From Paenibacillus bovis (GTDB lineage Bacteria > Bacillota > Bacilli > Paenibacillales > Paenibacillaceae): a DNA stretch of 64,000 bases. Of this stretch, positions 1 through 64,000 are shown piece after piece. Under the pieces are notes generated by a model. That model had not been told where the DNA came from, searched no databases, and saw only the letters and a program-made list of their open reading frames with translations. Each line of letters opens with the position of its first letter. Position 1 is the first letter of the stretch. Location of the stretch: positions 3,093,501 to 3,157,500 of the forward strand of contig NZ_CP013023.1 in NCBI RefSeq assembly GCF_001421015.2, written 5' to 3'. Made by a program: the position numbers and the translations under genes.

Positions 1-671
1 AATTGCAGGAGCTGCGGCAGTATCTGTATCACCGGGTGCCGGCCGATCATCCACTGGCCGGCATTCAGGCAAGTCCGCGTCCACAACAGCCGGCCGATCT
101 GTTCGCGCTCGGTGCGAGTCCAGATAGCGCCCAATTGGCTGCAAGGCTGGGTCTGCCTTATGTATTTTCCTTGTTTATCAACAGCGATGAACAGGTTGCT
201 TTACAGGCACTGCATATCTATCGGGAGAATTTTATTCCGTCCGAAGAATTGCAGCAGCCCCATGCTATTCTCGCATTATCTGTGATTACTGCAGAGACTG
301 AGCAGGAAGCCGATCAGCTGGCCGGAGAAAATCTGTCCGTCAAAATCCATCTGGAAAGTGGTCGCGTCCTTACAGTTGCGACGATCGAACAGGCCGAAGA
401 ATTTGGCAGACAATCCCAGGAAAAGTACCGCATTGAAGTCAAGGAAGCCAAAGTAGTCAAAGGTTCATCCGCTTCGGTCTACAAGCAGCTGGCAGAGATC
501 CGGCAGCGCTATGGTATCCAGGAATTTATTGTGCATACGGTCATCCGTGATTTCGCCAAGCGTATACGTTCTTTTGAACTGCTGCAGGAAGCATTTATAC
601 AGTATGAATACGATAGTCCCGAAGCTGGTGCTGTTCTGAATGGTCCATCGGTTCTCCAGCCGCGATTATGA
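1..671 (+). CDS. LLM-class flavin monooxygenase (YtmO/MsnO8-like), 5'-truncated
   Basis: Only the C-terminal part (about 222 codons) of a luciferase-like, FMN-dependent monooxygenase is present; the N-terminal half of the TIM barrel lies before the window, so no real start is visible. The pattern 'ALGASPDSAQLAARLGLPYVFS' family-style (glycine-rich segment followed by the active-site loop) and the closing helical region fit bacterial luciferase-like oxidoreductases of the MsnO8/YtmO group. These enzymes oxidise small organosulfur or similar substrates with reduced flavin. The next gene is a HipO-like amidohydrolase, and in Bacillus subtilis ytmO and hipO share a sulfur-compound operon; the same role here is inference. 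The substrate cannot be read from sequence. Confidence 0.75.
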   Translation, partial: LQELRQYLYHRVPADHPLAGIQASPRPQQPADLFALGASPDSAQLAARLGLPYVFSLFINSDEQVALQALHIYRENFIPSEELQQPHAILALSVITAETEQEADQLAGENLSVKIHLESGRVLTVATIEQAEEFGRQSQEKYRIEVKEAKVVKGSSASVYKQLAEIRQRYGIQEFIVHTVIRDFAKRIRSFELLQEAFIQYEYDSPEAGAVLNGPSVLQPRL

Positions 672-794
672 TCGGCAGTAGAAACGATAGACGTTGGCAT
701 CATATAGATGTAGATGGGTTCTCTGCCACGTATGACTTGCAAATTGCTTGATTCCAAAAGATACAATTCCCATTCCCCAAAAAGGAGGCTGTCT

Positions 795-1964
795 ATGAGT
801 TCAACTACAGCGCTGCAGGAACAGCTGGTAGCTATACGCCGCCATTTGCATCGTTATCCCGAATTGTCCGGTGAAGAATGGGAAACGACCCGTTATATTC
901 GCGAGCAATTGGAAGCAGCAGAGATTCGAATTTTGCCTGCTCACGGGCTGGCTACTGGCATTATCGCCGAAATTGGACATTCCGGCCCGGTTATTGCCCT
1001 GCGGGCGGATATTGATGCGCTGCCTGTACAGGAACAGACCGGTCTGCCGTATGCCTCAACGATTGCAGGGAAAATGCATGCCTGTGGGCATGACTTTCAT
1101 AGTGCTGCTCTGCTGGGTGCTGCCTATTTGCTCAAAAAACAGGAAGCCGTATTGCCTGGCAGAGTAAGATTTATTTTTCAGCCTGCTGAAGAAAAAGCCA
1201 AGGGAGCACGCCAGATTATAGATAATGGAGGTCTGGAAGAAGTAGAGGTCATCTATGGTCTGCATAATAAGCCGGATCTGCCGGTCGGTACGATTGGTAT
1301 CAAGGACGGTCCATTAATGGCAGCAGCAGATGGATTCCGTATCCGTATCCATGGTCAATCGACACATGCGGCAGTGCCGGAGGCAGGAATCGACCCGATT
1401 GTTGTCTCTGCTCATATCATTACGGCACTGCAGTCAATTGTCAGCCGGAATATTAGTGCACAGGAGAGTGCCGTTATCAGTGTCACCCGTCTGCACAGTG
1501 GCCATACATGGAATGTTATTCCCGAGCAGGCAGAACTGGAAGGCACAATTCGTACTTTTACCAAATCGGTACGCCGTGAAGTTCTGGATCGGTTCAGTCG
1601 CATTATCGAACATACAGCAGCAGCGTATGGAGCGAAAGCAGACATACAAATGCTCGCAGGCCCACCGCCTGTGCACAATGACAGCACCTGGACCGATGCT
1701 GCCCGCCGTTCTGCCCGGCAGCTGGATCTCCATGTCATTGTGCCGGACGTCTCGCCGGCAAGCGAAGATTTTTCCTTTTATCAGCAGCAGCTTCCGGGTG
1801 TATTCCTGTTTGTCGGTACCTCGGGACCGCAGGAATGGCATCATCCTGCTTTTGACGTGGATGAGCAGGCACTGGGTCATACTGCCGCATTATTGGCCGA
1901 GACAGCACGAGCTGCGCTGCAGCAGTGGCATGAGACTGCCCGTCTGGCAGTTTCGGCAGAATAA
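795..1964 (+). CDS. M20-family amidohydrolase (HipO/SndA-like)
   Basis: A 389-residue cytosolic metallo-amidohydrolase of the M20D (aminoacylase/hippurate hydrolase) family. Visible family marks are the N-terminal 'RRHLHRYPELSGEE', the metal-ligand run 'ADIDALPVQEQTGLPYAS', 'HACGHDFH' with its Cys and two His ligands, 'FQPAEEKAKGA' with the catalytic glutamates, and a late 'HHPAFDVDE' His ligand. It removes acyl groups from N-acyl amino acids or N-acetyl sulfur amino acids. The start at 795 has an AAAGGAGG site about 8 bases upstream; an in-frame upstream ATG at 714 lacks one. It follows the YtmO-like gene by 123 bases, consistent with a sulfur salvage operon (inference). Confidence 0.88.
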   Translation: MSSTTALQEQLVAIRRHLHRYPELSGEEWETTRYIREQLEAAEIRILPAHGLATGIIAEIGHSGPVIALRADIDALPVQEQTGLPYASTIAGKMHACGHDFHSAALLGAAYLLKKQEAVLPGRVRFIFQPAEEKAKGARQIIDNGGLEEVEVIYGLHNKPDLPVGTIGIKDGPLMAAADGFRIRIHGQSTHAAVPEAGIDPIVVSAHIITALQSIVSRNISAQESAVISVTRLHSGHTWNVIPEQAELEGTIRTFTKSVRREVLDRFSRIIEHTAAAYGAKADIQMLAGPPPVHNDSTWTDAARRSARQLDLHVIVPDVSPASEDFSFYQQQLPGVFLFVGTSGPQEWHHPAFDVDEQALGHTAALLAETARAALQQWHETARLAVSAE

Positions 1965-2041
1965 TATAATCGTACAGATACCAGATAATATTTATCAGCT
2001 AACAGTCGATCGCAGACCTATCTATCCAAGGAGGTTCCGAT

Positions 2042-3283
2042 ATGAATACAGTTCATCAGGTGCCGGATCTGTCTCGCTTGTCCAGTCGTATTCCAGCGGC
2101 GCCGTCTATTGGTAGTACAACGGTGACCAAGCCGGATCATATTCATTTATCATTTGGGTTTGCAGCAGATTCTTTATTTCCATTGGAAGCGCTGGAGCAG
2201 TCTGCCCAGCAGGCGATCCGTCAGGATGGAGCCCGGGCTTTGCAATATTCCGGCGCGCCGGGTCCTGCGTATATACTGGACTGGATTCAGAGTAGAGCTG
2301 CTTCCTATGGAATCGACGCCGAGACAGCGCAAATACTGGTCACCAATGGAGCCACCCAGGGAATTGCGCTGGCTGCGCAGCTACTGCTGGAACCCGGTGA
2401 TGAGGTATGGGTGGAAGCACCGACCTTTTTCAGTGCGCTGCAGGCTTTTCGTTTGTGTGGAGCTTCTATTCGGGCATTTCCTATAGATGGAGAAGGGGTA
2501 CAAGTGGACAAACTGGAAGAGGCGCTGATAGCAGCTGTGCATGAAGGAAGACCGGTTCCCAAGCTGTTCTACACCATGCCAGTCTACCATAATCCTGGTG
2601 GGGTGACGCTGTCACTATCCCGAAGAAGGCAGCTGGCCGATCTTGCCCGCAGGTACAACTTTTATATTGTGGAAGATGATGCTTATGCCGAACTGAATTT
2701 CACCGGAGAGACGTTCATTTCATTATATGAGCTGGCACCGGAGCGTACGATCTATCTGAATACTTTCTCCAAAATTATTGCTCCGGGGATCAGGTTGGGC
2801 TGGATGATTGCACATCCGCTGCTGGTATCGAGGCTGCGTATTCTGATGCTGGGCAGCAGTACGGCTGTGTTCACTCAGGAGATTGTAGCTCATCTGCTGA
2901 AGCAGCTGGATTTTGAACAGCATCGGGCGCAGCTGATCCGGCATTACTGGCGTCAACGGGATATTATGGTGACAGCGATTCGTTCCGAGCTGGGAGATGA
3001 AGTGAGCTTTGAACTTCCGGAAGGTGGATTTTTCCTGTGGCTGACTTTTCCGGATCAGGTGAATACAGCAGAGATGCAGTATATTGCGGAGCGGCACGGG
3101 GTAAGTTATGTAGCCGGCAGTCATTTTTATCATGATGATAGCGGGCATAATCATCTGCGACTGTGCTTCAGTTATTGTACAGCAGATCGACTGACCGAGG
3201 GCATCTCTCGTCTGGCAGCCGCTTATCGTGAATACCGAGAGGAGCATCTGCATCAAGGTGTGGATAGTTATAGCCAGCACTGA
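2042..3283 (+). CDS. PLP-dependent class I aminotransferase (LysN/2-aminoadipate type)
   Basis: A 413-residue fold-type I aminotransferase without the N-terminal GntR DNA-binding domain seen in MocR proteins. The PLP lysine sits in 'NTFSKIIAPGIRLGW', preceded by the 'NPGG' Asn and the 'VEDDAYAEL' Asp that holds the pyridine nitrogen; 'EGGFFLWL' and 'LRLCFS' near the C-terminus carry the carboxylate-binding arginine. Family members transaminate aromatic amino acids, 2-aminoadipate or branched compounds; the exact substrate is not clear. The start has AAGGAGG 6-7 bases upstream. It lies 77 bases after the amidohydrolase and is followed by a strong terminator, so it is probably the last gene of the operon. 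Confidence 0.85.
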   Translation: MNTVHQVPDLSRLSSRIPAAPSIGSTTVTKPDHIHLSFGFAADSLFPLEALEQSAQQAIRQDGARALQYSGAPGPAYILDWIQSRAASYGIDAETAQILVTNGATQGIALAAQLLLEPGDEVWVEAPTFFSALQAFRLCGASIRAFPIDGEGVQVDKLEEALIAAVHEGRPVPKLFYTMPVYHNPGGVTLSLSRRRQLADLARRYNFYIVEDDAYAELNFTGETFISLYELAPERTIYLNTFSKIIAPGIRLGWMIAHPLLVSRLRILMLGSSTAVFTQEIVAHLLKQLDFEQHRAQLIRHYWRQRDIMVTAIRSELGDEVSFELPEGGFFLWLTFPDQVNTAEMQYIAERHGVSYVAGSHFYHDDSGHNHLRLCFSYCTADRLTEGISRLAAAYREYREEHLHQGVDSYSQH

Positions 3284-3305
3284 CAGGAAGATATGACCAG
3301 CAAAA

Positions 3306-3349
3306 AAAGGAACAAACTCTACCTGCTAGCAGGAAGTTTGTTCCTTTTT
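3306..3349 (+). terminator. Intrinsic terminator after the aminotransferase gene
   Basis: Inverted arms AGGAACAAACT / AGTTTGTTCCT around a short loop, followed by a run of five T. The left arm is preceded by an A run, so it may also stop transcription from the convergent trhO gene. Confidence 0.85.
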
Positions 3350-3420
3350 GATATGCGTGCTTGTTTCATATAACTATAGCCCGTGTCTTCTGATCATCGG
3401 TCAATCAGGAACACTGTCTG

Positions 3421-4314
3421 TTACAGAGCTGCGGCTGTTTGTACCTTTTCACGACAAGCATCGGAGCAGAAGTGCTCATGCTCGTCTTCACAGCTATCGC
3501 ATACGATATGCTGCAGGTTGCACACAGGGCAGTTGATATAATGATCGGTTGGCTCTTCGCAGTGGTAACATTTGCCGACGATGACATCTTCATCGGTGTG
3601 GTTAATCGGTACAGAGATACGCTCGTCAAATACATAGCATTTGCCGTCAAACAGACGTCCCTGTACTTCAGGATCTTTGCTGTAAGTAACGATACCGCCA
3701 TCCAATTGGGCAACATCATTGAATCCTTCTTTCATCAGGAAGCCGGACAGCTTCTCGCAGCGTACACCGCCTGTGCAGTACGTGAGGATTTTTTTGTCCT
3801 TGTACTCGCTCAGGTTCTCACGAATCCATTCCGGGAACTCACGGGAAGATTCGACACCCGGACGAATTGCACCGCGGAAATGACCGATATCATACTCATA
3901 GTCATTACGTCCGTCGATAACGATAACATCTTCCTGCTGCAGCTGCTCATAGAATTCCTTGGGCGAGAGATGCTTGCCGGTTAGTTCATTCGGATTAACA
4001 TCATCTTCCAGACGGAAAGTAACCAGCTCTTTTTTGTGGCGTACAAACATTTTTTTGAAGGCATGACCTTCGGATTCATCAATTTTGAAGACCATATCGG
4101 CAAAACGGGCATCTGCGCGCAGATCGTTCATGTACTGTTCGGTCTGCTCCCATGTACCGGAGAGGGTACCGTTAATACCTTCCGGCGCAATCAGAATCCG
4201 GCCTTTGATTCCGAGATCTTTGCAATATTTCAAATGTTCGGCAGTCAGTGTCTCTGCATCATCAATATTGACAAATTTATAAAACAGTAAAATCCGGTAA
4301 GGACTGTTGGACAT
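3421..4314 (-). CDS. trhO: Oxygen-dependent tRNA uridine(34) hydroxylase, rhodanese fold
   Basis: A 297-residue rhodanese-related protein of the TrhO (YceA/YbfQ) family, which hydroxylates U34 of certain tRNAs to 5-hydroxyuridine, the first step toward mo5U/cmo5U. It has the N-terminal ferredoxin-like domain ('[12 protein letters not shown]'), the rhodanese domain with catalytic Cys180 in '[11 protein letters not shown]', and a C-terminal Cys-rich tail with CxxC pairs (CYHC, CPVC, CDSC, then 'FCSDACR') typical of the Gram-positive long form. I start at the ATG at 4314 because AGGTGAT lies just upstream; GTG 4323 and ATG 4320 overlap that ribosome site. It appears monocistronic. Confidence 0.92.
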
Positions 4315-4436
4315 ATTCATCACCTATTATCTTATTAAAATTATCGCAATTTAAAATTTTACGCCTCTTCGCACCCTTAGTCAATGAATATGTATAAAAA
4401 GATGCTGAAAATGAGAAAAATATTATTTTTTTATGC

Positions 4437-4465
4437 TTGGGTTTTCAGTAAATGCTATCTATAAT
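4437..4465 (+). promoter_or_regulatory. Sigma-A type promoter for murB-like gene
   Basis: TTGGGT, 17-base spacer, perfect TATAAT, about 48 bases before the ATG at 4513. The -35 box is weak, the -10 is consensus. Confidence 0.5.
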
Positions 4466-4512
4466 AGATAAGATGTTAATTAATGAATGCCAGCGCAAGC
4501 AGAGGAGTTACG

Positions 4513-5535
4513 ATGAATTTGAATACATTACATTTTGATAAGTTATGCAGCATGAATACAAGTCTGGCTCCATATTCAACCTATGAAATTGGAGGGACAG
4601 CCAGACACCTGGCTGAGCCTGCCACTACCGAAGAAATTATCGCTCTGCTGGAAGGTAGCCAGCATAAAGGCCTGGATGTCAAATGGTTTGGCATGGGATC
4701 GAATATTCTGTTCCCGGATCAGCCGCAGGACGATACGCTTTTCCTGTCTATGAAAAAACATGTGGAATTAAAATTCTCCCAGGGCAAGCTGTTCGTCTCG
4801 GCGGGTGTGCCGATGACCTGGCTCGCGCTGATCGGAGTCTATACGGGAATACAGGGCATGGAGTTTACGTATCTGCTGCCAGGCACGATGGGCGCAGGCA
4901 TTTATATGAATGCCAAATATTTTAACCATGAGATCAGTGACCTGCTGGATAAAGTGTATTATATTGATGCGCAGCATCCGGAGCGCGGTCTGCAGACGAT
5001 TGGCGTCGCCGAGTGTAACTATGCCTACAAGCAGTCTATTTTCCAGCAAAATCCATGGATTATTGTAGGGGCGGATCTGAATATCGGAGCATATACGCTT
5101 CCGGATCAGCCTGCCTGGGAATCCATTATGCGCGAGATGGTAACAGCGAGTAACGCATCTTCCAGTCTGCCGGAGTATTTCCAGTATTACCGTAACTGGA
5201 TTCCGCGTCTGGAACAACAGGGATATCAGGTTCCGGACATGTTTGGAATCGTGATCGAAGACAGAGGAGGCAAGCGTCATTTTGACCATGCCTGCTGTGG
5301 ATCGGTTTTCAAAAACAATTATGACTTTGGTCAGCCGACCGGCAAGCTGGTCGATCAGCTCGGTCTGCGCGGTACCATTCATGGACAGGCGCGTATCTCG
5401 CCGTATCACGGCAACTTTATCCAGAATACCGGGGGAGCGACTGCATCGGATATTCTATACCTGATCCAGATGGTACAGGATGCGATCAATAACCGATTTG
5501 GTTTTGTACCGGAGCCAGAAGTTGTCATTTTGTAA
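4513..5535 (+). CDS. murB: UDP-N-acetylmuramate dehydrogenase-like protein, divergent
   Basis: A 340-residue FAD enzyme of the MurB family, which reduces UDP-GlcNAc-enolpyruvate to UDP-MurNAc in peptidoglycan synthesis. Seen are the FAD-binding 'YSTYEIGGTARHLAEP' and 'GMGSNILFPD', 'LPGTMGAGIYMNA', the proton-donor serine in 'CGSVFKN' (Ser264), 'HGNFIQNTGGATASDI', and the C-terminal 'PEPEVVIL' with the expected glutamate. The usual 'YR.S' arginine is replaced by lysine in 'NYAYKQS' (about residue 173), and there is an insert around residues 200-250. The start is set by AGAGGAG 6 bases upstream. It stands alone, away from other mur genes, so it may be a second, specialised copy. Confidence 0.8.
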   Translation: MNLNTLHFDKLCSMNTSLAPYSTYEIGGTARHLAEPATTEEIIALLEGSQHKGLDVKWFGMGSNILFPDQPQDDTLFLSMKKHVELKFSQGKLFVSAGVPMTWLALIGVYTGIQGMEFTYLLPGTMGAGIYMNAKYFNHEISDLLDKVYYIDAQHPERGLQTIGVAECNYAYKQSIFQQNPWIIVGADLNIGAYTLPDQPAWESIMREMVTASNASSSLPEYFQYYRNWIPRLEQQGYQVPDMFGIVIEDRGGKRHFDHACCGSVFKNNYDFGQPTGKLVDQLGLRGTIHGQARISPYHGNFIQNTGGATASDILYLIQMVQDAINNRFGFVPEPEVVIL

Positions 5536-5657
5536 TAGTGAACAAGGAGTTCGTAGAATCTGTTATGTAAAAGCAAAAGTAAAAGTACATGTAACAGTAA
5601 AAATGCTGCATACACAGTACTTGTAGATGCGTAACCGTGTAATATGGACTTCATTAT

Positions 5658-5697
5658 AAAAAGCCGCTGACCTGGTTGAAAGGGTCAGCGGCTTTTT
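5658..5697. terminator. Bidirectional terminator between murB-like gene and rsgA
   Basis: Perfect 12-base arms (AAGCCGCTGACC / GGTCAGCGGCTT) flanked by an A run on the left and a T run on the right, between two convergent genes; works on both strands. Confidence 0.9.
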
Positions 5698-5781
5698 AGT
5701 TATTTATTCCGTAGTTATTTAGTTTGGAGATTGTTGATTTTATAAGTGCTCTAGCCGTCATAATACCGACGGTGGCAAAAA

Positions 5782-6846
5782 TTATACTTTTTTCTTTGGT
5801 TTGGCACGATGCTGTTTACTGATCGCTTTCCATTGCTGCTTATCTTGGCGCATCAGCAGGATATTGTTTTTGCGTTCATTATAAGCTAGCTCTTTGCGAA
5901 GCTTTTCCCAGTTGGCATAATGCTTACGGGCAAGCGTTCCATTTTCGAGAGCATCCTGTACAGCGCAGCCGGGTTCGTTATGATGAGAACAATCCCCGAA
6001 TCGGCACTGCTGGGCAATCTCTTCAATATCTTGGAACGTCTCTTCCAGACCTGCTGCGGCATTACCGATACCGAGTCCGCGCATTCCCGGAGTGTCAATT
6101 ACGATAATCCCGCTCGGCAGCAGATGCATCTCCCGATGGGTAGTGGTATGTCTGCCGCGGGCATCGTCTTCGCGAATTCCGCTGGTCTTCATGCGTTCTT
6201 CACCAGCTAAAGCATTGACCAGCGAAGATTTGCCGACACCGGATGAACCGAGCAGTACAATCGTCTCTCCCGGTGAGAGCAAGCTGCGTAGTTCATCCAG
6301 TCCTGTACCACTGATACTGTCTACCGCAAATACCGGCACACCGAAGGCTGCGGCATTCAGCTGATCCATATAATAGGACAGTTTGTCGGACAAATCTGCT
6401 TTGGTCAGTACAATTACCGGATTGGCTCCGCTGTTCCATGCAACAGTCAGATAGCGCTCCAGACGATTAATATTAAAGTCGTCATTGGCCGAATTGACCA
6501 GAAAGCAGTAATCAAAATTAGCCGCGACGACCTGAGGCGGCATATCCGGGTCCGGATCGTCACGCAGGAAGATACTTTTGCGTTCAAGCACCTTGTGAAT
6601 AAGTGAAGTATCCGAAGGATGGCTCTCCAGCGCGACAAAGTCGCCGATCGCCGGCCAGTCGGTACGTAGAGCATCCCGGAATGAAGACGACTTGGTTTTG
6701 GCCAAATGTTCACCGTCAGCAGAGACAACGCGCATCACATGTTTGAATACAGCCGTTACACGGCCGGGAATAAGCTGCTCGGGCAGCTCCAGCTCCGCAA
6801 ATTGTGCAGCAAAAAAATCATTATATCCATATTCTTTTAAATTCAA
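5782..6846 (-). CDS. rsgA: Ribosome small-subunit-dependent GTPase A
   Basis: A 354-residue circularly permuted GTPase that helps mature the 30S subunit. It has an N-terminal OB-fold, the permuted G-motifs in order G4 'LTKAD' (147-151), G1 'GSSGVGKSS' (200-208) and G3 'DTPGMRG' (251-257), and a C-terminal zinc knuckle with Cys281, Cys286, His288 and Cys294. Length is slightly above the family's usual ~300-350. The start is TTG, chosen because AAAGGAGC lies 10 bases upstream and there is no better start. It is not beside prkC/prpC, where the housekeeping rsgA is usually found in Bacillota, so this may be a second copy. Confidence 0.92.
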   Translation of the reverse strand: MNLKEYGYNDFFAAQFAELELPEQLIPGRVTAVFKHVMRVVSADGEHLAKTKSSSFRDALRTDWPAIGDFVALESHPSDTSLIHKVLERKSIFLRDDPDPDMPPQVVAANFDYCFLVNSANDDFNINRLERYLTVAWNSGANPVIVLTKADLSDKLSYYMDQLNAAAFGVPVFAVDSISGTGLDELRSLLSPGETIVLLGSSGVGKSSLVNALAGEERMKTSGIREDDARGRHTTTHREMHLLPSGIIVIDTPGMRGLGIGNAAAGLEETFQDIEEIAQQCRFGDCSHHNEPGCAVQDALENGTLARKHYANWEKLRKELAYNERKNNILLMRQDKQQWKAISKQHRAKPKKKV

Positions 6847-7114
6847 TGTAAGTTAGCTCCTTTAGTATACGGGAGCTCATGATCCGTTATCCGCTCACTA
6901 CTCCCGATTTGAAGTTGGTCATATACGGCTTGTGGCTGCGAAAAAACTGATAAGTCACCATAATTCATCATCCTTTCTGTTCGGGATTTCCCATTCAGTA
7001 TAGCAGATATGGGATAAAAAGGAACCCACCAATATAGAGCAGGTGATAGGTAGGGATAGACTGGCAGCACATAATAAATTAAAAACAATAAGCAGTATGT
7101 ATTGGATGGTATTG

Positions 7115-7276
7115 TTACTGCTGATACGCTGGATAAGTACGATTCAGATAATCCAGGTACTGTGTACGGGTTAAACCGCCGGTTCGTCTATTAAATTCAT
7201 CGTATGAAATATCGGCTGCAAATCCGTATTCTGCCATCGCTCTGGCTCGATCACTCGCATATGCCTTTACAATCAT
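7115..7276 (-). CDS. Small hypothetical protein, 53 residues
   Basis: Reading the lower strand from ATG at 7276 gives 53 codons ending in TAA. The product starts MIVKAYASDRARAMAEYGF and ends TYPAYQQ; it is hydrophilic, rich in Tyr, Arg and Ala, with helical AYASDRARAMAEYGF and LTRTQYLDYLNRTY stretches and no signal peptide. AGGAAG lies close upstream, with GAGGAA further out. Composition looks protein-like and codon choice matches neighbours. I do not recognise a family. It lies between divergent-leaning rsgA and the AraC regulator, in an otherwise empty 680-base gap. Confidence 0.45.
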   Translation of the reverse strand: MIVKAYASDRARAMAEYGFAADISYDEFNRRTGGLTRTQYLDYLNRTYPAYQQ

Positions 7277-7530
7277 GCTTCCTTGTTAATTCCTCACCAT
7301 GTAAAGCCTGCGTAAAGCAAAGGTGATCAAAAAGAACTATATTTGTCATAAATATGAAGTTAAGCCTTTTCAGATAGCGAAAATAAGCTACAATTGAAAT
7401 ATTGATGTTCCAAATCTGCATGTTCTGTAAAATATAATACCAGTTCCACGCATTTTTCTCATTCAGCCCGATCTGCGTAGTTACGTGTTCCATAATCCAT
7501 ACATGCCTAGTGCAGCCGAGGAGGAAACGG

Positions 7531-9885
7531 ATGAAATTAGGACGTAAAGGTTCCAGATTGTTGCGAAGTTATGTAGTTTCCTACCTGTTGATTTTTTGGA
7601 TTCCTCTAATTGTGATAACGCTGCTGATCTATCACAGTGCGGTAAATAGTCTGCGCAGTGAAATCGAGCAGTCCAATGTCAATCAGCTGAATCATGTGCG
7701 TACGACAATTGATGGACGGATGACCGAACTGCGCGATATTGCTATTCGTATGAGCTATGATAACAACCTTACTCCTTATATGGTCAGACATCCGTATTAC
7801 AGTAGTGAAGCGATCAAGACACTGGATCGATACCGGGCAAACAGCTCGATTGTTGATGATTTACTGCTGTATTTTCATGATGATTCGGTTATTTATTCTT
7901 CCCAGGGACTCAGCAGTCTGAATGTGGTTTTTGATAAAACCTACAAATTCGATGGCTGGAATACAGCAGCTATCCAGCGTGATCTAAATGAAATTCGTTA
8001 TCCGATGACTCGTCCTGCCGAACAGGTGAATGTCAATTCCCGCCCGTCTTCGATGCTGGTACATATGGTACCGATCAAACCGACAGATCCGTATCCGTAT
8101 GCGACAGTCGTTTATTTGATCGATGAATCCAGACTGACTGGCATGATGGATTCTATCCTGAGTGATTTCAAAGGGAACAGCTATATCTTTGATAATCATG
8201 GACAGGTATTGACTGCGAATAATCATGACAAAGCCGTACGTGCAGATGAGCTGAGCAGGCTGGTTGATCTTGCGCCCGGTATTCACAGCATGGAGCTGAA
8301 TGGCAAGCAGCAGTCTGTAGTGGCTGTTCATTCGGAGGAGAATGGCTGGACCTATGTGACTACAATGCCAAGCGACCAATTCTTTAGCCGCATTTTCCAT
8401 GTGCAGACACTAATTGTGCTTATATTTGCCATGATTGCACTGGCAGGTATACCGGTGGCGCTTCTGCTGGCAAGACGCCAGTATGGCCCGCTGCGTGATC
8501 TGGTGGAATTTGCCCGATCCGAGGGCAAGGATACATCCAGTCAGCCATTGGTATCGGCTTCACATAATGAATGGGCCTGGATTCGGCAGACGCTGCATGA
8601 TTACCGGGATCGGATGGATATGCAGGAGCCCTATGTGCGACATCAATGTCTGCTGATGCTGATGAAGCACGGGCAGCCCGAAGATGCAGAGACGCTAAAG
8701 CTAATTGATACACTCGGTCTGCGTGAAGCAGGACAGCAATACTTTGTGATGATTATCTCGGGAGATTCGCTTGTGAACTCTGACGGTTCACGCTCGCCCG
8801 AACAGCATCCAAATGTGGAACTGCTGGACGAGGTAATGAGTCCGTATCCAAGTCTGCCCGAGATTCTGGCAGAGGTGAAGCTAAATACTCTTCAGGCACA
8901 TATTTATGGTGTTGAATATTCCTCGAGCAACCGACTGGCTCTGGCTGTATGCTGGCAGCCAGGGGATGTACAGGATCGGGAAGCACGTATGACAGACATT
9001 GTTGAGGCAGTACGCGGGATCGTATATGAGCATTATCAATCTATGCCGACGGTAGGTGTAGGTACCAGCTATGGACAGCTGACCGAGATCAATCAGTCCT
9101 TTATCGAGGCGGCGACTGCGATGGAATATCGTGTGATCAGCGAGCAGGCGAGTGTCACATATTTCTGTCAGCTCCATGAAGAAACAGGCAGTAGTGATGG
9201 GCAGCAGTACTGGATCAGCCCGGAATCCCTGCTCAAGCTGTCCCAGAGTCTAAAGCAGGGCAATATTCAGGTCGCTTCGCATATGATCCATAGTATTACT
9301 GCTGGCGTACATGATCGTTCACTGGCGTTGCCGCTGATGCGCTGTATATTGTTTGATCTGCTTAATACGGTACTGCGGGCAGCATCGGAAGCAGGATTGC
9401 TGAACAGTCTGCGCGATATGCCGCAATTGTCGGGTTTTGAGACGGCAGAGGAGCTGGAGCATCGTCTGCAGCAGCTGGCAGTGCGGATCTGTGAATGCGC
9501 CGAGCACAAGCAGGAGACCGAGCAGGTCTCGATGATGGACCAGGTAGTCACTTATGTAAATGAACATTATTGTGATTATGCACTCAGTCTGGAAGGATTG
9601 GCCCAGCAGTTTTCTATCTCAAGCTCGTATCTGAGCCGTACATTCAAGGAGAAGACCGGGCAGACGTTTTCCCAATATATCTGGCAGTTGCGCCGGGACG
9701 AGGTGATCCGGCAAATTACTCATACTTCCGATCCGCTCAAGGATATTATTGTACGTGTCGGGTATCTGGACACCGCCAATTTTATTCGTAAATTCAAAAA
9801 AGAGATGGGATGTACGCCGGGACAATATCGCAAACTTCATTCGGAAGCAGATGGCAGCATCGACCGCGAAGATTCTATTTCCTGA
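7531..9885 (+). CDS. Membrane-bound AraC-family transcription regulator (YesN/YtdP-like)
   Basis: A 784-residue one-component regulator. An N-terminal membrane segment (about residues 11-35, 'SYLLIFWIPLIVITLLIY'), an extracellular dCache-like sensor region (to about residue 290), a second membrane helix near 'LIVLIFAMIALAGIPVALLL', a cytoplasmic linker, and a C-terminal AraC-type double helix-turn-helix (about 670-770; 'YSLEGLAQQFSIS'-type and 'IIVRVGYLDTANFIRKFKKEMGCTPGQYR'). The start has GAGGAGG upstream. Such proteins sit beside LplABC sugar importers and activate them in response to oligosaccharides; here it is convergent with such an operon. The ligand is unknown. Confidence 0.88.
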   Translation: MKLGRKGSRLLRSYVVSYLLIFWIPLIVITLLIYHSAVNSLRSEIEQSNVNQLNHVRTTIDGRMTELRDIAIRMSYDNNLTPYMVRHPYYSSEAIKTLDRYRANSSIVDDLLLYFHDDSVIYSSQGLSSLNVVFDKTYKFDGWNTAAIQRDLNEIRYPMTRPAEQVNVNSRPSSMLVHMVPIKPTDPYPYATVVYLIDESRLTGMMDSILSDFKGNSYIFDNHGQVLTANNHDKAVRADELSRLVDLAPGIHSMELNGKQQSVVAVHSEENGWTYVTTMPSDQFFSRIFHVQTLIVLIFAMIALAGIPVALLLARRQYGPLRDLVEFARSEGKDTSSQPLVSASHNEWAWIRQTLHDYRDRMDMQEPYVRHQCLLMLMKHGQPEDAETLKLIDTLGLREAGQQYFVMIISGDSLVNSDGSRSPEQHPNVELLDEVMSPYPSLPEILAEVKLNTLQAHIYGVEYSSSNRLALAVCWQPGDVQDREARMTDIVEAVRGIVYEHYQSMPTVGVGTSYGQLTEINQSFIEAATAMEYRVISEQASVTYFCQLHEETGSSDGQQYWISPESLLKLSQSLKQGNIQVASHMIHSITAGVHDRSLALPLMRCILFDLLNTVLRAASEAGLLNSLRDMPQLSGFETAEELEHRLQQLAVRICECAEHKQETEQVSMMDQVVTYVNEHYCDYALSLEGLAQQFSISSSYLSRTFKEKTGQTFSQYIWQLRRDEVIRQITHTSDPLKDIIVRVGYLDTANFIRKFKKEMGCTPGQYRKLHSEADGSIDREDSIS

Positions 9886-9940
9886 TCCAACTATATATGA
9901 ATACGTTTACATTTTGATGAGAGATACAAATTGTACAATA

Positions 9941-9975
9941 AATAAACCGCCCTGGTATCATCAGGGCGGTTTATT
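9941..9975. terminator. Bidirectional terminator
   Basis: Perfect 14-base arms AATAAACCGCCCTG / CAGGGCGGTTTATT with a 7-base loop, between the convergent regulator and solute-binding protein genes. Confidence 0.85.
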
Positions 9976-10090
9976 TGGTCGTATTGTGAGAGGGTATGCT
10001 GGACTATACTATGGCCATTTTGAGGTGATATTTAATATCCATGCTGGATAATAATGAAATAAAGCGAAGCAGTAAATCAAAAGAGTAGGT

Positions 10091-11746
10091 TTAGCTGGAT
10101 TTCCAGCGATCGTATGCTGTCTGGTAAATCTCGATCATACGGTCACTACCCATTTGCTTAACGGTAGCCAGATAGTTATCCCAGCCGCTCAGAGGCTCCT
10201 GACCGGTGACAAACTTGGCTTCCATCTGCTGTATATACGTATCCATATCAGATCGCAGACTGGAGATCTCGGCTTGTTCTTCCGGCGTCAGATACAGAAT
10301 CGGGAAAGGAGGCTGTGGATCATAAGCCAGAATTTTCTCTTCATTTTGCTTGTCTACCCAGACATCGAATTCTTCTTTGAGTCCTTTTTGCAGATCCGGA
10401 CTCAGCAGGGTAGGAGCTGGCGTACCGTAGTTCGGCGTCAGCGTACCGCGATAGTCTTCACGGCTGTTGAATTTGTCGGGAAGAGGCAGCCACTTTTTGG
10501 TATGATCTTCTGCATTTACCGTTTTATACATCACACCTTCCGGTCCTTTGTCAAACAGCATGGCACCTTCATAACTGTACATATAATCAACCCAGCGGAT
10601 CGAAGCTTCCGGTGCCGGATTGCTTTCGGTAATAGCAAATGAGCCTGTAGACAATCCCGGATGGATAGCGACTGCCGGTTTATCTACACTATCGCTTTTG
10701 ACCGGAACAAACATCGGATCATTGGTCGTTGGCTCACCGCCATGGGTAAAGTAGGCATGCCAGTCCTGGAACAATCCAACCTGATTATTGGCACCTTTAG
10801 CTTTTTTCTGTTCCGGTGTCTGGGAGAACGTCTCATGATCCAGGAGGTTTTCTTTCCACAAACGGTTCATATACGTCAGGAATTCACGGTATCCGTCTTC
10901 GGTACGTGCGAAGTGCACTTTGCCGTTGGCGTCATTATAAATATCCTCACCATAGATTCCCCAGGCACCGAGCAGCCAGGAGCGGATATCGTCCAATTTT
11001 ACCGAAATCAGCGGAATTTCGTCTTTTTTGCCATTGCCGTTTGGATCTTCATCCCGGAAACGAACCAGCAGGTCGTACAGCTCCTCTGTGGTTTTGGGCA
11101 GCTTGTCGTGATTGACTTTTAGTGCGTCGAGGAACTCGCCGTTATACCACATTGGGCTGCGATACCAGATGCTCTGCTGATTGATTACCGGCAATGAATA
11201 AATATGACCATCCGGTGTCGTGATCGATTTGCGAATCTCGGGGTTTTCGTCCAAGATCTTTTTTAGATTGGGTGCGTAATTGTCGATCAGGTCTTCAAGC
11301 GGCAGCAGAATACCCTGACTACCGTAGTTAACTTCATCGGCCTGTGTCAGCGAAGCCGCGTAGAAAATATCCGGATACTCTCCACTGGCAAAAGTCAGAT
11401 TCTTTTTGGTCTCAAAGCTGTCGAGTGGAGGATTATCGAATTGGAAAGAGATACCGCTCTTTTTTTCCATTTCCTGAAAAGCAGGCATATCCGCCCATTT
11501 TTGCACGCCTACATCGGGTCCCATCATTCGCAGCGTCAATTTTTCTTTGACGATCGGGAATCCTTCTTTATTAACATTGGCTGCGGATTCCTGGCTGCCT
11601 GCTTTTGGTTCGGCAGAATCGGAACAGCCTGCCAGCAGCGATGCTCCGAGTACAAATGACAGCACCAGCGCTGCGGCTTTGGGTGCTCTAAAACGGGTCA
11701 AGCCGGACTTGGACGCATGGGAACGTGAAGATGTGGAATGAGTCAT
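10091..11746 (-). CDS. Extracellular solute-binding lipoprotein of a sugar ABC importer (LplA-like)
   Basis: A 551-residue lipoprotein that should capture an oligosaccharide outside the membrane and hand it to the two permeases encoded just upstream. The N-terminus is long and basic, then a hydrophobic stretch and the lipobox 'LLAGC' (Cys at about residue 41). The size (about 500-560) and motifs such as 'DGHIYSLP', 'DPNGNGKKDEIPL' (calcium-binding-like loop) and the aromatic C-terminal half match family 1 binding proteins of the LplA/YtcQ type. AAAGGAGG lies before the ATG. Last gene of the operon; no ATPase is encoded nearby, so it likely shares MsmX. Confidence 0.88.
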   Translation of the reverse strand: MTHSTSSRSHASKSGLTRFRAPKAAALVLSFVLGASLLAGCSDSAEPKAGSQESAANVNKEGFPIVKEKLTLRMMGPDVGVQKWADMPAFQEMEKKSGISFQFDNPPLDSFETKKNLTFASGEYPDIFYAASLTQADEVNYGSQGILLPLEDLIDNYAPNLKKILDENPEIRKSITTPDGHIYSLPVINQQSIWYRSPMWYNGEFLDALKVNHDKLPKTTEELYDLLVRFRDEDPNGNGKKDEIPLISVKLDDIRSWLLGAWGIYGEDIYNDANGKVHFARTEDGYREFLTYMNRLWKENLLDHETFSQTPEQKKAKGANNQVGLFQDWHAYFTHGGEPTTNDPMFVPVKSDSVDKPAVAIHPGLSTGSFAITESNPAPEASIRWVDYMYSYEGAMLFDKGPEGVMYKTVNAEDHTKKWLPLPDKFNSREDYRGTLTPNYGTPAPTLLSPDLQKGLKEEFDVWVDKQNEEKILAYDPQPPFPILYLTPEEQAEISSLRSDMDTYIQQMEAKFVTGQEPLSGWDNYLATVKQMGSDRMIEIYQTAYDRWKSS

Positions 11747-11800
11747 AATAATCCTCCTTTAAATGTATGAATAGAATGCAGCCTTATGAATACAAAGCAA

Positions 11801-12712
11801 TCAACCTTTGACAGAACCGATCATCACGCCCTGTACAAAATAACGCTGCAAAAATGGATAGATGGCAATAATCGGTAGAGTGGAGATAATGATAACAGCG
11901 TATTTCAGCAAAGCTGCTACATCGGCACGGGCATTCATCGCCATCGCCGTCTCACCGCTGGTAGCAGTACCTATTCCGCTGCTGTTCATTTCCTGCAGAA
12001 CAAGGATCTGTCGCAGTACCATTTGCAGCGGATATTTGGCTTCATCATTTAGATAGACCAGTGCATTAAAGTAGCTGTTCCAGTGACCGACTCCGTAGAA
12101 CAGAGCCATAACAGCGATGATCGGAGAGGAGAGTGGGATTACGATTTTCCAGAACAGACGCAGATTGGTACAGCCATCAATATGGGCCGCTTCCTGCAGT
12201 TCCTTGGGAATCGTAGACTGGAAAAAGGTCCGCGCGACAATGATATTCCATACCGAAGCAGCGCCCGGCAGGATCAGCGCCCACATCGAGTTGATCAGTC
12301 CCAGTTCCTTGACCAGCAGATAGGTCGGAATAAGACCGCCACCAAAAAACATCGTAACGAGAAACATCCCCATAAAAAATCCGCGTCCTACAAAATCAGA
12401 CCGACTAAGCGCATAAGCAGCCGGAATCGTGACGAGCAGATTCACAAGAGTACCTACTACCGTGTATAGAATCGTATTGGCATAGCCGCGCCAGATGGCC
12501 TGATTCTCGAATACACGCTGGTAGCCTTCAAATGTAATGCCTTTGGGCAGCAGCCACATTTCGCCGGAGTTCACGTAGGTAGGTGAACTGATCGAAGCAC
12601 TGACAATATAGAGGAGTGGATACAACACACATATCAGCGCAATCGCCAGAAATAGATACGTGAACCCGAGGAACATACGGTCTGTTTTACTTTCCTTGAT
12701 AACAGCAGCCAT
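11801..12712 (-). CDS. Carbohydrate ABC transporter permease (LplC/YtcP-like)
   Basis: A 303-residue inner membrane permease with six predicted membrane helices and the cytoplasmic EAA loop 'EAAHIDGCTNLRLFWKIVIPLSSP', which docks the ATPase. The C-terminus 'FLQRYFVQGVMIGSVKG' is a hallmark of this family. It is the second gene of the operon, 40 bases after the other permease and 54 bases before the binding-protein gene. Ligand probably an oligosaccharide; the exact one cannot be read. Confidence 0.9.
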   Translation of the reverse strand: MAAVIKESKTDRMFLGFTYLFLAIALICVLYPLLYIVSASISSPTYVNSGEMWLLPKGITFEGYQRVFENQAIWRGYANTILYTVVGTLVNLLVTIPAAYALSRSDFVGRGFFMGMFLVTMFFGGGLIPTYLLVKELGLINSMWALILPGAASVWNIIVARTFFQSTIPKELQEAAHIDGCTNLRLFWKIVIPLSSPIIAVMALFYGVGHWNSYFNALVYLNDEAKYPLQMVLRQILVLQEMNSSGIGTATSGETAMAMNARADVAALLKYAVIIISTLPIIAIYPFLQRYFVQGVMIGSVKG

Positions 12713-12752
12713 AGCGAAGTGCCTCCTTTATTCGGACATTGGGGCCTCATGA

Positions 12753-13724
12753 TTACCAGAGGCTGTTTTCAGTTGTTTTCCGTGCGATCTGATTGACAGC
12801 AATCAGCAAAATGGCATTAATGACCGAGTTGAACAGACCGACTGCCGTAGAGAAGCTGTATTGTACATTCAACAGACCTGTACGATACACAAAGGTATCA
12901 ATAACATCGGATGAGCTCATATTTAGCGGGTTTTGCAGCAGTAATATTTTCTCGAATCCGACACCCAAAATACTGCCTACATTGAGAATCAGCAAAATGG
13001 TAATAGTCGGGATAATGGTTGGAATATTAATATGGATAATCCGGCGCCACCGGCTTGCTCCATCCATAATTGCTGCTTCATGCAGCTGCGGATCTACAGC
13101 GGAGAGGGCTGCCAGATAAATGATCGTTCCCCAACCGGTACTCTGCCACACGCCGGATAATACATACATCGTCTTAAACCACGCCGGGTCTGTCAAAAAA
13201 GCAGGAGCAGTGAAACCAAGCCATTCGATAATATTGATAATGATACCGGTAGACGGCGACAGGAACGTAACGATAATACCGGCCATAACCACTACCGAGA
13301 TAAAATGGGGTGCATAAGTAACAGTCTGCACTGTTCGTTTGAACCAGCCATTTTTGATTTCGTTAAAGGCCAGCGCCAGCAGAATCGGCAGTGGAAAGCC
13401 TACGATCAATTGATACAAAGAGATCGTAAGCGTATTGCGGATCAGATCCCAAAAATAATAGGAATTAAAAAAACGGATAAAATGATCGAACCCTACCCAC
13501 GGACTATCTGTAATGCCACGGGCAGGCATAAAGTTTTTGAAAGCAATCTGAATGCCGTACATCGGTCCATAATGAAAAATAAGGAAGTAGAGGAAAGCTG
13601 GAGCAATCAGCAGGTATAGTTCCCAATTACGCGAGATTCTTTTGCGTAATCCGTGTCGTCTGCTGTGTGCCGAAGAATTGGAGACTCCATCGATCTTAAC
13701 GGTATCTGCCATAGGTTTTGGCAT
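12753..13724 (-). CDS. Sugar ABC transporter permease (LplB/YteP-like)
   Basis: A 323-residue permease, first gene of the three-gene importer operon. Six membrane helices and the EAA loop 'EAAIMDGASRWRRIIHINIPTI' are visible; 'YGPMYGIQIAFKNF' near the N-terminus and 'ARKTTENSLW' at the C-terminus are typical of LplB proteins. I choose ATG 13724 (Met-Pro-Lys-Pro) because AAAGGAGG lies 7 bases upstream; upstream in-frame starts lack such a site. A long leader of about 300 bases separates it from the likely promoter. Confidence 0.9.
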   Translation of the reverse strand: MPKPMADTVKIDGVSNSSAHSRRHGLRKRISRNWELYLLIAPAFLYFLIFHYGPMYGIQIAFKNFMPARGITDSPWVGFDHFIRFFNSYYFWDLIRNTLTISLYQLIVGFPLPILLALAFNEIKNGWFKRTVQTVTYAPHFISVVVMAGIIVTFLSPSTGIIINIIEWLGFTAPAFLTDPAWFKTMYVLSGVWQSTGWGTIIYLAALSAVDPQLHEAAIMDGASRWRRIIHINIPTIIPTITILLILNVGSILGVGFEKILLLQNPLNMSSSDVIDTFVYRTGLLNVQYSFSTAVGLFNSVINAILLIAVNQIARKTTENSLW

Positions 13725-13759
13725 TCTATTCCTCCTTTCTGGATAAAAAGCATAAACAA

Positions 13760-13794
13760 GAATCCAGTACATCTGTTGACGAATCCAGTACATC
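13760..13794 (-). promoter_or_regulatory. 14-bp direct repeat, 21-bp period, in the sugar operon leader
   Basis: GAATCCAGTACATC occurs at 13760-13773 and exactly again at 13781-13794, i.e. two helical turns apart, 36 bases before the first permease ATG. AraC-family proteins often bind direct repeats with about 21-bp spacing; binding by the neighbouring regulator is inference. Confidence 0.35.
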
Positions 13795-14024
13795 AATGAA
13801 CATTTTGTTAAATAAGATGTGGATATCGATTGGAGATGTTCCCAGTGTAAAAAACAGGAGGAGTACCGTAAATATGTAGAATGTGCAATAACACTTGCTG
13901 TATGAAAGAACGTAAAAAATACGAAGATTCATTTTGTTCTTCCGGGTATGGAGTCCACAAAAACGGGAAAGCCTCTTTTTTGGCAATATGTGAAATATGA
14001 TGTCATATCAAGCCTATTCAGTAC

Positions 14025-14062
14025 GTATAGTATAGCTCACCTCATTAATGTAAACCCTTACA
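14025..14062 (-). promoter_or_regulatory. Candidate promoter and cre-like palindrome of the sugar ABC operon
   Basis: On the lower strand TTTACA (14054-14049) is followed after 16 bases by TACTAT (14032-14027), with alternative TATACT registers overlapping. The -35 is part of the palindrome TGTAAGGGTTTACA, which resembles a CcpA cre site except for its centre (GG in place of the usual CG). Confidence 0.45.
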
Positions 14063-14100
14063 AAATAAAGGGAGTACGGTTTTTTTATATCTATGTTAGT

Positions 14101-14114
14101 TGTATGCGTTTACA
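14101..14114. promoter_or_regulatory. Second cre-like site upstream of the sugar operon
   Basis: TGTATGCGTTTACA contains the central CG and the TGT/ACA ends of a catabolite-response element, one half-site base off. It lies about 50 bases from the palindrome in the promoter and could also act on the rightward stress gene. Confidence 0.35.
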
Positions 14115-14316
14115 AATGTAAGCTAAAAGGAAGGGGTGCATCAAAATGTATTTAAAGATTGTCTGCCATTTAAATTGAGCAAAAAGCGTGAAAGTAACGG
14201 ATTGGATAAGAGATAACAATGACATATCCCTAAATGATTTGAGGATATCCGTTTAGCGAACCCTGCTTTACGTCTAATAGAGAGTGGAGACAATAAATCG
14301 AATGAAGGTGATCCAG

Positions 14317-14832
14317 ATGAGTGACTATCATAATAAAGTGATGGAAAAGATTGTGGGCGTCTTCAGGAATGAACCGCAAGCAGTCCAGACTATTCATGAA
14401 CTGAAAGCTGCCGGATTTGAAGAAAGAGATATCTCGGTACTGGCCAAAAATCCGGAAGATGCCAAAGCGATAGAGCGTGAGACTGGCGTCGATATTGAAT
14501 ATGAGAAGGAATCCAGTATGTCCGAGACGACTATTTTTGGCGGACTGGCAGGTATGCTGGCAGGGATCGGTACATTTGCTATTCCAGGTGTGGGTCCTAT
14601 TCTCGCAGCAGGGCCGATTGTCGGTATGTTTACCGGTGCCTTATTCGGCGCAGGAGCTGGCGGACTGATTGGTGCATTAATAGGATATGGGATTTCAGAA
14701 GAAGAAGCGAATCATTACAATGATCAATTGGAGGAAGGGAATATACTTGTTCTGGTCGCCGAAGCAACAGGGCGAACTGAAGAGATATACCGCGTATTCC
14801 GTGAGAATCATGCAGCGAATCTTTTTGAATAA
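14317..14832 (+). CDS. General stress protein with YflT/GsiB-region domain
   Basis: A 171-residue protein of the YflT (heat-induced stress) family. An N-terminal ferredoxin-like alpha/beta domain ('KIVGVFRNEPQAVQTIHELKAAGFEERDISVL') is followed by a Gly/Ala-rich helical hairpin (about residues 68-125: 'GGLAGMLAGIGTFAIPGVGPILAAGP') that may insert in or lie on membranes, and an acidic tail. ATG 14317 is chosen because AAGGTGA lies 6 bases upstream. It is followed 133 bases later by a longer paralogue, so the two likely arose by duplication. Function is unknown in this family beyond stress induction. Confidence 0.8.
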   Translation: MSDYHNKVMEKIVGVFRNEPQAVQTIHELKAAGFEERDISVLAKNPEDAKAIERETGVDIEYEKESSMSETTIFGGLAGMLAGIGTFAIPGVGPILAAGPIVGMFTGALFGAGAGGLIGALIGYGISEEEANHYNDQLEEGNILVLVAEATGRTEEIYRVFRENHAANLFE

Positions 14833-14864
14833 TAGTTATTGACAAATATGTAAATGGAAAACTT

Positions 14865-14908
14865 AACCTGTTTAGATTTATATCAACTGGTTAAAAATAG
14901 AACAGGTT
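14865..14908. promoter_or_regulatory. Inverted repeat between the two stress genes
   Basis: AACCTGTT (14865-14872) and AACAGGTT (14901-14908) with a 28-base spacer. GTTTAG within the first arm and GGTTAA 13 bases on are a poor match to a sigma-B promoter. Role unclear. Confidence 0.25.
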
Positions 14909-14965
14909 CAACGCAACATGTAAGAATCCAGAACAACTATTTATCTACTACCAAGGAGGATGAAA

Positions 14966-16168
14966 ATGATGTTGAACAACCAAAATAATGAAAACAACCG
15001 TAATGTGGATCTAAACAATGAGACTCGTAAAATTGTAGGTGTATTCTCCAATGAGAATGAAGCAAGTACTGCTATTCAGCAATTGAAAGATGCAGGATTC
15101 TCTACAGATGATATCTCTGTAGTTAGTAAAAACCGTAAAGATGTTAAACATATAAGTGAAGAAACAGGTACGAAGGCTCCGGAAGGCCTGGCTACCGGTG
15201 CAGCAACAGGCGGTGTAGTTGGCGGTGTAGCCGGATTGCTCGCAGGTCTCGGTCTAGCAGCTATTCCAGTATTCGGACCAATTATGGCAGCAGGTCCAAT
15301 CGCGGTAACACTGGCAGGCGCAGCAGCGGGTGCAGGTGCAGGCGGTCTGGTAGGCGGTCTGATCGGCCTGGGTATTCCGGAAGATGAAGCTCGTGAATAC
15401 GAAACTAACGTTAATGAAGGTAACATTCTGGTTATGGTAGATAGCGCTGCAGGCAACCGTTCCCGTATCTACGATATCTTCCGCGCCAACAATGCAACCA
15501 ACAGTCGTTATTATGATAATGATACAACGATCCCGGATACAAGAGCTGCAGATACAACAGCATCTACTACTGTAAATGGTGCACCAGGAGCATCTGCTAC
15601 TGCCGCTACAGCAGCCAATATGGATGGCGTATTCGATTCTGGTGAAGATGAGCAAAATCTGCGCCTTCGCGAAGAGCGCCTGGATGTAAGCAAAAACGAA
15701 GTGCGTACAGGTGAAGTAGAGATTCGCAAAGAAGTAGTAGAAGAGCAAAAAACAATCAACGTTCCAGTGAATCATGAAGAAGTCGTGATTGAACGCAGAG
15801 CGATTAATAATGAACAAACCAACGAACCGGTAGGTCAAAGTGAGCAAATCCGTATTCCGGTAAGTGAGGAACAAGTACAGGTAGACAAGCATAATGTAGT
15901 AACAGGTGAAGTAGAAGTGCATAAACGTACGGTTCAGGATACAGAGCAAGTACAGGATACTGTAAAACGCGAAGAAGCTCGTATCAACCAGACAGGCCAA
16001 CCTATCGTAACTGGTGACCAGACTACACGTACTACTGCTGGAACAGGTACAACTGGCGCAGCCAGCACAACCGATCGTCTGGATAACACCCATGACGAGT
16101 CTCTCAAAGAGCGCAGTAAAGACATGATCCAGGATAGTAAAGATGCGATTAATCGCATGAAACGATAA
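14966..16168 (+). CDS. Stress protein: YflT domain fused to YsnF/AvaK (DUF2382) domain
   Basis: A 400-residue protein with three parts: an N-terminal YflT domain closely like the preceding gene (about residues 18-165, with its own Gly/Ala-rich hairpin), a Thr/Ala-rich linker (about 180-215), and a DUF2382 domain (about 228-345, 'LRLREERLDVSKNEV...GEVEIRKEVVEEQ') made of two tandem beta-rich repeats, the second starting near 'IRIPVSEEQVQVDKHNV'. The tail is Thr/Gly-rich and highly charged. AAGGAGG at 14953-14959 fits ATG 14966 (or 14969) better than ATG 14960. Proteins of this type are linked to PRC-barrel and stress contexts; no enzyme activity is known. Confidence 0.82.
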   Translation: MMLNNQNNENNRNVDLNNETRKIVGVFSNENEASTAIQQLKDAGFSTDDISVVSKNRKDVKHISEETGTKAPEGLATGAATGGVVGGVAGLLAGLGLAAIPVFGPIMAAGPIAVTLAGAAAGAGAGGLVGGLIGLGIPEDEAREYETNVNEGNILVMVDSAAGNRSRIYDIFRANNATNSRYYDNDTTIPDTRAADTTASTTVNGAPGASATAATAANMDGVFDSGEDEQNLRLREERLDVSKNEVRTGEVEIRKEVVEEQKTINVPVNHEEVVIERRAINNEQTNEPVGQSEQIRIPVSEEQVQVDKHNVVTGEVEVHKRTVQDTEQVQDTVKREEARINQTGQPIVTGDQTTRTTAGTGTTGAASTTDRLDNTHDESLKERSKDMIQDSKDAINRMKR

Positions 16169-16271
16169 TTTTACTTTCCAATCCTATAGCTGCTTTTAAA
16201 TATATATCCTTATGGCATTCATCAACTGTCTAATATCGGATTTTTCCCGGAATTCGATATAAAGCTGGATG

Positions 16272-16317
16272 GATGTAAATATCCCGCTGAGCTTATGTTC
16301 AGCGGGATATTTGCATC
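16272..16317 (+). terminator. Long hairpin after the stress genes
   Basis: Arms of 19 bases (16272-16290 and 16299-16317, one mismatch) around an 8-base loop; the T tract afterwards is poor, so it may protect or process the 3' end as well as terminate. Confidence 0.6.
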
Positions 16318-16464
16318 TATTAAAACATCCAAATAAAATACAAGATCAAAGCAATGGGCGCTGTTGATTTCCACCAATAAAAATGATTTTTGTAATGTTC
16401 TATCCATTATAATGCGGCTGCTACAACCTTCTTTTTTCCAAATCAAAAAAAAGCAAATAAACCT

Positions 16465-16493
16465 TTGACGCTTCGGATAAACGGCAGTATACT
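16465..16493 (+). promoter_or_regulatory. Sigma-A promoter of mccAB
   Basis: TTGACG, 17-base spacer, TATACT: five of six matches in each box. The transcript would start near 16500, about 130 bases before mccA. Confidence 0.7.
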
Positions 16494-16506
16494 CAAATTA
16501 TTGTTT

Positions 16507-16543
16507 ATATACAATTCCTATGAGTTTAATAGGGTATTTATAT
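16507..16543 (+). promoter_or_regulatory. Candidate operator downstream of the mccAB promoter
   Basis: Imperfect 15-base inverted arms (16507-16521 and 16529-16543) with a CCTAT / ATAGG core and 7-base centre, just after the expected transcription start. The orthologous mccAB genes of B. subtilis are repressed by the cysteine regulator CymR; a CymR-type operator here is inference. Confidence 0.5.
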
Positions 16544-16630
16544 AAGCACAAATGAACCGGATATAATAATGCCGAATATTGCTTTTTATTTTATTGACCA
16601 CTGGTCTAAAAGAAGAACAGGAGCATAACC

Positions 16631-18695
<2,065 letters not shown>

Positions 18696-18721
18696 ACAAT
18701 TAATATGTAAGAAAGAATAAA

Positions 18722-18772
18722 AAGCGTACACTTCATTCTGAATGTTCAGAGCGAAGTGTACGCTTACATTTT
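18722..18772. terminator. Bidirectional terminator after mccB
   Basis: Thirteen-base perfect outer stem AAGCGTACACTTC / GAAGTGTACGCTT with an inner TCTGAA/TTCAGA stem, A run on the left and T run on the right; serves the convergent secreted-protein gene as well. Confidence 0.88.
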
Positions 18773-18806
18773 TATAAGAATCGAATTAATCGTTTAGCCT
18801 GTTATC

Positions 18807-19226
18807 TTACAAGTAGCTCAATGAGAATGTACCGTTGCTGCCGCCTGTGCTGGAAGTTACACTAACAGAATAATTTCCTACCAGGCTACTATTGCTGACA
18901 CGGAAAGTATACGCGCTACTGCCGCTATAGGCTTGATTAGCAACAATACTGCCTGTTCTCAGATCTGTTACTTGGAGATTGAATGTAGCATAGCGAGCAG
19001 GATTAACTGTAACTGCCAGTTCTCCACGCATAGGTACAACAACAGCATTACCACCCACCGGATAAGGACCTGACTGGGCATTAATGGAAATAGAATCTTG
19101 TGAAGAGACTGTCGGGTTGTTTACTGTAACATCAGGCGATATGGAACTGGCGAAACCTGTAGGTGCTGCGGTAAGAGCGAAAGCCAACGAAAGAGCGGAC
19201 AGTACTGCAATGTTTCGAGTTTTCAT
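18807..19226 (-). CDS. Small secreted protein, unknown
   Basis: A 139-residue exported protein. The N-terminal signal peptide (KTRN, then a hydrophobic 'IAVLSALSLAFALTAAP' and 'TGFAS') is followed by a mature part of about 115 residues rich in Ser, Val, Asn and Gly, predicted as a small beta-sandwich (alternating 'AVTVNPARYATFNLQVTDLRTGS', 'YTFRVSNSSLVGNYSVSVTSSTGG'). It has no Cys and no cell-wall anchor. I start at ATG 19226, since AAAGGAG overlaps the ATG at 19232. I do not recognise the family; such small secreted beta proteins are common in Paenibacillus. Confidence 0.7.
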   Translation of the reverse strand: MKTRNIAVLSALSLAFALTAAPTGFASSISPDVTVNNPTVSSQDSISINAQSGPYPVGGNAVVVPMRGELAVTVNPARYATFNLQVTDLRTGSIVANQAYSGSSAYTFRVSNSSLVGNYSVSVTSSTGGSNGTFSLSYL

Positions 19227-19438
19227 GATCATGTCTCCTTTGTGTTATATTTACAACCAACTACATACTAACATTATGTTCCATATAATTCCAATATAAG
19301 GTATATTTTTCACTAAATGGACAAATTTATATTAAGTATAGTTTCAATAAATTATGTAGATATACACTTATTATTTTCAGCAATTTGATTTAGCAATTTG
19401 ATATAGTGTATTTACTATTTGCTGGATATTTTCATATG

Positions 19439-19590
19439 TATAATTTCGTGGTTGAAAGTAAGTAGGTATTACTGTAATCCCGTACTTTATAGAAAATATA
19501 TGATACATTACAGCAGCCCTGCATGAATCAAGAGAGTTGCTGTCCATATCCTCCAATCCAGTTATCTAATCAAAGGTAACTGGATTTTTG
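19439..19590 (+). ncRNA. Orphan promoter-terminator unit, candidate small RNA
   Basis: TATAAT at 19439-19444 is preceded directly by TG; about 110 bases on there is a 9-bp stem (ATCCAGTTA / TAACTGGAT, 12-base loop) with five T at 19585-19589. No gene reads into it on this strand, as the upstream gene is divergent. The -35 is poor and no homology was seen, so this is a weak call. Confidence 0.3.
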
Positions 19591-19615
19591 CTATTCCAAA
19601 CGATATTCGCATAAT
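19588..19615 (+). promoter_or_regulatory. Candidate promoter of the betaine/ergothioneine-type importer
   Basis: TTGCTA, 16-base spacer, CATAAT, beginning inside the T tract of the preceding hairpin and about 85 bases before the ATPase gene. Confidence 0.4.
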
Positions 19616-19701
19616 CAACCACCGTATACTTCACTGGGTAAGTTGCTTACAGGATGGGTAATAGCTGAATAGCAGATAACAACGATTCAGGAGGCTGATG
19701 A

Positions 19702-20475
19702 ATGATTACTTTTGAGCAGGTATCCAAACGGTACGAAGATGGTACAACAGCTGTACAACCGCTGGATCTTCATATTGAGAAAGGTGAATTTTTCGTATTG
19801 GTTGGACCGAGCGGATGCGGCAAGACGACCACCCTCAAGATGATTAACCGGTTGATCGAACCAACCCAAGGCAGTATTTATGTAAATGGCACCGACCACA
19901 ACACGATTCAGGTACATAAGCTTCGTCAGCAAATCGGCTATGTGCTGCAGCAGATAGCCTTGTTTCCGCATATGACGGTCGAAGAGAATATCGCCGTTAC
20001 CCCTGATCTGCTGCACTGGGATCGCGACAAAACATCCAAGCGTATCGATGAACTGCTGCATATGGTAGGCATGGACCCGGCAGTCTTCCGCAGCCGTCGT
20101 CCGGATGAGCTGTCCGGCGGCCAGCAGCAGCGAATCGGAGTAATCCGTGCGCTGGCAGCAGATCCGCCGGTTGTGCTGATGGATGAACCATTCAGCGCAT
20201 TGGATCCGATTGCCCGGGAACGACTGCAAAACGATCTGCTGGAACTGCAGCAGACGATTCGCAAAACGATTGTATTTGTTACCCATGATATTCAGGAAGC
20301 GATCAAGCTGGGAGACCGCATCGCCGTAATGGATGGAGGAGCAATTGTACAGGTCGATACACCGCAGCAATTGCTGCAGCATCCCGCTAATTCTTTTGTG
20401 GAACAGTTTTTCCAGTCGGTACGTCAGAGTGGAATACCGACCTATCCAGGTTCCGGAAATGAGGGACCATTATGA
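19702..20475 (+). CDS. ABC importer ATPase, OpuCA/EgtU-type
   Basis: A 257-residue ATPase for a quaternary-amine (glycine betaine, choline, carnitine) or ergothioneine importer. Walker A 'GPSGCGKTTT', Q-loop 'QQIALFPHMTVEEN', signature 'LSGGQQQR', Walker B 'VVLMDEPFSALDP' and the H-loop 'FVTHD' are all present. It stops shortly after the ATPase core and lacks the C-terminal CBS pair of osmosensing OpuCA/OpuA ATPases. Its TGA overlaps the next gene's ATG by four bases (translational coupling). Confidence 0.9.
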   Translation: MITFEQVSKRYEDGTTAVQPLDLHIEKGEFFVLVGPSGCGKTTTLKMINRLIEPTQGSIYVNGTDHNTIQVHKLRQQIGYVLQQIALFPHMTVEENIAVTPDLLHWDRDKTSKRIDELLHMVGMDPAVFRSRRPDELSGGQQQRIGVIRALAADPPVVLMDEPFSALDPIARERLQNDLLELQQTIRKTIVFVTHDIQEAIKLGDRIAVMDGGAIVQVDTPQQLLQHPANSFVEQFFQSVRQSGIPTYPGSGNEGPL

Positions 20476-21986
20476 ATACTATGTTGGATGTATTTCGTGA
20501 GCGTCAGGATCAGCTCTGGCAGGCACTTACCGAACATCTGGTCATTTCCTTTACTTCATTGCTAATTGCGCTGATTATCGCGATTCCACTGGGAATCTTT
20601 ATTGCCCGTCATTTAAAAATATCCGAAGGCGTGCTTGGAGTAGCTGCTGTGCTGCAGACTATCCCGTCTCTGGCGCTGCTCGGACTGCTGATTCCGCTGC
20701 TGGGAATTGGTACTGTGCCGGCTGTTGTTGCTATCGTTATCTATGCATTGCTGCCTATCCTGCGCAATACCTATACCGGTATTCGCAAAGTCGACCCTTC
20801 GCTGCTCGAAGCAGCGGATGCTATGGGCATGACCCGCAGCCGCAGACTGTTCAAGGTAGAGTTGCCGCTGGCGATGCCGGTGATTATGGCAGGTATCCGT
20901 ACCGCCATGGTGCTGATTATTGGAACCACGACACTGGCTGCACTGATCGGCGCCGGTGGATTGGGTGATATTATTTTGCTTGGAATCGACCGTAATGATA
21001 CAGCATTGATTGTACTGGGAGCAGTACCAGCTGCACTGCTGGCTATTGTATTTGACCTGTTGCTGCGGGTGGTTGAGAAAACCTCATTCCGCCGCTCCAT
21101 CTGGCTGATGTCGGCCGCGGTCGTTATTATTCTCGGATTTACCATTGTACCGCTGTTCAACCAGTCGCAAAAAGATCTGGTGATCGCCGGGAAACTGGGC
21201 GCGGAGCCCGAGATCCTGATCAATATGTATCAGGAATTGATCGAGCAGAACACTAATCTGACTGTAGAACTGAAGCCGGGTCTTGGCAAAACCTCATTCC
21301 TGTTTAATGCACTAAAAGGCGGCGATGTAGACATTTATCCGGAGTTTACAGGTACAGCTATCTCGGAGTTTCTCCATGAAGATGCTGTCAGCACAGATAG
21401 TGCACAGGTCTATGAACAGGCGCAAAAAGGAATGCAGCAGCAGTTCGCTATGCAGATGCTGCCACCGATGCAGTATAACAATACGTATGCACTCGCGGTA
21501 CCGGAAAATTATGCCGAGCAGCATGGTCTGAAGACGATCTCCGATCTGCGTAAAGTGGCCTCGGAAATCAAGGTAGGCTTCACCCGCGAATTTGCCGATC
21601 GTAACGATGGATATGTCGGTCTGGCCAAGCTGTACGGGTTCAAATTCACCAATCTGACGACGATGGAACCCAAGCTGCGTTACAGTGCCATCCAATCGGG
21701 AGATATTCAGTTGATCGATGCCTATTCTACAGATAGCGAGCTGGCCCAGTACAAGCTACGCGTGCTGGAGGATGATAAAGGACTGTTCCCTCCATACCAG
21801 GGAGCGCCATTAATGCGCGCCGATACATCCGCCGAATATCCCGAAGTGACCGAAGCGCTGAATCAGCTGTCTGGCAAAATTACAGATGATGAGATGCGCC
21901 AAATGAATTACCAGGTCAACGTCGAAGGCAAACCAGCTGCCGAAGTAGCACGCACCTACCTGCAGCAAAAAGGATTATTAAAATAA
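20472..21986 (+). CDS. Fused ABC permease and substrate-binding protein (OpuC/EgtU-like)
   Basis: A 504-residue fusion. Residues about 1-210 form a six-helix permease with an EAA loop ('EAADAMGMTRSRRLFKVELPLAMP'); a further membrane helix ('SIWLMSAAVVIILGFTIVPLF') leads to an extracellular binding domain (about 235-504) of the OpuAC type ('GAEPEILINMYQELIEQNTNLTVELKPGLGKTSFLF', 'DIYPEFTGT', 'DAYSTDSELAQY'). Substrates of such proteins are betaine, choline, carnitine, or ergothioneine; the aromatic-box residues cannot be assigned by eye. One coupled ATPase gene precedes it and makes a complete importer. Confidence 0.88.
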   Translation: MNTMLDVFRERQDQLWQALTEHLVISFTSLLIALIIAIPLGIFIARHLKISEGVLGVAAVLQTIPSLALLGLLIPLLGIGTVPAVVAIVIYALLPILRNTYTGIRKVDPSLLEAADAMGMTRSRRLFKVELPLAMPVIMAGIRTAMVLIIGTTTLAALIGAGGLGDIILLGIDRNDTALIVLGAVPAALLAIVFDLLLRVVEKTSFRRSIWLMSAAVVIILGFTIVPLFNQSQKDLVIAGKLGAEPEILINMYQELIEQNTNLTVELKPGLGKTSFLFNALKGGDVDIYPEFTGTAISEFLHEDAVSTDSAQVYEQAQKGMQQQFAMQMLPPMQYNNTYALAVPENYAEQHGLKTISDLRKVASEIKVGFTREFADRNDGYVGLAKLYGFKFTNLTTMEPKLRYSAIQSGDIQLIDAYSTDSELAQYKLRVLEDDKGLFPPYQGAPLMRADTSAEYPEVTEALNQLSGKITDDEMRQMNYQVNVEGKPAAEVARTYLQQKGLLK

Positions 21987-22010
21987 CATTTCTCTATATC
22001 TATTTGCTCA

Positions 22011-22380
<370 letters not shown>

Positions 22381-22544
22381 GTTCTCTGCTAAACTCCTCC
22401 ATTTTCAGTCCACCCTACCACACGATAAAATTTAATTTGCCCATTCCGCATATCCCCCAATTGCGGTATAATGAAATGATGCAATTCAGCAGATGATAAT
22501 AACAGCAGGGATTGTACTTTTAACCGGGTGGGGGAACAATTAGA

Positions 22545-24545
22545 TTGAATACGTATCCTTTTACATTTGATCCGTCCCGTCCATTTATCCAGCAAGCGGG
22601 TGAATGGATCGCGGACGTGTTTTACGATATTTTGCCGGAAGCTGGTCTGGAGCTTCGTGACGAACAGATTTATATGGCTTTTCAATTGGAAAAAGCCTAT
22701 GCTGAGAAAAAAACTATTTTTGCCGAAGCAGGTGTAGGAACAGGCAAGACGCTGGTCTACTTGCTGTATGCGATTGCCTATGCGCGTTATACCCGCAAGC
22801 CGGCGATTATCGCCTGTGCGGATGAATCGCTGATCGAACAGCTGGTTAAGCCGGAAGGCGATATTCATAAGCTGGCCCGTTATCTGGATCTGAATGTAGA
22901 TGCTCGTCTGGGTAAATCGCCGGATCAATACATCTGTTTGAACAAGCTGGACGTAGTCAGAGCGGAACCGTCCGAATCGGATATGTACCGCGATATATAT
23001 ACGGATCTGCCGGAATTTGTTCATTATGCGGATACGATGCAGACTTTCCGTCCATACGGTAACCGCAAGGATTATCCGGCACTGGATGATGAGCAGTGGA
23101 GCAAGATTGGCTGGGATGTATTCCAGGACTGTCTGGTCTGCCCGCAGCGTCATCGTTGTGGACAAACCTTGTCTCGTGACCATTACCGCAAAGCAACCGA
23201 TATTATTATCTGTTCCCATGACTTCTACATGGAACATGTATGGACCTACGAAGCGCGCAAGCGTGAAGGACAATTGCCACTGCTGCCAGAGCATAGCTCG
23301 GTTGTATTTGACGAAGGCCATCTGCTGGAGACAGCTGCGCAAAATGCACTGACCTACAAGCTCAAGCAGGCATTGTTCGAGAGCATTGTGACTCGTCTGC
23401 TGGACGGCGAGGTGCGCGAGACACTGGCGGTAGCTGTAGAAGAAGTTATTGTACAGAGCGATATGCTGTTCGAGCAGCTCGCTCGTTACAGCAAACCGGT
23501 CCCGGGATCGGATCGCAAAGATATTGAGTGGAATGACAAATTACTGGCTCAGATTGCCCGGGTCAAGCAGCATATTGATGTGATTGAGGAAGAATTGGTA
23601 TTTGAAAGTGGATTATTTACACTGGATGATTACCAGCTCAAGATTGTCGAAGAACATCTGGAAATGATCCAGCTGGCACTGGGATTGTGTCGTCAGCAGG
23701 ATCAGCTGATCTCCTGGGTGACGGGCGAGAATGAAGATCTGACTCTCGTTATTATGCCCAAGCAGGTCAAGGAAGTACTGGGAGAAATGGTATTTGCCCG
23801 TAAAATGCCGGTTATTTTCTCTTCGGCGACATTATCGGTAGAAGGGTCGTTTGACTATATTGCCGACAGCCTCGGTATTGAGCAGTATCTGTCCTTTTCG
23901 GTGGAATCACCTTATGACTACAAGGAACAGATGCAGGCAGAATTGATTACGGATCTGTATAATCAGGTAGAAGCTGGATCTGTAAATGATGCAGCAGGCA
24001 AGCATCTATCCATCAGCACGACAGGGATGCAGGGTGTGAGCGAACAGGAAATCCGCCAGCAGACCGAGCGTGTAATCCGTCTGATCGAACAAAGTGGAGG
24101 CCGTTCTCTGCTGCTGTTCTCTTCCATGCAGGAATTGGCGGCTTTCCGCCGGATGACAGAAGTAATGGGTATTACACTTCCTTACCGGATGCTGTATGAA
24201 GGTACAGCCGAGATCAGTCATCTGATCTCCGAATTCCAGCAGGAAGAGACCAGCGTACTCTGCGCGGTTACGTTATGGGAGGGACTGGATATTCCCGGAC
24301 CTTCATTATCTCATGTAATCATCTGGTCACTGCCATTCCCGCCTAACGATCCGGTGTTCGCTTCCCGTCGCCAGGAAGCAGCAGATGCATTCCACGAAGT
24401 GGATATGCCGTATATGATGCTGCGTTTGCGTCAGGGGATCGGTCGTCTGATCCGCTCACGTGATGACAGCGGCCGGGTATCAATCTTTGGCCGGGAGCTG
24501 CTGCAGCAGGATGTGCGTCATGCAGTGGAGCAACTACTGCCATAG
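22545..24545 (+). CDS. XPD/DinG-like superfamily 2 DNA helicase with Fe-S domain
   Basis: A 666-residue 5'-3' helicase. Walker A 'AGVGTGKT' (63-69), four cysteines spaced as in the XPD/DinG iron-sulfur domain (Cys131, then Cys196, Cys199, Cys205 in 'DCLVCPQRHRC'), the DEAH box as DEGH (256-259), and the C-terminal motor with 'SSATLSVEG', 'LWEGLDIPG' and 'QGIGRLIRS'. It has no N-terminal DnaQ exonuclease, unlike B. subtilis DinG. Likely acts on damaged DNA, R-loops or stalled forks. The start is TTG with a GGTGGGGG site 11 bases upstream; no better start is near. Confidence 0.88.
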   Translation: MNTYPFTFDPSRPFIQQAGEWIADVFYDILPEAGLELRDEQIYMAFQLEKAYAEKKTIFAEAGVGTGKTLVYLLYAIAYARYTRKPAIIACADESLIEQLVKPEGDIHKLARYLDLNVDARLGKSPDQYICLNKLDVVRAEPSESDMYRDIYTDLPEFVHYADTMQTFRPYGNRKDYPALDDEQWSKIGWDVFQDCLVCPQRHRCGQTLSRDHYRKATDIIICSHDFYMEHVWTYEARKREGQLPLLPEHSSVVFDEGHLLETAAQNALTYKLKQALFESIVTRLLDGEVRETLAVAVEEVIVQSDMLFEQLARYSKPVPGSDRKDIEWNDKLLAQIARVKQHIDVIEEELVFESGLFTLDDYQLKIVEEHLEMIQLALGLCRQQDQLISWVTGENEDLTLVIMPKQVKEVLGEMVFARKMPVIFSSATLSVEGSFDYIADSLGIEQYLSFSVESPYDYKEQMQAELITDLYNQVEAGSVNDAAGKHLSISTTGMQGVSEQEIRQQTERVIRLIEQSGGRSLLLFSSMQELAAFRRMTEVMGITLPYRMLYEGTAEISHLISEFQQEETSVLCAVTLWEGLDIPGPSLSHVIIWSLPFPPNDPVFASRRQEAADAFHEVDMPYMMLRLRQGIGRLIRSRDDSGRVSIFGRELLQQDVRHAVEQLLP

Positions 24546-24642
24546 AATCAGCCTTACCTATTGGTTTATAATGAAGAAGATCGTATTTATCTATAGAATG
24601 CATAAAATGCTTATGATTCTGAATCAGGCATGTTAACACAAG

Positions 24643-24684
24643 AGACATCGGAACGTTTGGAAGAACTGTTCCGGTGTCTTTTTT
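24643..24684 (+). terminator. Intrinsic terminator after helicase gene
   Basis: Arms AGACATCGGAAC / GTTCCGGTGTCT (one G-T pair) with a 13-base loop and six T. Confidence 0.85.
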
Positions 24685-24857
24685 ATCGCCTTTGACTATT
24701 ACCATACTCTATCCTTCTCTTTTGAGTGCCGGAACAATCATTTCCTATCGCGAAAGTGGAATATCTGTGGCATACCTGTCATAATAAATAAAGCGTAGGC
24801 ATCCTATTTAAAAAGGATCAACACCTAACTTCGGAATCGAAAGGATCGAATTCAACC

Positions 24858-25736
24858 ATGAACTGGACCAAACCCACAGCAACTGCACTACTGATGACAG
24901 CCGTTGTATCTGCTTCTCTGTATTCGGGAGCACCAGCTTCGGCAGCTTCCACAACAGCGCCAGCTGCCAAATCAAGCTCCACCAGTACTTCCTCATCATC
25001 CAGCAAAAGTACAACAACAGCTGCACCATCAGGCACCAAAACCAGCAACTCTTCCACAAATAGCACAACGGCTTCAACAAAATCTGCAAAAGCCGATCAA
25101 ACCAACAGTGCCAAAGCAGATAAATCCAGCATTTCCAAAGCCTCTTCAGCAGCCAAAGACGATAAAAAAGCATCCTCCAAAGCAGCTTCGACCAGCAAAT
25201 CCAACGATAATACCAAGTCGGCTGCAGCTGCTGCCGGTGCGACTACGGTTACAGGATCTACATACGCAGCCTGGACCGGTGTCAGCAAATTAAACCATGA
25301 GACGGTAATTCCTCTGATCGTGGAAGCACAAAAAAGATACACTTACACCACATCCGGCGGAGCATCCGGTGCGGCTGCAGGCACATTTACGCTGAGCGGT
25401 CAGACATACCGTTACCTGTCACAGGATATCGGTACGCGCAGCAAATTGCTGTCCTATCTGATGGAAACCTATACCAAACAGGCCAGTGAGACCTTTATCC
25501 AGAAAAACTTTGTTCAAAATAACGGAAAAATGGCTCAACTGCAAGCCGATGGCGGTAGCCTGCTGGAATTCGATCGTGCTACAGCCAAAATGATCAGCAT
25601 GACCGATACGTCTCGTGTATATCGTCTGACCGTTCCTTATGTGGACAATGCACAGCCGGTAGAACGTGTTATGGTGAAGTTCGCGCTGGTAGACGGACAA
25701 TGGAAAATCAATACTGCACCACATGTACTATTCTAA
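24858..25736 (+). CDS. IseA-like DL-endopeptidase inhibitor with long Ser/Thr/Lys/Ala linker
   Basis: A 292-residue secreted protein. Signal peptide with cut near 'APASAA' (about residue 30), a low-complexity Ser/Thr/Lys/Ala linker of about 100 residues (30-130), then a C-terminal domain (about 137-292) like B. subtilis IseA (YoeB), with 'TFTLSGQTYRYLSQDIGTRSKLLSYL', 'DGGSLLEFDRA' and 'WKINTAPHVLF'. IseA binds and blocks cell-wall DL-endopeptidases such as LytE/CwlO and limits autolysis. The basic linker, absent in the shorter B. subtilis protein, may hold the inhibitor at the acidic wall. AAAGGAT precedes the ATG. Confidence 0.72.
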   Translation: MNWTKPTATALLMTAVVSASLYSGAPASAASTTAPAAKSSSTSTSSSSSKSTTTAAPSGTKTSNSSTNSTTASTKSAKADQTNSAKADKSSISKASSAAKDDKKASSKAASTSKSNDNTKSAAAAAGATTVTGSTYAAWTGVSKLNHETVIPLIVEAQKRYTYTTSGGASGAAAGTFTLSGQTYRYLSQDIGTRSKLLSYLMETYTKQASETFIQKNFVQNNGKMAQLQADGGSLLEFDRATAKMISMTDTSRVYRLTVPYVDNAQPVERVMVKFALVDGQWKINTAPHVLF

Positions 25737-25763
25737 GCAGCATCTTCAGCGAGAGAATACATC

Positions 25764-25799
25764 AGGAGCCTGCCATAGAGTGGTCAGGCTCCTTTTTTA
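25764..25799 (+). terminator. Intrinsic terminator after iseA-like gene
   Basis: Arms AGGAGCCTG / CAGGCTCCT with a 12-base loop and six T. Confidence 0.88.
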
Positions 25800-25894
25800 A
25801 CCCTGCAGAATAGGTGGATAAACGAATCAGGGATTGGGCTCGGCGGTCTGCGGGTAAATTGTTGTTGAGACTATTTCGAGGAGGGATCACCATC

Positions 25895-26992
25895 ATGGCA
25901 GTATCACTTAAAAAATTAAAAAATCAGGTAATCGTAATTACGGGTGCATCAAGTGGAATAGGTCTGGTAACAGCTAGAATGGCAGCAGCACGAGGAGCTA
26001 AAGTTGTTCTGGCTGCGCGTAATGAAGAGGCGATTATCCAGCTGGCGGCAGAACTGCGCGGCAAAGGTTATCCCGCGACCTGGGTGACCGCGGATGTAGG
26101 CAAGGAAGAAGATGTAAAACGTATTGCCGAGACCGCGATCCGGACATTCGGCCGATTTGATACATGGGTGAACAATGCCGGCGTTTCTATTTTCGGCAAA
26201 GCAACCGAAGTCAGCATTGATGATATGAAGCGTATGTTTGATACAGTGTATTGGGGCGTGGTGTACGGCTCCCGTGCCGCTGTACAGCATTTCAAGGAAC
26301 GTCGTGTACCCGGTGCACTAATTAATATTGGCAGTATTTTTGGCGATCGTGGTGTAGTGATACAGTCTACGTATTCTTCGGCCAAATTTGCTGTTCACGG
26401 CTGGACCGAGAATCTGCGTATGGAGCTGGAAAAAGAAAAAGCGCCAGTATCTGTTACACTGATTCATCCCGGACGTATCGATACGCCGTATAATGAGCAT
26501 GCGCGTAGCTATCTGGACAAACAGCCGGCTCATAGAGGCATGATCTATCCACCGGAATCGGTAGCACAGGCAATTCTGTATGCAGCCGAGCATCCTAAAC
26601 GGGATATGTTTGTCGGCTCCCAGGCTAGACTCGGTGCGCTGTTCGGTAACTTTGTACCGCGTGTAACCGATCTGATCTTTGAAGCGGTGATGTTCCGTGG
26701 ACAACAGTCCAAGAATCGGCCTTCGAATCCGCCGGAGACGAGTGCATTGTATCATGCAGGCTACGGATTGCATGAACGAGGTACGCAGGAAGGGCATATC
26801 CGTAAAGGCAGTTTGTATGTGGAAGCGACCAAGCATCCGATTATTACGACGCTGGCGCTTGCCGGACTGACAACGCTAATCTGTGCCTATTCCAAACGAA
26901 GTTCCAGTACCGATTCTCTGCCAGCACCTACTGCAGCAGCTCCGCTTGCTCTGGAAGCTGCCCGGGAGCATCGTACCGAACAGGATCAGTAA
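25895..26992 (+). CDS. SDR-family oxidoreductase with C-terminal extension
   Basis: A 365-residue classical short-chain dehydrogenase: TGxxxGIG cofactor loop in 'VITGASSGIG', 'NNAG' (in VNNAGVSIFG), catalytic Ser in 'NIGSIFG' and the YxxxK pair in 'STYSSAK'. The core is about 250 residues; the extra 110 C-terminal residues include a short hydrophobic helix ('IITTLALAGLTTLICAY') and a Pro/Ala-rich tail, so the enzyme may attach to the membrane. AGGAGGG lies 9 bases before ATG 25895; an upstream in-frame start at 25814 has none. Substrate unknown. A single-gene unit with its own terminator. Confidence 0.85.
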   Translation: MAVSLKKLKNQVIVITGASSGIGLVTARMAAARGAKVVLAARNEEAIIQLAAELRGKGYPATWVTADVGKEEDVKRIAETAIRTFGRFDTWVNNAGVSIFGKATEVSIDDMKRMFDTVYWGVVYGSRAAVQHFKERRVPGALINIGSIFGDRGVVIQSTYSSAKFAVHGWTENLRMELEKEKAPVSVTLIHPGRIDTPYNEHARSYLDKQPAHRGMIYPPESVAQAILYAAEHPKRDMFVGSQARLGALFGNFVPRVTDLIFEAVMFRGQQSKNRPSNPPETSALYHAGYGLHERGTQEGHIRKGSLYVEATKHPIITTLALAGLTTLICAYSKRSSSTDSLPAPTAAAPLALEAAREHRTEQDQ

Positions 26993-27082
26993 AAGCAAAA
27001 TTTCAAGTAAAGCACTCCATTAGGATGAATGACATCCAACAGGGCATATAGATGCTATCCCCAAATATGAATACTGCATACC

Positions 27083-27118
27083 CAAAAGCCGAAGGGAAAA
27101 GATCCCTTCGGCTTTTTT
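27083..27118 (+). terminator. Intrinsic terminator after SDR gene
   Basis: Perfect arms AAAAGCCGAAGGGA / TCCCTTCGGCTTTT with a 5-base loop and T run. Confidence 0.92.
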
Positions 27119-27310
27119 GTTTAAGTTCCAGACTCATATAGTGAGCTTTGTGCTATATATCTATTTATCTTGTATTTATAGCTGTATACCCCAGTTCATA
27201 CTCACATAATGGTATTTATCTCTAAATCTCCAAGTATAATTTTACATACCAATATATAGCATTCTTATCTAACCTTTTGTAGTCCTCTCTGCCTATATAG
27301 GTTGTATTGT

Positions 27311-28216
27311 TCATATTTGCGGTTCGTCACTCTGCTGCAGATTACTGCCGGTATGCTGTTTGCGAAATTGGGAAGGGGTCAACCCGCAGCGTGTTTTGAA
27401 AATTCGGTAAAAATACTTCATATCATGTATGCCCACTTCAGCAGCAACCATCTGTACGCTCCACTGCGTTTCGATCAGCAGTTCACAGCTGTGCATAACG
27501 CGCACATTTTGCAGCAGCTGGATAAAGGTCTGGCCGGTAGTGTGCTTGAGCTTGCGCTGAAGATGCCGTGGACTGATGGATATCCACTGGCATAGTTCGT
27601 CCAGCTTGAGGGGATCACGATAATGCGTTTGTACATAATTAATGGCAAAAGCGACCGGATCTTCGATCGTCATCGGTGTAGTCGGATAGCTGAACTGATT
27701 ATGCATATGCATCGTATGCAGCAGTTCCAGCAAAGAGAGGTACAGCTTGTACCGGTAGCCAGGCGTGGCATTCATCTGATTGAGATGCATGGAGTACATG
27801 ATCCGGGCGAATTCATTATTTTGCTCGCGGTACCCGAGCCAGCGCTGGGATTGGCGAAAAAATCCGGCTATCTCTTGAAACTCCTCATCCCAGGCCAAAT
27901 TATCCTGACTATCGCTCGTCATTAATACTTCCGGTAAAAACATGCAATTCATAATCTGCAGTTGTGCCGGCTGTTTGCTGTCCTGCCGATGGAACATATG
28001 ATGAATACCAATCGGAATAAAAAACAGGTCTCCCTCGGATACTTCAAAAGATTCCTTATCGATAAACAGCAGCCCTTTGCCTTCTGAGACATAGATGATT
28101 TCATAGAACGGATGCGCATGCTGCTGGTAGGATTGCACCACATCAATAGTCAAAAAGGAAAGCGGATTATTATTTTCAAAAGGATGTTCCGCTATTTTTA
28201 GTTCGGATATTGTCAT
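27311..28216 (-). CDS. AraC-family regulator with N-terminal cupin sensor
   Basis: A 301-residue cytosolic regulator. The N-terminal half is a cupin (about residues 20-110; 'HAHPFYEIIYVSEGKGLLFIDKESFEVSEGDLFFIPIGIHH'), the C-terminal third an AraC double helix-turn-helix ('PLKLDELCQWISISPRHLQRKLKHTTGQT' and 'VQMVAAEVGIHDMKYFYRIFKTRCGLTPSQFRK'). The gene is divergent from a quercetinase-like gene 198 bases away, and it most likely controls it. The ligand is probably a small aromatic or sugar, not decidable here. Confidence 0.86.
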   Translation of the reverse strand: MTISELKIAEHPFENNNPLSFLTIDVVQSYQQHAHPFYEIIYVSEGKGLLFIDKESFEVSEGDLFFIPIGIHHMFHRQDSKQPAQLQIMNCMFLPEVLMTSDSQDNLAWDEEFQEIAGFFRQSQRWLGYREQNNEFARIMYSMHLNQMNATPGYRYKLYLSLLELLHTMHMHNQFSYPTTPMTIEDPVAFAINYVQTHYRDPLKLDELCQWISISPRHLQRKLKHTTGQTFIQLLQNVRVMHSCELLIETQWSVQMVAAEVGIHDMKYFYRIFKTRCGLTPSQFRKQHTGSNLQQSDEPQI

Positions 28217-28413
28217 TACTATATCTCCTGTATATGTCGTAATTGCCCATAGTCTTGTCGTCTTTAACTATATTTCAAATTTATAATGTTGGCTACAATA
28301 AATAAGTAAGGTTTTGGGCATCACCGCTTTGACCAAGGGCTGAAGCCACTAAACCACAGTACCTTTATACGAAAAATATTTAAAACTACAGTATATCCTA
28401 CAGGAGGATCATG

Positions 28414-29451
28414 ATGACAACAACCAAGCTAATAACTCATTTACCCCAGGAAAAAATGCCATATCTGCTGCGCAGAGGCGACGGTGAACGCTATTTGTTC
28501 GGCAATCAGGTCGCTACGATTATTGCCAATGCAGAGAGCACAGGAGACATTTTCTCGGCAGCCGTAATCGGCGGACCAAAAGGCGAGAGCTTCCCGATGC
28601 ATACCCATCCGAATACCTACGAATCTATCTATGTAATGGAAGGCCGTGTGCAATTCGTAATTGATGGACAGAGCCATCTGCTGCTGCCAGGTGACTATGC
28701 GCATATTACACCAGGTACCGAGCATGCTTATCAGCTGCTGGGACATCGTAACAGCTTTATCTCTTATTCTATTTCCGGCGATATCACCAAAGTCTATCCG
28801 GCACTCGGTCAGTCCTACGAGCATATTGAATATCCACCTTTTACGGATCATGCCTACTCCGAGGAACATCGCCGTCAGGCAGAGCAGCAGGCAGATATTG
28901 TATTCTCTACTGGCAGCACAGAGTTCCCAGCCTACGAGCTTGTAAGCAACCATATCGTACCGGATGAAGTCAGCAATTATGTACTGGAAAGCGGCGAAGG
29001 CATCCGCCTGCTGACCGGTGATCAGGTACACCGTCTGCTGGCGACCCAGAAAACAACCGATGGTGCTTATATTGTAGTAGCCAGCGATGGTCCAAAAGGA
29101 GACGAAATCGTATCCCATTACCATAATCACCATACAGAGACATTCTTCTGTACACAGGGCCGTATGACCATGTGGGCCAATGACGAAGAAATCCAGTTGT
29201 TCCCTGGTGACTTCCTGCATGTGCCAGCAGGTACGGTACACTCTTACCGTCTGGATGATCACTTTACCAAAGTAGTGGGACTGCTCGTAAGTGGATTGTT
29301 CGAGCCGTTTTTCCGCCTGCTTGGTGACGAATACGAGCATTACATGTTCCCTAATAACCCGGGGCCAGCACGTATTGATCGTCTGATGGAGAATATTGAT
29401 ACACTGGATCTGAACGTAGTAGGGCCACCTAACTCTCACCAGAAGAAATAA
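28414..29451 (+). CDS. Bicupin quercetin 2,3-dioxygenase-like protein
   Basis: A 345-residue bicupin metal enzyme like B. subtilis QdoI (YxaG), which opens the flavonol C ring with oxygen and releases CO. Both cupins keep the metal set: first 'HTHPNTYESIYV' with 'TPGTEHAY', second 'HYHNHHTETFFC' with 'PAGTVHSY'. The fold and length match QdoI. ATG 28414 is six bases after AGGAGG; ATG 28411 is only three bases away. A cupin-AraC regulator is divergent and an MFS exporter follows, fitting a flavonoid catabolism and export unit (inference). Confidence 0.82.
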   Translation: MTTTKLITHLPQEKMPYLLRRGDGERYLFGNQVATIIANAESTGDIFSAAVIGGPKGESFPMHTHPNTYESIYVMEGRVQFVIDGQSHLLLPGDYAHITPGTEHAYQLLGHRNSFISYSISGDITKVYPALGQSYEHIEYPPFTDHAYSEEHRRQAEQQADIVFSTGSTEFPAYELVSNHIVPDEVSNYVLESGEGIRLLTGDQVHRLLATQKTTDGAYIVVASDGPKGDEIVSHYHNHHTETFFCTQGRMTMWANDEEIQLFPGDFLHVPAGTVHSYRLDDHFTKVVGLLVSGLFEPFFRLLGDEYEHYMFPNNPGPARIDRLMENIDTLDLNVVGPPNSHQKK

Positions 29452-29532
29452 TGAACAAAAGGATTATGATGACCTATGCAGGATATAGTGCAGTTTCTAT
29501 ATCCTGTTATAGGATTCAAGGGTGCATTTGAT

Positions 29533-30861
29533 ATGAAAATTATTTTTGTACTGGCATTTGCCATGGTGCTGTCTGTTATGAACTCAACCATGTTCAACGT
29601 GGCGCTGCCTGCGCTTCGTGCAGACTTTCATTTATCCAGCTCACAGGTTAGCTGGGTCGTTACTTCTTATATTATTATCTATGCGATTGGCTCGGTTACT
29701 TATGGCAAGCTGGCTGATCGTTACAAACTGAAAAATCTGCTTACTTTCGGATTGTGTCTGTTTGCGATCGGATCTGTGCTGGGATTTATCTCATCTAGCT
29801 TCTGGATGGTAATTGCCGGTCGTATTCTGCAATCGGCTGGAGCCTCGGTCATTCCTGCATCTTCAATGGTAATTCCCATTCGCTATGTATCAGCTGAGAA
29901 GCGGGGCAGAGCATTGGGCATTACATCGTCCGGGATGGCGCTCGGTACAGCAATAGGACCGATTGTTGCCGGATTAATCACCAGCTTTGCAGATTGGCGT
30001 TATCTGTTCGCAATCAGTCTGCTGTCTCTGGTCACAATTCCGTTTTTCCGCAAATATCTGGACAAGGATCAGACGCATCCGTCCCGGATTGATCTGCTTG
30101 GCGGTATACTGCTTGCTGCTGCAGTAACATTACTGCTGCTAGCGATTACCAATACCAGCTGGCTGCTCGGTCTGCTGACCATTGTTGTGCTGGTAGCTTT
30201 GGTATTATATATTCGCAAAGCGAGACAGCCGTTTCTCGACCCGGCTATTTTCCGCAACCGTGCATATACGATAACGATGATTATTGCCTGTCTGGTATTG
30301 ATCTTCAATCTGTGCGTACCCTATCTGATTCCGCAGCTGCTGAGTAGTGTAAATGGATTGACTTCATTTACTACCGGATTGGTAATGTTCCCTGGTGCAT
30401 TAATCGCTGCGCTCTTTGGTATTATTGGCGGTCGTATTGCCGACAGCAAAGGCAATTCGTTCCTGCTTGCTATAGCATTCAGTCTGCAGCTGCTTACGTA
30501 CGTATTGATCTCACTGTTTACCGGTGGTTCGTATCTGATGATTATGCTGCTGCTCGTAATCGGGAATACCGGACTTACCTTTGCTCAGGTCGGACTCGCC
30601 AACACGGTATCCCGTACATTGACAGGACCGCAGGTCGGTGTAGGGATGGGAATGTATATGATGCTAAGCTTTATTTCCGGAGCGATTGGTACAACGATAT
30701 TGGGATTGATTCTGGATCAAGCACATACCGGCTGGTCTCCAAGTGTGCTGCTGAGCAGCCAACCCAGCGTATTCAGTATGATTTTCCTTGTATTTGCGAT
30801 CTGGATACTCATCATGTTCGCCGGCAGCTTCCGCTTTTTACAGCGCGGGGAACAGAAGTGA
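29533..30861 (+). CDS. MFS drug/aromatic efflux transporter (DHA2/QacA-like)
   Basis: A 442-residue major facilitator with about 14 hydrophobic segments. MFS motif A shows as 'GKLADRYKLKN' and the family C motif as 'GMALGTAIGPIVAG'; the second half begins near 'PFLDPAIFRNR'. ATG 29533 with AAGGGTG upstream gives the standard N-terminus 'KIIFVLAFAMVLSVMNSTMFNVALPAL'; a start at 29476 adds 19 residues with a weaker site. It follows the quercetinase-like gene by 81 bases and probably is co-transcribed, exporting a flavonoid product or a related toxic compound. Confidence 0.82.
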   Translation: MKIIFVLAFAMVLSVMNSTMFNVALPALRADFHLSSSQVSWVVTSYIIIYAIGSVTYGKLADRYKLKNLLTFGLCLFAIGSVLGFISSSFWMVIAGRILQSAGASVIPASSMVIPIRYVSAEKRGRALGITSSGMALGTAIGPIVAGLITSFADWRYLFAISLLSLVTIPFFRKYLDKDQTHPSRIDLLGGILLAAAVTLLLLAITNTSWLLGLLTIVVLVALVLYIRKARQPFLDPAIFRNRAYTITMIIACLVLIFNLCVPYLIPQLLSSVNGLTSFTTGLVMFPGALIAALFGIIGGRIADSKGNSFLLAIAFSLQLLTYVLISLFTGGSYLMIMLLLVIGNTGLTFAQVGLANTVSRTLTGPQVGVGMGMYMMLSFISGAIGTTILGLILDQAHTGWSPSVLLSSQPSVFSMIFLVFAIWILIMFAGSFRFLQRGEQK

Positions 30862-30960
30862 GCATTTTATTTGCCGGTATGACATACAAGAATGCCGTTG
30901 TTTGAGAAGAATAGATAAAAGCATTTGTGATAACCAATAATCTCAAATAGGACTATGTAG

Positions 30961-30992
30961 AAAAAGAGCCAGGTGATCTGGCTCTTTTTTTT
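30961..30992 (+). terminator. Intrinsic terminator after MFS gene
   Basis: Arms AAAAAGAGCCAG / CTGGCTCTTTTT, four-base loop GTGAT-type, eight T. Confidence 0.9.
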
Positions 30993-31228
30993 ATGATGCA
31001 CCGGGACATACACTTTAAACAGTATATTTTAATCAGGGTCCTTCTACCTGCATATCACATTTTTGCCATATCATTCAGATCGAATTGGAAATGTTCATTC
31101 AAATTGGGTCATAAAACCTAATTTGTAGTATACTTGTTAAAGGAATAGCGCACAGTTGCGCAATGATTCATGTCCTAATACCCAATTCGACAGAATAGAT
31201 TGGAGTATGATCTACAGGTGATTGGAGA
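30993..31228. other. Intergenic region with nothing clear
   Basis: Between the MFS terminator and the Cys-rich hypothetical gene I see no ORF, repeat or riboswitch; only AT-rich sequence that must hold the next promoter. Confidence 0.5.
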
Positions 31229-31849
31229 ATGAAAATGAACACATCAGGAGCATTTCTAAAAGTACTTCAGCAGCCGATACAGGAATCCAAAATGGCTGTT
31301 ATTGAACACCATTGCCCGCATTGCCGGGAAGTACTGATTCGGGTCGAACCGGACCCCAAGGCTAGTAATAAGCAGCAGGTGCATATTTATCCCGGATTGC
31401 CGGAGCTTGACGATCGTTATGTATACATGGATAGCGATACAATTACCGGAATACGTAGCAGTATTCTGGGCAGCGATTGGTATGATACATCCTATTCCTG
31501 TGGCGAATGTCAAAAATGCCAGGGAATGTTCTGGACAGCTGCTGTGTATGTTGCTTCCCGGCCGGTACGCAATCTGACGGTAGAGGATGAACATCATTTT
31601 GTTCTGCAAAATGATCCCGAAGCAGATCATGCCGAATTTTATGGTATGGATGGTTATGCTTGCTATCATCGCATTTTGTACCAGGATGCGTTTGTAGAAG
31701 GCGATCGAACCGGTTCGCCATTGTACATTAATGAATATGTACTGGGTCCTTTTGCTTTCGAGGAAGACCAGGAGGGAGATTCAGCCAAACTGGCAGAACA
31801 GGTACTACTGCTCGCCAAAGAAGCCATGGGATGCCGTTCGAAGTTTTGA
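31229..31849 (+). CDS. Cys-rich hypothetical protein, possible zinc ribbon
   Basis: A 206-residue cytosolic protein that I do not recognise. It has a CxxC pair at Cys29/Cys32 ('CPHC') and CxxCxxC at Cys91, Cys94, Cys97 ('CGECQKC'), separated by about 60 residues, which together look like a split zinc ribbon. The rest is acidic and rich in aromatic residues ('VYMDSDTITGIRSSILG', 'FYGMDGYACYHRI'). The site AGGTGA...GGAG fits ATG 31229; ATG 31235 is also possible. It is a single-gene unit with a terminator 50 bases later. No neighbour suggests a role. Confidence 0.7.
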   Translation: MKMNTSGAFLKVLQQPIQESKMAVIEHHCPHCREVLIRVEPDPKASNKQQVHIYPGLPELDDRYVYMDSDTITGIRSSILGSDWYDTSYSCGECQKCQGMFWTAAVYVASRPVRNLTVEDEHHFVLQNDPEADHAEFYGMDGYACYHRILYQDAFVEGDRTGSPLYINEYVLGPFAFEEDQEGDSAKLAEQVLLLAKEAMGCRSKF

Positions 31850-31896
31850 GCAATCTATCGATACTCAGAATATTTTCCAGCTATTGAACAGTCATA

Positions 31897-31936
31897 AAAA
31901 GGAGATTAACCACTGCAGGCGGTTAATCTCCTTTTC
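31897..31936 (+). terminator. Intrinsic terminator after Cys-rich gene
   Basis: Arms AAAAGGAGATTAACC / GGTTAATCTCCTTTT, long perfect stem; also works on the lower strand. Confidence 0.9.
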
Positions 31937-32058
31937 GTTTGGATAGCATAATTGAGCTCTGTAGAAAAAGGGTCAGTCGGATAGCCCAATAGGTTACAGA
32001 CCGAAGCAGTCGGCCAAGTATCAATTATTTATTTATCTGTATGCATTACTACCTTATT

Positions 32059-33291
32059 CTATTGCTTTACTACTTCAAAAGTTTCCCAGGCTCCGCCTAC
32101 ATTGGCACGATTGGCAATAAGCGGACTGCTACCGGTATTGTCGGCCGTGACATAACTATTATTGGCCAGCGATTTCAGTGTACGCTTGCCATCTGCTGTT
32201 GTGCCTATTTCAAAAGTCTCCCAGGTACCGATAGCCGTTTTGTTGGCAATTAACGGGCTGGCACCATTATTGTCTGCAGATACATATTTGCCATTGATCA
32301 TGGAGCGTAGGGCTACGCGATTGCTGCCCAGATCCACCAGTTCAAAGCGTTCCCAGGTACTGACATTATCCGAGCGGGCGATCAATGCACCCTTGCCATA
32401 ATCTTCAGCTGTAACATATTTGCCATTGGCTCCTGCTTTGAGTGCTACGATATTATAGCCGCCTTCACGCTGGAATACATGTACATAATCAACCAGCAGT
32501 TTTTGCGGGAAAGCAGTGTTTGCATCCGGATACCCCGGCCAGTTGCCGCCTACAGCCAGATTAAGCAGCAGGAAAAACGGTTTGTCGTAAGCCCATGTGT
32601 TGTCACCCACATCAGCAGGAGTACGGGTATGATACAGCTTGCCGTCTACATACCAGCGGATCACGCCTGGTTCCCATTCCACCGTATAGTTATGAAACGC
32701 ATTGCTGAACGGTTCGCCAATTGTATAACCGGCAGATAATCCTTTGTCACCCGAGTAACCCGGACCATGAATCGTTCCATAAACCGTATTGGGTGCGGGT
32801 GGCCCGATATACTCCATCACATCAATCTCGCCGCTCGCCGGCCAGGGATTGCTGCCAATATCACTGCCCAGCATCCAGGCAGCCGGCCATATTCCTTTGC
32901 CATAGGGAACTTTGGCGCGGATATCGATTTTTCCGTATTTGACGTTGAATTTGTTGGCAGTTGTCAGGCGTGCTGAAGTGTATTGGGAACCCTGATAATT
33001 CTCTTTTAACGCCTGGATAACCAGATTGCCATTTTCCATATAGGAGTTGTTGGTACGGTTTGTGTAGTATTCCAGCTCGTTATTGCCCCAGCCGTTATTG
33101 TTGCCGATCTCCTGATTCCATTTGGACGTATCTACGCCGCTTCCATTGGGTCCGTTAAAATCATCGGACCAGATCGGTACCCAATTGCTGGAGGAAGAAG
33201 CTTCTGCTGTCTGCAGATCTGCATTCCATGGAGTCACCAATCCGGCAGCACATACAGTAGACAGCAAAAGAGAGAACCACTTTTTCTTCAT
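32059..33291 (-). CDS. GH16 endo-beta-1,3-glucanase (laminarinase) with C-terminal beta-trefoil
   Basis: A 410-residue secreted glycoside hydrolase. Signal peptide (cut near Ala-Glu-Ala, residues 29-31), GH16 jelly-roll catalytic domain (about 36-275) with the active-site set GEIDVME (nucleophile Glu155, Asp157, acid/base Glu160), then three repeats of about 42 residues each with a '.NGKYV.A......L.A......WE.FE' pattern, which make one beta-trefoil of the fascin/CBM13 kind for sugar binding. ATG 33291 has AAGGTGG upstream. It should hydrolyse beta-1,3 (or mixed) glucans of fungi and plants. Divergent from rhaD across a 9-bp tandem repeat. Confidence 0.9.
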   Translation of the reverse strand: MKKKWFSLLLSTVCAAGLVTPWNADLQTAEASSSSNWVPIWSDDFNGPNGSGVDTSKWNQEIGNNNGWGNNELEYYTNRTNNSYMENGNLVIQALKENYQGSQYTSARLTTANKFNVKYGKIDIRAKVPYGKGIWPAAWMLGSDIGSNPWPASGEIDVMEYIGPPAPNTVYGTIHGPGYSGDKGLSAGYTIGEPFSNAFHNYTVEWEPGVIRWYVDGKLYHTRTPADVGDNTWAYDKPFFLLLNLAVGGNWPGYPDANTAFPQKLLVDYVHVFQREGGYNIVALKAGANGKYVTAEDYGKGALIARSDNVSTWERFELVDLGSNRVALRSMINGKYVSADNNGASPLIANKTAIGTWETFEIGTTADGKRTLKSLANNSYVTADNTGSSPLIANRANVGGAWETFEVVKQ

Positions 33292-33337
33292 CAATACAAC
33301 CACCTTTTCGTATGTTAATTTCCAATATATTCTAATA

Positions 33338-33351
33338 TGTAAAGGCTTACA
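33338..33351. promoter_or_regulatory. TGTAA-N4-TTACA palindrome upstream of glucanase gene
   Basis: TGTAAAGGCTTACA, about 47 bases before the ATG; the same TGTAA-N4-TTACA form is in the sugar ABC promoter at 14049-14062. Resembles a CcpA cre site with altered centre. Confidence 0.4.
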
Positions 33352-33518
33352 AAAAAAGATCAATAATAGAAGTGCGTAGAAATACACCTACTGTTCTATA
33401 AAATACGAACTGTGATACATGTATAGATTCCAGCTAAAGAATAAAAAAGTAATTCATTAAGCGAGAGTAAGCAAAAACAAAAGAAATTAAAGCTATAGCA
33501 GTGATATCAAATATACTT

Positions 33519-33625
33519 GAGCATATCGAGCATATCGAGCATATCGAGCATATCGAGCATATCGAGCATATCGAGCATATCGAGCATATCGAGCATATCG
33601 AGCATATCGAGCATATCGAGCATAT
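33519..33625. repeat. 9-bp tandem repeat (GAGCATATC)n, about 12 copies
   Basis: Eleven perfect copies of GAGCATATC plus one 8-base partial copy. It lies in the divergent intergenic region between the GH16 glucanase and rhaD genes, 228 bases from the glucanase ATG and 215 bases from the rhaD ATG. The unit is nine bases, so frames stay open; the 3-residue repeat ORFs it allows are not convincing genes. Confidence 0.97.
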
Positions 33626-33839
33626 AAGCGATCTATAGGCATATTGGAGATATTCGTTATACAGAGTAGAAAATGCACTTTTCTCATAATTAAAATAGAA
33701 ATACAATACATAACAAAAATAAATAAAAATTAAAATGTTTATTTATTTTTGTTTATATCCGTTTATTATTGACTTAAAGAAAAGGGAAGATTAGAATGTA
33801 GATGTAGCACTTATCTGAATAACCGAGGGAGAGAATATC

Positions 33840-34712
33840 ATGCATACGATGATGCCTGAGCACCAGCCAATTGCGATTGCACCGGACCAGATTCCATTTG
33901 TGCGCGAGATGGCGCAGATTACCCGCAGTATGTGGCGTTTTGGTTGGGACGAGCGTAATGGTGGAAATGTCAGCTGCATTTTGGAGGAACAAGAAGTTGC
34001 CCGGTATATAGATGTTAATCAGGTGATTCGGCGCTTTCAGCCAGCTTTTCCGGTGCATGAACTGGCAGGGCGGTATTTTATTGTGACCGGCTCAGGCAAA
34101 TATTTTAAAAATATCATCGATGATCCCGAAGGTAATCTGGGAGTACTGCGTGTATCCTATGATGGAGAACATCTCGAACTGCTCTGGGGATTGAAAAATG
34201 GTGCTGTACCGACCAGCGAGCTTCCGGCTCACTTTATGAGTCATATCGAACGGCTCAAAGTAGATCCGCAGCATCGTGTGGTGATGCACAATCATGCGAC
34301 CCATACACTGGCGATGACTTTTGTGCATACCCTGGAGGAGAACGCATTTACCAGAACGCTATGGGAGATGTGTACGGAATGTATTGTTGTATTTCCGGAT
34401 GGTATTGGTGTGATTCCCTGGATGGTACCCGGTTCCAGCGAGATCGGGCGCGCTACAGCTCTCAAAATGAAAGAGCATCGTGCCGTGTTATGGCCGCAGC
34501 ATGGAATTTTCGGAACAGGTGCAACGATTGATGAAGCATTTGGTCTGATTGAGACCATTGAAAAGGCTGCACAAATTTATATGAAAATTGCGCATTTGCC
34601 AATTCGGCAGCGGATCACCAGTCAGCAGCTGACAGATTTGGCACAGGCATTCGGCGTAACTCCGCGACCCGGCATCTTGGATATGCAGACAGATACACAG
34701 CAAACAAAATGA
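33840..34712 (+). CDS. rhaD: Rhamnulose-1-phosphate aldolase
   Basis: A 290-residue class II zinc aldolase that splits rhamnulose-1-phosphate to DHAP and lactaldehyde. The substrate loop 'DERNGGN' , the zinc ligands 'MHNHATHT' and '[10 protein letters not shown]', and the catalytic glutamate in 'PTSELPAHF' are all present; length matches E. coli RhaD (about 274). GAGGGAG precedes the ATG by about 8 bases. No other rhamnose gene lies near, so it may serve a different 6-deoxy sugar or act apart from the rest of the pathway. Confidence 0.86.
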
Positions 34713-34889
34713 TACAGCAATATATAGAATAGAAGAGAATGAACCGTACAGGTTAGTAATCGATGTAAATATTATAAAAATACCCATCAGAACTAGCAAA
34801 CGATACCATATACCAAAAGACTATGCAGCGTATCCGCTACCAGGAAAATAGCTTGGCGTAGGATATGAATAAAATGTGAAAATTAAATC

Positions 34890-34927
34890 AAAGACCAACC
34901 TGGAAATAATCAGGCTGGTCTTTTTCG
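34890..34927 (+). terminator. Intrinsic terminator after rhaD
   Basis: Arms AAAGACCAACCTG / CAGGCTGGTCTTT (one mismatch) with an 8-base loop and T run; 178 bases after the rhaD stop, so the 3' region is long. Confidence 0.85.
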
Positions 34928-35078
34928 GCTAAATAGCTGAATCAAAAGGAAATCTAGGACAACAATCCATAGCGTAGAAGGAAAATCTGTTAATAAAAGG
35001 GCAGCAATGCCGTATATATAATGCTCTTTGAATAAGCGTAAACAGCAATTAGTATTAGAACCTGGTCTTAAGACATGC

Positions 35079-35117
35079 TATACTAAAATGAATCATTCGT
35101 ATTCATTTTGTAGTATA
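35079..35117 (+). promoter_or_regulatory. Promoter -10 with large palindromic operator, acyl-CoA synthetase gene
   Basis: TATACT (35079-35084) is a good -10. It is followed by AAAATGAAT (35085-35093), a 7-base centre, and ATTCATTTT (35101-35109), then TAGTATA. The perfect 9-base arms overlap the transcription start. The TGAAT/ATTCA ends recall FadR-type fatty-acid operators of Bacillus, but spacing differs. Confidence 0.55.
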
Positions 35118-35132
35118 AAGGGGAAATTGATT

Positions 35133-36719
35133 ATGAAATATCAGGAATGGACTGCACCCGAGCAATACAATCTAACCTCCGAAATGGAGAGACATAACCC
35201 TGCCAAAACAGCACTCAAATGGCTGAATGACAAGGGAGATACACAGGAAATTACGTATGGCGAACTGCTCAAGCAGGCGAATCGTCTGGCAAATGGTCTG
35301 CTCAAACTCGGCCTCAAACAGGGCGATCGTGTGCTGGTCATGGTACCAAGACAGATTACTGCCTATATTATATATCTGGCCTGTCTCAAAAGCGGGCTGG
35401 TTATTATTCCATCTTCGGAAATGCTGCGCGCCAAAGATCTTGCTTATCGACTGCACCACTCGGAAGCTCGTGCAGTTATCGCCTGGTCCAGTGTCACCGG
35501 AGAAGTAGACAAAATCGATGAGGAACTGCCGGCATGGTCGTTCCGTATCTCTGTCGCTGCGGATCAGTCGGAAACGGCAGAAGGCTGGCTGGATCTTAAC
35601 ACCATGATGCAAGGAGAAGAAGAGCAGTTCGAAGCGGTAGCTACCCACCGTGACGATATGGCTATTCTGGCTTATACCTCCGGAACCACCGGTAATCCCA
35701 AAGGCGTTGTGCACAGTCATGGCTGGGCGTATGCTCATCTGCGTATTACAGGTCCATGGCTTGATATCCATGAAGACGATATGGTCTGGGCCACTGCTGC
35801 ACCAGGCTGGCAAAAATGGATATGGAGTCCATTCCTGTCCGTTCTCGGACGCGGTGCGACCGGACTGGTCTATAACGGTGCATTCCAGCCCCATAAATAC
35901 CTGGAGCTGATTCAGCAGTACGGAGTACAAGTACTGTGCTGTACCCCAACCGAGTATCGGCTGATGGCCAAACTGGAAGATCTGGGTAGCTACAATCTAT
36001 CCAGTCTGCGCAGCGCTGTATCTGCTGGAGAGCCGCTCAATCAGGAAGTCATTCATACCTTTAACCGTGAGTTCGGACTGACTATTCGTGATGGATACGG
36101 CCAGACCGAAAGTACGTTGCTGATCGGTAACCTGACGGATACCCAGATTCGACTGGGCGCAATGGGACAATCCATGTCTCCGGGACTGGTCGAGATTATA
36201 GATGAAGAAGGTCAGCCTGTACCTGCAGGAGAAGTAGGTAATATCGCGGTTCGTACCGATATGCCTGCTTTGTTCAAAACCTATTATCTGGACCCGGAAC
36301 GCAAAGCGGAAAACGTCAACGGAGATTACTTTATTACCGGTGACCGTGCCCGTAAAGATGAAGACGGTTATTTCTGGTTTGAAGGACGGGGCGACGATAT
36401 TATTATCAGTTCCGGCTATACGATCGGTCCGTTTGAAGTAGAAGAAGCACTTATGAAACATTCGGCTGTCAAAGAATGTGCTGCCGTAGCCAGTCCTGAT
36501 GAAATCCGCGGACATGTAGTCAAAGCATTTATCGTATTAAAAGACGGAGTAGAGGGAACACCTGAACTCGCAAGAGAGCTGCAAAATCATGTTAAACAAT
36601 GGACAGCTCCCTACAAATATCCGCGCAAAATTGAATTTATCACCGATCTCCCAAAAACCAGTTCCGGCAAAATCCGTCGTATTGAACTGCGCGAACAGGA
36701 GAAAAAAGCCAATAGCTAA
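35133..36719 (+). CDS. AMP-forming acyl-CoA synthetase (MbcS/YtcI-like)
   Basis: A 528-residue ANL-family ligase that makes an acyl-AMP, then an acyl-CoA. The phosphate loop is 'YTSGTTGNPKG', the A5 motif 'DGYGQTES', the A7 motif 'YFITGDRARKDEDGYFWFEGRGDD', and the C-terminal catalytic lysine is in 'PKTSSGKIRR'. Length and 'GPWLDIHEDDMVWATAAPGWQKWIWSPF' are close to medium/branched-chain ligases such as MbcS. ATG 35133 has AAAGGGG upstream. It has a palindromic operator in its promoter, so probably a fatty-acid-responsive repressor controls it; the repressor is not in the window. Confidence 0.87.
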   Translation: MKYQEWTAPEQYNLTSEMERHNPAKTALKWLNDKGDTQEITYGELLKQANRLANGLLKLGLKQGDRVLVMVPRQITAYIIYLACLKSGLVIIPSSEMLRAKDLAYRLHHSEARAVIAWSSVTGEVDKIDEELPAWSFRISVAADQSETAEGWLDLNTMMQGEEEQFEAVATHRDDMAILAYTSGTTGNPKGVVHSHGWAYAHLRITGPWLDIHEDDMVWATAAPGWQKWIWSPFLSVLGRGATGLVYNGAFQPHKYLELIQQYGVQVLCCTPTEYRLMAKLEDLGSYNLSSLRSAVSAGEPLNQEVIHTFNREFGLTIRDGYGQTESTLLIGNLTDTQIRLGAMGQSMSPGLVEIIDEEGQPVPAGEVGNIAVRTDMPALFKTYYLDPERKAENVNGDYFITGDRARKDEDGYFWFEGRGDDIIISSGYTIGPFEVEEALMKHSAVKECAAVASPDEIRGHVVKAFIVLKDGVEGTPELARELQNHVKQWTAPYKYPRKIEFITDLPKTSSGKIRRIELREQEKKANS

Positions 36720-36739
36720 TGGGTAGTGCATGTATGCTT

Positions 36740-36809
36740 AGCAATATAGCAATATAACAATATAACAATATAGCAATATAGCAATATAGCAATATAGCAA
36801 GGTAGCAAG
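36740..36809. repeat. 8-bp tandem repeat (AGCAATAT)n with variants
   Basis: Seven units (AGCAATAT, two of them AACAATAT) followed by two diverged units AGCAAGGT, AGCAAGAC. It starts 20 bases after the acyl-CoA synthetase stop, before its terminator. The degeneracy at the right end suggests an older tract than the other two in this window. Confidence 0.9.
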
Positions 36810-36893
36810 ACCATTAGCGTCAAATTCAAGCTTCGATGCAACTGAATGCTTGATACAATCGAATAGGTGCTGGATGATCAGCAAAAATATACC

Positions 36894-36921
36894 AAGCAGC
36901 CCAAAAGGGCTGCTTTTTTAT
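36894..36921 (+). terminator. Intrinsic terminator after acyl-CoA synthetase gene
   Basis: Perfect AAGCAGCCC / GGGCTGCTT stem with an AAAA loop and six T. Confidence 0.93.
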
Positions 36922-37221
36922 TACCAGTTGTCGCTTTTTATTTATAATTCTCATTTTTGGATTTGCAGTATTCTATATTCTTTCAAAAAAGACACAACAA
37001 ATAAAGTGATTAGATCTATTGACCTATAAAATAATAAGCAAAAGTAGTTTTTGATTCTTTAACCAAATACATTATAAACTAAAAAATCAAGAAATTATTT
37101 ATAAAAAAATCAATACATGAAAAATTCAAAATAGAAAAATAAAACTAATAATATCGCATCATATAGCCAAAATAAATCATAAGACGCACTGTTTAAAGTT
37201 ATAAAATAGGTCAAAAGACAT
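36922..37221. other. AT-rich intergenic region, no gene seen
   Basis: About 300 bases of very AT-rich DNA (many A runs) without an ORF that has a ribosome site. Composition is clearly different from the flanking genes. Confidence 0.6.
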
Positions 37222-37249
37222 TTGTCAATAGATTATATACAAATATATT
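37222..37249 (+). promoter_or_regulatory. Candidate promoter of the GGDEF-EAL gene
   Basis: TTGTCA, 16-base spacer, TATATT, 93 bases before the ATG; five of six matches in both boxes. Confidence 0.5.
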
Positions 37250-37341
37250 TTTCGAAATTAAGAGAGTTAGCTATTTAAATTATCTTTAATTCGTGCGATA
37301 TTAGTAGTACGTGTATTTAAGTGTGTTTGGGGGCAAAAGTC

Positions 37342-39732
37342 ATGTATAACTTTCTAGTTAGCTTTGTAATATCATTTATACCATTTGTGCTGTTGGGTGC
37401 ACTTTCTATTGAGATTCTGATGCGGCATCCTGACAGCTCATTGCATCGGCTGACTACGATCCTGATAGGTGCCCTTTCGCTTATATTTTTATCCGATTTT
37501 CTTACGCAATCGCTCGATTTTAAATTTGTGAATCTGATTAATCCGGCTATTACGTATGATCTTACATTTATTGCGATTACGATCCTTACTTATTATTTTG
37601 CGATCCTCAGCCGGATTGAGCTGCCATTCTGGCTGCTTCATCCTTTTGCAGGTGTTCCACTGATAGGTAGTATATTGCTGCATGGATGGCCGGATACATT
37701 TAAGCTGTATATGGCCATGGGCAAGCATTGGCGTATGGAAATGCACAACCAGAATTTTGATATGATGTTTGTTATTATCACATTTTATTCCCTGTCCTTC
37801 CTGCTTATGATTATGTTTATCGGTTACCGCAAGCTGAAAAGCAGCCGTGCCTACGAGCGGGAACAGCAGATGATGCTGACAATTATCCGTGGGAGTGTAG
37901 TGGCATCGATCTGGCTGGTTTTCTTTTTTGCCCTCAGTCAGATCTTCCCCGAGATTCCGATTGTCCCTGTAGATAGTCTGCCAACGTATGCAGCGATTAT
38001 CCTCGCTTATACCCTGCGCCTGGCGATGCACAAGCATAATTTTCTCGCCACGGCAGAGCAGCGGTACAAATTATTATTCACTCTTTCCAGCAGTGGCGTA
38101 GCATTGATGAATTCCCGGGGAATTGTAACCGAATCGAACCCTGCATTTCGTGCGATTACCGGCATATCCGAAAGTGAAGGAGATATCGATATTCTTTCGA
38201 TTTTGCCGAATCCCGATAAGAGTGTATACCTGGAGGTTATCGAAAAGGCTTTTCAGGAACGTGCTTTTCCCCAGCAGATGCAGATGGAGATTATGAGTCG
38301 GTCGGGTCTGCGCTATATGGTAGAAGTGAACAGTGACTTTTTGCAGATTGAAGGTGAACTGCATTCCTATTTGCTGGTACGTGATATTACTGTGCAGCAG
38401 CGTAATGAACAACAGCTACTGGAGCTTGCTTTTACCGATTCACTGACCGGGCTCGCCAATCGCTACCAGTTCAATATGAAGCTCAATGAAGCGGTGGAAC
38501 GGGCACATCATACGGGTACAAGAGTAGTCGTTATGCAGATGGATCTGGACCATTTCAAATGGATTAATGATACGATGGGCCATTCGGCAGGCGATATTCT
38601 GCTCTGCAATGTAGCCGATCTGATCCGTCAGCATACGCCTCCGGGCAGCATTGTAGCACGGACAGGCGGTGATGAATTCGCCCTTCTGGCGGAGCTGAAG
38701 AGCTGGCAGGGAGAAGAGACAGCAGCAGAGATGGCCAATACCATTTTGCATGCTTTTGCCAAGCAGGTCGTACTGGGCGAAAAGTATTATCATGTCTCCT
38801 GCAGTATCGGCGTCTGTCTGGCTTTGCGCGATGGAGAAGATCCGGAGACGCTGCTGCGTAATGCCGATATTGCCATGTATGCGGCCAAACAGCTGGGGCG
38901 CAATCAGTATCATCTGTTTAATGCGCAGCTGAAAAGTGAAGCGGAACGTGATCTGCTGATGCAGCAAGGATTGGAGACGGCTCTGCTGCGTAATGAATTT
39001 TCGCTCGTCTACCAGCCTCAGGTGGATAGCCGTACAGGTATAGTATTTGGTGTAGAAGCACTGCTGCGCTGGCATTCTGCTGAATTGGGATTTGTATCTC
39101 CCCAGGATTTTGTACCGGTTGCCGAGCAGAATGGAACGATTCGTCCTATTGGGGAATGGGTTATGCAGGAAGCGGCCGAGCAGGCAGTACGATGGCTGGA
39201 AGCCGGCTATCCGGAAATGCAGATGTCTGTCAATGTATCGGCAAGTCAGCTAAGCGATCCTTATTTTGCACGTAAAGTAGAGAAGGTGCTAATGCAGACC
39301 GGTTTGCCGGCTCATCTGCTTTGTCTGGAATTTACAGAAAGTGCAGCGATTCGCGAAGAAGAGCAGATTATGCAAATCTGCGAGGAAATCGTCAGTATGG
39401 GTGTGACGCTGGCTGTTGATGATTTTGGTACCGGCTATTCATCGATGAAGACAGTAACCAGTTTTCCATTCCAGTTTATCAAAATTGACCGGTCACTGAT
39501 TTTTGATATCGATGTGAATCCGCGCAATGTTGCAGTTGTGCGTTCCGTGATCGAGCTTGCCGAACAGCTCAAGATGAACGTGCTGGCTGAGGGCGTAGAA
39601 TATCGGCAGCATGTGGAACTGCTGCAACAGCTGGGATGCTATCATATCCAGGGATATTATTATGGTCGGCCGATGAAAGTAAATGATCTGGAAGCCTGGA
39701 TGAGTGCGGACACAGTCAGCAAGTCTTCCTGA
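37342..39732 (+). CDS. Membrane GGDEF-EAL protein with PAS domain
   Basis: A 796-residue cyclic-di-GMP protein. Six or seven N-terminal membrane helices (about residues 1-220) form a sensor like the 7TM module of histidine kinases; then a PAS domain (about 240-350), a GGDEF cyclase domain with intact 'TGGDEFALL' (near 441), and an EAL phosphodiesterase domain with intact 'EALLRW' (near 570), 'NVSASQL', 'DDFGTGYSS' and 'IQGYYYGRP'. Both catalytic signatures are complete, so it could act either way depending on signal. GGGGG lies about 10 bases before ATG 37342. It is single-gene and follows an AT-rich leader; it probably tunes motility or biofilm matrix. Confidence 0.9.
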   Translation: MYNFLVSFVISFIPFVLLGALSIEILMRHPDSSLHRLTTILIGALSLIFLSDFLTQSLDFKFVNLINPAITYDLTFIAITILTYYFAILSRIELPFWLLHPFAGVPLIGSILLHGWPDTFKLYMAMGKHWRMEMHNQNFDMMFVIITFYSLSFLLMIMFIGYRKLKSSRAYEREQQMMLTIIRGSVVASIWLVFFFALSQIFPEIPIVPVDSLPTYAAIILAYTLRLAMHKHNFLATAEQRYKLLFTLSSSGVALMNSRGIVTESNPAFRAITGISESEGDIDILSILPNPDKSVYLEVIEKAFQERAFPQQMQMEIMSRSGLRYMVEVNSDFLQIEGELHSYLLVRDITVQQRNEQQLLELAFTDSLTGLANRYQFNMKLNEAVERAHHTGTRVVVMQMDLDHFKWINDTMGHSAGDILLCNVADLIRQHTPPGSIVARTGGDEFALLAELKSWQGEETAAEMANTILHAFAKQVVLGEKYYHVSCSIGVCLALRDGEDPETLLRNADIAMYAAKQLGRNQYHLFNAQLKSEAERDLLMQQGLETALLRNEFSLVYQPQVDSRTGIVFGVEALLRWHSAELGFVSPQDFVPVAEQNGTIRPIGEWVMQEAAEQAVRWLEAGYPEMQMSVNVSASQLSDPYFARKVEKVLMQTGLPAHLLCLEFTESAAIREEEQIMQICEEIVSMGVTLAVDDFGTGYSSMKTVTSFPFQFIKIDRSLIFDIDVNPRNVAVVRSVIELAEQLKMNVLAEGVEYRQHVELLQQLGCYHIQGYYYGRPMKVNDLEAWMSADTVSKSS

Positions 39733-39747
39733 AGACAGGATTACAGT

Positions 39748-39785
39748 AAAAGCAGCTCTATCCCTCAGGGGAAGAGCTGCTTTTT
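39748..39785 (+). terminator. Intrinsic terminator after GGDEF-EAL gene
   Basis: Arms AAAAGCAGCTCT / AGAGCTGCTTTT with a 14-base loop and T run. Confidence 0.88.
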
Positions 39786-39982
39786 GTATGTTATATGATG
39801 AACGCATCATTATACCCATTTCATAGCTGTAGGGTTACGGAGATGGCTGAATGCAGTCACAAAGTTGGGATTGCTGTTTGATTTGATTATAATAAAAGGG
39901 AAGTGAATGCGTTTTCGCTGGGGACAGCTATTTCTGTCCGGATCTTCGGCTGCAGTATCACATCAATAAAGGGGGATATATG

Positions 39983-40972
39983 ATGGATTATGGGTACATG
40001 GGTCGCAGCGGTCTGCAAGTATCGCGGCTGTGTCTTGGTACAATGACGTATGGAGATTGGGATATGGATGAACAGAGTTCGCTCTCTCTGCTGGACCGGA
40101 TTCTGGATTCGGGTATTAATTTTCTGGATACAGCAGATACATATGGCAAAGGAACAAGCGAAGAAATTATCGGCAAGTCGCTCAAAGGAAGACGTGACAA
40201 ATTTATTGTTGCTACCAAATTCAAGGTACGCACTGCTGAAGGTCCGAATGGAGAAGGTGCGAGCCGCTACCGGATTATGCGGCAGGTGGAAGCCAGTCTC
40301 AAACGGCTTGGCACCGACTATATCGATCTGTACCAGATCCATCGGCCTGACCCGTATACGCCGATCGATGAGACGCTGCGAGCGCTGGATACACTGGTAT
40401 CCCAAGGGAAAGTACGTTATATCGGCTGTTCCAACTTTGAAGCATGGCGCATGGTTGAATCACTGTGGACAAGCGAGAAGATGAATCTGGAGCGTTTTGT
40501 AACCAATCAACTCTCCTATAGTTTGTTTAATCGCTACAGCGAACAGGAGATTATCCCGGCTGCCAAGCGGCACGGATTATCTATTCTGGCTTACTCCCCG
40601 CTTGCTGGCGGCTGGCTATCCGGCAAATATCGCAGGAATAAGCCGCTTCCCGCAGGTTCAAGAGGAGAGCAGATGGATCTCGCTACCCCGCATAATCAGC
40701 ATAAGCTGGATATAGTAGAACAGTTGGCAGGATTGGCAGAAACCAAGGGAGTCACGCTCAGTCAGTTTTCGCTGGCCTGGCTGCTGCAGCGTCCGGAAGT
40801 AATTCCGATTGTAGGTATTCGCAATGAGCAGCAGCTGGCAGATAATCTGGGAGCACTGAATATCAGATTGTCCGACGAAGAGATTCAGCAGATTGACCGA
40901 TTGATCCCGAGTCCGTATCAGGATTTCTCGGGGGATGGTAGCTTCACCATTTCCAGAATTGCGATGAAATAA
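39983..40972 (+). CDS. Aldo/keto reductase
   Basis: A 329-residue NADPH-dependent reductase of the AKR fold. The catalytic tetrad is visible: Asp and Tyr in 'DTADTYGKG', Lys in 'VATKFKV', His in 'YQIHRPD'; the late 'GIRNEQQLADNLGAL' binds the cofactor phosphate. It reduces aldehydes or ketones; specificity unclear. GGGGGA sits six bases before ATG 39983 and three before ATG 39980, so I choose 39983. Followed by a hairpin and the LysR gene. Confidence 0.88.
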   Translation: MDYGYMGRSGLQVSRLCLGTMTYGDWDMDEQSSLSLLDRILDSGINFLDTADTYGKGTSEEIIGKSLKGRRDKFIVATKFKVRTAEGPNGEGASRYRIMRQVEASLKRLGTDYIDLYQIHRPDPYTPIDETLRALDTLVSQGKVRYIGCSNFEAWRMVESLWTSEKMNLERFVTNQLSYSLFNRYSEQEIIPAAKRHGLSILAYSPLAGGWLSGKYRRNKPLPAGSRGEQMDLATPHNQHKLDIVEQLAGLAETKGVTLSQFSLAWLLQRPEVIPIVGIRNEQQLADNLGALNIRLSDEEIQQIDRLIPSPYQDFSGDGSFTISRIAMK

Positions 40973-40984
40973 GGCAGTCATCAG

Positions 40985-41021
40985 GCATCACTAACCGGTA
41001 TATGCTATCGGTTGGTGATGC
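40985..41021 (+). terminator. Hairpin between aldo/keto reductase and LysR genes
   Basis: Perfect 13-base arms GCATCACTAACCG / CGGTTGGTGATGC (with G-T pairs) and an 11-base loop. The T tract is short (TATTTG), so termination strength is uncertain. Confidence 0.6.
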
Positions 41022-41142
41022 TATTTGTATGATATGCAGACGATGGATGTCATCTCTGTTATAGGAAATAACTATTCCAGCGGGAAGCACTTGGATTCGG
41101 CGGATCATCTGTGCTACGATAATTTCGATTAGTCAAAAAATT

Positions 41143-41161
41143 CTGCCTATCGCTATGGCAG
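41143..41161. promoter_or_regulatory. Dyad ahead of the LysR gene
   Basis: CTGCC (41143-41147) and GGCAG (41157-41161) with a 9-base centre, 49 bases upstream of the lysR start. A LysR autoregulatory box is possible but weak. Confidence 0.25.
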
Positions 41162-41209
41162 AGAATGAACGTGATATCTACAGACGGATTGTCCAAAGGG
41201 GGAAAGGCA

Positions 41210-42142
41210 TTGACACTACAGCAGCTGCGGTATGCCATTGAAATTGCGAACTGCGGTTCCATGAACGAGGCGGCAAAGCGGCTTTTTATTTCGCAGCCAA
41301 GCCTTTCAAATGCCATCAAGGAACTGGAAAGCGAACTGGGAATATCCATCTTCGATCGTACCAATCGGGGGATTAGTATTTCTGTCGAAGGAATGGAATT
41401 TCTCGGATATGCCCGTCAGATTATCGAGCAGGCTGAACTGATCGAGAACCGATACCATGGAAGCAAGCGCAATCTGATTCATTTCTCCGTTTCTACGCAG
41501 CATTATGCTTTTGTATCGGATGCTTTTGTGAAGCTGATGGAGCAAACCGATATCAATGAATATAATCTGCATCTGCGGGAGACGCAGACCTACAATATTA
41601 TCGAAGACGTGAAAACGTTGCGCAGTGATATCGGCATTCTGTATATTAATGAACGCAACTTCAAAGTAATGAACAAGCTGTTCAGCGATGGGAACCTGAT
41701 GTTTACGCCGCTGTTCAATACCAGTCCGCATATTTTTATCCGGGCGGGTCATCCGCTGGCTCAAAAGGAAATGGTTACGACACAGGAGCTCAGTGCGTAT
41801 CCGTATATTACGTTTGATCAGGGAGCAAACAATTCGCTGCACTTCTCGGAAGAAATGATCACATTCTCTTCGGTTGCCAAAAGTATCAAAGTGCATGACC
41901 GGGCGACACTCGCCAATCTGTTGTCCGGTACCGATGGCTATACAGTCGGAACAGGAATCCTGGTATCCCAGTTCAATTATGAGCAGCTGGTAGCTGTTCC
42001 GCTGCAGACGAATGAGGATTTTACAGTAGGATGGATTGCCCACAAAGACCGCAAGCCAAGCGAGGTCGCCTCCCAATATATCGATATACTGAATGATCTG
42101 GTGTCCAACAGCTATCTGAATATGAATCAATTTCTATTATAA
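41210..42142 (+). CDS. LysR-family transcription regulator
   Basis: A 310-residue LysR protein: N-terminal winged helix-turn-helix ('LQQLRYAIEIANCGSMNEAAKRLFISQPSLSNAIKELESELGI'), linker helix, and a C-terminal effector domain. The start is TTG 41210, since AAAGGGGG lies 6 bases before it and the product then begins at the helix-turn-helix as in other LysR proteins; an ATG at 41165 would add 15 unrelated residues. It is followed 15 bases later by a MetE-like methyltransferase gene, so it likely responds to methionine or homocysteine status (MetR-like role, inferred). Confidence 0.87.
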   Translation: MTLQQLRYAIEIANCGSMNEAAKRLFISQPSLSNAIKELESELGISIFDRTNRGISISVEGMEFLGYARQIIEQAELIENRYHGSKRNLIHFSVSTQHYAFVSDAFVKLMEQTDINEYNLHLRETQTYNIIEDVKTLRSDIGILYINERNFKVMNKLFSDGNLMFTPLFNTSPHIFIRAGHPLAQKEMVTTQELSAYPYITFDQGANNSLHFSEEMITFSSVAKSIKVHDRATLANLLSGTDGYTVGTGILVSQFNYEQLVAVPLQTNEDFTVGWIAHKDRKPSEVASQYIDILNDLVSNSYLNMNQFLL

Positions 42143-42157
42143 GTACAGGAGGAGCCT

Positions 42158-43288
42158 ATGCAGAGTCCATTAACAGGAACCAAACGAAACACACCTCCTT
42201 TTCGCTGTGATATTGTAGGCAGCTATCTGCGTCCGGAATCGATTCGGGATGCGCGGTTCCAATATGAGAGCGGCGAAATAAGTGCTGACCAGCTGCGGAC
42301 CATAGAGGATGAAGAAATAACCAGGCTGGTGCAACAGCAGAAAAATATGGGATTGCAGACGATAAGCGATGGTGAATTCCGCCGCACATGGTGGCATCTG
42401 GACTTTTTCCTCGGTATTCAGGGTACCCAGAAGATTGGCTTGCCTACCGCGGGTATTGATAACCGCAATCGTGCCGAAAGCTTCCGTATTGTCGATAAAA
42501 TCTCTTTTGGCGATCATCCGATGGTGGAGCATTTCCGCTATCTGCAGCAGCTTGCCGGTGATCGCACAGCCAAAATGACGATTCCTTCGCCGGCATTGTT
42601 TCATTTTGTAGAAAATTATAACGGCAACGAAGTATACAGCGATCAGGAAGAGCTGTACCGGGATATTATTCATGTGTACCAGACAGCGATCAAGGCATTC
42701 TATGATGCGGGCTGTCGTTATTTGCAGCTGGATGATACGACATGGGGAACACTATGCAGCAGTAGGCACCGGATGCTGCTTCGCAATCGGGGACAGGACC
42801 CCGATCAGCTGGCCAGCGATTATGTACGGTTGATTAACGAGAGTATTGAGCACTGTCCGGAGGATATGACGATTGCTCTGCATGTATGCCGCGGCAATTT
42901 CCGTTCGACCTGGTTCGCGGCAGGCGGTTATGAGCCTGTAGCAGAAGAGTTGTTTGGCAAAACACAGGTAGATGCTTTTTTCCTCGAATATGATAATGAA
43001 CGCGCCGGAGATTTTCAGCCGCTGCGTTATATCAAAAATCAATTTGTTGTCCTGGGACTCGTTACGACCAAGCATGGAGGACTGGAAAGTAAAGAAGTGC
43101 TCAAGCAGCGTATTGCCGAAGCTTCCCAATATGTGCCGCTGGATCAGCTCTGTCTGAGTACCCAGTGCGGTTTTGCTTCGACCGAGGAAGGCAATATGCT
43201 GACAGAGGAAGAACAGTGGAACAAAATCCGTCTCGTGATCGATACAGCCAATGAAGTATGGACCCAGACTCCGGCCGCTTTGTTATAG
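42158..43288 (+). CDS. MetE C-terminal-like methyltransferase (YxjG/YxjH type)
   Basis: A 376-residue protein corresponding to the C-terminal catalytic half of cobalamin-independent methionine synthase. Zinc ligands are seen in 'LHVCRGN' (His, Cys) and 'STQCGF' (Cys), with the glutamate in 'EYDNE'. B. subtilis YxjG/YxjH, of the same family, make methionine from homocysteine using S-adenosylmethionine or S-methylmethionine-type donors and are S-box regulated. Here no S-box is seen; a LysR gene precedes it by 15 bases. AGGAGG before the ATG. Confidence 0.88.
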   Translation: MQSPLTGTKRNTPPFRCDIVGSYLRPESIRDARFQYESGEISADQLRTIEDEEITRLVQQQKNMGLQTISDGEFRRTWWHLDFFLGIQGTQKIGLPTAGIDNRNRAESFRIVDKISFGDHPMVEHFRYLQQLAGDRTAKMTIPSPALFHFVENYNGNEVYSDQEELYRDIIHVYQTAIKAFYDAGCRYLQLDDTTWGTLCSSRHRMLLRNRGQDPDQLASDYVRLINESIEHCPEDMTIALHVCRGNFRSTWFAAGGYEPVAEELFGKTQVDAFFLEYDNERAGDFQPLRYIKNQFVVLGLVTTKHGGLESKEVLKQRIAEASQYVPLDQLCLSTQCGFASTEEGNMLTEEEQWNKIRLVIDTANEVWTQTPAALL

Positions 43289-43433
43289 GCCAAAGCTATA
43301 GCAGTACACTTACACATTTAGACAAACTGTGTATCAATCGCAACGACCTTTCCAATCTACAAAATAAGCATACGTATAACACAGGTTATCCAATAGGGAA
43401 TTATCCATTCATCCCTCAATTCAGATAAATGCC

Positions 43434-43472
43434 AAAAAGACAGCCCTTGTATAAGGGGCTGCCTTTTTGTTT
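43434..43472. terminator. Bidirectional terminator between the methyltransferase and esterase genes
   Basis: Arms AAAAAGACAGCCC / GGGCTGCCTTTTT (one mismatch) between convergent genes. Confidence 0.82.
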
Positions 43473-43553
43473 TGCGAGCGGTATCCGATTCACCGACCGC
43501 ATTCGCAATAGACATCGTTTGATTTTTACAACATACAACATGCAACACAGGAA

Positions 43554-44507
43554 TTACAGACCTTCGCGCAGGAAAGCGTTAGCCAGCTTCATGGCACCTT
43601 TTTTGGCTTGTGTATCTGCCAGTACATTCAGCATTACAAAGTCATGGATGATTCCCTGGAAACGAGCAGCTGTTACCGGTACACCTGCTTCGCGCAGCTT
43701 GTTGGCATACGCTTCACCTTCGTCGCGCAGTACATCGGCTTCACCGGTAATAACCAGAGCTTCCGGCAGACCTTTCAGCTGCTCTGTAGTAGCGCGGAGC
43801 GGAGAAGCTGTGATCTGTGCACGTTCAGCCGGATAGGTAGTGTACTGATCCCAGAACCACTGCATGCCTTCACGAGCAAGAAAATACCCTTCAGCAAACT
43901 GATGATAAGATTCTGTATCGAAATTGGCATCAGTCACCGGATAGAACAGCAGCTGCTTCTGGATCGCTGGACCGCTGCGCTCTTTGGACATCAGTGTAAT
44001 AGCTGCAGTCATATTACCGCCTACGCTGTCGCCACCTACGTACAGTTTGGAAGTATCAAAGCCCTGTGCGCTGCCCTGTTCGGCTATCCACTGCAATACT
44101 GCATAGATTTCTTCGATAGCTGTTGGATATTTGGCCTCCGGAGACAGGCTGTACTCAGGGAATACTACGGCCACTTCGGCACCTACTGCCAGTTCACGAA
44201 TCAAGCGATCATGAGTATGCGAATTACCGAATACCCATCCTGCACCATGAATATAAAGTAATACAGGCAGCTCGGCACGAGCACCTGGAGGACGCACGAT
44301 TCGGATAGCGACTTCGCCACCTGGACCGCCTGGAATTTTCAGATCTTCGATATCTACTTCTGGTTTGGCGATATCTCCGGATTGAACTTCATTAACCGTT
44401 TCGCGTCCTTTTTCCGGTCCCAGATCGAACAGGAAAGGGGGTTTGGAATTATCGTCGGCAAATTTCTGTGCTGCAGGTTCCAGGTATACTTTTTTCTCGT
44501 TAGTCAT
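43554..44507 (-). CDS. Alpha/beta hydrolase, hormone-sensitive-lipase family esterase
   Basis: A 317-residue cytosolic esterase of HSL family IV. Oxyanion loop 'HGAGW' (87-91; family usually HGGG), nucleophile Ser161 in 'GDSVGGN', acid Asp258 in 'TGEADVLRDEGEAYA' and base His288 in 'GIIHDF'. It likely hydrolyses short acyl esters. GAGGAGG lies 9 bases before ATG 44507; upstream in-frame starts have no site. The 374 bases upstream hold no other gene. Confidence 0.88.
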   Translation of the reverse strand: MTNEKKVYLEPAAQKFADDNSKPPFLFDLGPEKGRETVNEVQSGDIAKPEVDIEDLKIPGGPGGEVAIRIVRPPGARAELPVLLYIHGAGWVFGNSHTHDRLIRELAVGAEVAVVFPEYSLSPEAKYPTAIEEIYAVLQWIAEQGSAQGFDTSKLYVGGDSVGGNMTAAITLMSKERSGPAIQKQLLFYPVTDANFDTESYHQFAEGYFLAREGMQWFWDQYTTYPAERAQITASPLRATTEQLKGLPEALVITGEADVLRDEGEAYANKLREAGVPVTAARFQGIIHDFVMLNVLADTQAKKGAMKLANAFLREGL

Positions 44508-44881
44508 GTAAAAGGCCTCCTCGGAATAAAGTTGCTGATAGATATACGATTGAATTGCCTGGTGCATGTCTCGTTGTCAAAACATCCGATCTGGATCACT
44601 GCAACAGTTTAAGTTGGCAGGATACAGCAAATCAGCTGCTTTGCTATTGCTGTACAATTAATTCAACAAAATTTAATTGTGCAATTGATTCTATAGTGAA
44701 CGTAAACGTAAACGCAGCAGCTGAAACAAAAACGCCCTTTCCATTTAATAGATAATACATATCTAATTAATGGATAAATGAATATCCAAACTATTCTATT
44801 TGAAGATAGGTAGTTGATCCAGACTCCTGTATAATGGAGAAAATATGATGAACGAGATGTACAGGAAAGGAAAATCAGTCA
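44508..44881. other. Intergenic region, divergent promoters expected
   Basis: Between the divergent esterase and recombinase genes. Sequence is AT-rich with a GTAAACGTAAACG short repeat at about 44702; no gene, terminator or riboswitch seen. Confidence 0.45.
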
Positions 44882-45880
44882 ATGAATAAACGAAGAAATA
44901 CCTTGCCCGATGATCGGAATGAATATGAAGAATCATGGGATGAAGATACAGCTGGTCTCTATGCCGAAGAGCTGGAGGCTTTTCTTGATTGGATGAAAGA
45001 TGCCGGATACACCGGTTATACCCGCAAAGCATATCTCGGAGATGTGCATGAGTTTCTCGAATCCCATTCGGTACGTGGCAAGCCTCTGGACGAGATCAAA
45101 AAGCGGCATGTATTGTCTTACCTGAGTGGAGCGCGTTCCCGGGGAGTCAGCGACTCGACGCGTAATCGCAAACATGCAGCAGTAAGCTGCTTTTTCAAAG
45201 CCCTTATGGAACTAGAGATGGCAGACGCCAATCCTGCTGCCGGTATCAAAAAGGCCAAAACCGAACAGAACAAGGAACCTGTCTATCTGGACGAATCCCG
45301 GCTGACCGCCTTTTTGCAGTCGGTCGAAGGCAAATACCGCACCCGAAATCTGACAGTCTTTCTGCTGATGGCGTATATGGGACTACGTGTTGGCGAAGTG
45401 CATCTGCTGAATGTGCAGGATTATAATGAAGAACGCGGTACATTGCAGGTGTTTGGTAAAGGAAGAAAATGGCGTACACTGCCCGTTCCGTCTGCGGTAG
45501 CTGAATTTCTGAGTTTGGCGATTCGAGAAAGGCTAACTCCATGGCGGGATGGAGAAAATGCGCTGTTTATCTCGCAAAAAGGAACCCGGCTGTCGATCCG
45601 GAATATCCAGCAGATCGCTGCGGACACCTTTGACAAATTTCAGGAAGATGTAGAGCCGGGACAGCGACTGCCCTATTCGAGCCATAAGCTTAGGCACTCC
45701 TTTGCGACTATGCTGCTGAGACAGGGAACCGATCTGCGCACGGTTCAGGAGCTGCTCGGTCACTCTTCGATCCAGACGACCATTATTTATACTCACGTCA
45801 GCAGTCGGGAAAAGCAGGAAGCTATCTCAAGGCTGGATATCCAGCTGCCTCTTCCGCATGATCAGGAGGAGACGGATTAA
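44882..45880 (+). CDS. Tyrosine recombinase (XerC/D-like)
   Basis: A 332-residue site-specific recombinase. N-terminal SAM-like DNA-binding domain (about 25-120) and a C-terminal catalytic domain with the complete set: Arg169 ('MGLRVGE'), Lys193 ('GKGRKWR'), His268 and Arg271 ('SHKLRHSF'), His294 ('LLGHSS') and nucleophile Tyr303 ('IIYTHVS'). It is longer than XerC/XerD by about 30 acidic N-terminal residues. It has no visible attachment site pair and no phage genes nearby, so it may act as an accessory Xer-like enzyme. AAAGGAAAA precedes the ATG. The next gene overlaps its stop. Confidence 0.9.
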
Positions 45881-46728
45881 TGCTGGCACTGGATAGTCCT
45901 GTCTGGGCTCAATTATCAACCGCCTATGGATCGGCAGAAGAGGTACCGCAGCAGCTGGCTTTACTCGCGCAACAATATAATCAGCAGCAAGCCGAGGAAT
46001 TATATGAAGAGCTGCTGCATCAGGATACCCTTTATACCGCTACATTGGCAGCTGTTCCTCATTTGTTGTCTATTGCAGCTCGTTTCGAGGACACTTCTGC
46101 GATGATGAGCATTTATATAGATTGTGGAATGATCGCTGCCGAATATGAAATAGATCAGAATCCACGGATAGACAGTCATCTTGATCCGTCGTTATACCAT
46201 GATATTGAACAGGCTTACTGCCAGGCTGTGCAGAATATGAATTTATTGCATGACCGGATACTGCCAATACTGAGTGGACCTACTATAGATCCGCTGGAGA
46301 AACAATACGTACTGGCTGCTTGGATGGCCTATCATGGTTATCAGAATGTCGCTAGATTGCTGTTTCATTATCCGGAAGGGGAAGAATATCCAGCGATCTG
46401 TCCGCATTGCAGTAAAGAGTGGTATATCTGGCCTCCAGATGAACATAATCAGCAGACTTCCTGGATCGTATATCCGGATGACCCTGTTACATCAGACAAT
46501 AAATATGGAAGAATGATTCAGCCTAACAGGGATAGCAACACAGCTGATCCAGAATGTACTGATCTGGAACGTATTGATCCGGAACTGGCAGAACTGTCTG
46601 TTCGAGCCGGCGAATTCGGATTAATGGATCTTCAGCAGCGCATTCCCTATCTTGCAGGAGAGGTAATCTGCCCTCATTGTCAGGAAAAAGGAAATGTATG
46701 GAAAGGTATATTGGAACATTGCATATAA
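45880..46728 (+). CDS. Hypothetical protein with HEAT-like N-terminus and two CPHC knuckles
   Basis: A 282-residue cytosolic protein. The N-terminal part ('SPVWAQLSTAYGSAEEVPQQLALLAQ' and 'HQDTLYTATLAAVPHLLSIA') resembles HEAT-repeat proteins seen mainly in actinobacteria, based on recall, so this is tentative. Two CxxC pairs, Cys174/Cys177 and Cys264/Cys267, both CPHC, lie about 90 residues apart and could bind one zinc. Its start codon ATG at 45880 overlaps the stop of the recombinase (TAATG), so the two are coupled. The function is unknown; a partner or regulator of the recombinase is only a guess. Confidence 0.65.
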   Translation: MLALDSPVWAQLSTAYGSAEEVPQQLALLAQQYNQQQAEELYEELLHQDTLYTATLAAVPHLLSIAARFEDTSAMMSIYIDCGMIAAEYEIDQNPRIDSHLDPSLYHDIEQAYCQAVQNMNLLHDRILPILSGPTIDPLEKQYVLAAWMAYHGYQNVARLLFHYPEGEEYPAICPHCSKEWYIWPPDEHNQQTSWIVYPDDPVTSDNKYGRMIQPNRDSNTADPECTDLERIDPELAELSVRAGEFGLMDLQQRIPYLAGEVICPHCQEKGNVWKGILEHCI

Positions 46729-46803
46729 ACCTACATCGGTTTAGTTAAATAATTAGGTTCGATGGAAGCTATTATGTCACTTTCTCAAAAAAAGTTTCAA
46801 TCG

Positions 46804-46817
46804 TTCAACGCGTTGAA
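46804..46817. promoter_or_regulatory. Perfect palindrome upstream of the amino acid permease
   Basis: TTCAACGCGTTGAA, self-complementary over 14 bases. No known operator was recognised. Confidence 0.35.
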
Positions 46818-46903
46818 GTGTAGTATTGTGTAGTTTTCTGTAGGTGTCATTTAACATTAGTGAATAAATGTGAATATACCTTACAGAAGAAAGGAATTCG
46901 TCT

Positions 46904-48307
46904 ATGAGCAATCCTAAAGATAATACTTCATTATTCAGACGCAAACCTGTTGCAGCAAGAGATAGTCAATTGAAGCCCATACTCGGAGCTCTCGATCTGA
47001 CCACTCTCGGAATCGGTGCCATTATTGGTACAGGGATCTTCGTACTTACCGGGGTGGCAGCTGCCAACTATGCCGGACCAGGATTGGTGCTGTCTTTCCT
47101 GCTGGCAGGTATTGTGTGTGCGTTTGCAGCGCTTTGTTACTCGGAATTCGCTTCTTCCGTGCCTGCATCCGGTAGTGCATATACGTATAGCTATACAACA
47201 TTTGGTGAAATTATCGCCTGGATTCTCGGATGGGATTTGATTCTGGAATACGGATTTGCCAGTGCGGCTGTTGCCAGCGGATGGTCCGGATATTTCCAGA
47301 GCCTGCTGTCCGGAATCGGCATTCATTTGCCGCAGGCGTTAACCAGTGCCTTTAATCCGGCTAATGGAACCTATTTTGATGTTACAGCTTCGGTCATTAC
47401 GCTGATTATCGCTTTCCTGCTTACACGCGGGGTCAAAGAAGCGACACGCGCGAATGGAGTGATGGTCGCGATCAAACTGGTGGTCGTTCTGATCTTTATC
47501 GGTATCGGTGTATTCTATGTACAGCCGGACAACTGGACACCGTTCCTGCCATTTGGCTGGGGAGGAGTAGCTGCCGGTGCAGCAACTGTATTCTTTGCCT
47601 ATATCGGATTTGACGCAGTATCAACAGCTGCCGAAGAAGTAAAACGTCCGCAGCGTGACCTGCCGATCGGTATTATTACTTCGCTTGCTGTATGTACCGT
47701 ATTGTACATTATTGTTTCCCTGATCCTGACAGGTATCGTACCTTACAAAATGCTTGATGTCAGCGATCCGGTAGCCTTTGCTCTGGAATTTGTACATCTG
47801 AATGGTATGGCCTGGATCATCTCTCTGGGTGCAATTACAGGTATCACTACCGTACTGCTGGTTATGATGTATGGACAAAGCCGTCTGCTGTACGCGATGT
47901 CCCGTGACGGCTTGCTGTCACCGGTCTTCTCCAAAGTTAGCGGCAAAAGCCAGACACCTGCTGTAGGTACATGGATTGCCAGTATTATTATCGCTTTCTT
48001 CGCCGGTTTTATTCCGCTGGGCAGACTGGCAGAACTGACCAATATCGGTACACTGTTTGCTTTTGCTGTAGTAAGTATTGGTGTTATTGTACTGCGTCGT
48101 ACCCAGCCCGATCTGAAAAGAGGATTCCGTGTACCATTCGTACCACTGATCCCGATCCTGAGCGCTATAGGCTGTGTGTATCTGATGCTGCAACTGCAGG
48201 GTCTGACATGGATTGTATTTTTCGGATGGTTGTTGGTCGGCCTTGTTATTTACTTCCTGTATGGTAAAAACCGTAGTCTGTTAAGTCCTAACCGCCGCTC
48301 CAAATAA
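46904..48307 (+). CDS. APC-superfamily amino acid permease (YfnA/CAT-like)
   Basis: A 467-residue cytoplasmic membrane transporter with twelve predicted helices. The signature 'LDLTTLGIGAIIGTGIFVLTGVAA' (helix 1) and 'FFAYIGFDAVSTAAEEVKRPQRDLP' (helix 6 region) place it with the cationic/neutral amino acid transporters (CAT; YfnA). AGAAAGGA precedes the ATG. A perfect 14-base palindrome TTCAACGCGTTGAA (46804-46817) lies 87 bases upstream and may bind a regulator. The permease ends with a terminator at 48385. Confidence 0.9.
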   Translation: MSNPKDNTSLFRRKPVAARDSQLKPILGALDLTTLGIGAIIGTGIFVLTGVAAANYAGPGLVLSFLLAGIVCAFAALCYSEFASSVPASGSAYTYSYTTFGEIIAWILGWDLILEYGFASAAVASGWSGYFQSLLSGIGIHLPQALTSAFNPANGTYFDVTASVITLIIAFLLTRGVKEATRANGVMVAIKLVVVLIFIGIGVFYVQPDNWTPFLPFGWGGVAAGAATVFFAYIGFDAVSTAAEEVKRPQRDLPIGIITSLAVCTVLYIIVSLILTGIVPYKMLDVSDPVAFALEFVHLNGMAWIISLGAITGITTVLLVMMYGQSRLLYAMSRDGLLSPVFSKVSGKSQTPAVGTWIASIIIAFFAGFIPLGRLAELTNIGTLFAFAVVSIGVIVLRRTQPDLKRGFRVPFVPLIPILSAIGCVYLMLQLQGLTWIVFFGWLLVGLVIYFLYGKNRSLLSPNRRSK

Positions 48308-48326
48308 TCAAAATAATTAAAAAAGC

Positions 48327-48430
48327 CAATATTGCAGATGGTCTTTCTCCTTGGAGATGTATTATCTGCAATATGAGTAAATCAAGGAGCATCTTCGTGC
48401 CAGTTTTGCGGCGAAGATGCTCCTTTTATT
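48327..48430 (+). terminator. Two hairpins after the permease gene
   Basis: First, ATATTGCAGAT / ATCTGCAATAT (about 48329-48374), a long stem without a T tract; then AAGGAGCATCTTCG / CGAAGATGCTCCTT (48385-48425) with four T, which should be the actual terminator. Confidence 0.75.
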
Positions 48431-48634
48431 TTTTATTAAAAGCAGACAAGAAGGAAGAATATACAATACAGCCTGCTTTTATAGGTTTCTCTTAGTCATA
48501 TTGTTTTTGAGAATTGATGTAATACAATATCTTTGCAAATACGGAGAATAAGATCCGCCCATATTCTGATCATACACCAAAATATAGCTGACATTTCTAT
48601 TGTAGCTTTTATTGATATGCAATATATTGGTTTT

Positions 48635-49339
48635 ATGAATACAACCAAATTTCAAAAACTAAGCCGTCCGTCGTTACGTGATCAGGTCTACAGTACGATC
48701 AAGCAAGGGATTATTACATTAGAACTTGCTCCCGGACAAAAATTGAACGATATGGAACTGGCCAACCAGTTTGGCGTAAGCCGTACGCCGGTTCGGGAAG
48801 CGCTCAAGCGGCTGGAGGATGAAGGACTGGTAGAGTCGTTCCCCGGTTCAATCACGCGTATAGCCTTATTGCATGAAGAAACAGCTGCGCATGCCTTTGT
48901 AGTAGTTGCCGTGCTGCATGCGTTGGCAGCAAAGCTGTGTGTCAGCAAACTGACCGAGAGCGATTATGCCGAGCTGGAAGCAGCCAATCAAGAGCTGATC
49001 GAGGCACTGGAGCAGCAGGATGCAGAAAAGGCAATTACAGCTGATGACCGTTTTCACCAGTTGTTCCTGGATCGTGCCGCTAATCCGGAGCTGAATGCTG
49101 CACTGGATGGAATTATGCCCAAGATCCGAAGGCTGGAATATGCCAAGTTCAGCCAGGCCAGCCGCGAGCACTCTCCGGCAGATCATCTGAAGATCATAGC
49201 GTACTGCCGTGAGCATAACGAAGCCGAAGCTGCCCGCTGGATGGAACATAACTGGCTCAGTCTGGGCCAGTGGCTGGCTCATCGTCAAGATGACGTTTCT
49301 GCCACATCCAACTCTTCCAAAGCAGCAGAGGAATTATAA
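48635..49339 (+). CDS. GntR/FadR-family transcription regulator
   Basis: A 234-residue regulator: N-terminal winged helix-turn-helix ('LRDQVYSTIKQGIITLELAPGQKLNDMELANQFGVSRTPVREALKRLEDEGLV') and a C-terminal all-helical FCD ligand domain. The start at 48635 (Met-Asn-Thr-Thr) is chosen by analogy with the family N-terminus; the ribosome site is weak. Its stop overlaps the start of the EmrE-family gene, so it probably controls this exporter. Ligand not readable. Confidence 0.86.
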   Translation: MNTTKFQKLSRPSLRDQVYSTIKQGIITLELAPGQKLNDMELANQFGVSRTPVREALKRLEDEGLVESFPGSITRIALLHEETAAHAFVVVAVLHALAAKLCVSKLTESDYAELEAANQELIEALEQQDAEKAITADDRFHQLFLDRAANPELNAALDGIMPKIRRLEYAKFSQASREHSPADHLKIIAYCREHNEAEAARWMEHNWLSLGQWLAHRQDDVSATSNSSKAAEEL

Positions 49340-50280
49340 TGAAAACGGTATGGCTGGGTATTCTCGCAGCTTTCTTTTTTGCATCGAGCTTTGTGCTGAA
49401 TCGGTCGATGGAAGTAGGAGGAGGGCACTGGATATGGAGCAGTGCACTGCGCTATTTTTTTATGGTGCCACTGCTGGGTATACTGGTTCTGGCGCGTGGG
49501 AATTTATTGCCGGTCTGGCGGGAAATACGCCGTCAGCCTGGGCGATGGCTGGTATGGAGCACCGTAGGATTTGGCTTTTTCTATGCGCCGCTGTGTGCTT
49601 CGGCGATCTACTCGCCTGCCTGGCTGACAGCGGCAGGTTTTCAGACGACCATTCTGGCAGGGATGCTGCTGTCACCACTGTTCTTTTTTGTACGTCATAC
49701 ACCGGATGGGCCGGTTCGGGAAAGGGGGCGTATCCCGCGCAGTGTGCTGCTGATTGCACTTATGATGCTATTAGGTATCGGACTGATGCAGATTGGTCAG
49801 GCGCATAACAGTTCGATGGGAGCGAGCTGGCAGGGGATTGTGCTAATCCTGATCGGAGCTATCGCTTATCCGCTGGGTAACCGCAAAATGATGGAAGTAT
49901 GCGACGGCAGACTGGATGCATTTCAGCGCACGCTGGGAATGAGCATTGCCAGCCTGCCTTTCTGGATCCTGTTGTCTATAATTGGATGGTTACAGCATGG
50001 GCCACCTACAGGTGAGCAGACCGTGCAGACTTTTCTGGTCGCGCTATTCTCGGGAGTAATCGCTACCGTACTCTTTTTCGGAGCTACTGACCGGGTGCGT
50101 AACCATCCAGCCCGTCTCGCGGCAGTTGAAGCGACTCAATCGCTGGAGGTAGTTTTTACCCTGCTGGGCGAATGGATGCTGCTGGGGGTTATACTCACTT
50201 CAATAGGGATGTGGGTCGGAATGATTCTGGTCATTGGCGGCATGATCGTGAATGCCTGGCTGTCGGCACGTTCAAATTAA
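49339..50280 (+). CDS. DMT-superfamily efflux transporter (EmrE-family, PF13536 type)
   Basis: A 313-residue membrane protein with about ten hydrophobic helices in two EamA-like halves. The N-terminus 'WLGILAAFFFASSFVLNRSMEVGGGHWIWSSALRYFFM' and the 'DRVRNHPARLAAVEATQSLEVVFTLLGEW' segment are typical of the multidrug efflux EmrE-like family. The ATG overlaps the regulator's stop codon (GntR gene ends at 49339), so the two are translationally coupled and form a two-gene resistance or metabolite-export unit. Confidence 0.83.
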   Translation: MKTVWLGILAAFFFASSFVLNRSMEVGGGHWIWSSALRYFFMVPLLGILVLARGNLLPVWREIRRQPGRWLVWSTVGFGFFYAPLCASAIYSPAWLTAAGFQTTILAGMLLSPLFFFVRHTPDGPVRERGRIPRSVLLIALMMLLGIGLMQIGQAHNSSMGASWQGIVLILIGAIAYPLGNRKMMEVCDGRLDAFQRTLGMSIASLPFWILLSIIGWLQHGPPTGEQTVQTFLVALFSGVIATVLFFGATDRVRNHPARLAAVEATQSLEVVFTLLGEWMLLGVILTSIGMWVGMILVIGGMIVNAWLSARSN

Positions 50281-50381
50281 GCTTACATTTCCGCTCAAAT
50301 TCAAGTATAGTGATAGGCAGACAATTTGAGCCTGCCGGATTCTGTCTGCAGGCTGTATCCGTAATCACAAAGGAGTATATC

Positions 50382-51482
50382 ATGCGATTCAATGTGCAAT
50401 TTCTATCTTTCTTTGTTCTGCAGGTAGAGGGCAAAGAAGGCCAAACTTCCAAAAATTATAAACATTATCAGACACTCGATGAAGACGAATATGAATTGAG
50501 TGAACTCAAAAATTTCCTGCATGCCGAATTTACCCGTACAGCCAAGCGCAAAGTAGAGAAAAATCCGTCCAGTGAGCAGCCGCCGACCAAGATCGGAACT
50601 TTTCTCGTGGAGCCAGGGCATGAATTGACGAGCAATCCAAATTTCAATCTGTTTGCCCGCCTGCGTACGGTAGACACCAAAGAAGATTTCAAAAATGCCG
50701 GTGATGATCTGGTACGCAGCTATCTGGATACCAGCTCTGTACGCGGCGGTGCTCTGATCGTATCTCAGGTGAAGATGGATACCCATTTTGATGATCCATT
50801 TGTATTTGTGATGAAGTGCGATTTTGAAAAGCAGATTGCCCGTATTTCCGATGAGCGCAGCCTGATCAGCGAAGTGGAGATGGCGATCAGTGCCCGCAAT
50901 ATGAAATCAATCCAGTATCCGCATATGCCGGAGGAAGGCATGATCGAGGAGTGGGAACTTAAGGTACACCAGTCCTCACATGCCCGCTACTTTGAAGACT
51001 TCCTCAAATTCGTTACCTATGAGCAGTCCATTCCCGAGATTGTCAATGAACGTGTAATGGATTATGTGCAGACCTATGTAGAAGAAAAGTGGCCCGATGC
51101 GAGTAATGAAGATCGCCAGCGGGAAGAGCATGATTTGGAGCTGTGGGCAGCCAGTGACAAGCGGGATCTGCAGGAGAAATGGGAGCCGCAGCAGGTCATC
51201 GAAGCCGCTGAACGCATTGTCGAGATCAAGCCGGAGATCGAGATCCGCGTCAAACTCGGCGATACGAGTGTCAAAGGGCTTCTGGCCGATTTTGGCTTCC
51301 GTATGCATATTGCCAAGCTGGGCGATCACTATGCCATGGTGATCGAAGGAGAATCGTTTACTTTTGAGAAAGGATTCTCGCCTGTCGAGCTGCTGCAGCC
51401 GGATACATTCGAGAATCTGTCGAAGCATCTGATCGAGCGCGCCAATCAGCCGCAAGAAAGGGATGACGATATTCCTTATTGA
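50382..51482 (+). CDS. DUF3900-like protein of unknown function
   Basis: A 366-residue acidic soluble protein. It starts 'MRFNVQFLSFFVLQVEGKEGQ' and has the runs 'PTKIGTFLVEPGHELTSNPNFNLFARLRTVDT', 'YLDTSSVRGGALIVSQ', 'MKSIQYPHMPEEGMIEEWELKVHQSSHARYFEDFLKFV', which I match by memory to the DUF3900 family of Bacillota. The Cys count is low and no membrane segment or enzyme motif is seen. AAAGGAG precedes ATG 50382. A long upstream in-frame extension (to 50172) overlaps the exporter gene and has no site. Followed by a terminator. Confidence 0.72.
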   Translation: MRFNVQFLSFFVLQVEGKEGQTSKNYKHYQTLDEDEYELSELKNFLHAEFTRTAKRKVEKNPSSEQPPTKIGTFLVEPGHELTSNPNFNLFARLRTVDTKEDFKNAGDDLVRSYLDTSSVRGGALIVSQVKMDTHFDDPFVFVMKCDFEKQIARISDERSLISEVEMAISARNMKSIQYPHMPEEGMIEEWELKVHQSSHARYFEDFLKFVTYEQSIPEIVNERVMDYVQTYVEEKWPDASNEDRQREEHDLELWAASDKRDLQEKWEPQQVIEAAERIVEIKPEIEIRVKLGDTSVKGLLADFGFRMHIAKLGDHYAMVIEGESFTFEKGFSPVELLQPDTFENLSKHLIERANQPQERDDDIPY

Positions 51483-51528
51483 GGCTGATTTTGCCTGATA
51501 TTGAGGGATATGGAATAATCTATATAGC

Positions 51529-51566
51529 AAACGCCGCCTTTCCGTATGGAAAAGCGGCGTTTTTTG
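51529..51566. terminator. Bidirectional terminator between DUF3900-like gene and ldh
   Basis: Arms AAACGCCGC(CTTTT) / (AAAAG)GCGGCGTTT, A run left and six T right. Confidence 0.9.
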
Positions 51567-51656
51567 TCAATTTGCGCACAGCGCTGTATAATGACGAAGG
51601 GATATAATCGTTTGGAGCAAGCGCTGTAAGCCCTTGCGTAAAATTTGAAATATAGG

Positions 51657-52586
51657 CTAAATATTTAATTGGGAAATTTGGTCTTTGAGTTTGGCTGCCG
51701 AAGCACGCAGCAATGCTTCTTCTTTTTCATTAAGAGGAATCTGCAGTTTCTCGCGGATACCTTCTCTGCCGACAATCGAAGGTACGCCGAGATAGACATC
51801 GGAGATACCGTGATAGTCATCCAGCAGGGAAGACACATTCAGTACAGCATGCTCGTTTTGTAAAATCGCAGCTACGATCCGGTCCAGTGCCAGAGCAATC
51901 GCGTAGGAAGTAGATCCCTTGGCATTGATGATCTCGTAAGCGGCATTTTTGGTGCTGTTGAAAATATCATCCTGCTCGGCTTCGTCAAAGGCAAGTGCTG
52001 AACCTGCCACATTGGCTAGACTCCATACAGGCAGCTCGGAATCGCCATGCTCACCGATAATGTGGGCATGAATACTGCGCGGATCGATTTCTTTGTGTTT
52101 GCCGATTAGATAACGGAAGCGGGCGCTGTCGAGCAGTGTACCGGAACCGATAACCCGATTGGCCGGCCAGCCGCTTTTTTTCCAGGATACATAGCTGAGA
52201 ATATCGACCGGATTGGTAGCAATCAGCAGAATCCCGTGGTCATTGTACTTGGTAATGTTTTTGATAATGTCGTCAAAAATGGCGGCATTTCGGTTCAGTA
52301 GATCGATTCGCGTCTCACCTGGACGCTGATTGGATCCAGCCGCGATGATAATAATATCTGCATCTTTGCAATCAGAATAGTCACCAGCCCATAATTTGAC
52401 ACCGCCTACAAATGGAAGCCCATGATTCATATCAAGTGCTTCGCCCAGTGCTTTGTCCTTATTGGCGTCGATAAATACCAGCTCGGACATCCGGTTGCGG
52501 AGAAGTAGGGTGTAAGCGGTTGTGGAACCAACCGCTCCTGTGCCGATAACGACTACACGGTGAGGTTTGGATACGGATTCAGACAT
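51657..52586 (-). CDS. ldh: L-lactate dehydrogenase
   Basis: A 309-residue NAD-dependent lactate dehydrogenase (pyruvate to L-lactate). 'VVVIGTGAVGSTTAYTLL' binds NAD; 'GSNQRPGETRIDLLNRN' is the active-site loop with the catalytic arginine; 'NPVDILSYV' and 'GSGTLLDSARFRYLI' carry the substrate arginine; the catalytic histidine is in 'IGEHGDSELP'. ATG 52586 has AAGGAG upstream. Its promoter is at 52628-52656. It serves NAD recycling when oxygen is low. Confidence 0.94.
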   Translation of the reverse strand: MSESVSKPHRVVVIGTGAVGSTTAYTLLLRNRMSELVFIDANKDKALGEALDMNHGLPFVGGVKLWAGDYSDCKDADIIIIAAGSNQRPGETRIDLLNRNAAIFDDIIKNITKYNDHGILLIATNPVDILSYVSWKKSGWPANRVIGSGTLLDSARFRYLIGKHKEIDPRSIHAHIIGEHGDSELPVWSLANVAGSALAFDEAEQDDIFNSTKNAAYEIINAKGSTSYAIALALDRIVAAILQNEHAVLNVSSLLDDYHGISDVYLGVPSIVGREGIREKLQIPLNEKEEALLRASAAKLKDQISQLNI

Positions 52587-52627
52587 TAATTATCATCTCC
52601 TTATATTTGTATTACAGATTCGCTACT

Positions 52628-52656
52628 ATTGTAGCCGAAAGCGTCCACAAAGTAAA
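52628..52656 (-). promoter_or_regulatory. Promoter of ldh
   Basis: Lower strand TTTACT, 17-base spacer, TACAAT, 42 bases before the ATG. No Rex-type TTGTGAA-N4-TTCACAA operator was seen in this region. Confidence 0.6.
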
Positions 52657-52835
52657 AAGGTCTTCTATTACTTATAACCGTAATCGTATATGTTTAGTAT
52701 CGAAAACTCCATAAAACTGTAATCGCTTGTAACTTTTCTGTAAACTACCTTTTTTAAAATTAGTTTACTCTTATATAGGTCGTGAAAAATTGAAACGCTT
52801 TAGCATCAGGTAAGTGTGTGGAAGGAGAATAATAG

Positions 52836-54140
52836 ATGAAGTGGAGCATGAGCAAATCGCTTCTTATATGGATATCCCTGGTTTTCCTTCTGTCGGCCTG
52901 TTCATCAGCAGGCAACGACAACGCTCTTATGAGTGAGGCTGTACGTGAGCAGCTTCAGAATTCCAAAGAAGATCAGGGTCAGACCATTACCCTCAAACAA
53001 ACAACAGATTCAACCATAAATCAGCGTGCAGGCGGAAGACCTGATACGTCGGAATACAAAATTCAGACCAGACTGACCGATTTCCAGCTGCTGAGTGCCA
53101 GTGCAGGTGTAGCCTGGGGACTCACTCGTAATGAGCTGCGTATCTATGTTACCCAGAGCAACGGCAAAACCTGGGACAATGTATCTCCTGCCAAAACGGT
53201 ATCCTTTTCGGAACCGCCGGTATATGGCAGCAGTATTTTCTTTTTAAATCAGAAAAATGGCTGGGTGGCCCGCAATGCCAACGGGGTCGGTCAGACATTG
53301 ATTTTGCATACGGTAGATGGTGGACAGAACTGGAATGTAGCTACTTTTAATGATAATGGCACTGTGCTGGGCATGTACTTTATTAATGAAAAAACCGGTT
53401 GGGTGATGACATCTACCGATGAATCGAATCACCAGAAGGGCAAGGCGGTTTACCGTACAGAAGATGGTGGAGACAGCTGGACCCGGCTGATGCAAAATGC
53501 TGCCTATGTCAAGTCGGCAGAGCAGACAACCAATGAGCTGCCACAGAGCGGTACACTGATCGGAATGTCGTTCCGGGATAATAAGCATGGATTTATTACG
53601 TTGGAGCAGGATGGCCGGCCCAGTCTCTATACCACTGCAGATAGCGGCAAAACCTGGACAGCCAGCGCCAGCTTCCTCAGCAAGGAAGTAGAGAGTTGTG
53701 ATCGGATCACAACCGGCAAACCGCAATTTTACGGAACAAGCAAGACGAGTGGATGGATGAATATCGGCTGCGTCAAAGGCACACAGACCAGCTATTCGGG
53801 CTATTTTACCGAAGACGGCGGTAAAACGTGGACACATGTGGCTTATGCACTCAAGCCGCAGACAGGAATAAACCAGACCATGGGGCCGACTTTCCTCAAC
53901 CGCAAGCAGGGATGGTCACTGATTGACGGTATTATATATACGACTCAGGATCAAGGTCATACATGGAAAGCACTCCCGGCAAATAATACTCTACAAAATA
54001 CGATAGCCAATTATCCGGAAATGGCCAAACTGCAATTTTTCTCCAAGGATGTAGGCTGGTTACTGGTTGCCAAAAACGAAGAACGTCGTTCCCTGCTTAT
54101 GCAGACAACAGATGGCGGTAAAAGCTGGCATGTACTTTAA
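52836..54140 (+). CDS. Lipoprotein with BNR/YCF48-like beta-propeller repeats
   Basis: A 434-residue lipoprotein. Signal peptide and lipobox 'LLSAC' (Cys about residue 22), then a Ser/Thr/Gln-rich spacer (about 25-70), followed by repeated 'DGG.(N/T/S)W' Asp-box motifs ('TVDGGQNWN', 'TEDGGDSWT', 'TTADSGKTWT', 'TEDGGKTWT', 'TTQDQGHTWK', 'TTDGGKSWH'), as in YCF48 or Vps10-type propellers. It is held on the outer face of the membrane; the role is unknown, possibly a surface scaffold or sugar-binding sensor. The rightward 3' region leads to the FNR-type promoter. Confidence 0.78.
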   Translation: MKWSMSKSLLIWISLVFLLSACSSAGNDNALMSEAVREQLQNSKEDQGQTITLKQTTDSTINQRAGGRPDTSEYKIQTRLTDFQLLSASAGVAWGLTRNELRIYVTQSNGKTWDNVSPAKTVSFSEPPVYGSSIFFLNQKNGWVARNANGVGQTLILHTVDGGQNWNVATFNDNGTVLGMYFINEKTGWVMTSTDESNHQKGKAVYRTEDGGDSWTRLMQNAAYVKSAEQTTNELPQSGTLIGMSFRDNKHGFITLEQDGRPSLYTTADSGKTWTASASFLSKEVESCDRITTGKPQFYGTSKTSGWMNIGCVKGTQTSYSGYFTEDGGKTWTHVAYALKPQTGINQTMGPTFLNRKQGWSLIDGIIYTTQDQGHTWKALPANNTLQNTIANYPEMAKLQFFSKDVGWLLVAKNEERRSLLMQTTDGGKSWHVL

Positions 54141-54256
54141 TTGGTATCATTTTATTTGAATATACGGAGCTGCCGATCAGCATGCAAATGTCTGATTCGG
54201 TCGCTCTTTTTAATAAATTCAAAAAAATAAAAAATAATTTAAAATTTCAGATCATT

Positions 54257-54272
54257 TGTGAAAAAAATCACA
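54257..54272 (+). promoter_or_regulatory. FNR/CRP-family operator TGTGA-N6-TCACA
   Basis: TGTGAAAAAAATCACA is a perfect symmetric match to the anaerobic Fnr consensus of Gram-positives. Its centre is 41.5 bases before the expected transcription start, the standard class II activator position. Confidence 0.8.
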
Positions 54273-54293
54273 TAATATGTGAAAAGTATCGGT

Positions 54294-54299
54294 TATGAT
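54294..54299 (+). promoter_or_regulatory. -10 box of the FNR-controlled promoter
   Basis: TATGAT, 21 bases after the end of the FNR box; the transcript would begin near 54306, placing the box centre at -41.5. Confidence 0.7.
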
Positions 54300-54331
54300 T
54301 GGGGTGTAGAAAAAACAAGGAGATGATTGAG

Positions 54332-54508
54332 ATGAAAGCCAACGTCCAAGAAAACTTTACCCACTATTACATGACCCTTTGTTACAACTGTGAAGAAGCC
54401 GCCAAATGCCAGGATGAAGAAACCTGTCTCGCATGCTGGGCAGATCAAGGATTGTTCGATGGAGAGAAAGATGATACACAGGAAATGCTGCAAGCCTACT
54501 ATGCTTAA
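54332..54508 (+). CDS. Small Cys-rich protein, 58 residues, FNR-regulated
   Basis: Product is 58 residues, cytosolic, acidic, with five cysteines at 17, 20, 26, 32 and 35 in the pattern C-x2-C-x5-C-x5-C-x2-C ('CYNC' ... 'CLAC'). Two CxxC pairs could bind zinc or an iron-sulfur cluster. AAGGAG lies nine bases before ATG 54332; an ATG at 54323 is in frame but too close to it. The gene stands alone behind an FNR-type promoter and before a terminator 84 bases later. I do not recognise the family; a role in low-oxygen redox or metal handling is inference. Confidence 0.75.
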   Translation: MKANVQENFTHYYMTLCYNCEEAAKCQDEETCLACWADQGLFDGEKDDTQEMLQAYYA

Positions 54509-54591
54509 TCCTCTGACTGGCGTGCTCCAGATCAGGCGTCAATCAGGGAATCCTTCTTTTGCCAAAGGAAATCTGCATCACGGCATCTCAT

Positions 54592-54634
54592 AAACCTCCA
54601 CACTTCCAGGATCAATGAAGTGTGGAGGTTTTTT
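54592..54634 (+). terminator. Intrinsic terminator of the Cys-rich gene
   Basis: Arms AAACCTCCACACTT / AAGTGTGGAGGTTT with a 12-base loop and six T. Confidence 0.92.
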
Positions 54635-54856
54635 GCTTTGAACAGGTGCAGTCAGACCGTGTACAATATATCAGGTAAAGCGTAGATACATATAGAGAAG
54701 GACGCCAAATGTTTCGGGAGGCATTCAATCGTTGAATAGTGCAATAGAGGACTATGTATTATCGCTCTACGAATCACAGTACAGGTTATCTGTTGCGGAT
54801 CGTTATTCAATCATCACTATCCAGCAATCAATATTTAAATAATGGAGGAATATATA

Positions 54857-55603
54857 ATGAAATATACATCCAGCACGGTTATTGTTACCGGAGCAGCCCA
54901 GGGAATTGGCAGGGCTGTGGCCGAAGGATATGCAGCGGAAGGAGCTACTGTCTTCCTCAGCGATGTCAAGGAAGCCGAAGGAGCAGCTGCAGCCGCTTCA
55001 ATTCGCGAGCAGGGAGGACAGGCGCATTTCCTGCCCTGTGACGTGCAAAGCGAAGAAGACGTTCAGGCTCTGATTCAGGAAGTAGTAAAGACTACCGGAA
55101 AAATAGACGTACTGATTAACAATGCCGGCATCAGCCGCTGGAAGTCTCCTTATGAACTGACGCTGGACGAATGGGACGAAGTCATGAATACGAATGTGAG
55201 AGCATGTTTTTTGATATCAAGAGAAGCAGCCAAAGTCATGCGTGATCATGACGGAGGAGCTATTGTGAATATTTCCTCTACAAGGGCGCATATGTCGGAA
55301 CCTAATTCCGAGGCCTATGCCGCTTCCAAAGGCGGAATCACAGCACTGACTCATGCGCTGGCAGTATCACTGGGGCCGGACCATATCCGGGTCAACGCGA
55401 TTAGTCCTGGTTGGATCGAGAATGGCGATTATGCAGCGCTCAAGCCAGAAGACCATGAACAACATCCTGCTCAACGGGTCGGCAAGCCCGATGATATCGC
55501 CAGAGCATGTATGTTCCTGACAGCCAGTGATAACTCCTTTATTACCGGTGCCGAGCTGGTGATCGATGGAGGGATGACACGGAAAATGATTTATATCGAG
55601 TAG
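54857..55603 (+). CDS. SDR-family oxidoreductase
   Basis: A 248-residue classical short-chain dehydrogenase with 'VTGAAQGIGRAVAEGYA' (NAD(P) loop), 'INNAGISRW', the catalytic Ser in 'NISSTRA', YxxxK in 'AYAASKGG', and the closing 'DGGMTRK'. Glucose dehydrogenase/FabG-like; substrate not clear. ATG 54857 has TGGAGG upstream. It precedes a convergent SsuD-like gene. Confidence 0.86.
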   Translation: MKYTSSTVIVTGAAQGIGRAVAEGYAAEGATVFLSDVKEAEGAAAAASIREQGGQAHFLPCDVQSEEDVQALIQEVVKTTGKIDVLINNAGISRWKSPYELTLDEWDEVMNTNVRACFLISREAAKVMRDHDGGAIVNISSTRAHMSEPNSEAYAASKGGITALTHALAVSLGPDHIRVNAISPGWIENGDYAALKPEDHEQHPAQRVGKPDDIARACMFLTASDNSFITGAELVIDGGMTRKMIYIE

Positions 55604-55757
55604 TTGGTCTATAGGTGACAACCTTATATAGGGCTGTTCGGTATGGTATCTATTTCAATAATTAGAAAACCCTTTCTCTTTTTGCAAGCGAAGCGGATAC
55701 TGAAGAGGATACTATAGAAGAGAACTTACAGAAGCAAAAGTTCTTCTATCAAAAAGC

Positions 55758-55805
55758 AACCCGCAGTATATGATCTCTTATATGGAGATCCATATGCTGC
55801 GGGTT
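55758..55805. terminator. Hairpin between SDR gene and SsuD-like gene
   Basis: Arms AACCCGCAG(TATATG) / (CATATG)CTGCGGGTT around a 17-base loop between convergent genes. T tracts are modest on both strands. Confidence 0.6.
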
Positions 55806-55850
55806 ATTTTAATTATGGGTAGCTACAATTTTAATTATAATTCATACGTA

Positions 55851-57047
55851 TTAACGACCTACCGAAGCAAAACGCTGCGCCCATTTTTCTTTGAACAATG
55901 GCAGTGTGCTGTCTCCGAAGATTTGGGCTTCTTCCAAATGGGGATAACTGGACAGAATAAATGAAGTCACGCCGGCTTCTGCATATTCCATTAGTCGATC
56001 CGACACCTGATCAGGAGTACCGACAAACATCAATGCACCACCGGAGCGTACATTGGATAGTCCAGCCCATAGATTCGGTCCGACCATAAAGTCATTCTCT
56101 GCTGCCGCATCACGAATCTGATTCTGGCGGTTCTGGCCGGTCGCACCTGTTTTGCCAAAAGAAGCTTTGGCGCGTGCAATCGTCTCCGGGTCGATATCCT
56201 TGATCAGGTTGCGTGCGGCTTCCCATGCTTCTTCCTCGGTATCACGTACCAGTACCTGAGCGCGCATACCCAGACGAAGTGGACGTACACTGCCATGCTG
56301 ATCGGCATAATTTTGCTGGGCTTGCTGGATCTCGGCGATCTGTTCCTTGATCATCTCCAGCGGTTCGGACCACATCAGGAATACATCGGCATATTCGACA
56401 CCAACGCTTTTGGCCATAGGAGAGCTGCCGCCAAAGTAAACCGGAAGTCCAGGCTTTTGCACAGTCGCCGGGCGGCTGGTACCGCCATTTACTTCGTAAT
56501 AATCTCCTTTGAAATATACTTTGTTATTTTGAACAGAAGCAGCATCATTGGAACCGAATTCAGTAGAAGCGAGTCCGGAAGCTTCGGACCATACTCCTTT
56601 GATAATATCCAAATATTCGCGTGTACGGGCATATTTTTCGTCATGCGCCCGTGCCAGCGGATCACCGAGCTCTTCCAGATCATCTGGAGAGCTACCGGTT
56701 ACGATATTGATACGCGCTCTTCCTTCGGACAAAGTATCCAGCGCAGCGGCCATACGTGCTGTCAGCACCGGAGCAATCAGACCAGGTCTCACGGCAACAA
56801 GAGGTTTGAGTGTCTTGGTCGCCCCGATAATCGCAGAACCGACCACCCACGAGTCGATGCAGGCGCCGCCGGTAGGAATCAGAACAAATTCAAAACCGGA
56901 CTGTTCAGCAGTCTGGGCTACTTTGGTCAAATAATCGAGCGTAGGCTTGCGTTCGGACTCGCGGCCCAGACTGGTTCCATCTCCCATCGTAGGCATAAAC
57001 CAGCCAAATTCCACTTCATCCCGTTGAATATGATCAGATGCTGACAT
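55851..57047 (-). CDS. LLM-class alkanesulfonate monooxygenase-like (SsuD family)
   Basis: A 398-residue FMN-dependent monooxygenase of the SsuD group, which removes sulfite from alkanesulfonates using reduced flavin. Matches are the N-terminal 'EFGWFMPTMGDG', 'GSAIIGATKTLKPLVAVRPGLIAPVLTARMAAALDTLSEGRARINIVTG', 'YARTREYLDIIKGVW', and 'PVYFGGSSPMAKSVGVEYADVFLMWSEP', with the C-terminal 'GTPDQVSDRLMEYAEAGVTSFILSSYPHLEEA'. AAAGGAG precedes the ATG. No ssuABC transporter or SsuE reductase is adjacent, so the flavin source and exact sulfonate are unknown. Confidence 0.87.
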   Translation of the reverse strand: MSASDHIQRDEVEFGWFMPTMGDGTSLGRESERKPTLDYLTKVAQTAEQSGFEFVLIPTGGACIDSWVVGSAIIGATKTLKPLVAVRPGLIAPVLTARMAAALDTLSEGRARINIVTGSSPDDLEELGDPLARAHDEKYARTREYLDIIKGVWSEASGLASTEFGSNDAASVQNNKVYFKGDYYEVNGGTSRPATVQKPGLPVYFGGSSPMAKSVGVEYADVFLMWSEPLEMIKEQIAEIQQAQQNYADQHGSVRPLRLGMRAQVLVRDTEEEAWEAARNLIKDIDPETIARAKASFGKTGATGQNRQNQIRDAAAENDFMVGPNLWAGLSNVRSGGALMFVGTPDQVSDRLMEYAEAGVTSFILSSYPHLEEAQIFGDSTLPLFKEKWAQRFASVGR

Positions 57048-57369
57048 AGTAATAGCTCCTTTAAGAGATATATTTGGAAGGGAAAGATTTCCGATTCCCT
57101 AAATGATTATTGATTAACTAATCCGACAAGCATACTTGGTATAAATGATACTAGCATTTTCATTATAAAGTGTCAATTGGTTTGTAAAGTACATTAGGTA
57201 ACGATAAAGCAGGCTGAACTTAACAGATACCAAGTGGAATTTACCGATCAGGCGAGCTGGTTCGCTAACAATCCAGATCGCAGTGAAGTGGTGAAACATT
57301 CGCCTTTGGGATAAGATAGAAAACAAAGAGAGCTGCAGCTATTCGGGTTATATATAAGGAGAGAAAATA
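57048..57369. other. Intergenic region with a coding-like stub
   Basis: Between divergent genes. A stretch near 57217-57312 can be read as about 32 codons without a stop ('NRYQVEFTDQASWFANN' then 'PDRSEVVKHSPLG') but has no start, so it may be a gene remnant. Otherwise only promoter sequence is expected. Confidence 0.35.
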
Positions 57370-57825
57370 ATGAATACCGATTTGAATACCAAAGATCAAC
57401 TCAGTATTGGCGAAGTAGCAGAACGTTCGGGTCTGAGTGTACATTCCCTGCGATTTTATGAACGAGAAGGATTATTATTGTCGACACGTATCGCACGAGA
57501 TAGTGGAGGACGACGACGCTATAGTGAATCGGATGTGGAATGGCTGTATATTTGCACACGATTGCGTGCTTCGGGTATGCCGATTGCCCAGATTCGCCGT
57601 TTTGCCGAATTGGTACGCAGCGGTCCAGGTAACGAGCATGAGCGCCTGGAGATCTTGAAGGAACATCAGCAGCGGGTAATTAGCCAAATGGAACATCTGG
57701 ATGACTGCCTGAAGGTTATTACATTCAAAACCAACGTGTATGAACAGCATCTTAAACGAAATGAGCCGGAACAGACGTGGGAAAATCAGCATTTGGATAC
57801 ATTTGCAAAATCGGACTTGACCTAG
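57370..57825 (+). CDS. MerR-family transcription regulator
   Basis: A 151-residue regulator: N-terminal MerR helix-turn-helix ('LSIGEVAERSGLSVHSLRFYEREGLL') and winged segment ('RRRYSESDVEWLYICTRLRASGMPIAQIRRF'), then a coiled coil for dimerisation. There are no metal-binding cysteines in the C-terminal loop (only one Cys in 'DDCLKV'), so it fits the AdhR/YraB group that senses aldehydes or electrophiles. AAGGAGA lies before the ATG. The downstream SDR has a 19-bp-spacer promoter that starts in the last codons of this gene, so it very likely is the target. Confidence 0.88.
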   Translation: MNTDLNTKDQLSIGEVAERSGLSVHSLRFYEREGLLLSTRIARDSGGRRRYSESDVEWLYICTRLRASGMPIAQIRRFAELVRSGPGNEHERLEILKEHQQRVISQMEHLDDCLKVITFKTNVYEQHLKRNEPEQTWENQHLDTFAKSDLT

Positions 57826-57847
57826 AGTGAACTCTAGATTGTACAGT
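57817..57847 (+). promoter_or_regulatory. MerR-type promoter with 19-bp spacer and palindrome
   Basis: TTGACC (57817-57822), 19-base spacer, TACAGT (57842-57847). The palindrome CTAGAGTGAACTCTAG (57822-57837) fills the spacer. The extra-long spacer is typical of MerR-activated promoters. Confidence 0.85.
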
Positions 57848-57880
57848 AATACTATCATCCCTGAAAGGAGACAATAATAG

Positions 57881-58855
57881 ATGCAATCTTATACCAGAAC
57901 ACCGCAGCACAAGCTTGACTCTGGATTTGGACATGACAGTACGGCCAGCGAGGTATTACAGAGCATAGATCTGAAGGGTAAACTTGCTCTCGTAACGGGA
58001 GGCTATTCCGGTCTTGGACTGGAGACGACCCGTGCACTAGTCAATGCTGGTGCTTCCGTGATCGTACCGGCCCGTCGCCCGGAGGTGGCTCGTGAGGCAC
58101 TTGCCGGTTTGGCCAATGTGGAGGTAGACGAGCTGGATTTGTCCGATTTGGACAGTGTACGTGCATTTGCCGGACGTTTTATGGAGAGTGGACGCAGTAT
58201 TGATCTAGCGATTCTGAACGCAGGCGTTATGGCCTGTCCGGAGACACGGGTAGGCCCGGGTTGGGAATTACAGTTTGCGACCAATCATCTGGGTCACTTT
58301 ACACTGATTAATCTTATCTGGCCTGCACTGACCGCAGGAAATGGAGCGCGAGTGGTAGCCACTTCTTCTACAGGACATCATATCTCGCCAATTCGCTGGG
58401 ACAACCTGAACTTTGAAGGCAATTACGAGAAGTTTGAAGCATATGGACAATCCAAAACAGCCAACTCGCTGTTTGCTGTAGAGCTGGATCGCCGGGGTAT
58501 CGAACAGGGAGTACGTGCTTTTGCCGTACATCCGGGTGGTATTCTGACACCACTACAGCGACATATGCCCAAGGAAGAAATGATCGCACTGAACTGGATC
58601 AGTGAAGACGGTAAAACCGTAAATCCAGCTTTTAAAAATCCGGAGCAAGGAGCAGCCACCCAGGTATGGGCAGCCACTTCTCCACAGCTGGAAGGCAAAG
58701 GCGGCGTCTACTGTGAGGATTGCGATATTGCAGAGATGTTCGTACCGGATGGCCCTCGTGCCGGCGTCAAAGAGTATGCTATCGATCCCGAGCAGGCCAA
58801 GCGTCTATGGGATTTGTCGGTACAATTGACCGGAGCAGACCTGTCGCAGAATTGA
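57881..58855 (+). CDS. SDR-family oxidoreductase (retinol/protochlorophyllide-reductase type)
   Basis: A 324-residue SDR with 'LVTGGYSGLGLETTRALVNAGASVIVPAR', 'LAILNAGVMACPETRVGPGWELQFATNHLGHF' (active-site Asn), the catalytic Ser in 'VATSSTGHHISP' and YxxxK in 'AYGQSKTAN'. AAAGGAG is nine bases before ATG 57881. The MerR-type promoter directly upstream suggests induction by a reactive aldehyde or similar stress; the enzyme would then detoxify it (inference). Followed by a terminator. Confidence 0.87.
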   Translation: MQSYTRTPQHKLDSGFGHDSTASEVLQSIDLKGKLALVTGGYSGLGLETTRALVNAGASVIVPARRPEVAREALAGLANVEVDELDLSDLDSVRAFAGRFMESGRSIDLAILNAGVMACPETRVGPGWELQFATNHLGHFTLINLIWPALTAGNGARVVATSSTGHHISPIRWDNLNFEGNYEKFEAYGQSKTANSLFAVELDRRGIEQGVRAFAVHPGGILTPLQRHMPKEEMIALNWISEDGKTVNPAFKNPEQGAATQVWAATSPQLEGKGGVYCEDCDIAEMFVPDGPRAGVKEYAIDPEQAKRLWDLSVQLTGADLSQN

Positions 58856-58996
58856 TACAAAGAAGAAAGAAGAAAGAAGCAAGTACAGCTACTTTCTTTG
58901 AAACATCCCATTATTACAAGAAGCTTGTAGGTTTGGCTTCTATAAGAAGAAAGCTGTATGAATAATATATAGATAGATCATGGAAATAAAGTATAT
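58856..58996 (+). other. Short 3' region of SDR gene, nothing seen
   Basis: AG-rich tail (AGAAGAAAGAAG type) before the terminator at 58997; no gene. Confidence 0.4.
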
Positions 58997-59041
58997 AAAA
59001 ACGCCGATGTACGGAAAATAATCCGTTACATCGGCGTTTTT
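58997..59041 (+). terminator. Intrinsic terminator after SDR gene
   Basis: Arms AAAAACGCCGATGTACGGA / TCCGTTACATCGGCGTTTTT (one bulge), 6-base loop; works on either strand. Confidence 0.92.
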
Positions 59042-59205
59042 GCGACGACTATAGCTGAATCTGATGGACATGATGATTATTGCTCCATCTAATAAGCATA
59101 GTAATGTCTGCTGAATCCGTATGATTTGAACGTACGATTCGTTTGCTTTTCTTTTTCCTTCACTTTTCCTTCAAATGGGTAAGATCCATCTGTTGATGGC
59201 TCCAC

Positions 59206-60585
59206 TTATTGAGCGATGGAATCGTTATAATCCTGCAGCTTCTGGGTAATTTGTGCAGCTGCATCATCCAGTGCCTGTTTTGGCGATTTGGAGCCGTTGA
59301 TTGCTTCTTCCATCGCTGTCTCGGTCAGCTGACGCGCCTCCGGGAAGATACCCATAACGGCACCCTGGGTAGCTGGATCAATCTTGGTGTTGTGCAGTTG
59401 GTTCACAGCTGTCTCGAACTGCGGATATTTCTTCATGTTTTCCTTGATCAGATCTTCATCATAAGCTTTTTTAGTAATCGGGAAGTAACCGGTGTTTACA
59501 TTCCAGTATGCCTGTGTAGAAGGCTCAGTCAGGAACTTGATAAATTTCCATGCCGCCTGCTGTTCAGCTTCGGGCTTGTCATTCATAATCCACAGACTCG
59601 CGCCACCAACGATTACGCCGCCTTTGCCTTTGTAATCAGCGGAAGGCTTGGGAATAGGAGCCGTTCCTACTTCAAATTTGCCTTCTGCAGAACTTACGAT
59701 ACCGCGCAGGGAAGCGGTGCTGTCCATCGTCATAGCGATCTGACCAGCTGCAAAAGCTTTTTTGGTATCATCGGTTTTACGGCCCAGGTTCAGCATCACA
59801 CCATCATCGACCATCTTTTTCCACCATGTCAGTGTGTTCACAGCTGCATCGGAATTGAGCATGGATTCGGTAGCCAGACCACTGCGTCCGTTACTATTAT
59901 TGAGCAGTTCTACATCCTGGTTGGCAAGCAGTTGTTCCATCAGCCATCCGTAGATCGGGAAGGAACCGCCGGATTGACCGTCTTTGGTCAACGCTTTGGC
60001 TGCTTTTTCTACATCAGCATATGTGGTAGGTGGATTCTCAGGGTCCAGTCCTGCTGCTTTGAATGCATCCTTGTTATAGTACAGAATTGGATTGGATGTA
60101 TTGAAAGGCATGGAATAGAGCTTGTTATCAAAGGTATAGTAGCTCAAAATATTCTCTTCCAGCTGGGATACATCGAATTTGTCGGCATCGATAAATTGCT
60201 GCATCGGCGTAACTGCCTGCGAATCGATCATAAAGCGGCTGCCTACTTCGTATGTCTGCATCATGGTCGGACCACTGCCTGAACCCATGGCTGCTTTGAA
60301 TTTGTTCAGACCTTCATCATATTCACCCTGATAAACGGCTTCGACCTGTACATCTTTCTGGGAATCGTTAAATTGCTTAACCAGACTATCTACCGTTTTG
60401 CCGAGTTCACCGCTCATGGAGTGCCACCATACGACCTTGACCGGACCGGAGGAAGCCTCACTGCCGGCAGCTGCTGCTGGCTCGGAACCCTGTGAAGATT
60501 GTCCACCGCTGCAGGCTGCGAGGAACAGAAATAGACTCATGCCGAGCAGACTCCATTTGCGAAGCCAAAAAGGTTTAAATTTCAT
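59206..60585 (-). CDS. Sugar ABC importer binding lipoprotein (UgpB-like)
   Basis: A 459-residue solute-binding lipoprotein. Signal peptide with lipobox 'LAAC' (Cys about residue 25), then a family 1 binding protein body ('VVWWHSMSGELGKTVDSLVKQFNDSQKDVQVEAVYQG', 'SMPFNTSNPILYYNKDAFKAAGLDPENPPTTYADVEKAAKAL', 'VGGASLWIMNDKPEAEQQAAWKFIKFLTEP'). This pattern fits glycerol-3-phosphate/UgpB-type or sugar importers. It is the last gene of the operon, 193 bases after the second permease. AAAGGAG before the ATG. Confidence 0.9.
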   Translation of the reverse strand: MKFKPFWLRKWSLLGMSLFLFLAACSGGQSSQGSEPAAAAGSEASSGPVKVVWWHSMSGELGKTVDSLVKQFNDSQKDVQVEAVYQGEYDEGLNKFKAAMGSGSGPTMMQTYEVGSRFMIDSQAVTPMQQFIDADKFDVSQLEENILSYYTFDNKLYSMPFNTSNPILYYNKDAFKAAGLDPENPPTTYADVEKAAKALTKDGQSGGSFPIYGWLMEQLLANQDVELLNNSNGRSGLATESMLNSDAAVNTLTWWKKMVDDGVMLNLGRKTDDTKKAFAAGQIAMTMDSTASLRGIVSSAEGKFEVGTAPIPKPSADYKGKGGVIVGGASLWIMNDKPEAEQQAAWKFIKFLTEPSTQAYWNVNTGYFPITKKAYDEDLIKENMKKYPQFETAVNQLHNTKIDPATQGAVMGIFPEARQLTETAMEEAINGSKSPKQALDDAAAQITQKLQDYNDSIAQ

Positions 60586-60736
60586 GATTGAACATTCTCC
60601 TTTAATTATAAGTAGTAGGTTGCTCTAATAAATGAAGTCAATCAAGCAGATAAAGCAGATAAGGAATAAAACAGGAGGACAAGCTGTTCCGGATCATTAT
60701 AGATAGAGTCAGCATGTCCAGCGGATCAGGCTGTTG

Positions 60737-60755
60737 ATCTACTATCATGTAGTAG
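60737..60755 (-). promoter_or_regulatory. Stem-loop between permease and binding-protein genes
   Basis: TCTACTA / TAGTAGA with a 5-base loop in the 193-base gap inside the operon. Such hairpins often stabilise the mRNA of the binding protein, which is needed in excess; this is inference. Confidence 0.4.
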
Positions 60756-60778
60756 ACAGGATTCTATCCGTATCAGCA

Positions 60779-61603
60779 TCAGCCTTTTAGGGCGCCGGTC
60801 GTCAGACCGCCAACCAGACGTCCCAATCCGATCGCAAGCATAAGCAGGGAAGGCAGCAGCACCAGCACAATACCAGCCATGACCAGATTCCAGGCTGTCA
60901 TTTCGGCGAACTGCAGCATACTGATTCCGATCTGTACCGTGCGCATATTCTCGGTATTTGTAATCAGCAGCGGCCACAGATACATGTTCCAGTGATTAAG
61001 GAACGAATAAACTCCGAGTGTAGCCAGTCCAGGCATAGCCAGCGGTACAGCAAGTGATGCGAAGATGCGGATATGTCCGCAACCGTCGATACGCGCAGCT
61101 TCCATCAACTCTTTGGGGAGCTGCATAAAAAATTGACGCATCAAAAATGTACCAAAAGCTGTAGCCAGAAACGGTACCGTTAATCCGGCATAGGAGTCCA
61201 GCCAGCCCCAGCTGCGTACGGTCAGGTAATTGGGAATAACCGTTACTTCCCATGGAATCATCATCGTCGCCATAAACAGGGCAAACAGCAGCTTGCGTCC
61301 AGGAAAACGAAGGAAAGCAAAAGCGTAAGCCGCCATGGAGGCTGTAATCAGATTGCCAACAGTGATGATCCCGCTCGTTACAAAGCTGTTTACAATAAAG
61401 CGGATAATCGGAATCGAAGCCATTACATTAGCAAAGTTATCCAGATGCAGACTGGTCGGGAAAAACTTTGGCGGATATGTAGCCGATTCGGACTCGGTCA
61501 TCAGTGAATTGGAGAGAGCCGTCCAGAAAGGAAACAGGATCAGCACTGCAGCGGCAGCCAGTATCAGATAAGCCAGCCCGGTGCGCATAATGTTGGGTCT
61601 CAC
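60779..61603 (-). CDS. Sugar ABC transporter permease (UgpE-like)
   Basis: A 274-residue permease with six membrane helices and the EAA loop 'EAARIDGCGHIRIFASLAVPLAMPGLA'. Its ATG overlaps the stop of the preceding permease by four bases, so the two are translationally coupled. 'GRLVGGLTTGALKG' at the C-terminus is typical for UgpE/MalG-type proteins. Confidence 0.9.
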   Translation of the reverse strand: MRPNIMRTGLAYLILAAAAVLILFPFWTALSNSLMTESESATYPPKFFPTSLHLDNFANVMASIPIIRFIVNSFVTSGIITVGNLITASMAAYAFAFLRFPGRKLLFALFMATMMIPWEVTVIPNYLTVRSWGWLDSYAGLTVPFLATAFGTFLMRQFFMQLPKELMEAARIDGCGHIRIFASLAVPLAMPGLATLGVYSFLNHWNMYLWPLLITNTENMRTVQIGISMLQFAEMTAWNLVMAGIVLVLLPSLLMLAIGLGRLVGGLTTGALKG

Positions 61604-62577
61604 TGGTAATGCACCTTCTTTTCTCCAAATTTGAACTGAATGATCGTCAGGATCAGGATAAGAACAAATAATACAAGTGCCTGTGCACTGCCCGAGCCAA
61701 ACCGGAAATTAACAAAAGCATCCTGATACAGATTGTAGACGAGCACATTCGTGCTGTTCATCGGTCCCCCTTTGGTTAATATATGGATCTGTCCGAAGGA
61801 CTGAAAAGCACCGATCATGGAAGTGACACTCGCAAAAAAGATCGTCGGCGAAATCAGTGGCAGTGTCAGCTGTACAAAGGTACGCATCGGACCTGCACCA
61901 TCCATTTTGGCACTCTCATAAATATCTTCCGGTACACCTTCCATGCCGCCCAGTAGCAAAATAAACAAAAAGCCCAGATTCATCCATACCGTCATAATCG
62001 AAATCGAAATTAATGACCAGTTGGGATCAGTCAGCCATTGTACAGCCGGCAGACCTGCAGCCTGAAGCAGATAATTCAGCGTGCCCAGCGTCGGATGAAA
62101 AAGGACCATCCAGATGACCGAACCTGTACTGACCGAGATGGCCAGTGGTAGCGAGAAAATAAAACGAAATAATTTGGTTCCTCTCAGGTGTGTACGGCAG
62201 ATCGCAGCCAGAATCAACGCCAACACAATTGAAGTAGGTACAGTAAAAAGCATAAATTCGAAAGTCACCCATAGGCTGTTCAGGAAATGTCCGGAATCAA
62301 ACAGCTTCTCAAAGTTACGCAATCCGATAAACTTGGCAACGTCTCCGCGCGGCGTAGTTGAATGTACACTAAGGTATACAGACTTGATCAGCGGATAGAA
62401 CAGAAAGATTCCAAACAACAAAAGAGAAGGCGCCAGGAATATGACTGCCAGCACATATTCATGCCAATGTCTGGTTCGGCGGGGTTGACGTACTGCCGAA
62501 CGAGCGCGCTGCATACCGGACTTGACGGGAACAGCAGAGGATTTATCCAAGATTTCAACCTCACTTTCATTCATCAT
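61600..62577 (-). CDS. Sugar ABC transporter permease (UgpA-like)
   Basis: A 325-residue permease, first of the three-gene operon. Six membrane helices and an EAA loop of the form 'ESAKMDGAGPMRTFVQLTLPLISP'. ATG 62577 has no good site; an internal TTG at 62550 with GTGAGGT upstream is a credible alternative start. No ATPase gene is in the operon, as in many Gram-positive sugar importers that share MsmX. The sugar cannot be told. Confidence 0.88.
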   Translation of the reverse strand: MMNESEVEILDKSSAVPVKSGMQRARSAVRQPRRTRHWHEYVLAVIFLAPSLLLFGIFLFYPLIKSVYLSVHSTTPRGDVAKFIGLRNFEKLFDSGHFLNSLWVTFEFMLFTVPTSIVLALILAAICRTHLRGTKLFRFIFSLPLAISVSTGSVIWMVLFHPTLGTLNYLLQAAGLPAVQWLTDPNWSLISISIMTVWMNLGFLFILLLGGMEGVPEDIYESAKMDGAGPMRTFVQLTLPLISPTIFFASVTSMIGAFQSFGQIHILTKGGPMNSTNVLVYNLYQDAFVNFRFGSGSAQALVLFVLILILTIIQFKFGEKKVHYQ

Positions 62578-62695
62578 TCAATTAACGGAAAACAGGATAT
62601 TCGCCGTCTTGTGCTCACCTGCTAAAGTATAAAGAGCAGATGTTAACGGAAATGAGCAGGATTGTAAAAAAATTGTAAGTGCGCCCAATCCCTAT

Positions 62696-62723
62696 TTGAC
62701 TGTGCTTGTTTTAGAGCTATAAT
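62696..62723 (+). promoter_or_regulatory. Sigma-A promoter of the CNNM/CBS gene
   Basis: TTGACT, 16-base spacer, perfect TATAAT; the transcript would have a leader of about 155 bases before TTG 62885. Confidence 0.7.
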
Positions 62724-62884
62724 ATAATCAGGTAACGTCTATCCTTACATATAGAAAGAGGTGAATGCATTGGGAAATTGATGGTACATGTACACTGGCT
62801 TCTTATTCAAAAATCTAATATTCGAAGGAGGTGAACCCGCAGCTGTCTGATCAATATTTGCAGCAGACAGTGCGGGAGACACAC

Positions 62885-64000
62885 TTGACTGACCCCTTAC
62901 CCAGTTTGTGGAACTTAGTATTTGTATTTATTCTTGTTTTGTTAAATGGATTTTTTGTTGCAGCGGAATTTGCGATGGTCAAAATTCGTAGCAGTCGTCT
63001 GGAGACGCTGGTTGATGCAGGTAATGCACGAGCACGCTTTGCACAGTCGATCGTTAATAACCTGGATGCCTATTTATCGGCCTGTCAATTGGGAATTACA
63101 CTGGCTTCCCTGGGACTTGGCTGGATTGGTGAACCGGCAATCGCTGGACTGATCCGACCGATATTTGCGGCAATTGGCTGGAATAATGAAGTAGCAGTAC
63201 ACAGCGTATCCGTAGCCATCGCTTTTATAGTGATTACGATACTGCATATTGTACTCGGGGAACTTGCACCCAAATCGCTCGCGATCCGCAAAGCGGAAAG
63301 TGTAACCTTATGGACAGCCGGACCGATGCTCTTATTCCATAAAATCATGTATCCTTTTATCTGGATGTTGAATGGCATGGCGAATGCCCTGCTCAAACTG
63401 TTCGGAATCGCTCCGGCCTCCGAGCTGGAATCCGCTCATACGGAAGAAGAGATACGCATACTCATGAAAGAAAGCAACAAGAGCGGACTGATCGATAATA
63501 CCGAACTGGCGCTGGTTGATAATATATTTGAATTTGCAGATACAACCGCCCATGAAATTATGATTCCACGTACGGAAATGATCTGTCTGAGCCTGCATGC
63601 TCCCCGCGAGGAGAATCTGCAGATTGCTCTTGATGGGATGCGCACCCGATATCCGGTATGCGATGGCGACAAAGATCATATTGTCGGCTTCCTGCATATC
63701 AAGGATCTGATGCGTTATCAGATTACAGACACCGTAAAATTGATTCGTCCGATTATTGCTGTACCGGAATCGATCAAAATCAGCGAACTGATGAAGCTGA
63801 TGCAGCGTGGCAAAACGCAAATCGCGATTTTGATTGATGAATATGGCGGTACAGCCGGTCTGGTAACACTCGAGGATATAATGGAAGAAATCGTCGGAGA
63901 AATTCAGGATGAGTTTGACCATGAACGTCCAGTCGTAGAGCCGATCAATGAGATGACGTATTCCATTGATGGTCTGATGCTGATCGAAGAGATCAACACA
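62885..64000 (+). CDS. CNNM-type (DUF21-CBS, TlyC/CorC) membrane protein, 3'-truncated
   Basis: About 372 codons of a membrane protein are present and the 3' end is outside the window. Four hydrophobic segments form the DUF21 domain ('NLVFVFILVLLNGFFVAAEFAMVKIR', 'GWIGEPAIAGLIRPIF', 'AIAFIVITILHIVLGELAPKSLAI'), followed by two CBS domains ('MIPRTEMICLS...', 'GFLHIKDLMRY', 'GKTQIAILIDEYGGTAGLVTLEDIMEEIVGEIQDEFD'). It belongs to the CNNM/CorC family, linked to magnesium or cobalt transport. TTG 62885 is preceded by GGGAG 8 bases upstream; a very strong AAGGAGGTGA at 62825 lies farther back with no ATG, GTG or TTG at usual spacing, so the start is uncertain. Confidence 0.8.
   Translation, partial: MTDPLPSLWNLVFVFILVLLNGFFVAAEFAMVKIRSSRLETLVDAGNARARFAQSIVNNLDAYLSACQLGITLASLGLGWIGEPAIAGLIRPIFAAIGWNNEVAVHSVSVAIAFIVITILHIVLGELAPKSLAIRKAESVTLWTAGPMLLFHKIMYPFIWMLNGMANALLKLFGIAPASELESAHTEEEIRILMKESNKSGLIDNTELALVDNIFEFADTTAHEIMIPRTEMICLSLHAPREENLQIALDGMRTRYPVCDGDKDHIVGFLHIKDLMRYQITDTVKLIRPIIAVPESIKISELMKLMQRGKTQIAILIDEYGGTAGLVTLEDIMEEIVGEIQDEFDHERPVVEPINEMTYSIDGLMLIEEINT

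Follow-up and report, generated by a model that had tools for sequence, protein, structure and literature searches.

We analyzed a window of 64,000 nt from Paenibacillus bovis (contig NZ_CP013023.1), and the locus of interest within it is a small gene that follows a YCF48/BNR-repeat gene on the same strand, with ldh on the opposite strand further upstream. The coordinates of the genes and of the putative promoter and terminator elements are collected in Table 1.

Table 1. Features at and around the small gene (positions are those of the window)
Feature	Position	Strand	Remarks
L-lactate dehydrogenase gene ldh (context only)	51657..52586	-	Pfam Ldh_1_N/C (PF00056, PF02866)
YCF48/BNR-repeat lipoprotein-like gene (context only)	52836..54140	+	Pfam PF14870, PF15902
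Terminator-like hairpin of the upstream YCF48-like gene	54166..54207	+	Fold of 54138-54256, z = -2.76, then a T run
Putative Fnr box, TGTGAAAAAAATCACA	54257..54272	+	16 bases; center at about -41.5; conserved upstream of orthologues
-10 hexamer TATGAT	54294..54299	+	21 nt behind the box, the class II spacing
Ribosome-binding site AAGGAG	54317..54322	+	Read from the sequence
58-aa Cys protein (P0001)	54332..54508	+	C17, C20, C26, and C35 kept; C32 apparently dispensable
Intrinsic terminator of the small gene	54592..54631	+	15-bp stem, 10-nt loop, T run; fold z = -4.15

An earlier note on this DNA had described a perfect TGTGA-N6-TCACA palindrome, a TATGAT -10 hexamer that would center it at -41.5, a lone 58-residue ORF with Cys in the order C-x2-C-x5-C-x5-C-x2-C, a terminator belonging to that ORF, and ldh nearby. 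All of these elements were recovered. The box was the only TGTGA-N6-TCACA site without a mismatch in the window, and with the +1 position inferred to be at about 54306, the box center would lie at -41.5. The note had also called the box an Fnr-type site; the palindrome is real, but its type had to be refined. E. coli FNR sites read TTGAT-N4-ATCAA, and the box found here is of the CRP or Bacillus-Fnr type.

The best -35 hexamer of the small gene, at spacers of 16 to 18, matched TTGACA at 3 of 6 positions. The small ORF has two in-frame ATGs; the first touches the ribosome-binding site, and the second is the start codon. Because hairpins with a T run stood behind both the upstream gene and the small gene, the latter looked like a single-gene unit. 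A simple terminator scanner that accepts only loops of 3 to 8 listed no terminator; the loop of the hairpin behind the small gene is longer than that. A second TGTGA half-site was seen at 54278-54282, 5 nt behind the box, and was absent from the two nearest relatives (L001 and L002).

Profile matches to the small protein were found in 224 of the 392 sampled genomes of the order Paenibacillales, representing 17 of 49 genera. In a sample of the class, every one of the 38 matching genomes (of 398) fell within the order, and in a sample of the phylum 8 of 398 genomes matched, only one of them outside the order. That lone match covered 27 positions on the tail of a SufC-like protein and was judged to be convergent and not convincing. 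When 98 relatives were searched with one sequence, 56 matched at E <= 1, including all 16 same-genus genomes (own included), each at E <= 1.1e-12, and a profile built from diverse members matched 41 of the 98 at E <= 0.001. The search of relatives that the earlier note had proposed found both the ORF, with the same Cys spacing, and the upstream box conserved. A full-length Fnr (E below 1e-40) and a match to the small gene occurred together in 41 of the 98 relatives, a count that includes one decayed-looking copy (L217) and a statistic that ignores kinship. Fnr occurred without the gene in 39 relatives, both were missing from 18, and no relative had the gene without Fnr. Since 39 of the 80 Fnr-carrying relatives had no match, Fnr physiology does not depend on the gene.

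A whole-sequence or profile search that made no use of a Cys pattern yielded 135 distinct proteins. The first, second, third, and fifth Cys (C1, C2, C3, and C5) were kept in all of them, in 133 at the exact spacing. All five Cys were present at the spacing C-x2-C-x5-C-x5-C-x2-C in 122 of the 135 proteins, and 11 lacked only the fourth. The last spacing was one residue shorter in two proteins, P0058 and P0087 (from L163), the latter of which also lacked the fourth Cys. Losses of the fourth Cys occurred in several groups (L138-L141 with L144; L162, L171, L181, and P0073; L176 with P0088; P0066; and L163 with L167). The L167 protein, whose gene lies behind doxX and whose last spacing is likewise one shorter, was a true member. 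Two further counts, 80 of 80 for a separate set of the best 80 of 135 loci and that for a set of 171 proteins, are biased because the loci were fetched with peptide patterns that contain Cys.

The four-Cys core recognized by this comparison consists of C17, C20, C26, and C35 (C-x2-C-x5-C-x8-C) in the protein of the window, and such a core appears fit for one metal center with four Cys ligands. Other conserved positions were Y18, T10, E29, often W36, and a C-terminal T..LL..Y(Y/A). The mean net charge was about -7 over the 171 sequences, and inspection of the sequence revealed nothing that would suggest export. AlphaFold2 was run twice, on 22 and later on 68 sequences, and both models were helical at low confidence; the one from 68 sequences had three helices and a mean pLDDT of 62. 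When the low-confidence model was used in Foldseek and VIA-align, the searches returned one row of no weight and no fold, which argues neither for a new fold nor for an old one. Two loci departed from the pattern in other ways. L217, the weakest profile match among the relatives (5.7e-8), lacked C2 and C3, had no ATG before the match, and carried a perfect box inside the reading frame; we read it as a probable decayed copy. In L180, the reading frame was broken.

The promoter anatomy was also examined by comparison. Within 400 nt, the box was perfect in 25 of the first 30 loci (own copy included) and matched at 9 or more of 10 positions in 29. In a named set of the best 80 of 135 loci, which includes P. 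dauci, P. wulumuqiensis, P. hunanensis, Saccharibacillus, and Fontibacillus, 65 boxes were perfect and 79 matched at 9 or more positions. As a control, 1,327 windows, each of 400 nt, were taken from these loci; none held a perfect box, and 26 reached 9/10. A perfect box was also present in 17 of 20 divergent loci that were picked by hand. When ties were split evenly, 69.4 of 92 distinct promoters had their best -10 hexamer 21 to 22 nt downstream of the box, whereas 300 shuffles averaged 7.5 and never exceeded 13.3. Elsewhere in the box and hexamer counts, ties were resolved towards 21 nt. The match to the -35 hexamer was 2 or 3 of 6 in 66 of the 92 promoters and 5 of 6 in 22 of them, with a mean (2.95/6) slightly above that of the shuffles (2.64). 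The results indicated that the -10 hexamer is mostly placed where class II activation would require it, 21 to 22 nt behind the box.

Among the 20 divergent loci, the box was missing from the small gene at three (L146, L147, and L148). In L146 and L147, a perfect box stood immediately before doxX, and doxX was the gene directly upstream of the small gene. The same gene order was found in L163 (two perfect boxes upstream of doxX), L167 (one perfect and one 9/10 box), L172, and L177, for a total of 6 loci. In L148, the small gene was the last in pflB-pflA-fnr-ndk, and within 1600 nt no box reached 9/10. A second batch of 14 loci contained 13 with the Cys motif. In this batch, L172 and L177 had the gene behind a boxed doxX, L169 had it after ndk with a 9/10 box, and the ten remaining loci comprised eight with a perfect box within 100 nt as well as L173 and L175, which had a 9/10 box at -292 and -180, respectively. 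In L166, the gene followed a formate/nitrite channel gene, and a 9/10 box lay at -181. L016 and L075, which are from one species, had only an 8/10 box and no other of 9/10 within 1600 nt. In most of the loci without a box of their own, then, the small gene stood behind a boxed doxX or ndk, or behind pfl-fnr-ndk.

In L146, L148, L169, L172, and L177, either the small gene or doxX had a nucleoside diphosphate kinase gene (ndk) upstream; the assignment is by Pfam NDK for L148 and by eye for the other four. The DoxX-family membrane protein looked like an Fnr target in its own right in Paenibacillales (L042 and the six doxX loci named above), and a literature search on DoxX with Fnr, anaerobic, and Bacillus returned, by their titles, only papers on other bacteria. 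The gene ldh was found in 67 of 137 loci, and 30 of the 137 were 3 kb and too short to reach it. Judged by gene order, the ldh neighborhood is a real conserved synteny, and nothing found suggests ldh as a functional partner. The YCF48/BNR-repeat gene was on the same strand in 99 of the 137 loci and upstream in 76 of 101. Together, the doxX and ndk neighbors and the single fnr-pfl and formate-channel cases point to general anaerobic metabolism and not to one enzyme.

The 5.5-Mb genome held 8 perfect TGTGA-N6-TCACA sites, versus 4 for the reversed control pattern. The genes beside the other seven were pflB (two sites), adhE/fnr, nirB, an NADH-oxidase-like gene, doxX, and a sugar kinase gene. The nox-type gene reads as NADH-oxidase/CoA-disulfide-reductase-like, the identity of adhE rests on a gene with an aldehyde dehydrogenase domain, and an acyltransferase-like gene is divergent from the sugar kinase gene. 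The nox, nirB, and pflB pieces were cut by locus ends and scored below the NCBIfam cut-offs. The adhE promoter, whose perfect box is shared with a divergent Crp/Fnr gene, was identical to that of the small gene in its box, its TATGAT hexamer, and its 21-nt gap. The same gap was found at nirB (TATACT), at one pflB box (CATAAT), and at the sugar kinase gene (TAAAAT). The nox-type gene (AATGAT, 4/6, at 22 nt), doxX (TTTAAT, at 19 nt), and the second pflB box (GGTAAT, at 24 nt) were poorer fits, without a good hexamer at 21 to 22 nt.

The Fnr of this genome (L031) contains cNMP and Crp-type HTH domains, and its C-terminus, CHCELCPREICRI, carries the Cys cluster typical of Bacillus Fnr. The small gene shares with the Bacillus-type Fnr regulon a regulator with a C-terminal Cys cluster, a palindrome that is kept upstream of orthologues, a -10 hexamer that sets the box center near -41.5, the company of pflB, adhE, and nirB, and, in some species, operons with fnr or doxX. 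It differs in that no family in the searched libraries matches its product, and to our knowledge the B. subtilis Fnr targets include no such protein. On these sequence comparisons, it is very probable that a lack of oxygen turns on the small gene along with fermentation enzymes. In Paenibacillus sp. WLY78, fnr is up 6.84-fold under nitrogen-fixing conditions, according to an excerpt of the published study (PMC4774088).

In the scheme that we propose, the Bacillus-type Fnr of the genome would gain its cluster when oxygen falls, bind the box at -41.5, and recruit RNA polymerase (class II activation). A single-gene mRNA that extends to its own terminator would then be made alongside those of pflB, adhE, and nirB. 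The product would be small, acidic, and cytosolic and built of short helices, with C17, C20, C26, and C35 holding one metal center, most likely an oxygen-labile [4Fe-4S] cluster and less likely zinc. Its most likely role would be that of an accessory or regulatory partner in anaerobic metabolism that is present and loaded only without oxygen. We consider this scheme as a whole, an Fnr-activated cytosolic four-Cys metal protein with [4Fe-4S] more likely than zinc, to be reasonably probable. Because four of the five Cys are conserved, the metal or Fe-S reading is supported, and we regard it as highly likely that the product holds a metal center. The choice between the metals leans modestly towards [4Fe-4S] by analogy with known clusters, and C-x2-C-x5-C alone leaves zinc possible.

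The analogies come from several proteins. In E. coli FNR, the C-x2-C-x5-C motif binds an O2-sensitive [4Fe-4S] cluster. The same motif carries an O2-sensitive [4Fe-4S] cluster in the N-terminal domain of RseC/RnfF (reported for RseC in an excerpt of PMC11729352). The motifs of RseC/RnfF and FNR, however, sit in larger proteins, and our searches found no sequence relationship between either of them and the small protein. WhiB1 also has this spacing in its cluster Cys (C37, C40, and C46), and Wbl proteins are stated to be exclusive to Actinobacteria (both from an excerpt of PMC6282962). Like the WhiB-like proteins, the protein described here is small, probably helical by its predicted model, and has four conserved Cys that include C-x2-C-x5-C. 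In contrast to Wbl proteins, in which the fourth Cys lies 28 residues before the motif, its fourth Cys lies 9 residues after it, towards the C-terminus, and no conserved Cys precedes the motif. In addition, the G[V/I]WGG turn was absent from the alignment rows shown (A1, A2, and A3), and no Pfam match linked the small protein to this family.

A bolder extension of the scheme sees the product as an oxygen-labile [4Fe-4S] switch of the FNR type that stands on its own. It would be a second-tier sensor, made only under Fnr control, and would have arisen independently as a Firmicutes counterpart of Wbl proteins. Such a protein would load its cluster without oxygen and then steer the transcription machinery, the DoxX membrane system, or an enzyme of anaerobic metabolism, and cluster and function would be lost once oxygen returns. 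We offer this as a tentative idea, on the doubtful side. Within a bacterial order, one of the apparent Fnr targets with good conservation is a protein that lacks a convincing family model and retains four Cys in 135 of 135 sequences. This makes it a concrete and cheap test case for a possible new oxygen-responsive mini-protein and suggests that the Gram-positive Fnr regulon has uncharted small members. Paenibacillus species serve agriculture and industry, where oxygen supply matters.

The product might instead be an adaptor of the zinc-finger type, such as a small Gin/CsfB-like anti-sigma factor made under anaerobiosis. Gin/CsfB is a small Cys protein of spore-forming Firmicutes with a Cys spacing different from that found here. 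The similar size, the CxxC-like pairs, and the automatic name of one homologue (P0006, "Inhibitor of sigma-G Gin") fit this idea, but none of 30 diverse members matched Pfam Gin at E <= 0.1, C4 of the second pair has been lost in several lineages, and the zinc-knuckle motif CPxCG was absent from the alignment rows shown. We therefore consider an adaptor of this type somewhat unlikely. It is also conceivable, though unlikely, that the product serves DoxX, a membrane protein, as a redox carrier or thiol partner; the two share an operon in some species. The six loci with doxX directly upstream and the perfect box beside doxX in the genome of the window are consistent with such a partnership; however, doxX was present at only 3 of the 137 loci of the main set and is distant from the small gene in the genome of the window, and a common operon may reflect nothing more than shared timing.

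Because the box is close to a Rex site, a different regulator had to be tested as well, namely the NADH-sensing repressor Rex, in which case the gene would be derepressed as NADH rises. The classical Rex targets (nox, adhE, pflB, and ldh) resemble the company of the box and were counted in favor of Rex. S. aureus Rex binds TGTGA-N6-TCACA, with a refined consensus of TTGTGAAW4TTCACAA (excerpt of PMC2883068), and the window box was 2 of 14 positions off that consensus. Nevertheless, the genome contained no exact Rex consensus and three one-mismatch sites, and the window box was not among them. Of 111 orthologous boxes, none was exact, 18 were one position off, 29 were two off, 60 were three off, and 4 were further off. 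The inner bases were A and A in 88 of 96 boxes, whereas Rex wants A and T. Furthermore, the fixed -10 distance and the poor -35 match in the window are activator-like, and fnr itself adjoins the small gene in L148. Fnr is favored over Rex because of the misfit of the orthologous boxes to the Rex consensus and the fixed -10 spacing, and control by Rex in place of Fnr now seems very improbable; a dual Fnr/Rex site is possible. Finally, the promoter could be real and the ORF behind it a product of chance, or the transcript could be a small RNA. The mere 58 codons and the missing family model would suit this idea, but it is refuted by a dN/dS of about 0.12 (window gene versus L051 or L004), stop codons in the other two frames of this strand, and the matches across the order, all of which indicate that the 58-aa ORF is a real gene.

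With Fnr activation of a four-Cys metal protein as our preferred reading, the small protein apparently belongs to an undescribed family, as far as searched, with a mode of regulation that is already known. Scans of Pfam, NCBIfam, and PADLOC gave no convincing family for it. Matches to UL92 (7 of 30 members, best E 0.0029), Dicty_CTDC (1 member, 0.0012), and IL8 (1 member, 0.004) were rejected as chance Cys matches. Sequence searches of the PDB returned two chance-level rows in one case and zero in another, and no paper on the small protein was found in open-access PMC.

A C-x2-C-x5-C tail was also observed at the end of SufC-like ATPases from another group within the phylum (L186:386-1135 and L187-L199). 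The tail was present in all 13 of the loci L187-L199 and lost in more distant ones. Its resemblance to the core of the small protein is probably convergent, and by analogy it suggests an Fe-S use of C-x2-C-x5-C.
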